This document shows, piece after piece, positions 1 through 64,000 of a stretch of 64,000 nucleotides of DNA. The stretch covers positions 12,890,356 through 12,954,355 of the forward strand of contig NC_069136.1 of the NCBI RefSeq assembly GCF_026914265.1, in the 5' to 3' direction. The position numbers were made by a program, and so were the translations under genes. A model generated the notes under the pieces. The model searched no databases. It was not told where the DNA came from and saw only the letters and a list, made by a program, of their open reading frames with translations. The stretch is from Mya arenaria. Lineage: Eukaryota > Mollusca > Bivalvia > Myida > Myidae. The first letter of the stretch is position 1, and every line of letters starts with the position of its first letter.

Positions 1-304
1 ACTCTATACAATGGTACTCAACCATCCAACTTACTTAATTAACCAATAAAGATAACTCTAGTTTGCATTTAATGCAAATAATTGCCCTTTATTATTCGAC
101 ATAGAAATTCTGGTTAAGGTTTTGCATGTTAACACATTTTAGTCATTATCTCAGCAAATACATCATGTATTGCATTGAAACTTTAGATATGTATTCCCAA
201 ATATCTAATCTACTATATTTGTTAATATCTTGAAATGTAATCTGATATTACAGTGATCCATGTTTCGCCAAAAAAATTCAATCCTTACTATGAAAAGCGG
301 CGGA

Positions 305-490
305 AGAGTCGAGCGCGCTGTCTCTGTGACAGCTCTTGTTTAATTCTACTTTTTACTATTTGCTTTTGTCATATTATATTGAAAGTGCTATTTTACTCTT
401 TATAACTAAATATCCTTGTTTATACAGATGTGGTTATATCTTCAAATTCTCCTGATAACAATCATTAGCTTCTAAGGGCAAAGTCAGAAA
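305..490 (+). repeat. left copy of a diverged direct duplication (partner 1733-1925)
   Basis: This stretch (gctgtctctgtgacagctct, actatttgcttttgtcatat, atatccttgtttatac, attagcttctaagggcaaag) pairs in order with 1733-1925 (ctcctgtgacagctcttttt, actgtttgcttttgtcatat, aatatccttgtctatacc, cattagcatctaggatcaaa). The two copies flank the repeat block at 895-1715. Similarity is partial, so the duplication is old. Confidence 0.6.
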
Positions 491-894
491 ACAGTGATTA
501 CAGCAGTCTGTAGCTCAGAAAGAGCCACATCAGATTATATGTCACCAGCTTCCCAGTCATCTGGATTCAGTTCCGGAGAGTATTCATCACCCACATCTAG
601 CAGTGGCGGGTGAAACAGCCTTCCATACAAAAAGTCAGGGTGGAAATTTAAGGGTATGAATGGTCAAATATATGGGGAAAAAGACTTGAGAGCCAGCCAT
701 GAGAACCAAATTAGTAATACTCAATCAAAGGGCTTTATGAATTCAAATACTTAAAAAAAAATCTTGCTATGTCAATATTTTACTTGTATATATGTATAAA
801 AATGTGAATTGTTTGCAGGATTTAAAGATCCATTTGATTTATTTATGTTTATTGGTAGCCATAAATGTGTGAAAGTATTTTTTCTTAATTGTAT

Positions 895-1715
895 GCCCCT
901 AAAAAGAGGCATATAGTAATCAGACCGTCTGTCTGTCAGTCTTTCCTCCCTTCCGTCCGTCTCTGCGGTTTTCTATAAATAACTGAAAAACGATTAGGCC
1001 CAAAGATCTCAAACTTATAAACAATATTTATTTTAAGGTAAGTGCATAGGTCGATGGTCAAGTTTGTGATGACCTTCAGCTGAAAACCTGTTTCCGATCA
1101 ATAACTGAAGAACACACAGTCCAAGGGACCTCAAACTTGTAAAGCATGTTGGGTTATGAGCAGTAGATAAACCTTATTGATTTTGAGGTATGTGGGTCAA
1201 AGGTGAAGGTCGTGGTAACCTTTAGCTGAAAATCTGTAACCGCTCAATAATTGATTTTTGGGGGACCCAATGACCTTTTATTTGGTAGGGAGGTTGGACA
1301 TGACCAGCAGATGTACCCTATTAATTTTGAGGTCAGTTGGTCAACATTCAAGGTTGTGGTGACATTGAGCTGAAAGTCCGTTTTTGATCAATAATTGAAG
1401 AATACTGAAAAAAGAGGGGCCTCATACTTATTATGAAGGTTGGTTATGACCAGCAGATGAACCCTATTGATTTTGAGGTCATGGTGACCTTGGAATGAAA
1501 TTCTGTCTCCGATCAATATCCGAAGAATCCTGAGGTCCAGGGTCTTTATACTTTGTATACAGGTTGGTTATGACCCTACTGGTTTTGAGTTCAGTGAGTC
1601 AAAACTGAAGGTCGTGTTGACCTTGAGCTGAAAATCTTTCTCGGATCAATTACTGATAAATAACTGAAGAAAGCTCAGTCCAAGGGACCTCAAACTTGAT
1701 AAGCAGGTTTAGCAA
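895..1715 (+). repeat. diverged molluscan-type repeat block, about 150-bp period
   Basis: It opens with cagaccgtctgtctgtcagt. About five degraded units follow, each with ggttatgaccagcagatgaa, ttgattttgaggtca, a ggtcgtggtgacctt stretch, and ccgatcaataactgaagaa. No coding potential is seen. Confidence 0.7.
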
Positions 1716-1732
1716 ACTTGTTCGGGCACATC

Positions 1733-1925
1733 GTCACTCTCCTGTGACAGCTCTTTTTGTGTTTCTTTTTTTATTTCAACTTTTTACTGTTTGCTTTTGT
1801 CATATAACAATTTGTATATTGAAAATGCTTTCTCCCAATATCCTTGTCTATACCAATGTATCTGATGCATCTGTGTCTGCAAGTTCTCATCTCATCATAA
1901 AAAGCATTAGCATCTAGGATCAAAG
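1733..1925 (+). repeat. right copy of the direct duplication (partner 305-490)
   Basis: See the partner entry for the matching stretches. The small open frame of 73 codons here is within the repeat and has no supporting signal. Confidence 0.6.
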
Positions 1926-3187
1926 TCATGGTTTAGACTCATCAAGTTGAACGTCATAATTGGATCTCGAAGATCAAGGTCATGATTGGACCTTTAAGAT
2001 CAATGTCATGGTCAAACCTCATAGTTCAAAGTAATTGTTGGACCTCTAAGAGCAATGTCATGATTGGACCTCATAGATCAAAGTAATCGTTGAACCTCTA
2101 GGAGCAATGTCGTGGTGGAACCTCATAGATCAAAGTAAGTGCTGGACCTCTAAGATCAATGTCATGATTGGACGTCATAGATCTAAGTAATTGTTGGACC
2201 TCTAAGAGCAATGTCGTGGTTGGACCTCATATATCAAAGTAATTGTTCGACCTCTGCCATCAATGTCATGGTTGAACATCATAGTTTAATGTCATGATTG
2301 GACCTCATAAATCAAAGTAATTGTTGGACCTCTAAGAGCAATGACGTGGTTTGACCTCTAGCATCAATGTCATGGTTGAACATCATAGTTCAATGTCATA
2401 ATTGGACCTCATAGATCAAAGTAATTGTTGGACCTCTAAGAGAAATGTCGTGATTGGACCTCATAGATCAAAGTACTTGTTCGACATCTAGCATCAATGT
2501 CATGGTTGAACATCATAGTTCAATGTCATGATTGGACCTAATAGTTCAAAGTAAGTGTTGGACCTCTAAGATCAATGTCATAGATGGACCTCATAGATCA
2601 AAGTAATTGTTGGATATTATAGTTCAAAGTAAGTGTTGGACACCTAAGATCAATGTCATGGTTGGACCTCATAGATCAAAGTAATTGTTTGACCTCTGGT
2701 ATCAATGTCATGGTTTCTAAGATCAATATCATGGTTGAATCTCATAGTTCAAAGTAATCGTTGGACCTCAAAGATTAATGTCATGGTTGAACCTCATAGT
2801 TCAAAGTAATTGTTGGACCTCGAAGATCAATGTCATGGTTGAACCTCATAGTTCAAAGTAATCGTTGGACCTCGTAGATCAATGTCATGGTTGAACCTCA
2901 TAGTTCAAAGTAATTGTTGGATCTCGAAGAGCAATGTCGTGTTTGGACCTCATAGACCGAATAACGATCGGACCTCATATATCGAAGTCATGGTTGGACC
3001 TCAGATCAAAGTCATGATTGATCCTCATACATCAAAGTCCTGGTTGACCTCTTTAGGTCAAAGTCAGATTCCTTCAGGTCAAAGTCCTAGTTTCGCCTAA
3101 AAGGTCAAAGACATGGTTGAGTCATATAATATATCAATGTCATTGTGGTGCTTCAAATATCAAAGTCATGGTTGGACCTTGTTGACA
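1915..3187 (+). repeat. 26-bp-based minisatellite (about 52-bp higher-order unit)
   Basis: Alternating subunits ggacctctaagatcaatgtc-atggtt and ggacctcatagatcaaagta-attgtt recur about 45-50 times with moderate divergence. It decays into looser units after about 2,940. Confidence 0.9.
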
Positions 3188-3189
3188 GA

Positions 3190-6100
3190 ATAGTATGACC
3201 AACCTTGGTATATAGGAAGAGTTTACGGATACTTTTCATGATATTGCGTTTCGGGCTCCTATGGTCAAGGTCATTTTTATTGAAAATAAAAAGTCGGTTG
3301 ACACCGAATTTATTAAGTTTTAATTGTGATGATGATCATCAACACTGTGAACATTTTGATATATAACCAAAGCTCTATACCATCAGCATGTCACTCTCAG
3401 ATAACAGATCGACGACGTCGATTTGATGCCTGCACTGAGAATCTAATTGAAAAAGTGCCTCATTCACTTAAAATGCGTTTACTATATGGTATACATTGAA
3501 CTTATCAGCTAGTACCCTGAAATATCTAATTATCATGTGTTGTGTAAAAGATTATATAAGGTATCTTCCATGGCCGAGAGTGTCAGATAGATTCATCCCG
3601 ACCCGAGCGTAGGGTGTTTTGCGAAAACGAGGTTTGGATGAACCTATCTTACACGAGCGGCTATGGTAGATGCTTTTTCTCCTACCTCAGTTAAACAAAA
3701 TTAAGTAAATATGTGTTTTTTCTGGAACTCTTTTGTGCGTAGTGAAAATAAATGCGTATGGATATGTGATAATTCGTGGTTGTCATGGATACGCGCAATG
3801 ATTCAGATTATCATAATATTAAAATCGATCTTTAAATAGTTCTGATGAGAGTGCAGCATTTTTTCTTGAAAGATGAATGAAAACTATTTTATGTCGACAT
3901 TTGAAGCGAGAAATAATTAATTCGCATATTACCACAATACAAGGTTTCTATAATGCTACAGATTACAGTCTTCAACAAGGGAGGTAATTAAAATGTAATG
4001 ACCATTAAAAGAGGTTCCATACGGGTACTTGTTTTATCTTTGCCCGTGGGCAAAATAAGAGTTTCTAGCATGATTATTTTTTGGATCTACTATTCTGAGG
4101 TGGGAGAAAAACTATAGACACATAACTTAGGACGGCTTTACGTTTAGGGTACACACTAAATGAAAGTTCACCAGACCCGATGGTAGGGAACGTTCAATGT
4201 AACTATCACAGTGGCTAGGAAGTATATTTGAAATGGGTATGTAACGTCCAAAACATCTCGATACGATTGGAACGAAGTGTTTAACATATCTGAGTACGAA
4301 ATTTCCATGGTACGAAACGGCACAGTTTCGTGTACGAATACATTCGATATGTACACGTTTTTCAAGTTGGAACTTAAACTCAAATCCTTGCATTTATATT
4401 ATTTTTCCTATTTCTATTAAATTTGGTTTTACCTGCATAGCTGATTTAATGTATTTCCTTCGTCCGTGGAATGGAACTCTTTTTCTCAGTGTCGGAGTAA
4501 GGCGGTTGTCAAAAGTGCAATAACCTTTGACCTTTATATTAACTGCAAGACTGTGGTAAAACCACTCGGTAACTATGGTAGATGTAATACAGTATCATAC
4601 TGAACATTTGAACTGCTATGCGATTTTAAAATAAACATATTCAACTTTCTGCAAGCGTTTGTTCCAGGGCAAACATTGAAAAGCACTCATACTTTGGAGA
4701 TTATTTCTAAACATTCCGTTAAATAGTTTTATCTGATTGGGGTTGTAGGGTCTCTCAACACCAATGAAACTCCTGACAACTCAAACAGGGCATCTGTACG
4801 CATTTCTGTCAGCCTTCTTCGCAATTAAGCATATATTACCAGTGTTACATGTTGTTGTTGTTGCTGCTGTTGTTGTTCCCGTCTAAGGGTAGAAATCAGT
4901 TTACGGCCTTTCGAAAACGTTATGTAGAGTTCAATTTTGGCGATCTTAGAAATAGAAGTGGGCGTACCCGGACGTCAGAATCGATCAGGGTAAAATTATG
5001 AACAGAAAATTGGTAAAATCCTCTTTCATCATTGGCTCACACAATAATGCAAACACCAAGTAAATGCTACCTTTCACTACTTACACTACATGTAGTTACA
5101 CAAGTAAGCCTCAGTGGAAAATAGACTGACTTAACTATATTTCATGAAACTTTTTTGATTCGTCGGTACCGATCAACGTACAATTAATGAATTGTAAATG
5201 AACAAAAAGAATCCACAATTGTCGTTGGCCCTCACAAAAAAATCGAACCGCAGTTGGTAGTTCAACTCTAGTTTGGATGACAATACTTTCGCTTTGGTCA
5301 AGTTCAAGACCGCGATAGTTACAAATATTAAGAAAACATAATCCCATATTTTAAACAATGTTATAGTCTAAGAGATGTTTAACACTGAAAGCACGGCAAA
5401 AAGGCTACTTTATTCGGGGTTGTATTTACCAATAAAACAAGCAATACACTTTTAATTTGTTAAATTTTATTCATGTCTAGCTAAGTAACAGTCTATGAAA
5501 TGCATTCTAAATAGGGAATCCGACCCACAAAAAGCTATTTCATTTATAGCTGTCTCACATTCGGAACACCTCGGTCATTTCCATCGAAGACAACCTGGGA
5601 TGTATATGGACGGTTTGCAATGTCAGAAACCTTTAAATTTAACTACACTGCAAGTAGATCGCGTAGTAATTTATAATTATCAGCTAAATGTACTGACTTT
5701 ACTCTTGGGAATCTTAATTATTTATGCAATAATGCACTTCACTGGCAATCAATTTAACTTGAAAATACAAATTACACTTTAAAACTCTACATTTAATTAA
5801 TAATATTATAATGAATATTTTACGAACTACTTCTTCTGATGTACCGGCATACACTCGAAGTTGTTTTTGGTTGGGAAATGGCCGAGGCGTTCTAAATGAA
5901 CTATCTCAATGTTAAACTGATATTGGTGCCTGTTTACACTATCGAATTCATGTATCTCTTGCCAAAATATCACGAAAATACTTAAGTCAAATCTCAATCT
6001 AAGTCTCAACTCATTTTACCACATAGCCTCAAAAGTGATTCAAAATCATATATGTGTTTACCCCTTTTAAAAGCGCATTTTTATTATCATAGAACATGTT

Positions 6101-6825
6101 GATAAACGCCTTTGGTCAAGATTCCAAGGGAAATACACGTGAAATGACACATTTTTACAATCGCTCAAAGTCAACAGAGCTTGTTTGGTATTTCATTTTA
6201 TGTACAAGTTTTGCAAAAACAACAACTTTCAAATAATACCAAAATAATATGGGGTGACCCGGCCCTAACTTCTCAAAACTTCTTAAGCAAAGTAGGCTTT
6301 AGTAGGTCATTTCAATAGGCCAATACATACCTAAGCTTGATTTTGATAAAGGAAAAATGGTTAACTGTGCTTATGATAAAGGTAATTCCAATTTAAAGTC
6401 TAAATACGCGCAAACAAGTAAATATTACGTAAACTATAGAATAATAAAAAAAATACTGAGCTTAGCTTAATTCTCTTATTATGAACTTTAAGCGTTTCGA
6501 GATATTTTGGCCAGACATTTAGAAACTCACATATGTGTGTATCGGATATCTTCAATGATATACTGTCATTTCGGATGCAGTCAACTTATAAATATCACAT
6601 CACATATATGGCGTTATTTATTGTATTACAAAATTCATGGCAAACGTAACTAGTAATTATTAAAATTGTTTGGATATATACCCAAACAGACATTGATATA
6701 TATTGTCATTTAATAGAAACAATGTGCACATCTGTATTTAGAACAAAATGATCTAATGTTTGCAAAAAAGCGATCTCATTCAAATGTTGGTATATATGTC
6801 TATCCTTTCTTGACTTTATTTCTTA
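3190..6825. other. intergenic, no gene supported
   Basis: AT-rich sequence. Short open frames near 4127-4393, 5135-5358 and 5495-6009 lack start context, splice partners or recognisable motifs. The one near 5495 overlaps a dispersed repeat (cggaacacctcggtcattt). Apart from the small MITE at 3558-3673 I see nothing firm. Confidence 0.6.
3558..3673. repeat. small inverted-repeat element (MITE-like)
   Basis: The left end ggtatcttccatggccgaga and the right end cgagcggctatggtagatgc are inverted. The interior is gacccgagcgtagggtgttt. About 115 bp, noncoding. Confidence 0.45.
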
Positions 6826-7828
6826 AAGGGCCTCTCTCGATTAATATGGCCATGGCGTCTCTCATTAAATATGGTCAGGGCCTCTCTCATTTAAAATGGT
6901 CAGGGAGTCTCTCTTTAAATATGGTCAAGGCGTCTCTCATTTAATATGGTCAGGTCCTCTCTCATTCAATATGGTCAGGGAGTCTCTCATTTAATATGGT
7001 CAGGGCCTCTCTCATTTAATATGGTCAGGGATTCTCTCATTAAATATGGTCAGTGCCTCTCTCATTTAATATCTCCAGGGAGTCTTTCATTAAATATGAC
7101 CAGGTCCTCTCTCATTTAATAGGGTGTGGGCCTCTCTCATTTAAAATGGTCAGGGAGTCTCTCTTTTAATATTGTCAAGGCGTATCTCATTTAATATGGC
7201 CAGGTCCTCTCTCATTGAATATGGTCAGGGAGTCTCTCATTCAATATGGTCAGGGCCTCTCTCATTTAATATGGTCAGTGTCTCTCTCAATAAATATGGT
7301 CAGGGCCTCTCTCATTTAATATGGTCAGGAAGTCTCTCATTTAATATGACAGGGAGTCTCTCATTAAATATGGCCAGGTCCTCTCTCATTTAATAGGGTC
7401 AGGGTCTCTCTCATTTAATATGATCAGTGCCTCTCTGTTTAATATGGTCAGGGCCTCTCTTATTTGATATGGTCAGGGCCTCTCTCATTCAATATGTTCA
7501 GGGAGTCTCTCATTTAATATTATAAGGGCGTCTCTCAATTAATGTGGTCAGTGCCTCTCTGTTTAATATGGTCAGGGCCTCTCTCATTTAATATGGTCAG
7601 TGCGTCTCTAATTTAATATGGTCTTAGGGCCTCTCTCATTTAATATGTTCTCATGGCCTCTCTCGTTTGATATGGCCAGGTCCTCTTTTATTTAATATTG
7701 CCAGGACCTCTCTCATTTAATATGGCAGGTCCTTTTTCAATAAATATGGTGTGGGCCTCATCATTTAATATGGTCAGGGCCTCTCTTATTAAATATGGTG
7801 TGGGCCTCCCTTAATTAATATGGTCAGA
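6826..7828 (+). repeat. 25-bp minisatellite
   Basis: About 40 units of cctctctcatttaatatggt-caggg with small variants (agtctctc, gcgtctctc). Open frames of 60-73 codons in it are periodic artefacts. Confidence 0.93.
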
Positions 7829-7829
7829 C

Positions 7830-8086
7830 ATTGATAACAACAAATCATGTGTCATTTTGTTAAACTTCTTGTCGCAACAGTCTAGTTGTCAGAAACTCGA
7901 AAAAGACAGAACATAATCAACAAATTATTAGAATAACTCGATTTTTAAACTTTTTGAAACTAGTGTCATCATTGAACACGGCATCAATGAGAGCGTCCCT
8001 TTAAGATCTTATTTAAATTTGCAAGCAATACCAAATGTTCCAAGCTGAGAAAACGCTAAAAGGACGTGTAATGCATAATAATAATC

Positions 8087-8122
<36 letters not shown>

Positions 8123-9166
8123 GTATAATAAACGTAAGGAAGGTATAAAAAAAAACAATAAAATAATTTAACTTGTATATATTCAAGTTTAAGCTTTAAA
8201 AAATGTCAATACTGAAACATTTCTTAAATGGACGGAATACATTAACTATTATAAATATCTCTGCAAATAAATGTAAAGGGCAAAAAGTCAACTAGCGATA
8301 ACGAAAATGTAATTAATCAAATGTCTGTATAAAGTGTCTGCAATTTGAATGCAAAATACACTCTACAAAAATCATGATTCAAATACATTTGCGTGAAAAA
8401 ATAACAAGTGCATTACCACAGAAAGAACGTACTTAGATCAACTCAAAACACAAACATCTATATATAGATCAACATAAAAACAAACATAGATTAACATTTA
8501 ACACACATAGATCAACATGATCCTCATATGATGATCAACATGAAACACATACTTAGACGTCTTTGTTGTTCGCTCTAACTGTAAGGTAGTAAGTATGTTC
8601 AAGTTAAAACTAAATGTTTTGTTCTGTTCTTTTCTGTATTTCAATTGATTAACCGGAAGTGTACGCGAAGCCCAAACGAGGCTTTGAGTCCTTGTTTTTT
8701 CTGTAAAACGAATCAAGTTTTATTCAAGCTATTTTGTCACAGCACGCTTCCGGTTCAATTACCTCAAAAAAGACATTAGCCTTGGAAACATTTCAACTAT
8801 TTACAATTTTTCTGCTACATGAAGCTCTGGACAAAACCAGCCATTCGAATCTCACCATTCCTTCAAACTTTTTGTTAATTTCGTTTACTTATAAAACCGT
8901 TGAAATATACTTTGTCAGTCAATTCGTTCTTAATTTAGTCAGTGATCAAACGTTCAAAAACATCAACAGGTAAAAATAGTCATCTATTGTCCGCAAATAA
9001 GTGCATGTATACACTAATGACTAAGCTGCGTCATGTTCTGCAGTTCGTATTAAGCCTTTTAAGAATCACGGATATTTCCATAGATACTAAAAGGAATGAA
9101 AAGTTGGAAACATTAATATACGATGTTTACTTAAAGTGTACTTAAAAATGTAATAAAAGACGTATA
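7830..9166. other. intergenic downstream of the TRIM-like gene
   Basis: AT-rich with one microsatellite and short repeats of tagatcaacat near 8437-8540. Two small plus-strand frames (8734-9145) have no domain, no good start context and no splice partners. The right part probably includes the TRIM-like 3' UTR. Confidence 0.55.
8088..8122. repeat. (AT)n microsatellite
   Basis: An uninterrupted TA/AT dinucleotide run of about 30 bp. Confidence 0.9.
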
Positions 9167-9825
9167 TCAAGGCGATCGAAATCCAGGACTTTTAAGACAC
9201 TGTGGCACAATTGTGATCTCATTTCCGGTTTTCAAGGTCATCTCGACTGTGCAAAGGTCTGGGTTATAACAACCAAACACCGGGTACAGTGCTTCTGAAA
9301 AGTCCAGCATATCAAAACTGTGAAGCACCTTATTGTTATTACAGTCCACGATAACCCACTTCCGTTTCCGGGTATCCACAAAAAGCCCGTACGTAATCCG
9401 TACCTCGATTCCCGGGCTGTTGTCAGACAGAGGACTAAACTCCAGTAATTCCCGGTTATGCCAGAACTCCTGGGTCAATTTACCGGTTTCCGGGTACCGC
9501 GCTACGTAAAAAGATCGCGCGTGCTCATGACGTTCAACGGTATGATGCATGTCGATGTCATCCAATCGACAGAGGCCGATTTCAAAAACCAGCCATGTTT
9601 CCTCGAGCGGTTGCTGAATATTATATACGACATCCAGTTCCCAGTAGACTTTGCCCTGCTCCTTGACGCCAAGGGTTCCTATGGCACCTTTATATTGGAC
9701 CAGGCTGTTGTCAAGATCCGGTCCGCCTCCGAAGATGTCCGTCTTCTTGTTACGGAGCGTTCGTCCGTCTGACGTCACCTCCCGCTCGTGGTGGGCGGAG
9801 TTAGGGTCCATCTGGAAGTCTGGGC
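9167..9825 (-). other. B30.2/SPRY coding exon of the TRIM-like gene
   Basis: The terminal exon opens after acceptor tttttgtag and encodes about 219 residues. PRY-type features are LDP-like MDPNSAHHEREVTSDGRTL near the start, then GKVYWELDV and a late VFGCYNPDLCTVEM strand pair. In TRIM proteins this domain is the target-recognition part. The stop is TGA at 9167-9169. A candidate poly(A) signal (AATAAA on the minus strand) lies at 8719-8724, about 445 nt downstream. Confidence 0.85.
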
Positions 9826-12800
9826 CTACAAAAACAAGATTCATGAGGGTGCTTTAAGGGCCTCCTACAATACATGCCATGTTAGTTGAGAAAGGCCACA
9901 TAGTGAAACATTTTAAATGTTCGGTTTTCTGTTTGCATTTTTACTTAAAAGTATTTCGACAAATTGATTTTTAGGTGAACTTGTTCAATATCTAAAACAC
10001 CTCCATATGTATGAAGGACACATGTCTCAGGCTTGCTAAATATTATTGTAAACTTGAGACATTTTTTAAGAGTTTATACAACGCCCCGCACTCTTAGGTT
10101 ACTTATTCACGAAGAAATTACTTATAAACTCTTTTCAATACATAGATTATTGATAAATTGTCATATGCGAACTACAAATAACTTACAGGAAATGTCACCA
10201 AACACGACTGGTCTATCCCCAGGAGATTGTTGTTTTCGGGGCGACGGCGCTTTCACATCCGGGTCTTAAAATTGAAACAGATCAAATAATGAATAGAAAA
10301 TATGCCGGCATTTGTAAGGAAATAACATGTAAACTTTGACCATAAAATGACCAAGATAAAGATAACGTAGCGATGTAATATGGTACTTGATGCTTTTAAA
10401 CAATTTTCAATGGTTATCTCCCGATACGCATAATCACATTTGGCCACATGTCCATGTTTATAAAAACAACAATATTTTTTTAGGTTATACTGAGTAACAA
10501 GAAAAATGAAGTTGACGACACGAGTCTTTTCGTTTAAATAATGTCAAAACACATGTATAAACTCAAAATAGCAGTAATTATATTACGCTCGGGAGAAAAT
10601 TAGACCGGTCGTACAAGGCAGGTGGTCGCTTGTAAAAGGTGGTCGAAAAGACAGGTTTTATTGTTTTTCTGTATAACAGAAACAGTGCAAATGAACATGC
10701 ATACAACATTTGTTTTTGATTTCACGTCTAAAAACAATCGCATAATAGCAAGGTCGGATGAACTTAATTAACGTTTATTGTTAGATCACCTTCTACATAA
10801 GATTTACTGGTGTGTGACCATAAAACTGCAGAAAAATCTGGGAACGCTGCATGGATGACATCTTAATCCAATCTACTACGCAGTGATACCCCCTGACCAG
10901 CAGAAGCTGGATTTTAGCTAATAAAATGTTTTTCTTCTTTCTTCTTTCAATAGTTTTATAAAATTTCAATTTCACAAGGTACATTAAGGTTAGAATTTAA
11001 AAAAAAAAATCGTATTTAAAATTAAGATAACTTTTTACCGATATGGAATTTTTAGTATCCAAGATCACGTGATATGCATTGTTGCAATTACTGAACTGTA
11101 AGGAAGTAACACTGTTTTTTAAGTTTGATCTTAATCTACTAAAAAAGGATAATTTTGATTTTAATTTTAGGTCACTAACCAATACTTTTTATGATTAAAA
11201 CACACTGAATCTATTGGGTAAATTTAGATGTTAAGCGCCAATTTTAGATTGGATCAAACAAGCCTTTCCTTTTTATGCCTAAAATGTAGAATTAGCAGTT
11301 CACACTCATAGCTAACTAGCCATTCAGCAAAGATCATTAACTTGTTTTCAATGTTAAGTTTATACATCGACATTTAAACAATGTTATCTTTCACGTATAT
11401 GCGTGAGTTTAGAGAAATTGATCCGGCTTGATAGTCATGCATTATTAACAAACTTATTCGAAATCCTGTAAAAGTGCGTATGCATAGCTCTAGACAAGAA
11501 AGCAATTTTGTTGTTCAGCGTCCTTGGTCACAATGCAAATGCGTTTTTCATACAAATTCTCGTGTGCACAAAACACATGATAAGGGCAAGTTCAGGTTAG
11601 AAATAAGCACATGTATACTTCAAGAATGCCGTTCTGGTTACAATGCGCATGCACATGGCATCTTAGAAGCATGCTTATTTTGAAGACGTTTAAACTGGTT
11701 AGAGAGCACATGCATACATCCACGAAGCGCTTCCGGTTAGAATACGCATGTTCATGCGGACAATCAAAAAAAAACACGGGGCCCCTCACCGCATACAGGA
11801 AACACATACATGAGCTCTCTGTCAGTTTGGATGCTATTCCGAGGGTTGTTGGTTTGTTCTCCGAGAAGTTCGTCAGTCGACCCGCCTCCCCCGTCCGCCC
11901 ACCGTCTTTCCACGTGACTCCAAGTTTCGGCCTACTGAGAGAAGTCCCATTCGTGCTAGTGACGCTCCTGTTTTGACGTTCCGACGCTTCTTGAAGCTCC
12001 GATGCCGGCACATCGGGACGGCGATCAGGTGAGATGTTCCCTGGTCGGGTGACGCCCTTTATATCCCCTCGGGCAAGGGTCGAGGTAATGGGGGCTACCG
12101 TGGACAGATCCAGTCGTGGGATGGTCGGGTCACGTGGTCTGTTTGCTATTCTACGTAAAGGGCTCGTACTACCTTTAATAGCGTCAATAACCTCTACATG
12201 TATGTGGCCATTCTAACAGCAATACAGTCGAACCCTTTTGGCTCCAACTCCCAGGGACCGGCGAAAATACCTCTGGCCTCGTGAAATTCGAGCCAAACGG
12301 GAATGCTTACATTCAGTATAAAGAAATCGGTCAAATACATCTAGGTTGAGCCAACGAAGGTTTCGAGCTAAGCGAGTTCGAGCAAACCGGATTTGACTGT
12401 TCCTATTTGTAACATAACAAATACCTGTGCTTTCTGGATAAAAAATGTATAGTACTTCTTTTCTAATAAATTATCTAACTAAACCATTTTAACAGAAAAT
12501 GTAAAAAAAAACAATGATTTCGAGCCTAATAAAAAGCAACAACGAAACACTAATATCTAATTAAAACGCAAAAATAACACAGCAAATTGTTCTATGCTGA
12601 AACTGACTACCTTACTTTCAAAACTGAATGCAGCTGAAAAAGAACAGACTTTGAAGACAGACCTTTCAAATGTTTCAAAGAAAGTACGACAAAATCATTG
12701 TCAAATATAAGGCTTGTGCAAAGTAAGAAATCACATTGGAAGTTTTCATTATTATCTCACGAAACTCAATTAATCAAAACTGGTCTTAAATGACCAGTGA

Positions 12801-15800
12801 AATAGTTGTATTTTCGAAATATGTGTTTCCCCGTTAGCGGATCCAGACGGGGCTACCATGGCGCCCCCCCCCCCACCCCCACCCCCCTCCTTTCCCAATC
12901 GACAGAGTTTACTTTTTATGTCAATATCGGAGAAAAGGGTAATAAATTACGCTCACAATGCTCTATTCTGATTAGAAATTGTTGAAATGTTCTTGGGAAA
13001 GTACCCCCCCCCCCGACAACATTTTAAGCTATAAAAATTTTGGTCCTGAGGGAGGTGCACATGCGCGGACGATCCAAACTGGTTACACGTGTCATAACAG
13101 CCGTTCGTGATAGGCGTTGTTAACACGTTACAGTGTTTAATGCTTAATTGGAAAGTTTAAAAGTGTACTTACAGTTACTCATCATCGGGACCTTCTCGGG
13201 ACCGTTATGCAGATAGGATCCTCCATATTTGCTTGATGACGTCAATGGTGACGTCACATCACGAGATGGTGGTGAGTTATCGTATCCCTTGGAAACGTAC
13301 GAACTTCCGCTCCCGAAGGAGGAGGGCAACGTCTGATTTAGGGACAGAGGGCCGCGGCTAGGAAGTGACGGTGAGGTTGTTGGTCCGCTTCTGACAGAAG
13401 ACGTAATTTGGGGAGAATTTGGAGCCTTCGGGAGATGGCGTTCTTGCTCGCGATCGATATTGTCTTGTGCTTCTAAAAAGAAAAAACATATGAAAAACGT
13501 TACATTATGTTTTATTCTATAACTTTAAACGGCTTTAACCCATAATTAACTGTCACATGGATATTTTAATGGCTATTTAGCCAGAGCTAATTCCAGTTTA
13601 ACTTATCAACAAGACAATCTTTAAAATGAATATTGCTCGAAATATAATACATGCATAGTTAATATATAAATTACATACTACAGTCGAACCCCGTTGGCTC
13701 GAACTCCCAGGGACCGGCGACAACACTTCAAGCCTCGAAATATTTTAGCCAAGCGGGGATGCTTATATTTAGTGTAAAGAAATCGGTTAAATACATCCAT
13801 TTCGAGCCAACGAAGCTTTCGAGCAAAACGAGTTCGAGCTGACGGGGTTCGACTGTGCTTAAAGTCGCTCCTTTGGTTTTAATGTTAAATTGAAAGCACA
13901 CCAATGGGGAAAGTTAGTGTTAAAAAGCGTGATTTCGAGTTATATTAGTTAAATTTACTTTAAGAACTAGAATCTACATGTGTGCACTTCAACAATTCTC
14001 ATCCGAGTGTTTGTCCGACAGACGGTTAATGCCCCGGCCCAAACATTTGTATTCATTCAAAACTTTTTATCATAGTTTGTTCTTCTTTGTAATATTTAGG
14101 TCAACATTCATAATAAGTCCCGACGGACGTATCCGGGACAAAATAGTAATGCATGAGCACCCATCTTCAATGGTTATGGCCCCATCCATTTCTCGACCAT
14201 ACTTTTCACCGACTATAATTATAAAAAAATCACTTTAAAAATTAAAGATATGCCAATCATTGCCAATTTCATTTCATTTTTAGCATATATATTGCAAAAT
14301 ATAGGAACAAATAGGGAAATAATTCGTGCCCTCATCTGTTTTTGTTTATGTAAATTGAAAAAAAATAATAATAAAGCAAAACTAGCAGCCAATTAATAAT
14401 TGGTTAATCAATTACTGAATTAATTAATAGTCTTGCACTATTTTCATTTCGATTTGATTCTAGTTACAAAACAACGATTTTAAAACAATCAGTATGCGAA
14501 AAGCATGGCAGAAACGTGACATTACATGATTGCAAATTAAGCACATGTATAGCAAAACCTTTCTTCGTAGGAGTAGACTGGCACCGTATTACCAGCTGGA
14601 AGGAACGGCCATCTACAAAGTGCGGTGAGAGACCAGTTAGGGAGGAGCTAGCGCTAGGGAAAGCTCAGAAGAAAATGGGTGATAGTTCACGTCGTGCATG
14701 TATCATAGTGTATAATAATATATGTGCATAAAATTGTCAAACTGGAATATATGTAGTTTTGTATCATCGGGATGAATGCTAATGTTGGAAAAAATGTGAT
14801 CGGAGATGACCGTAAAAATTATGAACAATTGCCACTTGGGTAAAAATACGTAGCACGCGATCAAAAATACGGTGATAAGAAACAATAAATACAAACGTGG
14901 TAAGGGTAGCACTGGAAATAGGATAAACAAACAAGTATCACACGTGATGCGACGTCATGTGACTTTGAAGGACATGTATACACATTTATCTGGTGACCAG
15001 GATGTTATCAGGTGACTTTGTAAGACATGCACAGTTATCATGTGACCAAGATGTTATATGGAGCATACACCGTTATCATGTGACTCGGGTGTGATCACGT
15101 GCCACGATGGGACATACACCGTTATCATGTGACTCGGGTGTGATCACGTGCCACGATGGGACATACACCGTTATCATGTGACCCAGTGGTATCACGTGAT
15201 CTAAACTGACCGGAATCACTGTCACTGGCTTCATCCTTGAGGAACATTCGGCTTTTCGACTTCAGTTCGCCTGAAATGTCTCTCTTGTATAGTCCGAACT
15301 ACTTTACTATTATGCAGATGTGAATTCATGGTACAAAATATACATGTATATTCATGGCAAACGTGTATAGATCTACATTAGATACGGAGGCAGCGTGGTT
15401 TTATATAAAAGCTTTGCTAAGGGATACCGCGGTACGTCTATACGTAAAAGTTTAAAGTTCAATAGCATGCACATTAAATATATAATGCCATCAAATAACC
15501 AGAAACACTTGCAATACATTTAACAAAGCCATTTTGCTCACATACTGTTTACTAGTCTACAGTAGTTGTCTGTTACACATATTTTGTTTGTTCAGCACAA
15601 ATATAAAATTCAAATTGTGAAAAAGACGAGGATACAGAATCTGGTTATATCAGTTATTAGTGCTGTATCATGTACATATATAACAAGTTACATGTAAGTC
15701 TGGCCTTTTTTCTAGATCATCTAAGAAAAAGGATTTCTAGTCGGAAAAGGAAAAAAGCAGTATGGAAATACTAAACAAAAAGTTCACCTGTAACTCTGTA

Positions 15801-18800
15801 GAAGCAGATAGTCCAAGGGGGGAAGACGCAAACTTTTTTAGGTTTCTAAGCCTAAGAATAGTTAGCTTCTGCCCTCTACGATATAGTCTAATGAGTTTTG
15901 CAAACACCCTTCTGCCATGTTGCCTGATGACGTCACTGAATGAAGAACAATGACGCCATCTTGGCGAACGCAACAATCGAAACACCTCGGCCATTATCCA
16001 ACAAATAAAACTACAGAAGCTTGCCGGTGATGGCCGAGTTGTTACGACTGGCATGAAAGCAGATCGTTTTTCCAACTCGACAGATAATACGAGTATACAA
16101 CTACAACACTGAAAGCGTCTGAGGGATAATATAATCATAATGCATTATAGGATTTAAACTACAACATGGTTCACCTAACATCCATTGAGATTTTTTTTCT
16201 TCAATTATTTCCCGCGTTTGATGATGCAGCACATCTTAGAATATAAAAGCAAAATAAAGTTGATACAGAATAAGATTGACTTCAGTTACACTGTGTAAGA
16301 AATAATCAGAGAAATGATTATAACATTTGTTTAATATTTGTAAAATATACGCGTCGTTAAAAAATGTAATTTCGAATGAAGTTCGACAACGGATTTCGCG
16401 AAATCAATGACTGAATTATGCTGGAATTGAGAAAACACTCGCGAACTCGAAGTAATCAGCAAAGTGAATGGCATCAGTGAATGTTATATTAAAGAAAACT
16501 AAATGAAATATCTAATCACACAAACGGAGGTTCCTAGCTAGTATTTTGTCAGTGGATTTCGATACATTAAGTGTTTAACTAGTTTCGTGTGCATGTACTT
16601 ACTTAAAAAGTCCCCGAGGGATGTGGATTTGTGCGCCGGCGCTATAACGGGGGACCGGAGAGCCAGGGGTCGCCCTAGAACGGTTTCCGCTTCCGGTGAA
16701 GGTGTGCTCTTCAGGCCTGTAACATTGTCATATAACAGAAATTGATTTGTCAAATACACAAATGGTTAATTGATATCACACCAAGACAACAATGCCATCG
16801 AATCGTACTTCAATAAATTTGCATTGCATTGAAGCTTACTTTGTTCACTGATGCACTGTTGATCTCACTAGCGGTTCAAGGGAAGGGGGGTGCACCCGGC
16901 GTCCGGGTTTACTTTTTATTTCAATATAGAAGGAACAAGTAATAAAATACGCCCAAAATTCACCATTTCGGTTTGATATTGTAAACATTTCCCTGGGGGA
17001 GTACCCCCAAACCATCATGCCAACATTTTAAACCGAACCACTTTCGGTTCTGAGCGAGGGGCGCAAGTCAAAAGGCTGCGTCCCTAAGTTACGCCCCTTC
17101 TAACAGCAAATCCTAGATCCTCCCCTGGATCTGCACTATTAAGCCTATTTAAAGAATCTGACCCACAAATACGCTATACCTCTGATCGATCCATTAACAT
17201 TAAATACACATGTAGGTTTATGCAAAAAATATATATATAAATCAATGCATAATCATCGTCAACTTATTCGACTTGAATGGTAAAAACAAAAAGGCCTATG
17301 ATTTATGCACAGATAAAAAAAAAGTATAAGCTTATAAGTGTGTTCTTTTTTAATTAATAGCTAAGTAGCCACAAATTCCCCAGTTAAACCTACACTCTCA
17401 CAGATTTACCATTTTTACATTTTTTTTATTTTGTTATATCTTGGAAAGAACAAATTTTTGCGTAAATATCTGCAATGTTTACAATATCAAACACAATGAT
17501 ATAAGATTGCTGACAAAAGATTGGATCGCAGATTTTCATTTTTCCGCTCGAAAATTAATGTTTTTTGGCTTAAACCGTTACTAACGGTTCAAGAAAAATG
17601 CATAAAACATCAATTGTTGAGCTTAAATATAAAAATCTGCTATCTGTTTTTGTCAGCAGTCGTATATAACTGGTTTCCGTGGATTTTCGCAAAAATTGAC
17701 TCGTTCCAAGACAAAAAATAAAAAAAGATGTCAAAAAGTTCAATCTGTGAGAGTGCAGCTTTAAAAAAGTGACAAAACATCGCTCATTTTTTTTATCTGT
17801 ATCTAAATCATATGTATTTTTTTTCTTTCCTTTTAATCATTAAAGTCAAATGATTTAAACATGAGTATGCATTAATTTCAAAAATGATAATTTTGTATAA
17901 CCTATATTGTGCGTCTTTATTGTTAAACTGTAACGTCTGATTACTCATATAACTTTGGTACCATTTCAAATGCATTTGATGGCTGATTATTAATAGGTAA
18001 AATTGAATAAACAAAATAATAAATAGTACATAATACAGAAAGGTGTAATAGAGTGTACATTTTCCCTTTATTCGACTGAAATCGGATGAAAACTGACCTA
18101 CCGTCGAACCCCGTTGGCTCTTACTCCCAGGGACCGGCGAGAATACCTCGAGCCTTGGAAACTTCGAGTCAATCGGGAATGCTTACTTTTAACATAAAGA
18201 AATCGGTCCTTAACTCCCAGTTCGAGCCAACTAGGATTTCGAGCTAAGCGAGTTCGAACTAACGGGGTTCGACTTTATTTTGTAAACTCAAGGTCAAACT
18301 TTGATTGATATATAACTTTCGGTAACAATTGTTATTTTTTCGGCAAACCAAACTTTTTAAATGATAACAACATGATATGGGGTCGTCAGGAATATCTACA
18401 TTTTCTTTTTACACTATAGTCTATAGGATCACTTTTAGGGTATTGAAAGTGTGCTTTTCTGCCCTTTAAGATGTCTGAAAATGGTAACGCTCGGTTGCAT
18501 ACAAATTAGTTCGTGATAATTGAATATAATCTCAAAGATACATTATTTAGCAGGTTGAAACAAAAAAAAATGTTAAGTAAAGCAAATATATCCACATTTA
18601 TTTATTTTGTTAAAAGTGTTCTTTCAAGCAAAACATAACATACCCGTTTTTGTTGGCATTTTGTAAGAGTTCTGGTCCTTTGTTATGCTATCAAAATTGA
18701 GCGGTTCTACTTTTGGTAAACGGACCTCCTTAACCGCCCTATCCGGTGTACCATGACGACCAAGAGTAAAAGTTCCTGGTGGATGAATGGGTGGCCCTTT

Positions 18801-19976
18801 GTACGGCAAAACGAACGTCTCTTCGACGTCGACTGTTCCGTTGATGCGCACAGGGTGAGACGGAGTACCATCCGGTCCTCCATATACGTTTGTGCGGATT
18901 TCTCCCACGTCTGTACAGATCTCTTCAAGTTTGGCTCGATCTGGGCCGGTTTCGAACGTAAGCTCGAATTTATCTTGTGAAGTGACGTCATGAACGGCGT
19001 TCAATAATGACGATAGGCGTGACGTCACGGTAGGAAACAGATTAAGAAACTCTGGTTTGTTCGTAAAGACTAACATCCGGGAAGAATAGTTACACGCATT
19101 TTCCATCTCCGTTTTGTTCTTTTTCAACTTTGACAACTCAGAGTCTAACGAACTCTTTCGCTCCTGACAAATAACACTAACTCGTTCCTTTAACTGCGCC
19201 CTTCTTTTCTTCAAAATAGCCTCTAATTCGTCAAACACACTATCTACCTCAGCCGTAACTTTGGCTTCTTTTTCGTCAATAACTTTTGATTCGTTTTCTT
19301 GTTGCTTGGCATCAGAACTTATCACCGATAGTTTGCTCAACACCTCACCAACCAGCCTTTCAACGTGGATCTTGTTCTCTTCATAAACTTCGCCAAGATT
19401 TCTAATAACGTGGCCCCCGGCTTGGCTATGGTCCCCAAGCACACACTGTGTGCAAACAGGCTTTTGACACTCAGGATTATCACAGAAGTACGAAAATGGC
19501 TGATCCCCGTGACCTTCCATCTGGCACATCTCCTTCCGAGAGAAACTGTCGATACCGGAAGTCTTCAGCTCCTCAATAGACAGAACCGCGTGCTTTCGTG
19601 TAAGCTGCGTCCGCTTGTGTGCGCTGGTGCATTCGCTACACAGAAACACGTAACAGTCCCTACAGAACTTTTCCCCTTTGTTGTTATCTGGACAGTCGGA
19701 GCAGAGGATACTACCCGACTTCCGCTGGATGCGGACGACGTCCACCATGTTTTTCATCGTGCTGTCGGTCAGCAGAGCAAGGTCTGCGCCTATCGTATGG
19801 ACCTCCTGACACAGACCACAGGTGAGAAGAGAGCCCTTGGCAGCATTCAGTGCGCAGTCGCGGCAGAGCGTATGGAGGCAGGGCAGCAACTGCGGGGTCC
19901 GCTGCCGATCGTCGAATTCGCTGTTACAGACGCCACAAAGCACCGCGTCCTCATCCACGTCTTCCGTGGTCGCCAT
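9167..19976 (-). CDS. TRIM-like E3 ubiquitin ligase (RING, two B-boxes, coiled coil, long linker, B30.2/SPRY)
   Basis: Seven coding exons on the minus strand: 19976-18644, 16716-16603, 15270-15211, 13472-13173, 12172-11810, 10264-10187 and 9825-9167. The total is 2,907 nt, 968 codons plus stop, and every junction joins in phase 1 with AG/GT borders. The start is the ATG in TATGGCGACC, just after a strong acceptor (gtgtttgcag), so a 5' UTR intron is likely. Residues 14-56 form a full C3HC4 RING (C14, C17, C33, H35, C38, C41, C53, C56). B-box 1 is about residues 92-130 and B-box 2 about 151-189. A charged, coiled-coil-like stretch follows to about 330. Residues 445-749 are a Ser/Pro-rich linker split over five exons. 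The last exon encodes a PRY/SPRY fold. By family knowledge such proteins are cytosolic E3 ligases, often in innate immunity; the substrate is unknown. The acceptor of exon 5 (aaag) is the weakest call. Confidence 0.9.
12225..12400 (+). mobile_element. pogo/Tigger-like MITE (copy 1)
   Basis: About 176 bp with inverted ends CAGTCGAACCC and the matching TTTGACTG. It shares cccagggaccggcgaaaata and aaagaaatcggtcaaataca with the other copies. It is preceded by TA. It has no coding capacity. It lies about 50 bp upstream of exon 5 of the TRIM-like gene, in that gene's intron. Confidence 0.65.
12830..13065 (+). repeat. interspersed repeat, copy of the 16862-17130 family
   Basis: It opens gttagcggatccagacgggg, then a poly-C tract, ttactttttatgtcaatatc, gtaataaattacgctcacaa, gtacccccccccccgacaac. 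The same order of blocks occurs at 16862-17130. Both lie in introns of the TRIM-like gene. Confidence 0.6.
13681..13856 (+). mobile_element. pogo/Tigger-like MITE (copy 2)
   Basis: The best-preserved copy. The left end CAGTCGAACCCCGTTGGCTC and right end GAGCTGACGGGGTTCGACTG are near-perfect inverted repeats of about 27 bp. It is preceded by TA. It lies in an intron of the TRIM-like gene. Confidence 0.7.
14985..15195 (+). repeat. short tandem duplication rich in atcacgtg/atgtgac motifs
   Basis: Two near-identical 49-bp units (cgttatcatgtgactcgggt, gtgatcacgtgccacgatgg) at about 15070-15168 sit in older copies starting tatctggtgaccaggatgtt. CACGTG-like E-box cores recur. It lies 15-20 bp from the 3' end of exon 15270-15211 of the TRIM-like gene. 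Confidence 0.75.
15970..16062 (+). repeat. short interspersed repeat (inverted partner at 30862-30942)
   Basis: The stretch caatcgaaacacctcggcca, ttatccaacaaat, gaagcttgccggtgatggcc, gagttgttacga matches the reverse complement of 30862-30942. Related bits (ggaacacctcggtcattt) occur near 5560. It lies in an intron of the TRIM-like gene; the partner is in the receptor intron. Confidence 0.6.
16862..17130 (+). repeat. interspersed repeat, copy of the 12830-13065 family
   Basis: ctagcggttcaagggaaggg, ttactttttatttcaatata, gtaataaaatacgcccaaaa, gggagtacccccaaaccatc, and a GC-rich end near tcctcccctggat that mirrors the start, suggesting worn inverted ends. Confidence 0.6.
17390..17761 (+). mobile_element. 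foldback MITE, ACTCTCACAG family (copy 1)
   Basis: Inverted ends cactctcacagat and caatctgtgagagtgcagct bound an imperfect palindrome of about 370 bp. Internal arms gattgctgacaaaagattgg and the mirrored ctgtttttgtcagcagtcg pair with each other. Same family as 25491-25870. Confidence 0.7.
18101..18275 (+). mobile_element. pogo/Tigger-like MITE (copy 3)
   Basis: Same family: GTCGAACCCCGTTGGCTC at the left and AACGGGGTTCGAC at the right, with the shared gaccggcgagaatacctcga core. The ends are slightly worn and no clean target duplication is seen. It lies in the first coding intron of the TRIM-like gene. Confidence 0.6.
18644..19976 (-). other. RING/B-box/coiled-coil coding exon of the TRIM-like gene
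   Basis: A single 1,333-nt exon holds the whole tripartite motif. All eight RING zinc ligands are present, in the order C-x2-C-x15-C-x-H-x2-C-x2-C-x11-C-x2-C. B-box 2 starts at C151 and runs through C165, C170, C175, C178, H183 and H189. The exon ends with donor GTATGTTA in phase 1. The open frame extends upstream of the ATG only through likely intron sequence. A 246-codon antisense frame over the same stretch is a shadow. Confidence 0.92.
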
Positions 19977-21173
19977 ACTGCTGCAAACACACACAAAAAA
20001 ACAGTAGTGTGGGGAATACAGTTTGATATTTGTTTTCAGCACAGTACATGGAACGTAAGCAGACATACTGATATAAAACATAATGTTCATTGTACACGTA
20101 AATAAATGCGGCAATTTAAAGAAAAGGTAAAGTGAAAGTGCCCTAAATATTTAATAAGTTTACGTGTCTTTTTAAAAGCCTGATGCATCCGCAAAGGCAT
20201 ATAAGTAAATTGTTATTGATTTTAAACCTTAAACGACCTCACATGTGTTATAAGAGTGCCAGTAGAACCATTCAATTTAAAGATGCACTCTTACTCCCAA
20301 ACAACATTTACCACAATTAATACAGTTGTTTAAGTATTCCAAAAAGGATGAAAACAATGTCATAAACAATGGTTCTTATGAAGGATACCCATTTTAATTT
20401 GAAAGAAATGTGCAGAAAACATGGTATTTCTACCTAATGAGATGATAGTAGACCGCAGTAAATCATTTAGCATTCACCAATCATTTAATATTTTTGCGTT
20501 ACATCAAATACAAGGTTACAATCTTGTTATCAGTGATTAATATTTTCCATAAATGCATTATTTAGTAAGAAGTTTAAGGTTTATCACTCAAAATTTATGT
20601 TTTTATACATGTTTATGTATTGATTTTAAATAAGAGTGTTACTACAATATCCTGCGGGAAAAGAGATTGAATAATTAATCATATTGCATTTCGATGAAAG
20701 GGTATAAAACAAGTACAAAAAAGGTTTGTGTGACAATAATATGGGTGGATTTCTTGTATAATTGATATTACAGTTAGATTAAAATCGATGAATGAAATAG
20801 GGTGCTTTCTTAGAGAGGGCCGTAACTGATGTTGGCATTACTCTTGACCAAATCCTTTTGCATGTTTGATAATAGATTATTCAATTGTGTTTCAAATGCG
20901 ATAAAAATCTGTTTCCTGTTTTATTGATTGTTTCATTGTACGCTGTAATACATATATGCAATAAAAAAACAACAACAATTCAATGAAATTAAAGTCGACA
21001 GACTTCGTCGATAAATGCAACTGACAAGCTAAATCGTAAACTTGATATTGTTTAAAATCTTATTGGCTAAAGAAAGCAGAAGCGCCCTTCTAGTCATTAA
21101 GATTTAACACAATTTGTTGTAAATTACTTTGATTCAGCAGACGGAAACAAAGTTATGATGTCATGTATGCTAA

Positions 21174-21448
21174 TGCACCAGTCAATTGTAACCACGGCCC
21201 CCCAGGTCCTGGGAATAGCCGGGACTTTGACTTTCGGTCCAGCAAACCCCGGGTAAAATCCCCGCCCTGCGGGGACTAACTGATGGTTAAACCCCGGCCA
21301 AATTCCCCCGCACCCCAGAGACTCTATATAAGGCCCAATCTCCGCCCTGCAGGGGCACCTGGAAAGTAAAAACACGGCCCTTTTCCCCGGCTATCCCCGG
21401 TATACCCCCGGACCTGGGGGGGGGGCTTGGTTACAATTGACTGGTGCA
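21174..21448 (+). mobile_element. GC-rich TIR element (MITE) with TAA target duplication
   Basis: About 275 bp. The left end TGCACCAGTCAATTGTAACC and the reverse complement of the right end agree over about 20 bp, then both run into a GGCCCCCC tract and caggtcc. TAA flanks both sides. The interior is far more GC-rich than the surroundings. A 3-bp TAA duplication would fit PIF/Harbinger; that family call is inference. Confidence 0.7.
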
Positions 21449-21569
21449 TAAGTTGATTTACTTATCGGAGGTCAATAGATGATTTAATGGGTTGGACATG
21501 TAGGTTTTGATCGAAAGTAAAAGGAAAAACATCCATATGTATTTACTATTTAGTAACGTATGACTGTAA

Positions 21570-21843
21570 TATGTCTGGAAACCAGCGATATAAAACTGCT
21601 GCCCAAAAAAACAGATCGCAGGTTTCCATATTTACCGTATTTTATGCCAAACATCATTTTTTCTCAAAGCGTAATTAACGGTTTAAGTCATATAACATGG
21701 TTTTTGAACGTCAATATGAAAACTGCGATCTGATATTTTGTCACAATGCTTTTATACAGAGATTAAAGCAAAAAATAGCTCATTTCAAGACTCAAATTAA
21801 AAAAATTGTCGAAAAGGTTTATCTGTGAGAATGAAGCTTTAAA
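21570..21843 (+). mobile_element. foldback MITE, ACTCTCACAG family (truncated copy)
   Basis: The right end (tttatctgtgagaatgaagc then ttta) and the interior (aaaactgctg, cagatcgcaggttt) match the full copies. The left terminus is missing. Confidence 0.5.
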
Positions 21844-22988
21844 ATACAATATTTTGCACCACATGTATGTGCTGATACGGGGAACTCTTTTTATATGTTA
21901 AACTTTTACCCGACCTTTGATTAAACTGCTGACACTCGCGGAAAGGCGGATAATAGGATTAAGACAAAAATGTTACAATCTGCTTAAAACTAGCCACTAT
22001 AATCACATTAAAATAACTCCTATTTACATAAAGAATACATTCTTTTTATCAATTTGAATGTATTTAAACCATTGGGCACGTCATTGAGTCAGTTTAATGT
22101 ATTGTTAAATCTCTACGATAAGTTTACGGGTGTCATCTCGTCCGCTATCATCAATGGAGTTTATTGAACTAAGGAATGTGTTTGTACGATGAAGTACCTC
22201 GATAATAAACTGATTGAATATCAGAAATCGCGTCTTTTTTGATGAACATACGAATGTCAACTGGGAGTCGATCAATAAAGCTGAAACGGCCACCAGACAA
22301 AAAGGCACGATGCCTATATTTGCACATGTATGAAAGTATTCAAATAGAAATGTTTTGAAGCATTATGCATTTGCTGAAGTATTCCAACACAATTAAGTGG
22401 CTAAATGCTCCAACTCCATTTTTCGGAATACAAGTGTTTCATGACACCTCTGTAAACAATTGATGTAACAGTATTGTGTTGTTAATATAGTCCTTTATAA
22501 CTCTTACGTTGAGTGCTAAAACTTTTTATTCTTATATAATCATGAAATGTATATATTGTTGTATTGATGAGACTTTAATAAACTATGAAACTATATTCTC
22601 ATGTGAACATATCGTGGTTTCACTGTGAAAGACTAGCACGGATTAGGTTACTGAAAACTGGAAAGTTACTTTTAAGAGCTTGTTAAGTAAAGATTTTACT
22701 CGTCAGTCTTATTTTCATTGTTTGGCAAAATTTTAGTATGAATTGAATTTAAGCCGTTCTTAAAGATGAAAACACCACAGAAAGAAACAAAAAATAGCTT
22801 TGATGATGCTTCTACAGATTTAAGATGTTTGAAGTTACGACTAAAATTCTTTTAATCTAACCAGATCACAAATCGGATTGAATAGACAGAATTTGAATAA
22901 TACGTACTTGAAAACATGTCGTTCAAATTTAAATTCAAGAGCAGCATACTTTCACTTGAAGCAATTGAAATACACAACACAATCTTAC

Positions 22989-23060
22989 CTCGGAGCAGTA
23001 AAGTCTAATCACGTCTTTGAACAATTTTAACAAATATCCTTCACAAAAGCGGACAGCTCG
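22989..23060 (-). other. possible 5' UTR exon of the TRIM-like gene
   Basis: On the minus strand a good donor (CCGAG then GTAAGATT) lies at 22989/22988. The coding exon of the TRIM-like gene starts right after a strong acceptor, so at least one upstream noncoding exon is expected. This is the best donor I noticed upstream. The outer edge is a guess and no promoter element was recognised. Confidence 0.2.
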
Positions 23061-24307
23061 TTTGAGTCGTAAAAGCTAATTGATCAAAATTGATTATCCG
23101 AAAATCGTTTAGCGTATCTCATCTTGGGTAACGCTGCGATTTTGACTTAAATCCAAATCTTCTGAAAGAAATTCTTTGCTTACCATTATTTTAATGGTGA
23201 GTTTATCCATCTAAGGCTCCACGCCAAAATCTTTTGGCTCTATCGCGAGTTAAGCATTTTTGCAACTATAACAAACTTTGTCTCCAAAGAATGTATTTGT
23301 ACACTTTATACGCTATCAATTATGTAAACAAAACGCGTTTTTGAAATCTATATTCTATATAAGGCTAACGCTTTAACTAAACAAAATTAGTATATTTATT
23401 TTACAAACAGGAGCAGGTCCAAGCCTGAGACAGAAATTGTAATCCGGATAAGTTTTATGTTTGAAAAATTAATGACCCTATGTAAATAAAGCACCATACA
23501 CCCTGCGCCTTGCCGTGATCACAGTGTTAAATAGTTTTATCAATAAAATCGCGATTGATTCATTAGCCAGTAAATGTTAAAATGGATAGTTTACCTTAAA
23601 AAAGACCTTGGACACTTTAAATTAACCAATTAAACCTGGTGAGGTTGTCACAATTTCAATATCGATTACATTTCAGATCACTTAAAAGTCAATAGTTATT
23701 ACATTCCCCTCTCGTAATTTTAACATTCGCCTCCCCAAACATTAATTTCTGCATTTATACTTTAAATTTGTGTTCACTTATGAATCTTATCTTATTTCGA
23801 GATATGGGTTTTAATGTGAATTTTTAAGACATCGATCTCAATATCCCCTGAGTTCAGTAAAGGATAAAAGTCGCTCACGTATACTTTAAGCGAACGTTAG
23901 CAAGCTGTTTCTTTGGCATCCAGGTTGCATCGCTGCGCTTACACTGCAAGCAGGGAACAAATTTTTTGAAAGGAAAAAAGTCCTCACGATTTAAATTATT
24001 TTCGGTGGCGATTCTAGCGGGGGCGCGGGGGGGGGGACAAGGGCCCGGGCCCCCAGGTGACCGACATTGAACCATAACACACCTTATATTAACCTTAATT
24101 TGTTACCTTATCAATTAAAACGCTGATTTATATAATTATATCAATAGTGAGTCATAGTGTTTCTTTCATATGTACGTTCACTATTTAAGATGTATAAAAC
24201 AATCGTGTCATTTCAAGACCTCAGTTAAAACAGGTTTAGTAGTGGGTAAGATGGTTGTGCCCTCCCCCCTCGGGCCTACTCAGATATGAATTTCTGGATC
24301 GGCCACT

Positions 24308-24482
24308 GACCCAATACCGTGGGGTTATGTCAAAAGGTACTAAGCGACATTAAAATATTGAAGATTGGCCCAATACCGTGGGGTTAATGTAAAAAGGTAC
24401 TAAGCGACATTACAATATAGAAGATTGACCCAATACCGTGGGGTTGATGTCAAAAGGTACCAAGCGACATTTCAATATAGCT
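24308..24482 (+). repeat. 59-bp tandem repeat, three units
   Basis: cccaataccgtggggttatg, tcaaaaggtactaagcgaca, ttaaaatattgaagattg repeated three times with few changes. Confidence 0.9.
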
Positions 24483-24894
24483 TGGTTTTTGTTACTTCTG
24501 GCATAACTTTATCCCACCCCACAAACTCATTTTTGGTATAATTTATAAGGAATGGGTGTGTAGAGAAATATAATTTAGCAAAAAGTACCGAGACATTGTT
24601 ACATTTTTTTTAATATTACAAAATATGTCATTTCACGTTCGATTCGTGTTGAAATAGATGACAAAACACAAACTGCAATAACGTTATCTGTGTTTACGGT
24701 CATTTAATTTACATATATTTGAATAATGAACTAACAACATCCTTTCAAATGATACCAGAATTACATGGACTCACCAAGCACCAAACATTCACGTACGTGT
24801 ACATCGGATACCCGTTACACGAAGCTTTTAATATCGCTTCGCTTGCACGTGCCTTACATTGAAACTAATATAAAATGTAAAATTTGGAACATCT

Positions 24895-25029
24895 ACAATG
24901 TCCATTAAACTTGAATTCTTGTTATTATTGTATAATTTATATACATAAAATGTGCCCCTCTCTCTCCCTCCCTCCCCCCTCTCTCTCTCTCTCTCTCTTC
25001 TCTCTCCCTCCCTCCCTCCCTCCCTCCCT

Positions 25030-25080
<51 letters not shown>

Positions 25081-25143
25081 CCACCCTCTCTCTCTCTCTG
25101 TCCATTAAACTTGAATTCTTGTGAATTCTTGTTATTATTGTAT

Positions 25144-25196
<53 letters not shown>
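24895..25196 (+). repeat. CT/CCTC microsatellites in a duplicated segment
   Basis: Two (CT)n-rich tracts (about 24955-25100 and 25146-25194), each preceded by tccattaaacttgaattctt-gttattattgtataa. The segment has been duplicated about 200 bp apart. Open frames full of Ser/Leu/Pro or Arg/Glu on either strand are artefacts. Confidence 0.92.
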
Positions 25197-25490
25197 GGTC
25201 AAACTAAACGTCAGTTGCCTCGTAACCACGAGCTCATCCGTGTAACACTTATTTAGAACACATCTGTTTTGCCTGTGATTACGAACCTTTGTGTAAAATA
25301 CAATGACCACATGCACGTCTTCTTATGAATCTCTGTATATTTCAATCTCCACATGCGTTAAAGTGTACTTATAAACTCGTAATGACTAATTGCGTTAAAG
25401 AGGTCTAATTAATATCCGTATATTGCAATCTCCAAGGGCGTTGTATAAAGCGGTCTAATTAAAATCCATAACTTGCAGTAAACAAATGCG

Positions 25491-25870
25491 TTAAAGCTGC
25501 ACTCTCACAGATTAACCGTTTTAACCAAAAAAAAAAAATTTTTTCGTCTTGGAATGAGCCAATTTTGCATAAATATCTAAAAACCAGTGATATAAGACTG
25601 CTGACAAAAGATTGGATCGCAGATTTTTATGTTTCAATTCGAAAATTGATGTATATAGCTAAAAGCGTTACTAACGCAATAACGCTTTCAGAAAAATGCA
25701 AAAACATCAATTCTTGAACATAAATATGCAAAACTGCGTCTTGATCTTTTGTCAAGAGTGTTGTATCACTGGTTTCCATAGGCTTACACATAAATTGCGT
25801 CGTTCCAAGACAGGAAAAAAATAAAATAAAATGTTGTCAAAACGTTCAATCTGTGAGAGTGCAGCTTTAA
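25491..25870 (+). mobile_element. foldback MITE, ACTCTCACAG family (complete copy)
   Basis: A perfect 23-bp terminal inverted repeat (starting TTAAAGCTGCACTCTCACAG) bounds about 380 bp. The interior is a long imperfect palindrome with gctgacaaaagattggatcg and its mirrored arm. No coding potential. Confidence 0.8.
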
Positions 25871-26335
25871 AGTGTTCTGATGAAACTCTGTAAATTGCAA
25901 TCTCCACATTCGTTAAATTATTCTTATTAACCTATGTTACACATCAACCTCTAAAACAGATTGTGCTTAAAAACTGACCTAAAACTTATATCAACATAAT
26001 TTGAACCATTTCAGGGCTGTAAACTTGAGTTTCAATTAACTGGAGCCCAATCCCAGTTTCATGAAAACACTTTAGGCATTTATTTCCCAATCTCAAGCTT
26101 AACTTATTTATTTTTCGCAAAACAGCTGACATGATATGGTATAAAATACTCGCTCTTTTCTCATGTATTCAGTTGAGAAACAGTGCTGCTCAACAGTCTT
26201 AAGACAATTCAATTGAAGAGCAAAATTGTACTTGAATATTCCCTCAAAATGAATTTTGACACAATACAACTTTTGCAACATGTTTTTGTCACAATAAATT
26301 TAATTCGGAATTCGTTTTAAAAAATTTAATCATGC

Positions 26336-26575
26336 TTTGTTCGATTCCCCGCCGCACCACTAAAAGTACTAATCGTCTTCCAGGCGTCGGGAAGTTAAAT
26401 GGGGGCCGTGTGAGAGTGCTATACACTAGTGCACGTTAAAGAACCTGGTTAGCTCTAACCAGGGTAACATTCTGTCTGTGCGTTATGTTAAAAAAAACTA
26501 AAATGACTAACAATCATACCGGAGCACCCGCCGAATGGGCAAGGCCCGATTGCGAGTATAAATAAGCTTACACAT
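26336..26575 (+). mobile_element. SINE fragment (5'-truncated)
   Basis: It starts at a box B-like GTTCGATTCCCC and runs through gtgcacgttaaagaacctgg and caccggag-type sequence to a tataaataagctt tail. The box A half is missing. This conserved body is familiar from invertebrate SINEs; the family name is not certain. Confidence 0.5.
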
Positions 26576-26678
26576 TTGCACTATTGGTCGTGTTTTTCGA
26601 TAATTTGTACTTTGTTACAGCTAGATAATAGTACTCCATGTATGAAATATAATTGGGTTCAGATGAGTTCACTGTTCC

Positions 26679-27120
26679 AGAACTATTTACACAATAAAAC
26701 TAAATACAAACTAACATCTGATGCCGACTGAAGTTGAATCGTGATCTATACTTATGGGCTCAGGTGTGGTATTCAATATACGACTTATGTTAATATTACG
26801 GTCATACATCATTGAGTTCATTTACACTATTGGTCAGTTATTAATAACAAGTAATCCAATTAGCTACATCGTGATTAGATCCAATTAAGACCAATATTGT
26901 ATACTGACCCAGGAGCCAATTTCAAAAATACATCTAAGTCGAATAATCTGAAATATGTAAAACGTCACAAATAACAACAAGTTTATTTGATTTTATTTCC
27001 GCAAGTTTTGTGTTCATTTTTCACCTGCTTTTTATTTACATACGTAGATATAAAGTAACGTAAATATGACACTATATAATTTCAAGAACTAGAACTATTT
27101 ACACAATAAAACTAAATACA
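26679..27120 (+). repeat. copy of the receptor gene's 3' flank between perfect 30-bp direct repeats
   Basis: 26709-27090 matches 32076-32450, just downstream of the receptor stop codon, with only about five differences noticed in roughly 370 bp. The copy is bounded by an identical 30-bp direct repeat (agaactatttacacaataaa-actaaataca) at 26679-26708 and 27091-27120. It carries no coding sequence. Confidence 0.85.
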
Positions 27121-27170
27121 TACTATCTGACCACACGCAATGAGTATTTGATTAGTTTCTGTTAAGAGTA

Positions 27171-27243
27171 CAGCGGGATAAAAAATATAATATTGTTTTA
27201 TATAATATTATATAAAACAATATTATATGTTGAATCCCGCTGA
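27171..27243. repeat. perfect palindrome with CAGCGGGAT arms
   Basis: ATATAATATTGTTTTATA is mirrored by TATAAAACAATATTATAT around a taatatta centre, with outer arms cagcgggat and atcccgctg. The related site at about 27937-27980 has only the left arm. Confidence 0.85.
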
Positions 27244-27282
27244 ATAAATAATTACTTTTTACATAATGATAAAACAAGAGGA

Positions 27283-28065
27283 TAGTGATGGGAAATTATT
27301 GCCCACCTGATACCCTGCAGGACCACACCTTAACCCATCAGTGATAGGAAACTATTGCACGCCTTATTCCGTGCAGGACCACACCTTTACCAATCAGTGA
27401 TGGGAAACTATTGCACACCTTATTCTGTGCAGGGCCACACCTTAACCAATCAGTGATGGGGAACTATTGCACTCCAGATTCCGTGCTTGACCACAACTTA
27501 ACCCATCAGTGATGGGAAACTATTGCTCACGTGATTCTGTGCAGGACCACACCTTAACCAATCAGTGATGGGAAACTATTGCTCACCTGATACCCTGCAG
27601 GACCACACCTTAACCAATAAGTGATGGGGAACTATTGCTCACCTTATTCTGTGCAGGACCACACCTTAACCAATCAGTGATGGGGAACTATTGCTCACCT
27701 GATTCCGTGCAGGGCCACACCTTAACCAATCAGTGATGGGAAACTATTGCTCACGTGATTCTGTGCAGGGCCACACCTTAACCAGTCAGTGATGGGGAAC
27801 TATTGCTCACCTTATTCTGTGCAGGGCCACACCTTAGCCCATCAACCAATCACTGTTTCAGTACTATTTACACCATAAAACTAATTATACAATATCTGAC
27901 CTCATGGCATGTTTCTGTGATTAGATTCAGATTCAGTTCAGCGGGATCCAAAATATAATATTGTTTTATATAATAATTACTTTTTTACATAACGATAAAA
28001 CAAGAGGACAGTGATGGTAAACTATTGCTCACCTGATTCCGTGCTTGACCACACCTTAACCAATC
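27283..28065 (+). repeat. 56-bp minisatellite between duplicated flanks
   Basis: About ten units of cagtgatgggaaactattgc, tcacctgattctgtgcagga, ccacaccttaaccaat run to 27846. After a duplicated flank (gtactatttacaccataaaa through aacaagaggacagtgatgg) one more unit stands at 28008-28063. The flank at 27091-27290 is the matching partner. Confidence 0.9.
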
Positions 28066-28069
28066 GGAA

Positions 28070-29195
28070 CACCTCCACCATTTTCGCCATACACCACTAA
28101 ATAAATTTCCTATATTCTATAGACAATTGACTAATTGCATGCAAGATAATACTGATTTCTAGTGCTTTACGACCCCCAACACCATATATGGGTAGAAAGC
28201 TCCACTTGTGTACTAAGCATTAAACACTGTTCGAAAAAAGTTGCGTTTCTCCTAAGAAAAACAAAATTGGTTGAACGTTACCACTCCGTATTCGGTAAAA
28301 TGACAATATCCGGTGTACGAGGACAAACAATGCGGTTAAAATGTAAACATTAAAAGATGGATCGAGTAGATCCAGCATGTTCAACCTGTTTTTTTTAAAA
28401 TCAATAGCCATTCAGCTCATTGAAGGTAGCCATTGGTCTGAGATGGTATAACCATGCTTTGATTCACGTTTATGTGTTAATTAAAAGTAATAAAGCATGA
28501 AACAATGAGAAAGCACTTTCGAATTTGTGTAATTTGCCCTTAAAGATAACCTTTTTTCGTTTTTATAAATCTTCATTATCTACATATGAAAATCATTTCC
28601 AAGAAAACCTTTGATTTGAAGTTCTATCGCAAAAACTGAAGATTTTAGAGCTCTTTGAAAAAAGCCACCCCAAATGTTTTTTTTACACATTATATATTCC
28701 GAATTGGTGTAAGATGCCTCTTAAGACGCAAGAAAATGGCCGATGTTCTCAGATTGCACGTAAACGTTTCGTATGAGCATCATGTTCGAACTAGTTCCGA
28801 TGTAAATGCACAGAGACAAAGGTATGAACATACTGCTGTAGCATTTTCGGTTTGATTGCGAAGGGTTTTGTCGTTGATAGGTGCGACATAAACAATGAAC
28901 CCAAAAGAGGGACAACCCTGAGCCCAAGGGCACCATTTCATGTAACATCTTACTGTACAGGACAAAAGATAAACTTTCATCCCAAACGTTCACGGGATTA
29001 AGTGTCAGACAAGTGGTTTTCAAAAAAGAATGCGACTAAAATGAATTATTCGGTATATTTTTCAACTAATAACATTGTGACCAAATAAGAAGTCAACCAT
29101 GGTGAAAGAGAAGTTGACATTGGTCCACAATGGACTATTGTTGTTCTATATGGAGCAGATGTATAAATTCACACACATGTAAAATATCTTTTATT
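28070..29195. other. intergenic upstream of the LINE tail and receptor
   Basis: Short overlapping frames on both strands at 28162-28411 and 28655-29023 have no recognisable domain or splice support. Nothing else seen. Confidence 0.5.
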
Positions 29196-29199
29196 CAGA

Positions 29200-29860
29200 A
29201 TAAAGTTGCAAAAATAATTTCCCCAAAACCTGTTTAAACGTCATCCAGTCCATTAATCAACGCTGGTTAACGTTTGATAATAGATACAAATTTAATGTTG
29301 GACTTATTATCTACAAGTTTTTGCATGTTCTCATGCCTGAATACTTAAGTGAAGTAATTTTATTTACCAATAACACAAACTACTCATTGCGGTCTGCCAC
29401 CCATTATAAATTAAAGTTCCCTTTGCTACAAGACTAATTATGGTAAAGAGTCATTGACTTATATTGCTAAATCAGTATGGAATTCTATACCGCTTTTTAT
29501 TCGAGTATCATCATCTTAATTTGCATTCAAATCACAATTCGAAAACAACCTTATGACAAAACAATGACTTTAGTGAATGATTGTCTATTTAAATTGTTTG
29601 TTTAAATGCGATTTTTTATTGTCTTTCATAATTTTGAACATTTTATATGTTGTGTTTGAATGTCGTCTTGTTTGTTATTGTTTGAATGAGAAATGTATAC
29701 TTATATCTTTGTAGAATCCATTGTGACCACATTGTAAACAAGATACTTATGTAACTTAATGTGTTATCTTCATGAAATAAATGAAGTTATTATAATTATA
29801 ATTATTATTATTATTATTATTATATATTATTATTATTATTATTATATAATATAACGAATC
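29200..29860 (+). mobile_element. 5'-truncated non-LTR retrotransposon (LINE) tail
   Basis: On the plus strand about 29220-29580 reads like the end of a LINE reverse-transcriptase ORF: QSINQRWLTFDNRYKFNVGL, IYKFLHVLMPEYLSEVILF, NNTNYSLRSATHYKLKFPLL, with stops and frame wear after that. It is followed by an AT-rich 3' UTR with aaataaatgaag and a (TTA)n tail. This layout is typical of a truncated CR1/L2/Nimb-type insertion. The clade is not resolved. Confidence 0.65.
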
Positions 29861-30003
29861 CAGCGTTTAAACTTGGCACTTTACCAGTTTTATGAAGTGT
29901 ATTGCATATACATGTATATAGATAGGATTTTACAGTTTACCATAGCCTTGCAGGTGATCTTGTGCCCAGGTGAGTTGAACTGTTTGCGTCATAGAAGTAC
30001 TAG

Positions 30004-30041
30004 TATATAAACACGGGAAGCCAGACCATTTTGTTGTCATT
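30004..30041 (+). promoter_or_regulatory. TATA box and initiator of the receptor gene
   Basis: TATATAAA stands at 30004-30011. A pyrimidine-rich TCATTG initiator-like site lies about 30 bases downstream at 30036-30041. The distance to the ATG at 30131 leaves a 5' UTR of about 90 nt with no intron needed. The spacing is typical of a focused metazoan core promoter; function is inferred. Confidence 0.55.
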
Positions 30042-30130
30042 GCGCTTAAAAACGTCTAGTATCATTTACAGTAATATTTAAAACAAACTGTTCTGACTAA
30101 TCGGAAAGACATTTTCAACTTTTTGTGATA

Positions 30131-32083
30131 ATGGCATCGAACAACACAACGCAAACAGCAATGGTACTGCTTAAAGATGGATATGACATTCCTGTTCATG
30201 GACTGACAAACGGCATGTTCTACTATATCCAGGTACCTGCCATTGTTTGCATAACGGTGAGTCTTCTATGCGGATTGGTCACGATCATTTCGTCGTTTCG
30301 AAGTCACGAGCCTGGCAAGTTTTATACCAGATGGACGAAAGGCGAACGACTTATAGTTTACATGTCGAGTTGCGATGTGTTGTTCAACACATCTCATCTG
30401 ATGGACCATCTGCAGCTACTGATCACCAAAACGCACGTCAGACCCAAGGAACTTTGCACGTTTTATGGGTTCATTATGACCATATTCGTGGTTGCTCAGA
30501 TTCTGATTGTCAACGTTGTAGCAATTAACGTCTTCACAATGATGTTCTTCAACATCAATATCTCCTTTGGCAAGTTTGATGGCGGCCTGCTGCTGTGGGC
30601 ATTTGGTGTTCCATTCATTGGCTCTTTCATTGCAGCCATGTTTAATCAGTTCGGACCAATGGAGGTCGCGTAAGTCATAAAATGTTGTCAATTCGTTTCA
30701 AGTGAAGTCAAACACCGTTTGTTCAGGCATTAAATTCTTCATGGTAAATTAGATTATAAAAAATAATATACAATACCCGTATTACAAGGCGACAGTCATG
30801 AAAAAAAAAGATTAAACATAAAAAACTGTGAAAGTACTGCATAGTATAAAGACATATTTGGAACAAATCGTAACAACTCGGTCATCTCCGGCAAGCTTCG
30901 GAATCTGTTGGATAATGGCCGAGGTGTTCCGATTGATTCGGCGAAAACAATTGATTGCTTGTTATTTGAATGTAGAACAAGTATAGTTTCTTTTAAATTA
31001 AGGAAAACACGAACTATAACCACTCATGTATTATCTTTATGATAGTTAACAAATATGAAGTCCGATGCGATAATGAGTCCTTTTGACTATTCACGTTAAC
31101 ATCTGAAATAAACATAGATATAGGATTACAAAACAAACATATAACAATACGTTAAATTAGATTAAAGAACCTTTACCTGTAGTACATGACCAATTTCTAT
31201 GTCAATAATTGTATAGTCACCCGGTAAATGGAACACTTTCTGTGCGCGACGCTTTCAAAACATAGGGAACACCAATATAGACAAAATATATTCATTTTCA
31301 ATGAAAAAAAAAATCAACAAATTATAGGAAACAGAAAACTGTTAACAACAGTTATCAATAAAAGTGTATTCTAAAATTACTACTACGTTATTTTAGATCA
31401 TCCCTCGTAGCAACAGTTATCAAAGTTATCAATAAAAGCGTATTCTAAAATTACTACTACGTTATTTTCGATCATCCCTAGTAGCAACTGATATCACTTA
31501 AAGTGCGTTCTAAAATAATTTGTATTGGAATTATTATCAATTATAATGCCAAACCACATTGCGTATTGCAAATTACATTTAGACTCTGTTTTCAGTTGCT
31601 TTTTCGACGCTATAAATGGCAAGGTGGCACAGTTGGTACTAATTACGATCCCCATAACAGTGATCATGGCCGTCAACGTTCTGTTCTACATCCTGACGTT
31701 CATCAAGATCCGTACTGAAGTGAGGGCCATGAAACAAAGCCTTGGCAATATGGCGTCAACAGCTGGTGGGCATATCAGTGCTGCCCGCAAAATGTCCATG
31801 TTCCTTGTGGCCTTTTTTGTCCAATGGTTTTGCTTTGCTTCTTCTCGGCGCATGGTCCATGTTTGTAGATAATCCAGCAGATGTACCGGAATTTCTCAAC
31901 TACATCGGTGTAATCTCTACCAACCTGGGCGGTGTTCTGAATTTCATCGTTTATCTTCGGGTATTTAAGAACACAAGGCCAAATATGACGACCAACAAGG
32001 CTTCGCGAGTACCACACCCGGCTTCTGCTCCGAGGACCAGTGACAAGAACACATCATCGACTAAAGAATACGCCTTCAACTAA
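30131..32083 (+). CDS. orphan seven-transmembrane receptor (GPCR-like), two exons, frameshift in exon 2
   Basis: Exon 1 is 30131-30669 and exon 2 is 31596-32083. The donor is GCGTAAGT and the acceptor tctgttttcag, and the split codon gives Ala. The ATG at 30131 has A at -3. The short N-terminus has two overlapping N-glycosylation sites (NNTT). Hydrophobic segments follow near residues 30-52, 70-90, 108-133 and 145-165, then TM5 (LVLITIPITVIMAVNVLFYI), TM6 (MSMFLVAFF) and TM7 (GGVLNFIVYL). A cysteine in TM3 (ELCTFYG) and one before TM5 (VACFFD) could form the usual disulphide. The receptor class and ligand are not recognised. The frame changes near 31820-31850: the exons sum to 1,027 nt, one base over a multiple of three. 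Without the shift the product would be about 341 residues; as read it stops before TM7. This could be an allele, a pseudogene or a consensus error. Confidence 0.8.
30862..30942 (-). repeat. short interspersed repeat (inverted partner of 15970-16062)
   Basis: taacaactcggtcatctccg through gttggataatggccgaggtg and ttccgattg, in the receptor intron. Presumed MITE remnant. Confidence 0.6.
31345..31495 (+). repeat. tandem duplication in the receptor intron
   Basis: Two units of about 66-72 bp (agttatcaataaaagtgtat, tctaaaattactactacgtt, attttagatcatccctcgta) lie about 100 bp upstream of the acceptor of exon 2. Confidence 0.8.
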
Positions 32084-32450
32084 CAACTGATGCCGACTGA
32101 AGTTGAATCGTGATCTATACGTATGGGCTCAGGTGTGGTATTCAATATACGACTTATGTTAATATTACGGTCATACATCATTGAGTTCATTACACTATTG
32201 GTCAGTTATTAATAACAAGTAATCCAATTAGCTACATCGTGATTAGATCCCATTAAGACCAATATTGTATACTGACCCAGGAGCCAATTTCAAAAATACA
32301 TCTAAGTCGAATAATCTGAAATATGTAAAACGTCACAAATAACAACAAGTTTATTTGATTTTATTTCCGCAAGTTTTGTGTTCATTTTTCACCTGTTTTT
32401 TATTTACATACGTAGATATAAAGTAACGTAAATGACACTATATAATTTCA
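32084..32450 (+). repeat. receptor 3' UTR/flank, source or partner of the copy at 26709-27090
   Basis: It starts at the receptor stop codon with caactgatgccgactgaagt. The homology ends near cactatataatttcaa. It probably belongs to the receptor 3' UTR; a candidate AATAAA lies later, at 32918-32923. Confidence 0.8.
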
Positions 32451-33210
32451 ATTAACGACTAAGATCGACTAAGTACTGTATTAAAACGGACCCCAGGAGA
32501 CCTACTCAATACCATGACATTTTATATTAATGGGGCTTAATATGTTGTTGGTTTTTTTAATCCAAAACTCAGTTTAAGTTTAACTTCAGGTGGCTTTTGA
32601 ATATGGCTCCGTGTACAGATGGATGAGTCCGCCACCCCCCCCCCCCCCCCACCCCACCCGCATCCTCACACCCCATTTCCCCGGTAATTTCTCTTATTTT
32701 ATCAATTAATACGTGTGTTAAAAAAAAAACAGCATTGAAGTATAAATGTCCATGGGAGCTTCATGTTTTTCTCTTTTGGGTTGTTTGTTGATTTCCGAGA
32801 CATTTGACGCATTAGTTTTAGCTACTCCTCTTGTCTTTTGTAGTAGGGAAACATGTCGAAAATTAATCGTTTTATATTGAGGTCGGCGATAATCGATATT
32901 ATTGTGTATATAACCAGAATAAATCATTCGGTATTCTAAAAAAAATCTTGAAAAAAAAAAATCTTTAAAATTCCTTTTGCAAAAACATATTTCTTAAAAT
33001 TATTTTTTTAATAAATAAAAAACCGTATAAGATTTGCATTCATGTTTATTGAGTTTAAAATATGAACATCAGCATGCAGCTTGTATTCTTTTATACCACG
33101 TTTTAACATTTTTATGAAGTTTTGATTTCGATTACACAATCGATAATTGATTTAAATGTTTAGAACGATTGTTTTCCAATGATTGATTTTGATTCAATCC
33201 TAACATTGAG
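32451..33210. other. intergenic, includes a poly-C tract
   Basis: A C-homopolymer/CCCCAC tract lies at about 32631-32660 and A-rich runs near 32940-33020. A possible receptor poly(A) signal AATAAA stands at 32918-32923. No gene is seen. Confidence 0.5.
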
Positions 33211-33211
33211 A

Positions 33212-33242
33212 TTGATATATATATATATATATATATATATAG
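33212..33242. repeat. (AT)n microsatellite
   Basis: A dinucleotide run of about 28 bp. Confidence 0.9.
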
Positions 33243-33498
33243 TATTCCATGGAAAAGTTAACATTCATTCATTAATGCTATGAACATCATTCAACTTACC
33301 TTTATTGGTAAAATTTAAAAAAAAAAATTGAGCTTTGACAAAAAAATACCCGCATAAACTTCAAAGGTAACGTAAAACTGTACAAAATAATACAATATTG
33401 TATTAACATTTGTATTATCTTATGTATCATTGTGTGTACTACCTTTGTCAGTTATTGAGTATGGTATGTAATGTACAAAATAATACAATATGTTGTTA

Positions 33499-33964
33499 AA
33501 GGGACTAGACACCAGATGATACAATTGCATGAAAATAACTTACCTAGTTTTAAAATAACGTCGGTAATATTATCGACACTTATTACGTGACTTTTAAATG
33601 CTATATATACACACAAACTGGCTTCCCAAAATGATGAGCAGTGCGGGGAACCGGACAACTGCTGCGAAACAACGAGATTAACATCGATGATGAAATTGAT
33701 CCATGATGACTTGGAAAATGATTTACACGGCTGGAAAAACAGCGAGTTGGTTAAAACGCTTATTGACAGGTTTTTAACTGGGAAACCTTTCTGCGCTATT
33801 TAAAACAGGAAAACTCAGTGTCGGGAAATAATTGTGGCGTTTATTCTTTAAATAATGTAAAATGATGTATTATCGGCCACCTATTAGCTCGTATTGGCAA
33901 ATGTAGGTTTGTTTGATGAATACTGTATTTGCCGTTTTTGGGACTATCTGGTGTCTAGTCCCTC
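33499..33964 (+). mobile_element. TIR MITE (GGGACTAGACACCAGAT family)
   Basis: The left end AAGGGACTAGACACCAGAT and right end ATCTGGTGTCTAGTCCCT are inverted. It interrupts a segment whose second copy at about 34,840-35,340 lacks it, giving an empty site (tgttgataaaattgaaaata). A TA or TAA target duplication fits. The element is about 466 bp and noncoding. Confidence 0.75.
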
Positions 33965-34324
33965 TAAAATTTGAATTAGCTTATGTATCGTTGTGTGTAC
34001 TACTTTATTCAGTAATACTTTGTTTGATGAAAATGGCATATAGTTACAATGCTTATTGTCCCAATTCCCTTGTTCGATCAACAGGACGATCGCATAGTGC
34101 ACTCAATTGAGTTTTATAGCCCTTGTAAAATGCACTTGACCAAGTCATGCTAAAGGTCACTCCAGGACAGTAATTATTATTGGTTTGCAAAATTATACCT
34201 ACGTTCCAAATTTAAATGTTAAAGCTTTAAAAATATGTAGGTCAAAAGGTCAAAGCAAGGTCAGCCAGGAAAGACAGCTGCAAATTGTACATATGGTCCA
34301 ATTTTAAATTGGCACAATATAGGC

Positions 34325-34337
34325 TGTTGTGTGTGTG

Positions 34338-34373
<36 letters not shown>

Positions 34374-34380
34374 TGTGTTT
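34325..34380 (+). repeat. (GT)n/(GTGC)n microsatellite
   Basis: gtgtgtgtgtgcgtgcgtgc with nine GTGC-type steps. Confidence 0.9.
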
Positions 34381-35334
34381 TAATGCATTATTATGTTTAA
34401 TTCGTTTGACTTTAATTTAAAGATAAAAAATAGCCCTTGAAAAATGCACTTGACCATGTAATGCTAAAGGTCATCCAAGGACAGTAATTATTATCTGTTT
34501 GCAAAACTATACACACTTTTAAAATTAAAATGGTGATGCTTTAGAAATATGTAGGTCAAAAGGTCAAAGCAAAGTCAGCCAGGGAAGATAGCTGCAAAAT
34601 TGTCCATATGGTCCACTTTTAAATTGGCTAAATATAGGTTGTTAGGTTGTTGTTGCTGTTGTTGTTTTGTTGCTTTATTGTTTTAATTAATGCATTATTA
34701 AGTTTAATTCGTTTGACTTTAAAGATTATTTTTTTATTAGCTACGTGGCCACAAATTCCCCAGTTAAAAAAGCGCCAAAACTATCGCTAATATGTTTTTA
34801 GCTGTACACAAATCATTTAATTTGTTTTATTTTTTGTGGAAAAGTTAACATTCAATTACTAATACTATGAACATCATTTAACTTATGTGTTTTTGGAAAA
34901 TATTAAAGATAAATTAATTATTTGTGCTTTGATAAAAAAACACGTAGAAAGAAAACGTAAAAATGTACAAAATAATACAATATGTTGATAAAATTGAAAA
35001 TAGCTTATGTATCATTGTTTGTACTACTATTGTCAGTAATAAAAAGTTTGGTGAATAATTATTATAGTTACAATGATTTCTGGCCTAATTTCTTGACCGT
35101 ATTCGGTCAACACGAAGGTTGCATAATTCACTCAATAGCGTTTTATAATCCTTGAAAAATGCACTTGACCAAGTCATGGTAAAGGTCATCAAAGGACAGT
35201 AATAATAATCTGTTGGCAAAACTATACACACTTTCAAAATTAAAATGGTGATGCTTTAGAAATATGTAGGTCAAAAAGTCAAAGCAAGGTCAGCGAAGAT
35301 AGATAGCTGCCAAACTGTACATATGTTCAATATT

Positions 35335-35890
35335 AACAGGGCATACGTTTTTCCTGTCGGTTGCCATGGCAACCAGAGAACTTCATGGAATTTATTTCTT
35401 TGAACAATTTTGAAAGGGCAAGACCCAAGGAACATCCCCTTGAAGTTTCATCAACATTACCCAAACCGTTTAGCAGGAGATGGTGTTTAATTGTTAACGA
35501 CCGATGACCTACGCCGGACATAGATAGACACAACAGCTCGACTTCTGCCATATCGCCCGCCGAATTAAGAAACGCAATAACTAAAACAATACTGCAGCCA
35601 GTGTTACGGTTCCTGTGCACTGCACTTCTCCTCAATGAGTTATACATGCCTATGAAATTTGAAGTAAATACCTCAAAGACTTTTCAAGTAATGTTCCGGA
35701 CAAAAACAAATACGTATGAAAATTAACGAAGGGCAATATCTTTGAAATATCTACAGCTAGAGTTATCGTGCACTGTACTTCTCTTCGATGAGATCTATTC
35801 GTATATAAAGTTTGACCTCAAGGACTTATCAAGTTATGCTCCGTACAAAACATTAGTATGAATGTTGGAAAACTTGTATTTCAAATTAGA
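35335..35890 (+). repeat. molluscan-type interspersed repeat plus a 150-bp tandem pair
   Basis: ggttgccatggcaaccagag, aggaacatccccttgaagtt and gccggacatagatagacaca are phrases typical of bivalve dispersed repeats. From about 35590 a unit (gttcctgtgcactgcacttc, ctcctcaatgagttatacat) is repeated in diverged form at about 35760. The 104-codon minus-strand frame here is not regarded as a gene. Confidence 0.5.
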
Positions 35891-36309
35891 GTTTATAAAT
35901 GAATAAACTGTCATTACAGTATGGATTATTTCAGATTCAACAGCAGGACCCAGGTGGTGGGAGTCATTTTAATACCTTTAACATCTTCCTCCACAATGCT
36001 GTCAGACATACCAAGTTGCAATTTACAATCCTAAAAACATCTTTACTCAGATGATGCATTTTGCCCCTCCTTGAGGCAGTACATATATGTATATTTGAGC
36101 CCTTTATGAACACCATATATTGTCTGGCCATGTACTTCCCACAGTACCGCATGTATAATACGTACATGTATGTCACAAAATACAATAACTGCGATTCCCA
36201 AGGAAAAGAGATACCAAAGTTTGTCTTCACCGAACTATCTACAGTAGACGTGCTCTTACACATTCATGGACTCTGTATTCACTGTTTTCAAATAATAACG
36301 AGTAAAATG

Positions 36310-39300
36310 GGTCTTCCTTGACCAATCAGCAGATTCTATGACCTGTTGTTACGACGCTCCTTTGAGAAGGGCCCATGATGGACCTACACTGCGTGTCGAG
36401 CGTCCTCTGATTCTCCCTGAAGTCTTGTTTTCTAACTTAAAAAAGAACTTGATTAATTCAACTAACCATTCAAATATGGTTTGGGATGAAACTGGTTGAT
36501 GAGGTTTCGTTCGTACCAAGAACAATTTACAACATCCTCGCCCGACTCTGTCTTTCTGAAAGATTCAGTTTTCCTTAGATAATAAGTCATAGCACGTTTA
36601 GGATCCAAAAACTTGTTTTGAGTTAACGCTGGCACAAAATGTGTTAAGCAAAATTGTTAGGTCGATATTGTTTAGATAACCCAAAGTCACACCCTGTTTC
36701 TGCACCTTGACAGAACCTTTTAAGGTCCTCAATGGAAATAAGCGTTCTCTGTGACCCTTTTTTGAGTTATCCTTGATGCTGTTGTGCAGGGCATGGACCA
36801 TTCATATTTGCATGTATGTAATATTTTTAGATAACTGTACATGTTGTTTTGATTGTCCATGTTATGCACTCATTGTCGAAATAAATCTATCTATCTATCT
36901 TTCACCTTAAGTTGCAGTGACTGAAGGTCACTATATCGTCGAAATGTTTTGGTAGCCAGTAAAAATATGATTTCCACGTTAAAAACATTTAAAGAGCATC
37001 ATTCAACGGCTTAAATGGTGCTTTCTTCAAACATCTAAAAACGAAAAAAGATCCTATTCAGGTACAAAGCGTTTTACTGGTGGCCACTCACTACATACAG
37101 CTCTTAGATAGGTAAACAAAATCAGCCGTAAGCTAGGGTGGCAAGATAGGGATCAATTTCCCTTTCATCACATTATCCAACGATTTGTCTGAACTTGCTT
37201 TTGTAATCTTTTGGTTGCCTGGTCTCGAGGATTTTGCCAATAACTTTCTAGTCCTTTTAGTAAAACCTTTAAATGAAAAACCTTCGATATCAGCCATGCA
37301 GTCAGATGAAGTGTTTTTGGGTGAGATATCTTTCCCAAGCACAGTGTTTACAGATCCTGACTGCATGGAAGTTTTCGTGGACAAGCTTTCAACATATCCA
37401 TCAGATGTGTTCACCAATGGGTTTTATGCCACTGTGGATCAATTAAGGTAATAGTACATTGAACATGTTGTAAATGACTCAGTACTTTGGGAATTTACTG
37501 TATTGGCGGAAACGCATACACAAACATGTTCTGCCATACAATTGACAGGTCGTCCATTGCAAAAGCTTGGGGATGTGGGATCCATAAACCGACCAGTGGC
37601 GTTTTCTTGTTTTGAAATTTGACAAAGAGCTCCAAACGTGGTTGACTAAAGAGCCTGAATATTTTCCAAGCCATTGCATTATTCAGGGACCACTCTGTTT
37701 GCCCGAGTATTTCCCGGCTCATCGTCTCCGCAAATACATTATTTACCCCCTTGATATGGACTGCTTTTAGCTTGATTTTGCTGTTCAAAGCTATCTGCCA
37801 TCGATCTCAGGTCTAATTGCACAACTGTACAGAATATGCCCCATCCGGGTGGTTTATGTATTGACATACAGTAGTGTTGTCTGACCAAATTAGATATTGA
37901 CCTTTTAGATGTGATAGGGCTTGCTGTATACTCAAAATCACAGACATCATTTCCAGGCAATTGATGTGCATTAACTTCTAAAGTTTGCTCCACTGACCTT
38001 GACAGATTGTTCATGTGACCACCCAAGCTCCATTTGCCACTGGCATCTGTGGTTATTGTAATGAGATACTGATCTGTCTGTAATAATTTGCCCTTGGCAA
38101 TGTTTTTATCCAGTAACCACCAATAAAAGGATTAACTATTTTTTAAAGATAGATTCATTCTTGAAGAAATATTTTTGTAGTAAATGAAGCGGAATTGATC
38201 AGATAGATTTGGAATCAGAGCCATGCGAAATGCAATCATGTTACTTCAGGTACTGATCTGACCCTTGAGGGGATTGGATACTGCCGACTTAAGATTTGTC
38301 AAGTCTCTCTATTGCCGGATAAACAATTCCGTTTGCTAGGTCGAACATGTCGCCTGTGTAAAATAGTGTCTGAACGGGTAGAAGTTGAGATTTTGACTTA
38401 TTTACTATGAAACCTAGATGGTAATGGAGACTGAGAATCGTTCCTCTGTTTTCTAAACTCATATTCTTTATTTGTTTGCTACTTCGACAAGGTAGCTCGC
38501 AAGACGAATAGTTTGCCTGCTTAGATATGCAACTTAAACTGAAATTATTTTCACAAAAAAATCTGGGCGCTCTCGTTGGGCCAAAACTGGCATACCACTC
38601 ATTGAAACAGGAAGTGGTGACATTGACGGTGTCCCTTGAAAATCCTTATATGAAAATAAGCATCTTTTACATATATCTTTATTGCCAAGTCTCCTTTCAA
38701 AATTGTTTCAGAACCTTTAACAATGTGTCCATTTTTAACTTCTTTTTGAGGAGATACTCGTTGAGGGGTTTCAAATTTATGACCGGTTTCATTTCTCCGT
38801 TCTTGTTATCTTGTTTGATTATTTCCAGTACTCATTTATTTGTGGTTATTTCCCCCTCTGACTGGAAGCAAGACAGCCCTACCCCACCCATGGGTATCTC
38901 CCGATGTTTTGCAACTATATTAACAGAGTCACTTTTCATCTATCTTTCCAGACTTTGCTCAAACCGGTCCTCGGCTTGTGAATGCAGGTCGTCTGGAGTA
39001 GCTTTTGTAGCCACCTTTTGATCTGGACTGAACTGGTTTCTGTTCAGATACTATGATATCACTTGACACTTTTAGGATACGAAAATTGTTCCACCTGTTA
39101 CTTGTGGCAGTGGAAGAAGATTTAGCATTTTGATAGTACAGTAATCAGCAGGTCTCTTGTTTGACTCGGACTGATAACTTGTGAATTTCCTTTTAAAGTC
39201 CTTCTTTTTCACATCAGGTATCAAATCGTCAATCTGCTTTTTTCTCCTTATGAGACTTCAGTAAAGCTTCTAAACCAGCCCAAAACAGACCGTCACCAGT

Positions 39301-39690
39301 CAGAGGCAGATTCTAGTAGCCATGTCCTGGCCTCTGATCTCCAAATAGTATGGTGAAAGCGTCACAAGACCAAGTCGAGCCGCTTGCTGGCCCTTGTAAC
39401 TGGAAACTGGTAATATTTTCAGAGATAGATGACAAGAAGTTTGGTTCTTTTGACCTTTTAACTGTTTCCCAGGAGCTCAATTTGTGATTTGTCCAGACTC
39501 ATCGCTGTCATCATAATTCTGGCTAGGAGATATTTGATCGCAAAAATCAACAGATTGTCCCTATCATGATCCGACCTTGCATCAGAAACTACAGCTTGTC
39601 TCTGTGATAAGACTGATGAATTTATGACATGGGGAAAATATTTCTTAAGATTTGACCTAGTTTTGAGCCTGGAGTTAACCATATTCACAA
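36310..39690 (-). mobile_element. DIRS-like (tyrosine-recombinase) retroelement, broken fossil
   Basis: Recognisable parts run from high to low coordinate: a gag-like remnant (about 39.0-39.7 kb); reverse transcriptase (about 38.2-38.9 kb, with KPVINLKPLNEYLLKK and LGFIVNKSKSQLLPVQ); RNase H and its tail (about 37.5-38.1 kb, with HIKGVNNVFAETMSR and the TEWSL and YAFPPI marks); and a tyrosine recombinase (about 36.5-37.4 kb, with DPKRAMTYYLRKTESF). The part order fits DIRS rather than Gypsy/Copia. The copy is broken in many places and has no recognisable intact ends. It looks old. Confidence 0.75.
36790..36902 (+). mobile_element. LINE 3' end with (CTAT)n tail inside the DIRS-like fossil
   Basis: The stretch ends gtcgaaataaatctatctat with a short CTAT microsatellite, a common molluscan LINE terminus. 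It lies within the recombinase part of the DIRS-like copy, in the opposite orientation, so it inserted later. Confidence 0.4.
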
Positions 39691-39699
39691 ATATTCAAG

Positions 39700-39960
39700 A
39701 CAACCTGTAATCAAGTATTCTAACACAGTTTCACAACAATTTGATAAAAAGCTATTGACCATTTGACATGGAATAAAAATTTGACCTATTGACGTAGTTT
39801 TTGACCTTCGGTGACCCATATTCACCAATGTTCAAGACAACATTTAGACAGGTATTCTTGTCTGACTAGTTTCATAACAATTGGATAAAGACTATTAACT
39901 TTATAACATGGAATTAAAAACTTAAACGTAGAATTGTCAACACGTTTTCGCCATTTTATA
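39700..39960. repeat. diverged tandem pair
   Basis: agtttcacaacaatttgata, aaaagctattgaccatttga and cacccatattcaccaatgtt recur as gtttcataacaattggataa, agactattaactttataaca. Noncoding. Confidence 0.5.
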
Positions 39961-40367
39961 ACCCATAATTTTTCAATAAAAAATCTGGCTAAAATCGTCA
40001 TTTTCACCAGTGACAACTCATTCACATGATAGCAACAGGTTTGTCCCATCAAAGTACTGGTCCACTTCAGGGAGAATTTCTCCATCCTCGGTCATATTAT
40101 TCACCCATAACCAGCAGACATAAACAACAAAGTCTAAACTTAATTATTAACACGTTGGCAATAATAAAAACTAGAATTATGAGTCTAAATTTTACGAACA
40201 AGGCAGAACAAGGCAAACACTGTCGCATGAAAGAGAAAACTAAAGCATGTTGAGTTTATAGGAAGTGACGTATCTTTGTGCGTGTAAAACTGTTCACTTC
40301 CTGTTAAGAAGACTAAAATGGTGATCAAGAAAGAGAAATCCATACTGTAATAACAGGTACATGTATG

Positions 40368-40373
40368 TTTATT
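40368..40373 (-). other. NUFIP1 poly(A) signal
   Basis: TTTATT on the plus strand reads AATAAA on the minus strand, 114 nt past the NUFIP1 stop codon. No nearer hexamer was seen. Confidence 0.5.
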
Positions 40374-40486
40374 TATGCAACAAAATCAACAAAGGGCAAT
40401 AATTCAAAAGACACTGCACCCCGAGTCTTTAGCAATTATCGCTCAGGTGAACCAAAATCAACTTGAACCAGTTCAAGCACTTGGTT

Positions 40487-40585
40487 TTATGAAGTTTTAT
40501 TGTCTTCAAAGAAATTGTGTTTGACAATATAATGAACACACTGCATGATTTTGTTCCTCTCCTGGCGGATTTCCTTGGCAAGCAG
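40487..40585 (-). other. NUFIP1: NUFIP1 terminal coding exon
   Basis: The exon opens after acceptor tatattttcag and encodes 32 residues beginning LLAKEIRQERNKIMQC and ending FFEDNKTS before TAA. The family C-terminus is joined only if the preceding exon ends GAA AAA in phase 0. The longer open frame in another phase here is a shadow. The exon is about 3.3 kb from its neighbour because of a large array in the intron. Confidence 0.85.
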
Positions 40586-43500
40586 CTGAAAATATATACA
40601 CAAAGTTGAGCAAATTTTGGTTGAAATAGTATTAAAACACAGTTGAGCAAAGTTTTGGTTAAAATAGTATTAAAACACAGTTGAGCAAAGTTTTGGTTAA
40701 AATAGTATTAAAACACAGTTGTGCAAAGTTTTGGTTGAAATAGTATTAAAATACAGTTGAGCAAAGTTTTGGTTAAAATAGTATTAAAACACAGTTGAGC
40801 AAAGTTTTGATTGAAAAAGTTTAAAACACAGTTGAGCAAAGTTTTGGTTGAAATAGTATTAAAATACAGTTGAGCAAAGTTTTGGTTAAAATAGTATTAA
40901 AACACAGTTGAGCAAAGTTTCGGTTAAAATAGTATTAATACAGTTGAGCAAAGTTTTGGTTGAAACAGTATTAAAACACAGTTGAGCAGAGTTTTGGTTG
41001 AAATAGTACTAAAACACAGTTGAGCAAAGTTTTGATTAGAACAGTATTAAAACACAGTTGAGCAAAGTTTTGATTAGAACAGTATTAAAACACAGTTGAG
41101 CAGAGTTTTGATTAGAACAGTATTAAAACACAGTTGAGCAAAGTTTTGATTAGAACAGTATTAAAACACAGTTGAGCAGAGTTTTGGTTGAAATAGTACT
41201 AAAACACAGTTGAGCAAAGTTTTGATTAGAACAGTATTAAAACACAGCTGAGCAAAGTTTTGATTAGAACAGTATTAAAACACAGTTGAGCAAAGTTTTG
41301 ATTAGAACAGTATTAAAACACAGTTGAGCAGAGTTTTGGTTGAAATAGTACTAAAACACAGTTGGGCAAAGTTTTGATTAGAACAGTATTAAAACACAGT
41401 TGAGCAAAGTTTTGATTAGAACAGTATTAAAACACAGTTGAGCAGAGTTTTGGTTGAAATAGTACTAAAACACAGTTGAGCAAAGTTTTGATTGAAAAAG
41501 TTTAAAACACAGTTGAGCAAAGTTTTGGTTAAAGCGTTATTAAAACACAGTTGAGCAAATTTTTGGTTGAAATAGTATTAAAACACAGTTGAGCAAAGTT
41601 TTAATTAGAACAGTATTAAAACACAGTTGAGCAGAGTTTTGGTTGAAATAGTACTAAAACACAGTTGAGCAAAGTTTTGATTGAAAAAGTTTAAAACACA
41701 GTTGAGCAAAGTTTTGGTTGAAGCGTTATTAATACATAGTTGAGCAAAGTTTTGGTTGAAATAGTTATAAAACACAGTTGAGCAGAGTTTTGGTTGAAAT
41801 AGTATTAAAACACAGTTGAGCAGAGTTTTGGTTGAAATAGTACTAAAACACAGTTGAGCAAAGTTTTGATTAGAACAGTATTAAAACACAGCTGAGCAAA
41901 GTTTTGATTAGAACAGTATTAAAACACAGTTGAGCAGAGTTTTGGTTGAAATAGTACTAAAACACAGTTGAGCAAAGTTTTGATTGAAAAAGTTTAAAAC
42001 ACAGTTGAGCAAAGTTTTGGTTGAAGCGTTATTAAAACACAGTTGAGCAAAGTTTTGGTTGAAATAGTTATAAAACACAGTTGAGCAAAGTTTTGGTTGA
42101 AATAGTACTAAAACACAGTTGAGCAGAGTTTTGGTTGAAATAGTACTAAAACACAGTTGAGCAAAGTTTTGATTGAAAAAGTTTAAAACACAGTTGAGCA
42201 AAGTTTTGGTTAAAGCGTTATTAAAACACAGTTGAGCAAAGTTTTGGTTGAAGCAGTATTAAAACACAGTTGAGCAGAGTTTTGGTTGAAGCATTATTAA
42301 AACACAGTTGAGCAAAGTTTTGGTTAAAGCGTTATTAAAACGCAGTTGAGCAAAGTTTTGGTTGAGGCGTTATTAAAACGCAGTTGAGCAAAGTTTTGGT
42401 TGAAGCATTATTAATACACAGTTGAGCAAAGTTTTGGTTGAAGCGTTATTAAAACGCAGTTGAGCAAAGTTTTGGTTGAAGCGTTATTAATACACAGTTG
42501 AGCAAAGTTTTGGTTGAAGCGTAATTAATACACAGTTGAGTAAAGTTTTGGTTGAAGCATTATTAATACACAGTTGAGCAAAGTTTTGGTTGAAGCATTA
42601 TTAATACACAGTTGAGCAAAGTTTTGGTTGAAGCGTTACTAAAACGCAGTTGAGCAAAGTTTTGGTTGAAGCGTTATTAATACACAGTTGAGCAAAGTTT
42701 TGGTTGAAGCGTTATTAATACACAGTTGAGCAAAGTTTTGGTTGAAGCGTTATTAAAACGCAGTTGAGCAAAGTTTTGGTTGAAGCATTATTAATACACA
42801 GTTGAGCAAAGTTTTGGTTGAAGCATTATTAATACACAGTTGAGCAAAGTTTTGGTTGAAGCGTTATTAAAACGCAGTTGAGCAAAGTTTTGGTTGAAGC
42901 GTTATTAATACACAGTTGAGCAAAGTTTTGGTTGAAGCGTTATTAATACACAGTTGAGCAAAGTTTTGGTTGAAGCGTTATTAAAACGCAGTTGAGCAAA
43001 GTTTTGGTTGAAGCATTATTAATACACAGTTGAGCAAAGTTTTGGTTGAAGCGTTATTAATACACAGTTGAGCAAAGTTTTGGTTGAAGCGTTATTAATA
43101 CACAGTTGAGCAAAGTTTTGGTTAAAACAGTATTAAAACACAGTTGAGGAACTTTTGTTGAAAACTGTTCGGTACAATTCCGTTTAATTTTTTTTAAATA
43201 CTAACAATGAAAATCTATTATCAATTATTAGAAAATCTATTATAAATTATCATTATGGAGGTTCCCTAAATAAAAAATGTTGTTTTTGTTTTACATTAAT
43301 TTTACATGTACATGCAGTTATACAAAGTACTTTTATAGGGCCCCGTCATGCCTGTCTGTTTTGCTACATTTTTGTGTGAATTGAACTTAAAACAACATTG
43401 AAAATGAACACTTAGTTGAGGAAATAATTTTTTTTATGTACTTTTATTTCTGATGTTTAAACAGATTTAAGATAATTAAAGTTACGACTAAAATCTTTTC

Positions 43501-46500
43501 TTAAGAGCTCCCAGTGGCGAAGATATTTTAAGTGTTTTTCTTTAATCATGGCAAGGGCTAGTTTTCAAGGTTCATTTTTTTTTTGCAAAACCAAAAGCTG
43601 CTGATGCCAAGGCTACAATACAGTCGAAACCCGCCAGCTCAAACTCGCTTGGCTCAATTTCCACATTGGCTTGAACTGGATGTAAAGGACTGATTTCTTT
43701 ATACTGAATGTAAGCATGACCCGCTTGGCTCAACCTACCCGAGTCTGTATGTATTTTTGCCGTACCCAGGGAGTTCAAGCCAACGGAACTTACATGTAAC
43801 TGTATATGACAATATAATTTTCTGTGATAAGTAGACAAGGTATAAAAAGACTTCAATATAATTTTACACTTACTTTTTCAAGGAGGGACTTGTCCACTTT
43901 GGAAGGAAAGTGGTTATTGTGGTTTTTCCGGGGCCCCCTGTTTCTCTGTCTCTGCTGTTGTCTCCCTTGGGTTGTCCAGACTTAGCGGACGGGGACGTCT
44001 TTTCTTCTTCATCCTCATCTTTAGTTGCATTTGTTTTCAGTGGATCAACTGTCTGTTTAGCAGCATCTGTTAAACAATATTGTTCATTTCAATGAAATCC
44101 TATACAAAAGACATACAAATAATCAAATTATTCACAATGTATCCCATCACGGCAACCTTGTGGCATCTTGAAATGGACACTATAAATACCAACAGATTTG
44201 TACCTTAGAAACAAACTTAAACAAAGTTATAGCTGTCTTCGTATGACAGATAATATAAATAGGTTTAAACTACACATGAAGCATGAAATACAGACTGAAA
44301 GTGTACTAGACCTAAAAACAGGATTAAACGTTCAGACATGTGAACCTCTGGCAGTGCCAGAGAGAGTTGGGTCTACAGATAGGTAGATTTTACAGAACGT
44401 GCAGATTACACATTTTTTTGCTTTTTATGTCTTTTACTTGTCTAGTGTACCTTTACTGGTAACTTCCTCTGGCTCTGACTCAGAACTGATAGAGTATGTG
44501 GTTATCAGACTGCCGAGGGCACCTGCTGCAACCAGTTCCTGTTTGGAGGAACTTCCTTTCTGAGTGCCATCACTGGGACTGGAACTGTCGGAACTAGAGT
44601 CACTGCTGGAATCTGCAAAAAAAATCAATGTTATAGTAAGGAATACCAGTAAATAAAAAAAAAAAATTGTGTTGTAAATCGGTCATTTGCCTCTTTAAAA
44701 AAATATTAGCAATATTTTGGGGCCTTTTTATCCAAGGAATTTGTGCCCACATAGCTATTAATTAAGAAAAAAACATTTATAAAGATTAATATTTTTCAGA
44801 TTGTACACAAATACGTAGTTTTGTATTGATCATAAAAGTAAAATGAGCTAAACTTAATAATGCATTAAAGTTGCATCAATCAATATTATACACTTTTAAG
44901 TTGATAACTGATTCTTGTTTACAAAAATGATACTGCTAACAGAATAAAGGAATAACTTTATAGAAAATGACAGTTATTTGAAAAAACAAAAGTGTATCAG
45001 TATGTGATTTTCACATACTCCTTAAAGTGTGTCATTTTTATTTCACCTTAATAACTTACTTAATTGCTATAGATAATCTAATGGAAGAACAGGAGCACTT
45101 GGCACTGACAGCAAAATATTTTTCTTCTTAGATGACCATTGGGCATGCAAAAGTATCTCATCCCCCCCCCCCAAGTAACGGCACACATTTACATTGTCCT
45201 TTTCAACATGTGTACCAAGTTTCATGCCAATATCTTCAAAAGTTTAAGAGATATGGCCTCCATGATGACAAAGATGAAAATAGTGACCTCCCAGATTATG
45301 ACATATCCCAACCATATACTAAACAGGCTGCCTAATTCTGTACAATGCTTTTTATTCGCAAGGCCATTTTTTCATGATTTTTGTGTTTGACTATTTAAAC
45401 TTAAGTACAATTGTATTTGCAACACCAGTATGACCTTATTGGTGGCAATGGCTGAGTGCATATAAATTACATCAATCTCTTCCTTATATATGGAATACTT
45501 TTCAAGAATTATATAGCCATTTTCTTTTCTTGTAAATGAAACGGTAAAAATATTTGATAAATAAAGCCCTCACATATTTCTTTCCTGACCTACAGTATTC
45601 TAAAGTTCAAGCGCTTACCCGAGTCTGAGTCTGGAGAAACAAAGAACTTTGCCAGCGAGTCCATCTTTTCCTGAATTGTCAAATTCTCACTCTCTCCCTC
45701 CTTCAATTTCTTTTCCCCACCCTCCTCATCATTGCCTCCTTCCATTTTCCTCTTCCTGTCTGCATTATCTCCCTTTACTCCAGTTTGTATATCACAGTTG
45801 TCCCCCTTGCCATCCTCCATTAAAGAGTCCCCTTCCATGTTGTCTTGGAAACGACCTCTCCCACGACCCCGGCCACGACCACCACCCCTGCCACGACCTC
45901 TTGAGTTGTTCCTGCCTCTCATTTTACTGCAATTAATCAAAAGTTATGGGCTTTTCAAGTATATATTCTGATAGATTTAAACTTTTATTATCAACTAGTA
46001 ATCAAAATTAACACAGCCCCGCACACCCTAACCTATCAGGGCCTGTAAGAAAAGTCTGCGTTTTGTCACAATATAAAAATAAGCCTTTTTTATTTAATCT
46101 TAACACTTAGATAAAGCTTGTTTTTTCTTTACATTGTTACTGACTCCACTCATTTTCGCTGATGAAATTAACATGACATCAAACCATTTTGATATAAATT
46201 GTCCTTACTTTTAAACCAATAAAGAGATTTACCAGTCAAATGATGACTCTGCGGCAGTTTTCAATATCATTCTTATCCTTGGGCCGTATTCAATAAGCAT
46301 CTAAGAACAAACCTGGACAAACCAATGCAAATGGACTGTGATTCAATATATTCTTTATATAATCAAAGTACCATAGATCATTATTGACGGTGGTATATAT
46401 TAAGTTTGGTTTAGGTCACATCAATTACGTACATGTACTCCACTTTCAGTACTTAGTGTTAAGGTAAACGTATCATTCCACTGAGGATAGTATAACAAAC

Positions 46501-49500
46501 ATTTGATATAACCAAAATACGAAACGTGTCTAACTAAACCAAACACATTCGAAAAAAAGTTCAACATAACCAGAACATCAAGATAACAGAGATCGACAAA
46601 GGGAGTTTTGATTGTATTTATTCATACCCAAAGTATTTTTCCTCTATCACCTCCCCTCTTGCAATCCTATCAGCCAGTTCAGCCTTCTTCTTCTCAATGT
46701 TCGCTGCTGTTGGAAAGTTCCTGTCGAAAAAATAGAATAAATATTTTAAAAGATATTGAAGACAAGAAAAGCAAGCATAAACAAACAAAAAAGTAACCAA
46801 TGAGGCTACAGTGACACATATTCATGTACCATCTCTATTCTCTGCACAGATTATCAAACCAGTTTTATGTTATTTCCTAAAAGCATTGTGGGTTTTTTAA
46901 ATTTCACAAACTGTGATTATAAATTTTTGTAAAAACATTGGAAGAATATGTTTACATGTGATTAAATAAAAAATAACTATGGTAAGCAAGTGTACTGCTT
47001 GCTTACTTTTTTCTCTCTTCTCGCCACTTTGCTATGTCTTCCTGCGATGCGAGGGACCAGATCTTCTTTGCCATACCGGAGTTATGTTGCTAAAAATCAT
47101 AATGGTCATAGAGTTTATGAGTGTATGTAACAAGAAATTGGCAAAAAATAACAAGAACATACTTTGTGTAGCGTGGTTATGATTTAAGATTTTCATGTAC
47201 ACAATAATATTCTGTCTCATCACAAAGTCATGTAACTGACAATGGATCCCTATGCAATAAAACATCAAAACATTATCTAAATGAAATAGAGCTCCGCAGA
47301 GCAAACTTGCTGGCTGTTTGTCAGTAAAAAAAGGGCATCACTCAACAATTATGAAAGCAATAGTTATGGGCCTTGCTATACATAGAGAATCTGAAATTAG
47401 TGTTTATTTTGTATCAAATTTATTAAACGTGTTCATTTTAAAACGATAAAAACGAGGCTCTGCCGAGTTTTTATTGTTTTTAAATGACGAGTTTAATAAA
47501 TTTGATACAAAATAAACACGAATTTTAGATTCTATTTATAACATAACTCATTTACCGTCCAAATCTAGGTAAAAGTTTCTTCAATACACTTCTCTTGTCA
47601 TAGTGCGAAGAATTTACATTGTGTATTATTAGGATGCTTCATCCGCAGGAAAGAAAATAGTCCGACATAAAAACATTTTATTAACAATACAAAACATAAA
47701 TCATGTCTCAATTATCAACCGATTTTCAAAGGTTTCACATAAAAACAATAAAAATACATATTTTAATCCATTTAAATCAAGCAAATCAATAATAATAGCA
47801 ATGTCATAACTGTGTGATGTCATAAGTAATCACGCGAGTGTGAACATGTCATTTGGCGGTTGAAGCTTAAAAAGAACATTTAAGTCAGCGTCACAGTCGC
47901 TTTCAATAGTGCGAATTCGCTTTGTAGCTGGTCGATTACAGCATGGATTTATGTCATTTTAATGGATATGCACAAGGACATTACTTCCGTGAATTCGAGC
48001 TACATAAATGCTGTAAAATCCACTAGAAAAAGTGGGATTTCATGTGGAATCAGTGACTGTGACAGTGTGTGAACTTGAGCATTAATGGTGAACAGCCTAG
48101 AATGAGCATTTTGCAAGGTAGTAGACAGGTTTTTTTCACTGTGTTATTACACTAGTGATATATGAAAATTATTGCATGGGGTTGTATCACTCCTGCGCCG
48201 TATGTTATGTTATGCATGTGCATATTGTCTCATATCGCAATATGTGTACAAAGTTTCAATTAAATACTTTGAATGATTTCTGAGTGATGGCCAAGGTAAA
48301 TGTTTTTGCACTATTTGTACTACGCCAACACCAACACCATCAAGACTATGACATAAACTCCTAATGTAACTAGTAAATGTTTAACAATTTCATTTTCTTT
48401 AATTTGGGACAGAATCAGATACATGTACATTAAAAAACTACAAAGTATTTTTTATGGCCAGAGCACAATTTTTCTAAAAATGTTCCAATACATATTAGCA
48501 TGTCATGCTGAAAAAGCATGTGAATCTCTATAAATGGTCTAGCCATTGTTATTCAACATGTGTGCATATAGTCATAGTCAACAACATGTGTACAAAGTTT
48601 CGTGTTAACATCTTGAATGATTTTCAAAGTAAGTTCAAAATCAAAGTTGTGCATGACAAAGACACCATGGCTTAAATGAACCAGAATCGCCCTTAGATCT
48701 GCAGTACATGTCTAACATAATTAGATACAACTATTTCAGTTGTATTTTTCAATCTTTATTTAAAGATATGAGCACATAATCAGCTTTTTCACGTTTACAA
48801 GTCAAACACGATGTTGTTATTTACATTAACAAGTTTTGAACAAACAGCACATTGTAACTTGTAACATGTGGTACTGTGTTTCATGTAAATATTCTTAAAA
48901 AAGAAGTTATTGCAACATTTAAGTTTCTGAATGCTGATGACACACAATATAAAACCAAGGTTTCTGTACTAGTCTTTAAACTGTAGCAAGAGGTTAACTA
49001 TTTTCTTTCAAAAACAAACAAGCGACATCTAAGAGACTTACCAGTTTAATATGTAGTTGAACCAACTTGCCTGCGGCCACATAGCTGCATCCCTCCTTAG
49101 GACACTGTCAACATTTCAACAAACACATATTACAATCCTCATTAATTTTTTATGGAGCCTTCTTGCACAGATCATACAATCATTTTTCAGAAATAACATT
49201 TCTTAGAAGTTATATTATAAAACCCTTACCCTAGTTATCATTGTCGAAAATGATGTATTATCTGCCTCATACTAGTTCATATTGAAAATTCTAGACATGT
49301 TTTGAGGAAATACTATATTTGCCAATTTTGGGACCATCTGGTGTCTAGACCCTTTATTGGTGTTCAACCAGTGTTTCTGAATGAAATCAATACCATTACA
49401 CAATATCATTACCTAAAGAAACAATACCATACATTTACAATGTTATTTGTTAACGGCCTGTTGTCCGGCTAGGAGTGGTTAGGGCATTTGCTTCACAACT

Positions 49501-51931
49501 AGGTGACCTGGGTTTGATTCCCCACCAGGGAGCATGTGAGATTGGTCATCAAACCGGACAAGAGGGTTTTCTCTGGGTACTCCAGTTTCCCCCCCACAAC
49601 ACAAAACCACACCCTTCTGTCACATTGTGCTAACAAGAGTGATTAATATAATGTTGTAAAAACTTGTTTCACAAGCGTTGTAAAATAAATACGGTAAAGC
49701 TTATTTATTTTACAATGCTCGTGAAACAAGACCTAAACCTACACTGTTAACAGTTTTCAATCATATTTTTGTCATAAGTGTGCTACTTTATAAACGACCC
49801 TCGTATACTAATTACTATCCAATTGCCCAATCCCCCTTACCCTTTCATGGCTATCAATATGGGCCTGGTATTTGTCCTCATCTTTATACCCACGGTCACA
49901 GATGTCACAGTAGAAACGGTTGTTCTCTGGCAGCTCTCTTTTATCTACCTTCACCTGTATCAAGCCAAACACAGCATTATTTTCTGTCTTCAATAAAAGA
50001 CCTCCCGTGTCAAGCAAAACACAGTGTAGTTTCTGTCTCTAGTTAAAGGTCACTCCTGTCAAGCAAAACACAGCGTTATATTCTGCCTTTATCTAAAAGT
50101 CACCTGTGTCAAGCAAAACACAGTGTTATTTTCTGTCTTTAATTAAAGGTCACTCGTGTCAAGCAAAACACAGCGTTATATTCTGCCTTTATCTAAAAGT
50201 CACCTATGTCAAGCAAAACACAGCGTTGTTTTCTGTCTTTAGTTAAAGGTCACTCTTGTCAAGCAAAATACTGCATTATATTCTGCCTTTATCTAAAAGT
50301 CACCTGTGTCAAGCAAAACACAGTGTTTTATTCTGCCTTTATCTAAAAGTCACCTGTGTCAAGCAAAACACAGCGTTATTTTCTGTCTTTAGTTAAAGGG
50401 CACTCTTGTCAGGCAAAACACAGCGTTATATTCTGCCTTTATCTAAAAGTCACCTGTGTCAAGCAAAACACAGCGTTATTTTCTGTATTTAGTTAAAGGT
50501 AGATCAACAGATACTGTGTTAGCAAATTTCTCATAAATGTTTTCTATGAAATGCTTCCAATGAATGGTAGAAATATTCATGACCAAAACTTAAGAGAAGG
50601 TTCAAGAACTGCAATTGAAAAGCACCTTTGCTTTTTCTTAATAAATCTTATATATATACATGTTTCTATTACAAGTAAAATCTTAATATAGTTCATCTTT
50701 ACATTTGAATGAAAACCATCAATTTAATTTGATCGTTGTTAAAGGCAAGTTCTACATGCATTTAATCCTATATCTTGAAAAAACAGATCAAGGCAATCCT
50801 AACATCTCAAAAGATTAAAGAACATTAAATATGTTATTCTTGTTGTGTTAAACGTTTTGTCAAAAATGCTTTCCGAATTGATAAATACAGCTTAACAAAC
50901 CTTCTTGTTTGGCTGGTGTTGCTGATTCCCCTGGTTGCCGTGAAATCTAGGTCGGTTTTGACCTGGTGACCTAAAAAATCTTGGCGGTCCCCCACCTGGA
51001 GTTTGTCCCCTGTGTTGGCCTTGGTTACCATGGTTATTCAACTGTGGTCTTCCCATTGGCCGATTCTGACCCCTGGGGTTGAACATTGGACCACACTGGT
51101 TATTTGGGGGAAAGTTTGGAGGAGGCCGTATTTGTGACATGTGGTTGTTGTTATTGTTGTTATGGTTTGGGCCACCACTTCCGAAGAAGTTGTTGTTGTT
51201 ATTGTTGTTGTAGTTTTGGCCGCCTGGTTGTATGTGGTTGCTGTTGTTTGGGCCACCTGGTGGTATGTTGTTGTGGTTGTTGTTAGGGCCGCCTGGTTGT
51301 ATGTGGTGGTTGTTGTTTGGGCCACCTGGTGGTATGTTGTTGTGGTTGTTGTTAGGGCCGCCTGGTTGCATGTGGTGGTTGTTGTTTGGGCCACCTGGTG
51401 GTATGTTGTTGTGGTTGTTAGGGCCGCCTGGTTGTATGTGGTGGTTGTTGTTGTAGTTTTGGCCACCTTGTCCTCTTGGTTGCCATTGTGTGTTATTCTG
51501 TAAATTTCAGCACATTGATATTTTATTTGAAAATTACATACTTATGCCAGAAGGCATTATCAAACATAATGAACCTATATTTATATATAAATACACAACT
51601 AAACAAGTATAATCAGGGGATTAATTAGCGCTCATATTACTGTACATTGGAGCAACAAAAATTCAAACAGAATTGACCACAAATTGTACACTAAACACTA
51701 CAAACACTCATGTCCCTTGATACTCTGCCAAGGTACTTGTTCTTTACCTACCATGGGAACACCAAATGTTTCCGGAAGGGCTGGAGGCCACTGTTGGTTG
51801 TAATACGGCGCCTGTGGTGGCGGCCTCTGAGGGTTAAATGATGGGGTTTGTGGTGGGAGTCCATTCATGTTAAACTGAGGTTGCCCACACTGCATCCCTG
51901 GTGATCTCATTCGCTGTTGGTATGGCTGCAT
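40487..51931 (-). CDS. NUFIP1: NUFIP1 homologue (FMRP-interacting zinc-finger RNA-binding protein)
   Basis: Ten coding exons on the minus strand: 51931-51752, 51497-50901, 49954-49841, 49104-49042, 47089-47007, 46720-46628, 45926-45619, 44612-44451, 44066-43874 and 40585-40487, about 630 residues. Family hallmarks appear in order: a Pro/Gln/Asn-rich N-terminus; a C2H2 finger (C275, C278, H291, H295) directly followed by a second (C298, C303, H315, H320) split over two exons; the NUFIP1 core EDIAKWREERKKNFPTAANI; FGKMRGR running into an RGG box; acidic Ser tracts; and the C-terminal LLEK + LLAKEIRQERNKIMQC motif. By family knowledge NUFIP1 binds FMRP and 15.5K/SNU13, helps assemble box C/D snoRNPs and can act in ribophagy. 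All junctions agree in phase except the last: exon 44066-43874 is one base short for the conserved C-terminal frame. The human protein is about 495 residues; the extra length lies in the N-terminal Asn/Gly repeats. Confidence 0.92.
40597..43150. repeat. 38-bp minisatellite filling the last NUFIP1 intron
   Basis: Roughly 65 units of the form ttaaaacacagttgagcaaa, gttttggttgaaatagta, with subtypes (gttttgattagaacagta; gttttggttgaagcgtta) in blocks and a few 31-bp short units. The array's left edge lies about 15-20 bases from the acceptor of the terminal NUFIP1 exon, and the flanking bases there (acaaagttgagcaaattttg) are a diverged unit. Open frames within it are array artefacts. Confidence 0.95.
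43621..43802 (-). mobile_element. pogo/Tigger-like MITE (copy 4)
   Basis: The copy begins TA then CAGTCGAAACC and ends AACTG then TA, so a TA target duplication is visible. Internal sequence (gatttctttatactgaatgt, cagggagttcaagccaacgg) matches the reverse complement of the three copies in the TRIM-like gene. It sits in the last NUFIP1 intron next to exon 44066-43874. Confidence 0.6.
47390..47545. repeat. long hairpin (foldback) element
   Basis: gtgtttattttgtatcaaat-ttattaaac is mirrored by gtttaataaatttgatacaa-aataaacac. A second inner pair is ataaaaacgaggctctgccg/agtttttattg, and outer agaatctgaaatta pairs with gaattttagattct. It lies in the NUFIP1 intron between exons 49104-49042 and 47089-47007. 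Confidence 0.8.
49225..49345 (+). mobile_element. 3' fragment of the GGGACTAGACACCAGAT MITE
   Basis: The stretch aatgatgtattatctgcctc through gggaccatctggtgtctaga matches the right third of the element at 33499-33964. Only this end is present. It lies in the NUFIP1 intron upstream of exon 49104-49042. Confidence 0.6.
49450..49690 (+). mobile_element. tRNA-derived SINE
   Basis: Box A-like GTGGTTAGGGC lies near 49475 and box B GGTTTGATTCC at 49511-49521, in tRNA-like spacing. A body with ctctgggtactccagtttcc and an AT-rich tail follows. It lies within the NUFIP1 intron between exons 49954-49841 and 49104-49042. Confidence 0.7.
49935..50510 (-). repeat. 50-bp minisatellite copied from a NUFIP1 3' splice site
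   Basis: About 11 units follow exon 49954-49841 in the upstream intron. On the minus strand each unit reads aacgctgtgttttgcttgac then acag and GTGACTTTTAGATAAA. The genuine junction reads cttgatacag then GTGAAGGTAGATAAA. So each unit holds the acceptor, the adjoining intron and about 15 nt of exon. Confidence 0.9.
50901..51497 (-). other. NUFIP1: NUFIP1 low-complexity exon with a coding tandem repeat
   Basis: This 597-nt exon is open in the gene frame for 199 codons. Its first half alternates QPGGPNNNH-type and PPGGPNNNHNN-type units, about 22 codons per pair, encoded by a near-perfect minisatellite. The second half is Pro/Gly/Arg/Asn-rich and ends QPNKK before donor GTTTGTTA. Such tracts suggest a disordered, phase-separating RNA-binding segment; that is inference. 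Confidence 0.85.
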
Positions 51932-52115
51932 AGTTGATTCTGAAAATAAATTATTTTGTACAGCGACATCAAAAACCCTTCTTGTAATACACAAGTCCAT
52001 ATTAACAGCTGCTTCAGAGTCTATGGTGATTTCTGTTGTTTCTACGCGTCCATATCCCACTTGATGTTTTCCTAGCCAAGAATGACAGATCCCAGAGCGG
52101 CAAGACAACGCGTAC

Positions 52116-52180
52116 CTGCTAGATAGTTCCAAAATAGCGATGCTTTGTTAACAGAAGTCCAACTAAAAAAGTATTTCATG
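52116..52180 (-). other. NUFIP1: probable noncoding first exon of NUFIP1
   Basis: The start-codon exon begins at 51939 after acceptor ttattttcag with only eight bases before ATG, so a 5' leader exon is needed. A donor (CTAGCAG then GTACGCG) lies at 52116/52115. The outer edge and transcription start are not defined by any motif I can see. Confidence 0.35.
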
Positions 52181-52839
52181 AAACACTAGTGTAATAAGAG
52201 ATACTTCTTGGCTAAAAATAATTTACGTGCAACTTTTGTGTTTTATATTTAACAATGCAGTGTTAAATATTGAGTTCCAGTCAAAGTATATATTTTACAT
52301 TGGTATAAATCAGATGACTTGTGGCAATACGGGAACAAAATGAATATCCAAATGTTAAAAAAGTTCCCAAAACGCACATTATTATGGCTATTCATAATCA
52401 TATTGATTTACTTTCTGAATCACAGACTCAGGAGACGAATACCCAATGTCCTTTACATATATTCAATGCGAATGAGTGACAATTATAATCAAATCAATAC
52501 TTTATAAGATCTCTTTAAACATTTATAATATTTAAACAGTAGAGAACAAAATAATTAAACAGTTAAAATTCAGTAAACACTGGTAAACATGTGTATTAGC
52601 CACGAAAATATAATACAAACCTACCTTATGATGCTAACATATACAATTCTGCTCGAATGTTTCTCTGGCACCAAGTTTCGATTACAAACACATGTATGCT
52701 GTTATGAAACAGCTTTTAAATATATATTTATTTCAATAATCTTGACAAATAATCTGATATTAAAATGTAAACATGTGGTTTCCAGAGTAACTTCCCTTTT
52801 CGAAAACATTGCATGGAGTAGCCGCCCTTGTTTAATTAG

Positions 52840-53936
52840 GGGTGCGGAGTGATACAGGAATCCAGTGGATTTCACGTGAAATTCACTCAAAACGTGAAAT
52901 CCACTCAGAACTCAGTGATTTTAATTAATAATTTATTTTTTTTATATACATATTAGAAAGTGCCTCATGAAGGGTTTATATTTCAAATTTTATTGAAATT
53001 GGTCAAAAAATAAAGAAGTTAGAGCAATTTTTCATTTTGTTTCCAAAAATAGATCGGAAATCGAGGTGAAATCCAGATTCCGATAGGTGAAATCCACTCA
53101 TAACTCATTAATTTTAATAAATAATTTTCTGTTTTTATATATTTATTAGAAAATGCCTCATCAAGGGTTTATATTTCAAATTTTATTGAAATTGGTCAAA
53201 AAATAAAGAAGTTAGAGCAATTTTTCATTTTTTTTTCAAAAATAGATCGGAAATCGAGGTGAAATCCAGTTTTCGAGAAGTGAAATCCACTCATAACTCA
53301 TTAATTTTAATAAATAATTTTCTGTTTTTGTATATTTATTAGAGAGTGCCTCATAAAGGGTTTATATTTCAAATTTTATTGAAATTGGTCAAAACATGAA
53401 GAAGAAAGAGCAATTTTTCGAAAATAGATCGGAAATCGAGGTGAAATCCAGTTTTCGAGAAGTGAAATCCACTCTTAACTCAGTTTTATTAGTTAGTAAT
53501 TTTTATTTTTTGTATACATTTTGGAAAGTGCCTAATGAAGGGTTTATATTTCAAATTTTATTGAAATATATCAAGAAATGAAGAAGTTAGAGCAATTTTT
53601 CGGAAATCGAAGTGAAATCCACATTTTGACAAGTGAAATCCACTTTTTCAGACGTGAAATCCACTCACAACTCATTTATTTTTAACAAATTAATTTTTCT
53701 GTAGAACAAAAAATTGAAATGGCTTCATAATGGGTTTATATTTCAAATTTTATCCAAATTGATCCAAAAATAAGAAAGTTGTAGACCTATTTTGAAAAAA
53801 GATCGGAAATTCCACATTTTGACAAGTGAAATCCACTTTTTGAGACGTGAAATCCACTCCATTAAATTATTAATTAAAATAACTGAGTTCTGAGTGGATT
53901 TCACGTTTTGAGTGGATTCCTGTATCACCCCGCACC
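52840..53936. mobile_element. 1.1-kb TIR element with internal tandem repeats and a perfect 10-bp target duplication
   Basis: GTTTAATTAG stands on both sides (52830-52839 and 53937-53946). The ends read GGTGCGGAGTGATACAGGAA and, inverted, GGTGCGGGGTGATACAGGAA; the inverted match continues through repeated AACGTGAAATCCACTC for about 90 bp. Between them are four to five units of about 170-190 bp (ctcattaattttaataaata, gggtttatatttcaaatttt, agaagttagagcaatttttc). It has no coding capacity, so it is nonautonomous. Long inverted repeats with a 9-11-bp duplication are typical of Mutator-like elements; that assignment is inference. Confidence 0.85.
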
Positions 53937-54205
53937 GTTTAATTAGTTGACAGGCAACGTATATAATTTGTTAATTTATGCTTTTATATGCATTGTCAAC
54001 TGTTTCATGTAGTCTTTGGATTTTAGAGAGGCAGAAAATTTTAATATATGATAAACAGTATGTTGATGTGTTGAAGAATACAACAAATATTTGAAGTTTA
54101 ACATAAACATGCATGATTTCGGACGTGTCATTAGTTTTCGGATGTATGTCAATTATTATTATTATCATTATTATTATTATTATTATTTTAATGTGGTGAA
54201 GATAC

Positions 54206-54355
54206 AGCTGTACTGCTTAACATAGAAATCCTAAGCCGAGTGCCCATCTGTCACTGGGTGTTTCACCCCTTTTCTCGGTCAGCTGTACTGCTTAACATAG
54301 AAATCCTAAGCCGAGTGCCCATCTGTCACTGGGTGTTTCACCCCTTTTCTCGGTA
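54206..54355 (+). repeat. 74-bp near-perfect tandem duplication
   Basis: agctgtactgcttaacatag, aaatcctaagccgagtgccc, atctgtcactgggtgtttca, ccccttttctcggt stands twice back to back, directly before the recombinase fragment. The identity points to a recent event. Confidence 0.9.
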
Positions 54356-54364
54356 TACTTCTAG

Positions 54365-54640
54365 ATGGCGGGGCAGGTAGTGGTAATCAGTCACTACCTC
54401 GTCTATGTTGGCTTCCAAGTCAGTTCACTGCGTTGTAGCCAGAGCCAACTGGACGCCCTCTCTGCGGCTCTCCTAAGAGCATGGACGGCGTTCTTTCTGA
54501 CTTGTCCCTTGATGCCCACAGCTCAAAGCATTTCTTTGATTTTCCCAGTTATCCATGACTCTATAACTGGCAAACTAATAGGGCTATTACAGAGTCATAG
54601 AAGCCTAATCTTCCTAAATGGCCGTCAGCAAGTCTTTTGA
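54365..54640 (-). mobile_element. tyrosine-recombinase retroelement fragment (fossil)
   Basis: On the minus strand a short stretch resembles the C-terminal part of a DIRS/Ngaro-type recombinase (ESWITGKIKEML, VHALRRAAERASSWL). Nothing else of an element is preserved here. The open frame on the plus strand is taken to be its shadow. Broken and small. Confidence 0.35.
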
Positions 54641-54649
54641 CGATTTTTT

Positions 54650-54985
54650 TACTAGGCCTAAAAAAACAAAAACATTTGGTTCGGGTTACCCGACCCTACC
54701 TAAGAAATAGGCGCCGACCCTAACGTTTTTATACCGTTTTTATAGTCAGTTTTAAAAACAAATGAAAAACTAAAAAAAAAAAATTTCAATATGTAGTTTA
54801 AAACCTTGAATGCTTTATACAGAAGATTTCTTTAACACCATTCTTCAGTGATGAAAATTATATTCTTATATAAAGCCCAATAAAAATATATATATATATA
54901 TATTTTTTTTTAAAGCCTACCGTCCCTACCTATTTTTGAAAAGGATGTTACCCTTACCAAACCTTCTTTTTTTAGACCCTATTGA
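54650..54985. repeat. interspersed repeat with inverted ends
   Basis: ctaggcctaaaaaaac, gggttacccgaccctaccta and the later aaagcctaccgtccctacct with ttttttagaccctattgag suggest worn inverted ends and an AT-rich middle. It lies in the region between NUFIP1 and METTL25. Confidence 0.4.
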
Positions 54986-55443
54986 GACGGGGATACATTA
55001 GAAATGTCAAAATCTTAAAAATATCCCTGAACGCTCAATATTGTAGCTACATTTTGGCAAACTTGTTTTCAATGGAAATATGTAGATCTTTCAACCTTTA
55101 AATAAATCTTATCACTTCATTTAAATCTTTATTTCCACTTTAATACTTTAGTTTATTATTATTTATTTTAGCTTGATAGTGCAAACAACAGCTGTAAGCT
55201 GATATGAGTCTTATTCTTGGGTAAAAACAAGAACTAACATTCTATTTAACCCTGAACGATTTTGGTAAGAGGCTGTCACCTGTACCACTAGACAATTGCT
55301 CCCTCTCAACTACGCTCACCCTTTTGATTTACTGGGGCATCTGATCTAATGTTCTGAGTATATATAACTTATTTGTATGTAAAGTTCAATACTTTGAAGC
55401 TAATTCAGACAATGTTTTTACACATATTTTCAGATAATTTGTA

Positions 55444-58400
55444 ATGGCTGACTCATCACAGAAAGGAAGCAGTGATTGTCCAGAAAGAGATGCAAACTTC
55501 AATGATGTTCTCATTTTCTTGGCCAAGCACCAGTGGCTGTTTGATTTCAAACTCACCCACATCTTTGTGGATAAAATATGGGAACACATTCCAGATGAGG
55601 TCAAGACATAAGTGTTTCTTTTGCATTCAGTAATCAGTAAAAAGTACAGTTGTTTATATTTGATTTATGTACATATACGCCATACTACCCTATCAGTGGT
55701 TACTATAGCGACCTTATATACAAAAATATTTAATATATTTCTACAAAAGAATATATTGCAATTTCAATATACTTTTGAAAGTATTTCAACAAAATTTGGC
55801 TAAGATGGGACGTTGAGTAAACTTAAATTTGACAGTGTCTACCTATTTTTTGAATGGCCCTCGTACATACACATGTACTCTTTGCATACTTGTGGTAAGT
55901 TAAAGTGCCGTTACATAACCTGCTAGTGTCTCAAAACTGGCTACATATTCACACGCACATAAACAAGCATGCACACATGCACACTTACTATTTACTAACT
56001 CAAGCTATATGCAGGATCCTTTGAGCTTAATGTCCATAGTCTATGTACATGTTTATATTGAGGGCTCAGTGGATGATATTGTAACTGCATAAGGAAATGT
56101 AGGAGTCACATATGTTTAGTGCTTAGCCCTCACGTGCATACATCAAGAAGAATGTGACTACCCCTGTCTCTGTATGCAAATCACTGCCTTCCAAAACAAT
56201 CCTAGGAAACACTGAAGTACAAATGTACACATTAAATGTTATATGATTGTACTTGTCTCTTACTTCAGTGGCTTGAGTTGTTCCAGACATTGCCAGTAGA
56301 AGATCTTGCAGGCATTCCAGATGGAATAATACAGGTATTGTAATCTTGTAGGTGTCAGACCTTATTGGCATTCCAGATGGAATAATACAGGTATGGTAAC
56401 CTTGTAGGTGTCCGACCTTACAGGCAATCAGATGGCACAATACAGGTATGGTAATCTTGTAGGTGTCCGACCTTACAGTCAATCAGATGGCACAATACAG
56501 GTATGGTAATCTTGAAGGTATCAGGCCTAACAGGCATTCCAGATGAAACAATACAGGTATGGTAATCTTGTAGGTGTCAGACCTTACATGCATTCCAGAT
56601 GTTACAATACAGGTATGGTACTATTGAATGTATCAGGCCTTACATGCATTCCAGATGAAACAATACAGGTATGGTAATATTGTAGATGTCAGACCTTACA
56701 TGCATTACAGATGATACAATACAGGTATGGTAATCTTGTAGGTGTCAGACCTTACAGGTATTCCAGATGAAACAATACAGGTATGGTAATATTGTAGATG
56801 TCAGACCTTACAGGCATTCCAGGTGATACAGGTATGGTAATCTTGTAGGTGTCAAACCTTACAGGCATTCCAGATGAAACAATACAGGTATGGTAATATT
56901 GTAGATGTCAGACCTTACAGGCATTCCAGATGAAACAATACAGGTATGGTAATATTGTAGATGTCAGACTTTACAGGTATTCCAGATGAAACAATACAGG
57001 TATGGTAATATTGTAGATGTCAGACTTTACAGGCATTCCAGGTGATACAGGTATGGTAATCTTGTAGGTGTCAAACCTTACAGGCATTCGAGATGAAACA
57101 ATACAGGTATGGTAATATTGTAGATGTCAGACCTTACAGGTATTCCAGATGAAACAATACAGGTATGGTAATATTGTAGATGTCAGACTTTACAGGCATT
57201 CCAGGTGATACAGGTATGGTAATCTTGTAGGTGTCAAACCTTACAGGCATTCCAGATGAAACAATACAGGTATGGTAATATTGTAGATGTCAGACCTTAC
57301 AGGCATTCCAGGTGATACAGGTATGGTAATCTTGTAGGTGTCAGACCTTACAGGCATTCTAGGTGATACAATACAGGTATGGTAATATTGTAGGTGTCAG
57401 ACCTTACATGCATTCCAGATGGAACAATACAGGTATGGTAGTCTTGTAGGTGTCAGAGCTTACTTGCATTCTAGGTGATACAATACAGGTATGGTAATAT
57501 TGTAGGTGTCAGACCTTACAGGCATTCCAGATGGAACAATACAGGTATGGTAATCTTGTAGGTGTCAGACCTTCCAGGCATTCCAGATGAAACAATACAG
57601 GTATGGTAATCTTGTAGGTGTCAGACCTTACATGCATTCCAGATGGAACAATACAGGTATGGTAATATTGTAGGTGTCAGACCTTCCAGGCATTCCAGAT
57701 GGAACAATACAGGTATGGTAATCTTGTAGGTGTCAGAGCTTACTGGCATTCTAGATGAAACAATACAGGTATGGTAATATTATAGGTGTCAGACCTTCCA
57801 GGCATTCCAGATGGAACAATACAGGTATGGTAATCTTGTAGGTGTCAGAGCTTACTGGCATTCCAGATGAAACAATACAGGTATGGTAATCTTGTAGGTG
57901 TCAGACCTTACATGCATTCCAGATGTTACAATACAGGTATGGTACTATTGAATGTATCAGGCCTTACATGCATTCCAGATGAATCAATACAGGTATGGTA
58001 ATATTGTAGGTGTCAGACCTTCCAGGAATTCCAGATGAAACAATACAGGTATGGTAATCTTGTAGGTGTCAGATCTTATTGGAATTCTATGTGGAATAAT
58101 ACAGGTATGGAAATCTTGTAGGTGACAGGCCTTACAGACATTCCATATGGAACAATACAGGTATAGTTATCTTGAAGAAGTCAGATCTTACAGGCTACTT
58201 GCCTTAAGACCATTGCTCGACCATTTATAGGGACTTGTTATGCATGAAAGCTTGTACAATTTATGCACTCATATATGTTCAATGCAATTTTTTGTGTTGT
58301 TTTTTCAGGAAGGATGGCCAGTGTCACTGAAAGAGTTTGCGACAACTTGCTTACAGTTCTCATTGAAACGAGAACAAACTACAGACTTCCCGCAATGCCT

Positions 58401-61400
58401 AGATCAAAGAAAAACAAAACAATTTCAGACAAAACCCATTGAAAGTGAAAATGTGATAGAAAAAGTCCAGCTAGGTAGTAAGATGTGTAAAAGGAAAGCC
58501 ACATGTAGACCTCTAGATCCTGGTGATATTCCCAAGGAAATAAAAAATGGGATGGCACCAAAGAAGCTGCATGAGGTGTGTCACATGACCAGCTTGGTTG
58601 CTACGCTAACTCAGAAAACAGGAAATGATGTCATTGTGGATGTGGGCTCAGGACTGGTAATATTATTTTGAGGTTTTATTCATTTTAAGATAAATGCATT
58701 GCTGGCACCTGGTACTTCAATTCTGTTAATTTTGTTTACATTTCTTTTATAGTTTAGATGTGATGGTCATTCTGAATATACGTTTTATTGACACTAACTT
58801 TATACATTTTTAGCTGAGCCAAAAAAAAATCCAGGCATGCAGTGGATTAATTTTAATAATTATAATAATTTTAATATAGAGTCATTGGTGCCATCAACAC
58901 ATGTATCATATGATAGCCTTTTTTCAAAATAACATTTCTAAAAAGTTCTACTTCCTTGTTTGAAACTAAAAGGTATATTGGTCTGTTTAGGCAAATGTCA
59001 TTTAATTTTGTAAGTAAAACATTCAACTTGATTTTTTGCCACTTACTTGTAGTTGATATTTAACTTAAATTCTTGATAGTAATGATTCTTTGCTCAATGA
59101 TAAGGTGACCACATAATCTCCATGGATATGATGGCAAGGGCACAGTCTCATATCTGAGTCTGAGTCCAGACTCTGAAAAGCACTTTCATTAAATTATATA
59201 GAATCACTTTTATTTCATTGGTTTTTACAAAAAATGAATGGAAAAAACTGTACCATTTCAAATACCGGTAGTAATAAAAGTCAGCAAAGTCCATATTCCA
59301 TAATCAATGCTCAAGTTGAAGGAAAGTTACAAAATGAAATGAAGATTTGCAGTTAAGCCACTTGAGATTGAACTCACACTTGAGTTTTTTTGCAATCATG
59401 GCCCGTGGTGCTCATTTTTGTTAACTTGTACATGTATGTTGCCAGGGATACCTAGGCCAGGTACTACATCATTACTGGGGGTTTCCCGTACTTGGCTTGG
59501 AGAGCAAGCATTGTCACTCCACTGGGGCAGACAAACGGACAGCAAAATTGGGTAATGATGTACAGTAATCAAAACTTGGATTTTATTTACCAAGCCTGAA
59601 TACTTATTTGTTAAGTATATATTTTGAGTACTTACTTATTTTTATGTTAAAATTATAACTAGTGTTTTTTGGCTTGCAGGTTTGTATGAAACTGCATGCT
59701 TAAATATCAATCAAATTGTGAATAGACAAGCGCTTATGGAATTTGTTGTCATACATTTCAAACCTTTGATTTAAAATCCACCATTGTCTATTTAATTGCA
59801 AAGATATCATGCTTACCATCATGGGAGGCATGGTATACATCTGACCCTCGGTAATCAGTTTTGGAGAAACCAGGAGCACCCTGACCATACCCACTGACCA
59901 CAAACTAGTCGCATACACCCAGGTCGGGAATCAAACCCGCGGATGCCTGACTACAAAGCCAGTCCACTAACCAGGGGTTTCATAACCTGAAATTTTCTTT
60001 TTGATGATGTCATTCATATACTAAATTAAAGATAAAATGTGTTGGAATAGTTAAAGAACATAATTAAGTCAAAGGACCAATTTTAAAAATATTCTATTCT
60101 TTACCTGAGGTCTCATTATCAATCGATATGGAAATCACAAAAACAACTACACATAGAATTCCTCATTCTCATTGGACTATGGTACATCTTGAAGGAAAAT
60201 GGTTGTTAAATATATCTTCTTATTTCAGATGAATGCCCGTATCTCAGCAATGTGACATGTGAGCTAACTCCAGATGAACAGTCGAAGGCAGAGTTCTCTG
60301 ACCTGTTCCATGAATGGTATTCTAAGATAAGGGAATTCAAATGTGTTTGCTCTAAAAGTTCATATACTAAATTGAAAGAAAGTGACAACTGTTGTAGAAA
60401 AGAATGCTCAAATATCCCTGAACTTTGTGATTCTTCCCCGTATAGTTCGGGGAATGACAAAAATTGCAGTAATTGTTGTAACAAATTGTCCTCAAAACAT
60501 TGTGATTTGTTGCCAGATAGTTCAGGGACTGCTAGTGAGGAAGTTGGCAAAAAAAACCCAGAAGACCTCTTAGTGAGCAGCTCTGATATAAATGGTGCAA
60601 CACAGAAAAGTACTAAGTCTGCAGAAAATTGTGAAAACAATGAACATTTTTTTGTTGATATTCAAAAAGATTCTCCATACTGTACCATGCACAATAACCA
60701 CAGTTGTCCTGGTAACTGTCATCATGGCAACAGTTGTCATGGAAACAATTCTGATGAGGCCCAGGTGTGCATGATAGGACTCCATTGTTGTGGGGACCTA
60801 ACGCCGACAATGCTAGAACATTTTGTGAACACCGACTGGATAACCTCCCTTGTTTGTGTCAGCTGCTGCTACCATCGCATGGAATACGCTGGTGAGATAC
60901 TGTAATCTTTTGCTTTTTCGTTATGTTATTGAATACGGGTATAAAGGGCTTATCACTTCAAGGTACTTGTGTTAGACTTTTTTTAGTCCATGTCGCACGA
61001 GATTGTTCAAGACTAAAGGAATTTGGAAGTGAAAAAATCTCAAAGATCAACTGACAAACATAATATTATTTTCATTTCATACCTAAACAGTATATATATT
61101 TTTTTTAATTAATTTGAAATTTGACCAAAAAAATGCCTTTTACTTTCGTGTAGTATTGTAAAAGCAGATTTGCGCATGCGATTTTTGGGCTACTGTGTGG
61201 AAAGCTACTGTGTGTCCTTATCATATGTTTTATCATATGTTTAAATCTCGCAATAGATTAGAGAGAAGCTTAAAAGGTATGAAATCAACTCATTTTTCAT
61301 GTTAGTATTAGAATCGTAAATGTTTAATTCATGCAATACAGTAGACCAAAGTTTAACAGGTATGAAATAAAAAAAAATCTGAGTGTTAAGAATATGATAT

Positions 61401-63075
61401 GCAAGTTGTACCTGTACAGTTATCGCCCTATATCCATCATCCTCTAAACTGATGTAATAAAAACCTAACAAGTGGTCTTTTTCAGATGAACTGGAATTAC
61501 ATAGAAAGTTCCCCCTCAGCTCTGGTCTGAAAAAGTCACTTGGGAACATTCAGAGTGTTTATCCCAGGTTCCGGTTATCTCCTTTTGCAACAAGGCTTGC
61601 CGCTCAAGAAACAAGGTTAGAAGTTAAAGCTTGGTAAATGAAAGTTATGGACCTGTAAAAAAGCCTTCTTTATTCTACCCAAATATGAACATGTTTGGTC
61701 TAAAATTTCAACATGACAGAGCAATAATTCACCCTGATAACCATATATTGCTAAAAAGCTTGGGTTATAAACTTTCCAAAGGTCAGCATTAGAACAAAAG
61801 TTACATTTTTTAACGCTATGATTTTACCCTTAAACATACATACCATTCTGACAGCATGCTGAGCATGATTTTGGCGTAGGAATACACGGCCACAAGGTTT
61901 ATATTACTGAATGATTTAGACACAAAATAATGCAAAACATTTGAACCACTACTAAAACGTGTAATTTTACATAAAGATTATAACTGGGAAACTTTTCAAA
62001 GAGAAGCATTATTGTTTATTATCTAATTTACACAATGTAGCCCTGAGTAGTCACTTCTGAATTGGCGTTATCTGCCCTGAAATAATAAAATGTACAGGTA
62101 GATTCTAATACTTTGTAATAAACCCATCATCAAATTGGGTCATGTCTTTATAAAGTCTCAAGCCTAAGTTCAGACTAAACACTCAAAACTGCAAATCTTG
62201 ATTCCATTATAACTTACCATTCAGCAGAAAATTGATGGTGAAACATGCTGAATTGTATAACTATTTGACAGTTGTAAAAATATTTATATTTATTTTGTAA
62301 GAAGAGTGGAATAGAGCTGATGTTCTGTCGTTCAATAAAGTTTTAAGTCTAGACTCGGACTCGGGACTGTTCGTAATTATCTGCCAGGCCTCCTCCCTTG
62401 GGGATGATAGTGTTGCAGCATGTAACCAAGATGTTAAAGCACTCACCCTTTTCAGCCTCCATTTAAGAGGGACTGGTCCCTCTTTGGTCTCTCTTCTTGA
62501 TTGTGTAAAGGATTAGACACATTCATCGTTGTTACACAACCACTTTTCAGTTCTAAATTAACCTTTAAAATTTCACACCACAGGACATCTGATGAGGTAA
62601 GTCTGGTATGCCCCCAATGTGCAAAAGGCTTATGAACTCTTAAAGAAGAAGAAACATAAGCTTATGCATTAATAAGTATCACTTGTGTCTGATATGACCA
62701 TTTTTTTCATGTTGCTTGGGTAAAAACTGGTACTAATGCTGATTTGTCAAAATTGTTAAAAACATTGAATCCCAGGTGTACCCAAGCAAAATTATGTTAA
62801 TTTTTTGCTGAGATTGTTCTCAGAGTACATATATTTTAAAGTTTACTCAAACGTTTTTATATATAAGTGTATCTATGCTACATATATCTTTAAGGCTGAG
62901 TTTTAACCTTCTTTAAGTGGGATGCAAAGCTGGTGATTCATATGCTTAAACTAGGCTTGTAATAGTACCTGTCTCCTTCATAGGGCACGGTGGCGCGACC
63001 AGACACCAACAGACCACAAAACCCACACACTTCATGTGGCATACAGGACCATACTGGAAATCTGCTTCAATACTG
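55444..63075 (+). CDS. METTL25: METTL25 homologue (putative SAM-dependent methyltransferase), 3' end outside the window
   Basis: Seven coding exons on the plus strand: 55444-55599, 56269-56334, 58309-58656, 59446-59551, 60229-60891, 61486-61615 and 62984-63075. They give 520 codons and end in phase 1, so more exons lie to the right. The start is ATGG in an exon opening after atattttcag at 55434. Family marks are WLFDFKLTHIFVDKIWEHIP and WLELFQTLPVEDL near the N-terminus, PKKLHEV, the SAM-binding motif I VDVGSGLGYLG (D185 to G195, across an exon junction), HSTGADKRT, the conserved MIGLHCCGDL, and SCCYHRM. A hydrophilic Cys/Ser-rich insert between motif I and GLHCCGDL favours METTL25 over the shorter METTL25B/RRNAD1. 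The substrate is not established as far as I know. The first donor (GAG then GTCAAG) is weak. Exon 2 has been copied into the following intron. Confidence 0.9.
56311..58190 (+). repeat. 56-bp minisatellite copied from METTL25 exon 2 plus its 5' splice site
   Basis: About 30-35 units fill the intron between exons 56269-56334 and 58309-58656. The unit is GGCATTCCAGATGGAAYAAT-ACAG followed by gtatggtaatcttgtaggtg and tcagacctta. Its first 24 bases match the last 24 bases of exon 2 and the next bases match the start of the intron. Each unit therefore repeats the exon end and the GT donor. Some units have lost part of the exon-derived half. Confidence 0.93.
59800..59982 (-). mobile_element. tRNA-derived SINE
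   Basis: On the minus strand box A-like TGGTTAGTGG lies at 59964-59973 and box B GGTTTGATTCC at 59927-59937. The body reads away from them toward lower coordinates (gtcagtgggtatggtcaggg, ggtttctccaaaactg). It sits in the METTL25 intron between exons 59446-59551 and 60229-60891. Confidence 0.65.
60229..60891 (+). other. METTL25: METTL25 exon with Cys/Ser-rich insert and GLHCCGDL core
   Basis: This 663-nt exon (phase 1 in, phase 1 out) opens DECPYLSNVTCELTPDEQS. It carries a poorly conserved insert with many Cys, Ser and Asn and repeated SSG-like bits, then CMIGLHCCGDLTPTMLEHF and CVSCCYHRMEYA before donor GTGAGA. The insert contains His/Cys clusters (NNHSCPGNCHHGNSCHGNN) that could bind metal; this is speculation. 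Confidence 0.85.
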
Positions 63076-64000
63076 GTAACATATATCAATGCATGTTAGA
63101 CGAGTCTTAATAGATATGGATTAACTTTAGGTAGTATTGAGCTTTTTTGGTTAAATAATTGTTACTACACCTACTACTCATGTTTTTGAAATTTTGAAAT
63201 TAATTCAGTGCCAGTGTATGACTTCACACATGAGAGTAATGGTTAAAGTCAATGTTTTGTAACATGTTGCCAAAGACAACGTTCTATAAATGGCGTTCGC
63301 TTAAGGGCTGTTTAAAAAAAAAATGGCACCAGAGGCTGAAAAAATACTCAATTTTTAAGGTCTTTACATCACTTCATTTAACATATCCAAATGATCTACA
63401 ATTATCAAAATCTACAAAAATGCAAATGATCTAGTGAAAACAACCAATATAAATTTTTAGAACTTTTAATGAACTTGATCAAGGAAAAACATGTGAATTA
63501 CTTGATTAGCTAATATATCAGCAAAACTACTTTAACAGTAAACAAAGATGGTTTTGAGTTTCAGTGGCAGAGATGTTGGACATAATTTAACACCTTCGAA
63601 ACACCTGTATGTCCAATTTTGAACTTAAAATATGTTTATTCATTATAAAATTGTGTTTTTTTCGCAATGTGTGTACACAAAAGTTTATGCCTTGGTTAAA
63701 ATAATAGCCAGATTTAAATATTAATATCCAAAATGTTTATTTGAATGACACTTTAGGACTATCTGAAAGTTTCAGAACATTTAATCACAGTTTAAATTTT
63801 TGCTGCCACAATTTATTAACATATCTCAATTGGCAGAAACGTTGCACTCCTGACAAAAAAATGTAAGAAACTGCACTATAACACATTTTTCATTAAAACT
63901 TCACATGTATGTGCATCAGCCTATGATGATCTTCATTAAAATTCAATCATATTTGTTAAAATAGTGTTAAGACAATACACATTATTGTTTAAGCTTTTTA
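63076..64000 (+). other. METTL25 intron running off the window
   Basis: After donor GTAACATA at 63076 no further exon with family motifs is found before the end. The remaining C-terminal exons of METTL25 should lie to the right. Confidence 0.6.

Follow-up and report, generated by a model that had tools for sequence, protein, structure and literature searches.

The window that we analyzed is a stretch of 64,000 nucleotides from the genome of the bivalve Mya arenaria, and it contains a gene that we call METTL25, a name taken over from the preliminary description. When exons 1–4 were joined, residues 159–226 of the translation matched the Pfam family Methyltransf_32, and splicing of exon 2 to exon 3 (58309) keeps the reading frame. 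A search of the genome with the protein sequence returned the four exons and one weak match on contig C3, with no retrocopy that could serve as a fossil of splicing; judged by these matches, METTL25 appears to be a single-copy gene. Searches of the PDB with a METTL25 fragment and with the exon of one of the arrays described below (L040) gave no useful match.

The second intron of METTL25 carries a minisatellite that starts within exon 2. The acceptor of this intron, at 58308 (TTTTTTCAG), is separated from the end of the array by approximately 110 bp and does not resemble the repeat unit. In exon 1, CATTCCAGATGAG stands directly before the donor (55591–55599), and the 11-mer CATTCCAGATG is common to exon 1 and the repeat unit (56311–56321), through either chance or an old duplication.

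Table 1. The METTL25 locus and junction arrays in the window and on contig C2 (window positions unless a contig is named)
Feature	Position	Strand	Basis
Window, M. arenaria genome	C15:12890356-12954355		
METTL25 exon 1, coding part from the ATG	55444..55599	+	In-frame splice model
METTL25 exon 2, 66 nt, phase 0, C-terminal GIPDGIIQ	56269..56334	+	In-frame splice model
Unit 1, spanning the real end of exon 2 (34 nt exonic, 22 nt intronic); GTATTG at 56335 is the true donor	56301..56356	+	Donor-based cutting, exon alignment
Stop codon TAA in the exon 2 frame, 6 nt beyond the true donor and ahead of all decoy donors	56341..56343	+	Read-through of exon 2 (GTA TTG TAA)
Units 2-34, 33 decoy donors (32 CAGGTATGG, 1 CAGGTATAG)	56357..58182	+	Donor-based cutting, donor count
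Partial unit of 12 nt, downstream end of the array, AGATC as in the exon	58183..58194	+	Donor-based cutting
METTL25 exon 3	58309..58656	+	In-frame splice model; acceptor outside the array
Probable acceptor-junction array, 50-bp units, 10.7 copies; the acceptor of a zinc-finger exon is presumed to lie in the last unit	49951..50485	-	TRF, Pfam zf-C2H2_jaz
Saposin-like donor array, 21-bp units, after exon end ...CDICIIVVQRLEQLLANASQ	C2:30002814-30002992 (L025 2814-2992)	-	Exon match, SapB_1
Saposin-like acceptor array, ~18 units of 56 bp	C2:30009800-30010825 (L025/L026)	-	Exon match, SapB_1

Anatomy and splice sites of the METTL25 array

TRF placed the array at 56301–58195 (period 56, 34.2 copies, 87% matches). 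Cutting at the donors gave 34 units between 56301 and 58182, within the range of 30–35 given in the preliminary description, followed by a 12-nt tail (AGATCTTACAGG); 28 of the units are 56 bp long, four are 51 bp, and two are 55 bp. The last 34 nt of exon 2 match the array at 31 positions, and the alignment ends exactly at the junction. Its score was 53, and the maximum obtained with shuffled exons was 30 (0/2000 and 0/1000 shuffles). The core of the preliminary description was therefore read correctly: the donor junction of exon 2 was the seed of the array, unit 1 is the real end of the exon, and the units share exon-derived sequence beyond chance (0/2000 in the shuffle test), although the shared stretch is 34 nt rather than 24 nt.

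The order of variants along the array agrees with this origin. In columns 4 and 27, the exon has special states that are found again only in units 2 and 33 (for column 4, also in the tail), and the interior holds other column states and copied blocks: units 6 and 30 are identical, and units 9–11, 13–15, and 16–18 repeat the same unit order. Exon-specific states near both ends combined with copied blocks between them are the pattern expected if the exon gave rise to the array and turnover then took place in the interior. A DNA search of the genome with the METTL25 junction gave at least 28 matches, and among the matches listed all were inside the array; such a search scores the best candidates only, so this number is not proof of rarity elsewhere. 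It is extremely improbable that the end of the exon was instead derived from a pre-existing repeat or that the array is an assembly error. Arrays of this kind are hard to assemble, and a single assembly was used, but no copy of the unit lies outside the array among the matches listed, the METTL25 exon is in frame on both sides, and in two sister cases described below, residues conserved within a protein family fall in the repeated part of the exon.

The donor 9-mer is CAGGTATGG in 32 units, CAGGTATTG at the true donor, and CAGGTATAG in the last unit, and the core CAG/GTAT (slash, splice junction), and hence AG/GT, is intact in 34/34 units. The claim that every unit holds a donor thus stands. 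The accompanying claim that every unit holds the sequence CTTACAG does not, because the exact motif is found in 13/34 units; this stretch, which had been placed before the exon-like part, is itself exon-derived, and its AG comes from coding sequence. The decoy acceptor AG is kept in 22/34 units if the exon's own CTTGCAG is counted and is lost in the other 12.

Each unit had been described as a potential micro-exon with its own 3' splice site. A stretch from AG to donor does exist in 22/34 units, and whereas any inclusion had been expected to shift the frame, the micro-exons of the four 51-bp units (18 nt, AFQVIQ) would keep it. Against the idea that units of 18–23 nt are used as exons in some transcripts, the alignment of the units shows by eye no pyrimidine tract of note before the AG, the AG itself is lost in 12/34 units, and exons of 18–23 nt are hard for exon definition. 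We consider such a micro-exon mosaic quite unlikely. A related alternative is recursive splicing, in which each ATACAG/GTATGG would act first as an acceptor and then as a donor, so that the intron is removed stepwise. AG/GT is present in every unit, and in genes built of tandem repeats, such as UBC, AGGT sites can serve as either acceptor or donor, as far as the accessible text of that study goes (PMC10809524). However, the pyrimidine tract expected before the AG of a dual-specific site was not seen by eye, where the sequence is purine-rich instead, and we regard this alternative as very improbable.

We computed duplex energies of the donors with the 5' end of U1. The values were -8.0 kcal/mol for the true donor, -9.1 kcal/mol for the 32 common decoys, and -8.3 kcal/mol for the last decoy; the true donor lacks the +5 G that is present in the common decoys. 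Because pairing with U1 is slightly stronger for the common decoys, strength alone would not favor the first donor, which the spliceosome would nevertheless have to single out among the copies, as the preliminary description supposed. Judged by length, 12/34 donors, with the true donor counted, would preserve the frame, but the in-frame stop still lies ahead of all 33 decoys. Because this UAA is only 6 nt past the exon, the use of a decoy donor should be non-productive.

Junction arrays elsewhere in the genome

Besides the METTL25 array, the same genome contains at least seven donor-junction arrays and one clear acceptor-junction array. We screened 200 kb chosen arbitrarily (C1:10.0–10.1 Mb and C2:30.0–30.1 Mb), which held 28 arrays with a period of 12–120 and at least four copies; the window held eight. 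Two of the 28 were junction arrays, and a single saposin-like gene on C2 contains them both. In the donor array of this gene, the homology to the exon covers only 13 nt, 12 of them matching (shuffle p 0.007), and the exon has a SapB_1 match below the Pfam cut-off (E 0.0058). The acceptor array repeats the opening 31 nt of the exon with 31/31 positions matching, most of its units have a pyrimidine-rich 3' site by eye, and the SapB_1 match of the exon (4.7e-6) is above the cut-off. A screen of 54 arrays of at least 2.8 copies pointed to further weak candidates, on the acceptor side four arrays on C1 and the array at 27284, and on the donor side the arrays at 24307 and 51197. The array at 27284–27844 was also considered as a donor array and rejected: a donor-like stretch is present on its minus strand, but the upstream open frame is only 5 codons long.

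We also searched the genome with tripled donor patterns. The complete listing for the 10-mer ACAGGTAAGT x3 had 95 matches at 16 loci, which we grouped ourselves into 14 families, reading one locus per family. Four of the 14 were anchored in an exon (L054, L057, L059, and L062), five had no exon (L036, L045, L056, L058, and L063), and for five the fetched piece stopped short of the 5' edge of the array (L052, L053, L055, L060, and L061). Among the matches listed for AGGTAAGT x3 and CAGGTATGG x3 (on C1 and C2), we read 10 and 3 array loci, respectively, leaving aside near-copies, tRNA-like loci, very short-period arrays, and some other listed arrays; L040 and L051 from these listings were exon-anchored. 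Altogether, of 25 array loci read (with L036 and L045 counted once), six were exon-anchored, 13 had no exon, and the edge was not reached in six (L043 and the five above). Near-copies were also among the listed matches, for L051 at C2:59.58 Mb and for L057 at C11:19.246 Mb. In the L040 array, distal units (L048, C1:39077016–39077275) have altered donors (GAGGCAAGT and similar), which indicates that decoys can decay at the far end.

In each of the eight donor arrays, the end of the best exon match coincides exactly with the donor. The exon of L059 encodes a Pfam zinc finger above the cut-off; no Pfam match above the cut-off was found for L040, L051, L054, and L057, and no match of any kind for L062, the exon of which we take by eye to resemble a thrombospondin type 1 repeat. 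These five are regarded as exons because of an open frame bounded by an AG upstream and a donor downstream. Conserved zinc finger residues in L059 and conserved saposin residues lie partly inside the repeated parts of the exons, which indicates that in these cases the exon came first. A stop precedes the second donor in the true frame of 8/8 donor arrays, compared with 8/16 alternative frames, an excess that is suggestive only, because early stops are frequent in introns and GTAA provides its own stop in phase 2. When one typical decoy per array was compared with the true donor, U1 pairing of the decoy was as good in four of the eight arrays and better in the other four.

We claim no enrichment of arrays with donor motifs, because the backwards-motif controls, with overlapping matches counted, disagreed between motifs (2102 versus 1317 matches for AGGTAAGT x3, 401 versus 512 for CAGGTATGG x3, and 95 versus 91 for ACAGGTAAGT x3). 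The acceptor pattern TTTTTGCAGG x3 gave two matches, and its backwards control gave three. With 28 arrays in 200 kb and eight in the window, some should span junctions by chance. Random tandem duplication, tolerated as long as the exon stays whole, is the simplest account of the recurrence.

Sequence turnover, origin, and related systems

We built a FastTree phylogeny of the 34 METTL25 units, counted changes per column, and applied a permutation test to the longest unchanged run. There were 68 changes over 56 columns, and 11 consecutive columns (AATACAG/GTAT) had none (p 0.0002); in five control arrays from the window, the longest unchanged runs were of 1–6 columns (p 0.86–1.0). This invariance, together with the absence of the +5 G from the true donor, could be taken to mean that the decoys are under selection as a platform for U1 or another reader of CAGGTA, helping to define a weak exon, damping premature polyadenylation, or setting METTL25 output through copy number. 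The other measurements speak against this idea. The 8-nt donor core of METTL25 had two changes compared with 9.4 expected, but 14% of the 8-column blocks of the unit do equally well. Across all eight donor arrays, METTL25 included, the core had 29 changes compared with 37.7 expected, with no deficit in L040, L051, or L059, and for the saposin array the acceptor core had five changes compared with 3.1. On the basis of these counts, we rejected constraint on decoy donors as a property of the class. Gene conversion may also have produced the invariance, which is peculiar to METTL25 among the 14 arrays examined and for which we claim no function; selection on the decoys is, in our judgment, unlikely.

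We favor, with a probability of roughly three in four, the interpretation that the METTL25 array is a tandemly duplicated junction segment that was amplified within the intron, a mostly tolerated passenger and one of a recurrent class. A 56-bp segment across the exon 2/intron 2 junction (34 + 22 nt) would have been duplicated in tandem, amplified, and partly homogenized to 34 units. The exon would have stayed whole because the new copies all lie on the intron side of the true donor. Productive mRNA would need the first donor, and use of a later one would retain GTA TTG TAA, end the frame after two codons, and presumably lead to nonsense-mediated decay, so the array may lower the output of the gene or add noise to it. 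Two observations run counter to this interpretation: the 11 unchanged donor columns exceed the expectation for a pure passenger, and U1 pairing is slightly better for the common decoys. Overall, the array has the appearance of a side effect that repeat growth has produced repeatedly, and not of a designed switch.

The METTL25 array is also a member of a recurrent class of junction-seeded minisatellites that includes donor and acceptor sides. Two such arrays in an arbitrary 200 kb, exon anchoring in 4/14 ACAGGTAAGT families, and a stop in 8/8 true frames incline us, with less assurance, to the broader proposal that this genome has hundreds or more of them, in which a real splice site would face up to dozens of copies and the array would persist through an in-frame stop. 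That such arrays recur in several genes suggests frequent tolerance of tandem duplications that span a splice junction. If the class is genome-wide, each array would be a natural experiment in splice-site competition. Studies of the choice between identical splice sites mostly use artificial minigenes in which a site is present in two or three copies; the METTL25 intron has 34 donors with an identical core, and the saposin-like intron has ~18 near-identical acceptors. If METTL25 splicing uses the first donor in preference to decoys that are no weaker, position or exon definition would outweigh strength; if it does not, copy number would be a natural dial for the output of the gene.

The minisatellite of the human gene IFI6 (G1P3, 6-16) has a unit of 12 bp, a multiple of three. 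It is said to contain multiple splice donors, a description credited to Turri, Cuin, and Porter in 1995 (NAR 23:1854). According to the available part of a further report, two downstream units serve as donors, giving three mRNA species (PMC4526556). In both genes, a minisatellite is a source of several donors, and the METTL25 array starts at a real exon end with the true donor in unit 1. It differs from IFI6 in its 56-bp unit, its 34 donors, and the stop that would be met if a decoy were used. In genes of human segmental duplications, internal tandem repeats at exon-intron boundaries alter splicing or form new introns; as described in the accessible text, they average ~4 units of 30 bp in recent primate paralogues, compared with 34 units in an apparently single-copy gene here (PMC2812944). 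Tandem duplication of a segment containing AGGT is a route to intron gain, in the part of that study open to us, and a duplicated segment containing AG/GT is what METTL25 has in common with it (PMC3443670; see also PMC4974935). In METTL25, however, the acceptor of intron 2 is not part of the array and differs from the unit, so that the two ends of the intron are not copies of one duplicated segment, and there is no indication of a new intron. The dual-specific AGGT arrays of polyubiquitin UBC, as they appear in the sections available, have AGGT head to tail in every unit, as in METTL25, but their units are coding and a multiple of three, whereas those of METTL25 are intronic and contain a stop (PMC10809524). 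Intronic minisatellites in earthworm metallothionein are described with no stated tie to splice sites in the accessible portion of that paper (PMC12783039). Among the matches listed in our literature search, which was thin in subscription journals, there was no report of junction-seeded arrays in a mollusc. The METTL25 array thus belongs to a known kind with an unusual copy number; what is new is the recurrence within one invertebrate genome and the mirror image on the acceptor side.

Further features of the window

The array at 49951–50485 adjoins an exon of a zinc-finger gene that we presume to be NUFIP1-like, and its position makes it a probable acceptor-side counterpart of the METTL25 array within the window. 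We rejected it as a fully exon-derived case because its similarity to the exon body is weak (p 0.079; p 0.016 with a start off the junction). A repeat whose units are rich in PGG and N lies within the NUFIP1-like open frame (51197–51452, minus strand). Open frames at 37498–38645 (minus strand) resemble, by eye, what we take to be retroelement fragments, and a 38-bp array of ~68 copies occupies 40600–43163.
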